In this document: positions 1 through 6,819 of the stretch, in pieces
Layout of the letters: each line of letters begins with the position of its first letter
Position numbering within the stretch: position 1 is the first letter of the stretch
Assembly: GCA_937124525.1 (NCBI GenBank)
Contig: CAKZLA010000229.1
Location: 1-6,819 of the forward strand
Source of the DNA: an uncultured Desulfobacterium sp.
Lineage (GTDB): Bacteria; Desulfobacterota; Desulfobacteria; Desulfobacterales; Desulfobacteraceae
Direction of reading: 5' to 3'
DNA length: 6,819 nucleotides
Made by a program: the position numbers and the translations under genes
Notes under the pieces: model-generated
Seen by the model: only the letters and a program-made list of their open reading frames with translations
Database searches by the model: none
Told to the model about the DNA's origin: nothing

Positions 1-51
1 GGTCACTTAGAAATGTCCTTGTTTTTGAAAGAAAAGCAACATTTTTGTCCA
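1..51. mobile_element. Probable end of an IS21-type insertion sequence
   Basis: ArgS similarity stops exactly where a different sequence begins. Read on the minus strand from 51 it opens with TGGACAAAAATGTTGC and, after about 30 bases, repeats the theme as AGGACATTTCTAAGTGACC. IS21-family elements start with TG and carry several short GGACATTT-like repeats inside each end, which is what is seen here. Only one end is in the window, so transposase genes, the second end and a target duplication cannot be checked. The family assignment is from motif memory and is tentative; the sequence break itself is clear. Confidence 0.5.
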
Positions 52-1147
52 TTAAAATCACATCAAATTGATCACTGGATCTGCCCGAGGCGTCAATGGA
101 GGCATTAATGCGGTTGATGTATCCATGGTGATCTGCCCCCCACACATCAATGACCCTGTCAAAGCCCCTGTCAAATTTTTCCATGTGATAGGCAATGTCC
201 GAGGCAAAGTAGGTGGTAAGACCATTCTGACGCACCACCACCCGATCTTTTTCATCGCCAAAGGATTCCGTATTAAACCACATGGCGCCATCCTTTTCGT
301 AGATGACATCTTTTTTCCGGAACATCTCAATGACGGCCTGGACCCGTCCTGAATCATAGAGACTCTGCTCACTGAACCATTGATCAAAGGAGACACCAAA
401 AGCTGCCAGATCATCCTGGATGCCTTTGAGTATCTTGTCCGCAGCATATCGGGCGCAGATCTGAACCCCTTCTGCCTCTTCTTTTTCCCCAAGGTCTTTG
501 CCCATGAGATCCAGAATTTCCGCTGCAATTTCCTGGATATATTCACCCTGGTAGCAGTCATCCGGAAAATCAATTTCCCGGCCCAGGGCCTCACCCAGGC
601 GAAGCCACACAGAACGCCCCAGGGTTCTGATCTGTCTGCCGGAATCATTGATGTAATATTCCTTTTGCACATCATATCCGGCAAAGGAAAGAATATTGCC
701 CACGGCATCCCCCACGGCGGCACCACGACCATGCCCCACATGGAGGGGCCCTGTGGGGTTGGCACTGACAAACTCCACCTGAACCTTTTTACCCTGCCCC
801 ATTTTAAGAGCACCAAAGTCATGATCTTTTTCATGCACCGTTGCAATAACAGGATGCCAGGAGGCGGGGGTTAAAAAAAAATTAATAAATCCGGGGCCTG
901 CAATCTCACATTTTTCAATGATCCCATGGCTGTCATCCAGGTTATCCACCAAGGCTTGGGCAATTTTTCGGGGGGCCATTTTCTGCACCGACGCTGACAC
1001 CATGGCAACATTGGAGGAAAAATCACCATGGGTGTCATGCCGTGGCACCTCAATTTCCATCTCAGAAAGGACATCTGATGTTAAGAGCCCTTTTTCAAAG
1101 GCCTGCCGGGCAGCACCCAGCAGAATATTTTTTATTTTTTTCTTCAT
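1..1147 (-). CDS. argS: Arginine--tRNA ligase, 3' part replaced by foreign sequence (partial)
   Basis: Class I aminoacyl-tRNA synthetase that charges tRNA-Arg in the cytoplasm. From ATG 1147 the frame starts [17 protein letters not shown]. It has the ArgS N-terminal additional domain (about residues 1-115), then [19 protein letters not shown], which carries the HIGH signature as HVGH (residues 136-139). YYINDSGRQ and [12 protein letters not shown] (about 335-346) follow; all are ArgS hallmarks. Recognisable ArgS ends at residue 365 (VIL, codon 53-55). The frame stays open to the edge but codes unrelated sequence ([14 protein letters not shown]). ArgS is normally about 550-580 residues, so the KMSKS loop and the anticodon-binding domain are absent. 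An in-frame ATG at 1165 would overlap the upstream gene; 1147 fits the usual ArgS start, 8 bases after that gene's stop, suggesting translational coupling. Identity is certain; whether the break is a real insertion or an assembly junction is not. Confidence 0.93.
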
Positions 1148-1154
1148 GAATTCA

Positions 1155-1619
1155 TCAATTCTCATGCTCGGAGTTATTATCAGGTTGAAATTTTGGGGTG
1201 TCATCATCCCCATCAATATCTTTTATGTCATCTTCTGTTATGTCTTCAGTTTCGTCCTGGAGCAAGTTTTCAAGCTCATCCACGTCTGCTTCATCCACCT
1301 CTTCGGGCTCCTCTTGCTCCTGGGGAAATGCCTCAACATCCTCATAATCCACCACAAGTTTGTCTCCCCCACCCCTTTTAAGGAAATCTCCCAGACTTTC
1401 AAAAAGTTTTACACTGAGATCCTGGGGGGGGAAAAGATTTTTTCGGCGTAAAATTTCAATAAAAAACTCCTGCCCCTCTGCCAGCGCATTTTTCATCTCA
1501 CCATAGGGATACTGCTCCTTATGAACGATTAAAAAGGCACCTGGATCAGCCTCTCCGGCCTCCTGAATGGTGATGATTTCTTTTTTTTCATCAATAATGA
1601 ATGTAAATTTCTGTTTCAT
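1155..1619 (-). CDS. Conserved hypothetical acidic protein upstream of argS (154 aa)
   Basis: No function recognised. Residues 1-95 look like a small folded domain (start [20 protein letters not shown], then [21 protein letters not shown]). Residues about 98-154 are a very acidic, probably disordered tail rich in Glu and Asp (for example [15 protein letters not shown]). There is no signal peptide, membrane segment or cysteine motif, so it is probably cytoplasmic. The start is well supported: GGGAG lies 7 bases before ATG 1619. Its TGA (1155-1157) falls just before the argS start, so the two genes are probably one operon. The coding strand has a C8 run in codons 63-66 (1424-1431), which is a slippage risk, but the frame is intact. 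A link to translation is only suggested by position. Confidence 0.72.
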
Positions 1620-1656
1620 TTTATCTCCCTGGTTATTAACCCAACTTTCTTAATTG

Positions 1657-1777
1657 CAGCAATTCTAATTTTGGAGCAGCATACGTTTCAAACCAAGGAC
1701 ACGATCGTTCCCATCAATGTGATTCCATTGAATTGCACATCAAAGGACTCGGTTAAAAGCCACCATTAGAATTGCTG
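1657..1777. repeat. 121-bp inverted-repeat element (possible MITE)
   Basis: The ends form a perfect 13-bp inverted repeat: CAGCAATTCTAAT at 1657-1669 and ATTAGAATTGCTG at 1765-1777. It extends to 16 of 18 matches (1657-1674 with 1760-1777). The 85 bases between have no coding potential. The size and terminal repeats suit a miniature inverted-repeat transposable element, but I see no target-site duplication, so an RNA stem in the leader of the argS operon is an alternative. Confidence 0.55.
1662..1691 (-). promoter_or_regulatory. Possible promoter of the 154-aa protein/argS operon (proximal)
   Basis: On the minus strand TTGAAA (1691-1686) is followed after 18 bases by TAGAAT (1667-1662), which would start RNA near 1655 and give a leader of about 35 nt. 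The -10 lies inside one arm of the inverted repeat, so the element may supply the promoter. This is a consensus match only. Confidence 0.3.
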
Positions 1778-1844
1778 TATAAACTACCATAATATTGATA
1801 AAGCTGCAAAAAATCGGCAATTAGTCTATTACAACAAACCTTCT

Positions 1845-1872
1845 AATATAGCGGAACTTCATTCCCTGTCAA
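1845..1872 (-). promoter_or_regulatory. Possible promoter of the 154-aa protein/argS operon (distal)
   Basis: On the minus strand a perfect TTGACA (1872-1867) is followed after 16 bases by TATATT (1850-1845). If used, the leader would be about 220 nt and would contain the whole 121-bp inverted repeat. Consensus match only; it competes with the proximal candidate. Confidence 0.35.
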
Positions 1873-1929
1873 CAATTCAATACGCTTTTCCCGGAGGAGT
1901 CAACAAAACGAAAAAAAATAAATTGGTTG

Positions 1930-1958
1930 TTGACCTGCCCAAAACAACATGATATACA
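1930..1958 (+). promoter_or_regulatory. Sigma70-type promoter of the tRNA-Ser genes
   Basis: TTGACC (1930-1935), a 17-base spacer and TATACA (1953-1958) lie 15 bases before the first tRNA. This predicts a start near 1965 and a very short 5' leader, as expected for a stable-RNA operon. Confidence 0.7.
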
Positions 1959-1973
1959 CCTTCAGATCTGTTG

Positions 1974-2061
1974 GGAGGAGTGGCCGAGCGGCTGAAGGCG
2001 GCGGTCTTGAAAACCGTTAAGTGTCAAAGCTTCGTGGGTTCGAATCCTACCTCCTCCGCCA
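1974..2061 (+). tRNA. tRNA-Ser(UGA)
   Basis: Class II tRNA. The acceptor arm GGAGGAG (1974-1980) pairs with CTCCTCC (2051-2057), followed by discriminator G and an encoded CCA (2059-2061). The D region has TGGCCGAGCGG and the T arm has GGTTCGAATCC. The anticodon loop CTTGAAA carries TGA at 2008-2010, reading UCN serine codons. The long variable arm (about 2018-2034) is typical of tRNA-Ser. It is followed 53 bases later by a second tRNA-Ser with no terminator between them, so both are probably in one transcript. Confidence 0.97.
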
Positions 2062-2114
2062 TCAGAAAAAAAGAATCGTTAAGATAACTTTTTAAGTGCA
2101 TGATCAGAAAATAC

Positions 2115-2206
2115 GGAGAAATGGCCGAGTGGCTGAAGGCGCTCGCCTGCTAAGCGAGTATGGGGATAAAACTCCATCGAGAGTTCGAATCTCTCTTTCT
2201 CCGCCA
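2115..2206 (+). tRNA. tRNA-Ser(GCU)
   Basis: Class II tRNA. The acceptor arm GGAGAAA (2115-2121) pairs with TTTCTCC (2196-2202), then G and an encoded CCA (2204-2206). The anticodon stem CTCGC/GCGAG closes loop CTGCTAA with anticodon GCT at 2149-2151, reading AGU and AGC. The variable arm is long (about 2159-2178). It shares the promoter of tRNA-Ser(UGA) and is followed directly by a strong terminator. Confidence 0.97.
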
Positions 2207-2220
2207 TTTATAAGCGTTTC

Positions 2221-2256
2221 AAGGGTTGATACCATTCATGGTGTCAGCCCTTTTTT
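2221..2256 (+). terminator. Rho-independent terminator of the tRNA-Ser operon
   Basis: AAGGGTTGATACC (2221-2233) pairs over 13 positions, two of them G-U, with GGTGTCAGCCCTT (2240-2252) around the 6-base loop ATTCAT, and a run of six T follows. It starts 14 bases after the CCA of the second tRNA. Confidence 0.88.
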
Positions 2257-2265
2257 CGTTTGTTG

Positions 2266-2289
2266 GTGTCAAAAATAGTGTCAAAAATA
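2266..2289 (+). repeat. Perfect tandem 12-bp direct repeat behind the tRNA genes
   Basis: GTGTCAAAAATA occurs twice back to back (2266-2277 and 2278-2289). The core GGTGTCA also occurs at 2240-2246 in the terminator stem. Short tandem sites next to a tRNA 3' end can be arm-type integrase sites of a departed element, but no integrase gene or copy of the tRNA end is visible here. Confidence 0.6.
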
Positions 2290-2314
2290 TTTTAAACCCT
2301 ATTACACCACAGAC

Positions 2315-2365
2315 AAAAAAATCCGGTTGACTCAAGTAAAAACATTGAATCAGACGGATTTTTTT
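2315..2365. terminator. Strong bidirectional hairpin, probable terminator
   Basis: AAAAAAATCCG (2315-2325) pairs perfectly with CGGATTTTTTT (2355-2365). Inner bases TTGACTCAA and TTGAATCAG extend the stem imperfectly around an A-rich loop. With A7 before and T7 after the GC core it can end transcription in either direction. It would stop leftward transcripts from hicB before the tRNA genes, and any rightward readthrough. Confidence 0.65.
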
Positions 2366-2406
2366 ATATCTGGTGGGTCCCAATGGGGTATGTTTCATCC
2401 AAGACA

Positions 2407-2556
2407 CAATTATCGGGCGCATTCCCATTTTCCCGGTTGGAGATTCAACTATTTGATTTATCAAGATATTTTGTTTTATATCAATGGAGTGCTGGCTTAA
2501 TGAAATCAATGGGTTATATGATAAGGGCGGGAAAATGGGAATACGCCCCAATTATC
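2407..2556. mobile_element. MITE-like element with 21-bp TIRs and 8-bp target duplication
   Basis: The element is 2415-2548 (134 bp). Its left end (2415-2435, GGGCGCATTCCCATTTTCCC plus G) and right end (2528-2548) are inverted copies matching at 20 of 21 bases; the one difference is C versus T at position 6. Directly outside both ends is the same octamer CAATTATC (2407-2414 and 2549-2556). Terminal inverted repeats flanked by a perfect 8-bp duplication are the signature of DDE-type transposition. The 92-bp interior is AT-rich and non-coding, so movement would depend on a transposase elsewhere. An 8-bp duplication and GGG ends are compatible with IS1595, ISL3 or IS256-type parents, but I cannot assign one. 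Confidence 0.85.
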
Positions 2557-2581
2557 AGAGATATTGTCACGCCTCACAACT

Positions 2582-2935
2582 TTATTCCGCATGGCGTTGT
2601 TTCCCCTGGACAACTTCCCCCAACAGCTCAGCAACACATTGATTCAGGCTTTTGCCTTCGGATGCCGCCTTTACAGCTATTTCGGCGTGAAGTTCCGATG
2701 GAACCCTCAAATTAAATTTTCCAGAATACTTTTTATAAGGCTGTATTCCCTCTTCACGGCACACGTCAAGAAAGACACCAAGGGATTTTTTAGCCTCTTT
2801 TTTCAGTTCATTTATGGTGGTTGCGTAAAAATCCGCACCGCCACTCAAACCGATGAATTTACCCCGGAACATATCAAGTTCCGGATCATATTTGATAATG
2901 GCCTTATGCCCGTCTATCTCCAAAATATTCATCAT
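2582..2935 (-). CDS. hicB: HicB-family antitoxin (type II toxin-antitoxin), orphaned
   Basis: 117-residue antitoxin that in intact loci binds and blocks the HicA mRNA interferase and represses its own operon. The N-terminal part has the HicB fold pattern (IDGHKAIIKYDPELDMFRGKF, then GLSGGADFYATTINELKKEAKKSL, about 7-52). DVCREEGIQPYKKYSGKFN leads into a C-terminal ribbon-helix-helix-like segment, LRVPSELHAEIAVKAASEGKSLNQCVAELL (about 76-105). I chose ATG 2935 because it overlaps the stop of the upstream hicA remnant (ATGA), the usual arrangement; upstream in-frame residues look like a readthrough of hicA in another frame. The gene is intact, but its toxin partner is reduced to 28 codons and the original promoter is gone, so it may be unexpressed or a free-standing repressor. 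Confidence 0.85.
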   Translation of the reverse strand: MMNILEIDGHKAIIKYDPELDMFRGKFIGLSGGADFYATTINELKKEAKKSLGVFLDVCREEGIQPYKKYSGKFNLRVPSELHAEIAVKAASEGKSLNQCVAELLGEVVQGKQRHAE

Positions 2936-3018
2936 GGTTTCACCCCATTCCTTTCCAACCATTTCCTGACACTTACAAGCGCTCCCTTGTCTGTATCCGG
3001 TGAAGGATGTGGTCTGTT
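2932..3018 (-). pseudogene. hicA: 3' remnant of hicA toxin gene
   Basis: In the frame one base off from hicB, the minus strand from 3018 to the TGA at 2934-2932 encodes 28 residues. They include RPHPSPDTDKG and SVRKWLERNGVKP, matching the C-terminal end of HicA toxins of the HRPHP class (about 80-100 residues in full). A stop (TAA, 3021-3019) lies immediately upstream. The first two thirds of the gene, including the start, are missing and not found elsewhere in the window. Its stop overlaps the hicB start by 4 bases, preserving the ancestral operon junction. The break point faces the IS4 remnant, which suggests that the insertion or a later deletion removed the rest. Confidence 0.8.
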
Positions 3019-3105
3019 TTAGTACCAAGTCAACACAAAAATATCAAAACAGGCCCCCGTCTTTAATTTGCCCTACCCGATTCCCAGAGTTCCCTCAGCC
3101 TAACT

Positions 3106-3126
3106 CCAGGGGGCGTTCCCCCCTGG
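3106..3126. repeat. GC-rich hairpin before the transposase remnant
   Basis: CCAGGGGG (3106-3113) pairs with CCCCCTGG (3119-3126) around a 5-base loop. There is no T run behind it, so it is a structured element rather than a clear terminator. It lies between the hicA remnant and the IS4 transposase, in DNA that is probably the left part of the insertion sequence. Confidence 0.4.
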
Positions 3127-3199
3127 CCAACACACCCCTTTCGTCTGCTGTTGTGTGCTTTTTGCCTCTGACTTGGCTGTGGCTGCCTTACAATAAATT

Positions 3200-4060
3200 T
3201 TGCTCAATGTCCCTGTGCTCGCCTCAAGGGTGTATCGGCCATTGAAAATGACTTTTGAGGATCAGCTCAATGCTTTATTGTTCTATCACCTTCAGGAGAA
3301 TGAGTCTGCAAGGGAACTTGTTCAGTGCATGAAAGAAGATGATTTTGCAAAAAACAACATAGCGCCCCATGGTGGTATCAGTCTCAGCAGTTTTTGTGAA
3401 GCCATTAATGATCGAGGCCTCGAACAGCTTCAGTATGTCTTTGAGGAACTTTGTAAAAAAGCCCACAAGGTTCTGCCAGCCCAATATTCAGATCTTGGTG
3501 ATCTTGTTTCTATTGACGGATCACTGATCAATACGGCTCTTACGCCGAATCAAAATCAAAACCACGCAAACCATTATCAAACAGAACAGCGTACCGGAGG
3601 ACAGTCACATTTTCTATGACGCAAAAGTCCTCCTTGGTACTCCGGGGGTGAATCAATCAAAAACCCCAGTTCGGGTCGTTGGATATAAAATGCAAATTCA
3701 ACGCTTTACGTGGCAACCGATCGCCATGACCTGACTGCTGAAGAAGTGGCCAAAGTCTACAAACTCAGATGGGACATTGAATCATTTTTTAAGTGGTGGA
3801 AAAAACGCCTTAAAGTATATCATTTGATCGCCCGCAGTGAGTATGGCGTGATGGTACAAATTCTTGGAGGGTTGATTTCATACCTGCTTATGACCATATA
3901 CTGCCGTGACAACTTCAATGAAAAAGCTTCTATCAAAAGAATCTGCCAACTTAGAAATGATATACAAAATGAACTTCGGCACACTTGCAGACCTGAAACA
4001 TTAGATAATCACGTTTTAAAAAATCCCAAAAAAAAGAAGATGAAGCCCGCAACAACCTAA
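3200..4060 (+). pseudogene. IS4-family transposase, internally deleted and frameshifted
   Basis: Remnant of a DDE transposase. The first part (to about 3540) contains MTFEDQLNALLFYHLQENES and reaches the motif SIDGSLI, holding the first catalytic Asp. It then jumps directly to RIKIKTTQTIIKQNS and IFYDAKVLLGTPGVNQSKTP, in another frame. Compared with the family, about 95 codons are missing, including the second catalytic Asp block (MDRGY). Another frameshift near 3700 separates VVGYKM from YVATDRHDLTAEEV. The last part is intact and has the IS4 signature Y-x2-R-x3-E-x6-K (YKLRWDIESFFKWWK). It ends with KKKKMKPATT at 4060. No good start or ribosome site is seen; 3200 is a TTG, and the true N-terminus may lie upstream. 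The element cannot transpose by itself. Terminal repeats were not identified. Confidence 0.85.
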
Positions 4061-4155
4061 CCGGACACCACTGAATCAAAACAAAATATCAGCATGATTT
4101 TTTGATGTCTAAGTTTTTGGTATTAATAAATTCAATAGGTTATGAAAAAATGAGA

Positions 4156-4255
4156 TAAGTTCTCAATAACTCGGGATAAGAAAGCCTGGTTACCCTTTAA
4201 ACGTCGGGTGCTATTCAAAAGGACTCCCTGAATTCCCGAACTTATTGAGAACTTA
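4156..4255. repeat. 100-bp inverted-repeat element, possible MITE or joined IS ends
   Basis: TAAGTTCTCAATAA (4156-4169) is matched exactly by its inverse TTATTGAGAACTTA (4242-4255). The similarity continues inward after a one-base offset (CTCGGGA against TTCGGGAA reversed). The interior has no coding potential. I see no target duplication at the edges. It could be a degraded miniature element or two ends of one insertion sequence after internal deletion; the neighbouring IS4 remnant is a possible parent, but this is unproven. Confidence 0.55.
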
Positions 4256-4311
4256 CACAAATAGCACGGAAATGCTGCTTCAAATCGGGTCAGTAAATTA
4301 ATTTCAGATTC

Positions 4312-4325
4312 ACCGGGGCCCCGGT
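4312..4325. repeat. 14-bp perfect palindrome
   Basis: ACCGGGGCCCCGGT reads the same on both strands. It lies about 38 bases before the -35 of the hicAB promoter candidate, in an otherwise AT-rich region, so an operator for a dimeric regulator is possible but unsupported. Confidence 0.4.
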
Positions 4326-4362
4326 CGCCTGGTGGATACTGCCCGGCTCTTTGCCACGATTC

Positions 4363-4391
4363 TTGACTTATAAACTCACCGTGTGTATTCT
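4363..4391 (+). promoter_or_regulatory. Candidate promoter of the second hicAB pair
   Basis: TTGACT (4363-4368), a 17-base spacer and TATTCT (4386-4391) lie just before hicA. The predicted start near 4398 leaves almost no leader before ATG 4401, and no Shine-Dalgarno sequence is visible, so a leaderless start is possible. Confidence 0.5.
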
Positions 4392-4400
4392 TTAAAAACA

Positions 4401-4563
4401 ATGAACAGCAAATCAATCATCAAACGGTTAAAGAAAGATGGGTCCAGCACGAGTTCAAAAACAAGGATGGTAAAATTGTGGTGGTGGCTCACCCTATAAA
4501 AAGGATATACCCATTGGCACATTAAGAAATATTTTCAGGCTGGCTGGCCGGGAATGGAGATAA
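4401..4563 (+). pseudogene. hicA: hicA toxin gene broken by a deletion and a 2-base insertion
   Basis: HicA is a small mRNA interferase with a double-stranded-RNA-binding-like fold. The start MNSKSIIKRLKKDG is typical. After the Gly (4442) about 25 bases that should encode the W...GSH segment are missing, and the protein resumes one frame over as HEFKNKDGKIVVVAHP. Near 4495-4500 the text CCTATAAAAAGG has two extra bases relative to the expected HPKKDIP codons. This shifts the frame again to IPIGTLRNIFRLAGREWR and the TAA at 4561-4563. A continuous reading from 4401 gives only a short nonsense product. The segment around the catalytic His is damaged, so the toxin must be inactive. The stop is one base before hicB, showing the original operon. 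Identity rests on three family-like blocks in the right order and spacing. Confidence 0.85.
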
Positions 4564-4564
4564 A

Positions 4565-4958
4565 ATGAAATACCCGGTTATAGTCCACAAAGAAAGCAAC
4601 TCAGAATTTGGCGTAACAATCCCGGATATCCCCGGCTGTTTTACATGCGGAAAAACGCTTGATGAGGCTTTGAAAAACCTTCAGGATGCTGTTGAATGTT
4701 ATTATGAAGGCGAAGGTGTTTGTGCCCCTCCCAAAGCCTCCAACATTGAAACATTGATGGACAATCAGGATTTTTTCACAGATGGTGGGTTCTGGGTGCT
4801 GGCTGATATTGATTTCCTTTCCAAAAAAAAACATTCGTGTCAGCATCACCATGCCGGAATATACGCTGATCATGATTGACAGGGCTGTCAAGGACCATGG
4901 CCTTTCCAGGTCTGCTTTTTTAATGAAGGCGGTTGAACGCATGGCCATGCACAATTAA
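4565..4958 (+). pseudogene. hicB: HicB-like antitoxin gene with a frameshift at an A9 run
   Basis: Antitoxin of the HicA remnant just upstream. GGAGA lies 4 bases before ATG 4565, and the hicA stop is one base away, implying translational coupling. The N-terminal domain MKYPVIVHKESNSEFGVTIP, then DIPGCFTCGKTLDEALKNLQ (about 1-50), is the HicB-like fold. The plain frame ends at 4879 as a 104-residue protein with an unrelated tail (HSCQHHHAGIYADHD). If the run of nine A at 4823-4831 were eight, the frame would continue as NIRVSITMPEYTLIMIDRAV, then KDHGLSRSAFLMKAVERMA, to TAA 4956-4958. That is the expected 130 residues with the C-terminal ribbon-helix-helix DNA-binding domain. The unshifted product would keep the toxin-binding domain but lose DNA binding. 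A sequencing error, a real mutation or RNA-polymerase slippage could each explain it. Confidence 0.85.
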
Positions 4959-5084
4959 GCCACTTACAAGCCATTAGAAAGTCAGAGCAAATCAATTTAG
5001 CGGTGAATTAAGCTGAAAAACTGATATCACTGAGTTTTAAAATAATAAGTGGTGAATTGAAAACTTCTGATTCCCTTAGGCCCA

Positions 5085-5114
5085 ATGGGAATTTATACCA
5101 TGGGAATTTATACC
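5085..5114 (+). repeat. 15-bp perfect tandem duplication before the ribosome binding site
   Basis: ATGGGAATTTATACC occurs at 5085-5099 and again at 5100-5114. The second copy abuts the Shine-Dalgarno sequence of the next gene. Each copy contains a TATACC that resembles a -10 box, but no convincing -35 is in place. The duplication adds no start codon in frame with the gene. Confidence 0.7.
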
Positions 5115-5122
5115 AAAGGAGG
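5115..5122 (+). promoter_or_regulatory. Strong ribosome binding site of the 90-aa protein
   Basis: AAAGGAGG is a near-perfect Shine-Dalgarno sequence 8 bases before ATG 5131 and fixes that start. Confidence 0.85.
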
Positions 5123-5130
5123 AACCCGAC

Positions 5131-5403
5131 ATGGAGCATACCCCCCCCATCAATAGAGAAATTGACAGCCGGGTGGTTCGATTAAAACTCACCGATGGTA
5201 CCCATGTAAAAGGCCAGGTCAATCTCAACCGAACACCTGGCTATGAAAGGGTCAGCGACATTGTCACTGAAAATCCAGAACGGTTTCTTGTCCTGTTTTC
5301 AGTCTCCGTCAAACGTGAAGCCACGGATCAAGCCATATTTCACAAGACCCTTTTCATAAACCGGGACCATATCATCTGGGCTGCACCGGATGAAGATCAA
5401 TAA
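5131..5403 (+). CDS. Small conserved hypothetical protein (90 aa)
   Basis: Function unknown. The core (about 9-85) reads IDSRVVRLKLTDGTHVKGQV, then VSDIVTENPERFLVLFSVSV and LFINRDHIIWAAPDE. This pattern of a beta strand with a DGT turn, a PERFLVL segment and a final strand ending in I-W-A-x-P resembles small beta-rich conserved bacterial proteins (DUF6812-like). An Sm-like beta barrel is only a guess. No signal peptide, membrane segment or metal motif is present, so it is probably cytoplasmic. The start is fixed by a strong Shine-Dalgarno sequence 8 bases upstream. Codons 4-7 contain a C8 run (5141-5148). The gene stands alone on this strand after the decayed hicAB pair and converges on htrA, sharing the terminator at 5439-5470. 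Confidence 0.75.
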   Translation: MEHTPPINREIDSRVVRLKLTDGTHVKGQVNLNRTPGYERVSDIVTENPERFLVLFSVSVKREATDQAIFHKTLFINRDHIIWAAPDEDQ

Positions 5404-5438
5404 CCAGAATGTCAGGACAAAACCCCCAGCAGGTATAA

Positions 5439-5470
5439 AAATGGGCGGAAAGATAAAAATCCGCCCATTT
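5439..5470. terminator. Bidirectional terminator between the 90-aa gene and htrA
   Basis: AAATGGGCGGA (5439-5449) pairs perfectly with TCCGCCCATTT (5460-5470) around a 10-base A-rich loop. It lies between two convergent stops (5403 and 5478). On the minus strand the stem runs into a clear T run, so it ends htrA transcripts well; on the plus strand the T run is short (TTT). Confidence 0.8.
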
Positions 5471-5477
5471 GAAATTC

Positions 5478-6819
5478 TCAGCGGGTTAATCTCACGGCAA
5501 TAAAGCTGACATTGCCCCGCCGGAAGAGAAGTTGAAATTGCTCCCCTTTGGCAACGGTCTCCATGGCCTTAAGATACTGTTTTTCCGTTTCAACAGGCCT
5601 GTGGTTGACCTCTTTTAACAGATCTCCCTCCCGGATACCGGACTGATCGGCCTTACTGCCGGGTTCAATATTCACAACCACAATACCCCGGGCACCAGGA
5701 GCATATCCATAGGGCCGCGCCGCATCATCACCCACAGCGGCAAACTTCATTCCCAGTTCATCAAAGCCATTTTGTGAATGAGCAAGTTGCTGATCATCAC
5801 TTCGTCGGGTAAGGGTCACCGTGGTCCGGCGTTTTTGCCCCTCCCGGAGGTAGGCGACCGTCACCTTTTCACCCACGCCAAACCCGGCAATGGTACTGGA
5901 AAGATCCCGGCTGGATTTAATTTCCACATCATTGACCTTTACGATGATATCACCGGGTTGAATCCCGCCATCATGGGCCGGATTGTTTTCATATACCTGG
6001 GCCACAAGTGCACCACCGGCAGCCTTTATACCATAATATTCGGCAAGCTCCGGTGTCACATCCTGGATGGCCACGCCCAGCCACCCCCGGGTCACTGATC
6101 CTGAATCCTGCAACTGCTTTACAATCCCCCGGGCAAGGTCCGATGGAATGGCAAAGCCAATGCCTTGGCCTGATTTTATAATGGCCGTGTTGATACCGAT
6201 AACCTCTCCTTCAAGATTGAGCAAGGGCCCACCACTGTTTCCCGGATTGATGGAGGCATCTGTCTGGATAAAATCGTCATAGGGGCCAGAGCCCAAAATG
6301 CGTCCTTTTGCACTGACAATGCCTGCTGTGACGGTCTGCTCAAGGCCAAAGGGACTGCCGATGGCCACCACCCAGGTGCCCACCTTGAGATCATCAGAAC
6401 TGCCAAGTTTCAAGGGCACCAGGCCTTTGGCATCTATCTTGATAAGCGCCAGATCCGTTTTGGGATCCCCCCCCACCACCGTGGCTGGATATTCCTTGTC
6501 ATTATACATTTTTACGAGGATTTCATCTGCACCATCCACCACATGGTAATTGGTGACAATATAGCCTTTCCGGTCAATGATAAAACCTGATCCCAGACTG
6601 TTTTGCTTGTAATCCCGGGAAGGTCCCCGCCGATTAAAAGGGCTGGTGAACTGACGGAAAAAATCCCTGTCATCAAAGGGTTGACCAAAGAAATGGTTAA
6701 ACACCCGCCCCCCCCCCGGCCTTGTGTCCCCGCCCCCCCTCATCCCCCCGCCGCGCCCCTCCCCGTCAGCCACTTCATTGACGCCTTCTCTCGACATCCG
6801 TACCTTTGTCACACAGCCC
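5478..6819 (-). CDS. HtrA/DegP-family periplasmic serine protease (5' end outside window)
   Basis: ATP-independent protease/chaperone for misfolded envelope proteins. The frame is open to the right edge, so the signal peptide and first residues are missing; a GTG at 6812 is used only for numbering. It has the full trypsin-like triad: His90 in [11 protein letters not shown], Asp120 in [11 protein letters not shown] and Ser193 in [12 protein letters not shown]1 spans about 243-336 (carboxylate loop RGWLGV) and PDZ2 about 350-442, as in DegP/DegQ. Before the protease domain is an unusual Gly-rich linker (about 17-36, [13 protein letters not shown], then TRPGGG). Its coding strand has G runs of 6, 7 and 10. 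Next comes [15 protein letters not shown], the typical segment before the first strand. It ends at 5478, 8 bases from a hairpin terminator. The two PDZ domains favour DegP/DegQ over DegS; I do not choose a symbol because the N-terminus is not visible. Confidence 0.95.

Follow-up and report, generated by a model that had tools for sequence, protein, structure and literature searches.

A gene-less 134-bp MITE-like element behind a tRNA-Ser pair shares its ends with insertion sequences of sulfate-reducing bacteria

Behind two tRNA-Ser genes in an uncultured Desulfobacterium sp. lies a short inverted repeat enclosed by identical octamers, raising the question of whether it is a mobile element and, if so, which kind of enzyme moved it. 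Analysing the surrounding window (the whole stretch of DNA under study, 6,819 nucleotides) and comparing it with related genomes, we conclude, at a probability of roughly 93%, that the feature is a gene-less 134-bp MITE from a family found in sulfate-reducing bacteria, with ends that match those of full-length, transposase-encoding insertion sequences. The class to which it belongs, MITE, is already known, and the element is ordinary mobile DNA.

Anatomy and setting of the element

From left to right, the element comprises a target-site duplication, CAATTATC (2407–2414), of the same length as the duplications of its relatives; a 21-bp terminal inverted repeat on the plus strand (2415–2435), with exactly the sequence found at both ends of L014, L041, L044 and L174, full-length elements described below; a non-coding interior of 92 nucleotides (2436–2527); a 21-bp terminal inverted repeat on the minus strand (2528–2548), with one mismatch to the left repeat (GGGCGT for GGGCGC); and an exact second copy of CAATTATC (2549–2556). 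The arms pair at 20 of 21 positions (95% complementary), and the motif AAC-N4-TGATTT can be read by eye 11–12 bases in from both ends, its two copies oppositely oriented. The preliminary description of this DNA had reported these near-perfect repeats, the octamers and the 92-bp non-coding interior; all were borne out, and the repeats within their octamers lie far beyond what shuffled DNA yields. When the window was shuffled 100 times with dinucleotides preserved, arms within identical octamers 60–500 bases apart reached at most 14 of 21 pairs. By the definition given in a passage of PMC10969869, a MITE measures under 500 bp and has inverted ends of ~4–30 bp, a range that includes this 134-bp element with its 21-bp ends. 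As in other MITEs, the flanking duplication is present on both sides and a transposase gene is absent: the four listed frames that overlap the element (52–110 aa) each run over one of its ends. Judged from the exact octamer and the 20/21 ends, a recent insertion is plausible.

The tRNA-Ser genes lie upstream at 1974–2061 and 2115–2206, the left octamer standing 200 bases past the second of them, and a minus-strand HicB-family gene (frame ending at 2582) stops 25 bases short of the right octamer. The repeat might instead be a structured RNA or terminator serving the hicB-like gene or the tRNA pair, its octamers arising by chance, and the element does fold well beyond shuffles (z −5.6 for the plus strand as DNA, −7.9 for the minus strand as RNA). 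Its transcript would form a hairpin, which implies no role. Good folding is expected of any long inverted repeat, regardless of function; moreover, a search of Rfam found no family within the element at E values up to 1, no T-run follows the stem on either strand by eye, and the relatives sit at other, unrelated places with duplications of their own. We give this explanation next to no credence.

Other features of the window deserve mention in their own right. A second inverted repeat, perhaps a terminator, has 31-nt arms at 2305–2335 and 2345–2375 that are 81% complementary, the right one containing a T-run, and just before this repeat GTGTCAAAAATA occurs twice in tandem (2266–2289). At 4565–4958 a HicB-like antitoxin gene extends over two overlapping frames (PF15919 positions 1–85 and 85–122), its last part alone aligning in Desulfocicer vacuolatum; PADLOC, run on two hicB-like proteins, found nothing. 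The C-rich end of the window (6700–6819), within which the D. vacuolatum alignment ends at 6717, is perhaps low-quality sequence.

Short relatives and their target duplications

The exact end pattern occurs in 61 stretches of genome_contigs, 57 of them with Desulfo- names and one titled Deltaproteobacteria, with Schlesneria, Ca. Parabeggiatoa and Magnetococcales contributing one each; by arithmetic, chance would supply about 0.5 matches in 257 billion bases of even composition. Among 86 genomes of one family, 12 contain the pattern, with a maximum of 101 occurrences (G027), and none contains a reversed control pattern. No exact element end was found in viral contigs, and plasmid and phage collections returned only pieces at E 5 or worse among the matches listed.

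Further copies in relatives, which the preliminary description had proposed seeking, include four 132-bp elements in Desulfonema magnum (NZ_CP061800.1; L017, L051, L026 and L031), similar to the window's element over their whole length and each bearing its own 8-bp duplication. By eye, the inverted AAC-N4-TGATTT motif is also present in L017 and L051, with AAG at the left end in L026 and L031. These four, like L022 (131 bp) from Desulfococcaceae bacterium HSG8, share the ends of the window's element, lie within 3 bases of its length and carry a similar, diverged interior in the same orientation. When the element and its octamers were searched by blastn against eight genomes, one D. magnum copy aligned at 72% across query positions 5–150 (E 3.4e-13); identity to the element was 72% for L017, L051 and L022 and 69% for L031, and L026 gave only partial matches among those listed. 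Seven elements of 129–134 bp can be aligned along their full length. Compared without the ends, the interior of the window's element scores above 1000 shuffles by 5.3 (against L017), 3.1 (L026), 5.3 (L022) and 3.7 (L057) standard deviations, the best shuffle beating the real score for L026 and none doing so for the other three. A profile of the seven aligned elements, searched under strict filters with eight candidates scored per genome, finds matches in 6 of 389 Desulfobacterales genomes (E 1e-4). It misses a decayed D. vacuolatum copy (G003:C63:178834-179153; L065, L074) that blastn and local alignment find in two halves, and which shares window-specific stretches next to both ends but differs in its worn ends, ~190 extra bases inside and a different genomic location.

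Several copies at different places, as a MITE should have, are thus found in related genomes, and they bear on how the short form arose. Elements bounded by these ends range up to 5,299 bp in length, and the window's copy might be the shrunken leftover of a longer one, internally deleted in place rather than moved as a MITE. Its interior, however, is like that of 132-bp elements elsewhere that have duplications of their own, and the short form itself therefore moves; the four D. magnum copies largely refute shrinkage in place, which we regard as very improbable.

In HSG8, the 217–220-bp elements L025, L037 and L045 combine a MITE-like part with an end resembling the insertion sequences' right end, and a worn inner end separates the two. 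Outside Desulfobacterota, the element at L018 2195–2314 in Ca. Parabeggiatoa measures 120 bp, has the same ends and is flanked by a 9-bp duplication.

An exact flanking repeat of at least 8 bp is present in 13 of 21 paired-end loci drawn from the 61 stretches; the eight lacking an 8-bp duplication are L014, L022, L029, L035, L037 (cut by a contig end), L044, L047 and L057. Fourteen further copies from G031 and G027 add 12 exact 8-bp repeats, one 9-bp repeat (L176) and one locus with none (L182). G034 contributes five stretches, three with a single end and two with paired ends, of which the 3,198-bp element has an 8-bp repeat and the 5,299-bp element has none. By eye, the longest frames of these two G034 elements (L160, 1185–4382; L161, 1449–6747) resemble other transposases, and the elements may therefore hold nested insertions. 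No shared target sequence was seen by eye in the flanks examined; for part of the ISKra4 group, insertion upstream of promoters has been reported (PMC3942029).

Full-length insertion sequences with the same ends

Full insertion sequences carrying the same 21–23-bp ends, another proposed object of search, exist in related Desulfobacterota and encode an ISKra4-related transposase; together with the short copies, they uphold the MITE-like nature first suggested for the element. An autonomous partner with these ends is thus found in relatives only, in three genomes: L014 and L174 (G031) have open frames, and L041 and L044 (D. vacuolatum) have broken ones. L014, a 1,545-bp element, has a 491-aa open frame that matches NF033572 (transpos_ISKra4) at E 5.7e-52 and 177.2 bits and matches no Pfam family, and the 394-aa frame of the 1,521-bp G031 element matches the same model at E 3.6e-43 and 148.2 bits. 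We call these transposases ISKra4-related because both score below the curated cut-off of 205 bits. Both D. vacuolatum full-length copies have stops in frame, one also having ~97 extra bases.

G031 contains at least 17 end pairs 1,521 bp apart, at least four pairs 319 bp apart and at least two unpaired ends; insertion sequences and MITEs with the same ends therefore coexist in one genome. Four of its 319-bp elements share with the 1,521-bp element only the 23–24-bp ends and an 18-bp inner repeat. The interior of the window's element is common to other MITEs and to none of the full insertion sequences found, and its direct parent is therefore missing from this set. One more element, L032 (1,459 bp), has these ends and an 8-bp repeat but no ISKra4-like frame; since its ends resemble those of the 339-bp elements L002 and L056, we read it as a candidate MITE with another element inserted.

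From these comparisons we infer that the enzyme that moved the window's copy was an ISKra4-related transposase; a duplication of 8 or 9 bp, as such mobilisation would leave, is present. In the proposed mechanism, the transposase, supplied in trans, would bind the element's ends, excise the element and insert it at CAATTATC behind the tRNA-Ser pair, and cuts staggered by 8 bp would yield the target duplication.

Another enzyme could have acted, such as that of the IS4 remnant in the window, an IS4-type transposase in two separated pieces (3200–4060, the middle of the profile unmatched) that starts about 650 bases from the element. IS4 duplications have other lengths. No GGGCGCATTCCCATTTTCCCG-type end like the element's lies near this remnant, as the preliminary description had also noted: the only other stretch of the window within 6 mismatches of the element end, at 5446–5466, has 6. 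By contrast, exactly these ends bound full-length elements in three genomes, and the transposases that those elements encode, though broken in D. vacuolatum, are ISKra4-related; we consider mobilisation by another enzyme extremely improbable.

D. magnum has ISKra4 elements of its own, with 17 matches to NF033572, eight of them above the cut-off. In 12 stretches covering 14 of the 17 matches, no pair of element-type ends was found within 6 mismatches, each stretch having at most one end-like sequence (5 or 6 mismatches); the three matches outside these stretches score the same as the examined 515-aa copies, two of which proved on comparison to have in common a repeat whose ends are quite different. 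We set these elements aside as the mobiliser because, within the examined stretches, such ends do not flank them. The D. magnum record is titled a complete genome, and its short copies keep exact duplications and the inverted motif inside each end. The 132–134-bp MITEs might be an old lineage persisting after the loss of its parent, mobilised perhaps by ISKra4-type transposases with different ends; we think this unlikely, and if it were true, end recognition would be looser than assumed for the ISKra4 family.

Insertion sites and place among known elements

An allele with a single octamer at the empty site had been anticipated for the window's copy; we looked for it and did not find it, either in D. 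vacuolatum, the closest of the 86 genomes searched (86% over window 51–2277), or in a selection of 389 Desulfobacterales genomes from a larger group (two candidates scored in each), where no match spans the 47 bases immediately right of the element. D. vacuolatum has different DNA from behind the tRNA-Ser pair up to window position 4813, and the element's flanks themselves are unaligned: window 2278–4812 and D. vacuolatum L097 3503–4456 do not align, and both sides align at 84–87%. By this alignment, the DNA that follows the tRNA-Ser pair is a variable site adjoining tRNA genes. Empty sites were found for a 319-bp cousin in G034 (L126), which is flanked by CTCAGTGA. Element-free sequence aligns straight through its joint at four places in G033 and one in G007, and the octamer occurs once at each, as CTCAGTGA at the four G033 sites and, with a changed base, as CTCAATGA in G007. 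Read at the sequence level, these sites show insertion with an 8-bp duplication; they are related repeat copies, their orthology unproven.

A survey of Mutator-like prokaryotic transposases (PMC3942029) gives ends of 18–39 bp and duplications of 8 or 9 bp, and the ISKra4 family (p-MULT 4 in that scheme) is like the window's element in end length and 8–9-bp duplications. The family model NF033572 is matched by the transposases of the element's full-length relatives; the element differs in having no gene, and the relatives' transposases fall under the curated cut-off (177.2 and 148.2 against 205 bits). In general anatomy the element is like other bacterial MITEs, including, by description only, Nezha of cyanobacteria (parts of PMC10969869 and PMC3733652). 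The term MITE is absent from the main text of PMC3942029; our literature search found no on-point paper joining ISKra4 with MITEs or non-autonomous elements, and for Desulfobacter and miniature inverted repeats integron work was the only match.

What was an anonymous hairpin can now be assigned to a defined mobile-DNA family for which an enzyme type is named and a search pattern is available. The insertion sequence, the MITEs and the empty sites in related species form a natural set for studying how bacterial Mutator-like transposases move short elements.
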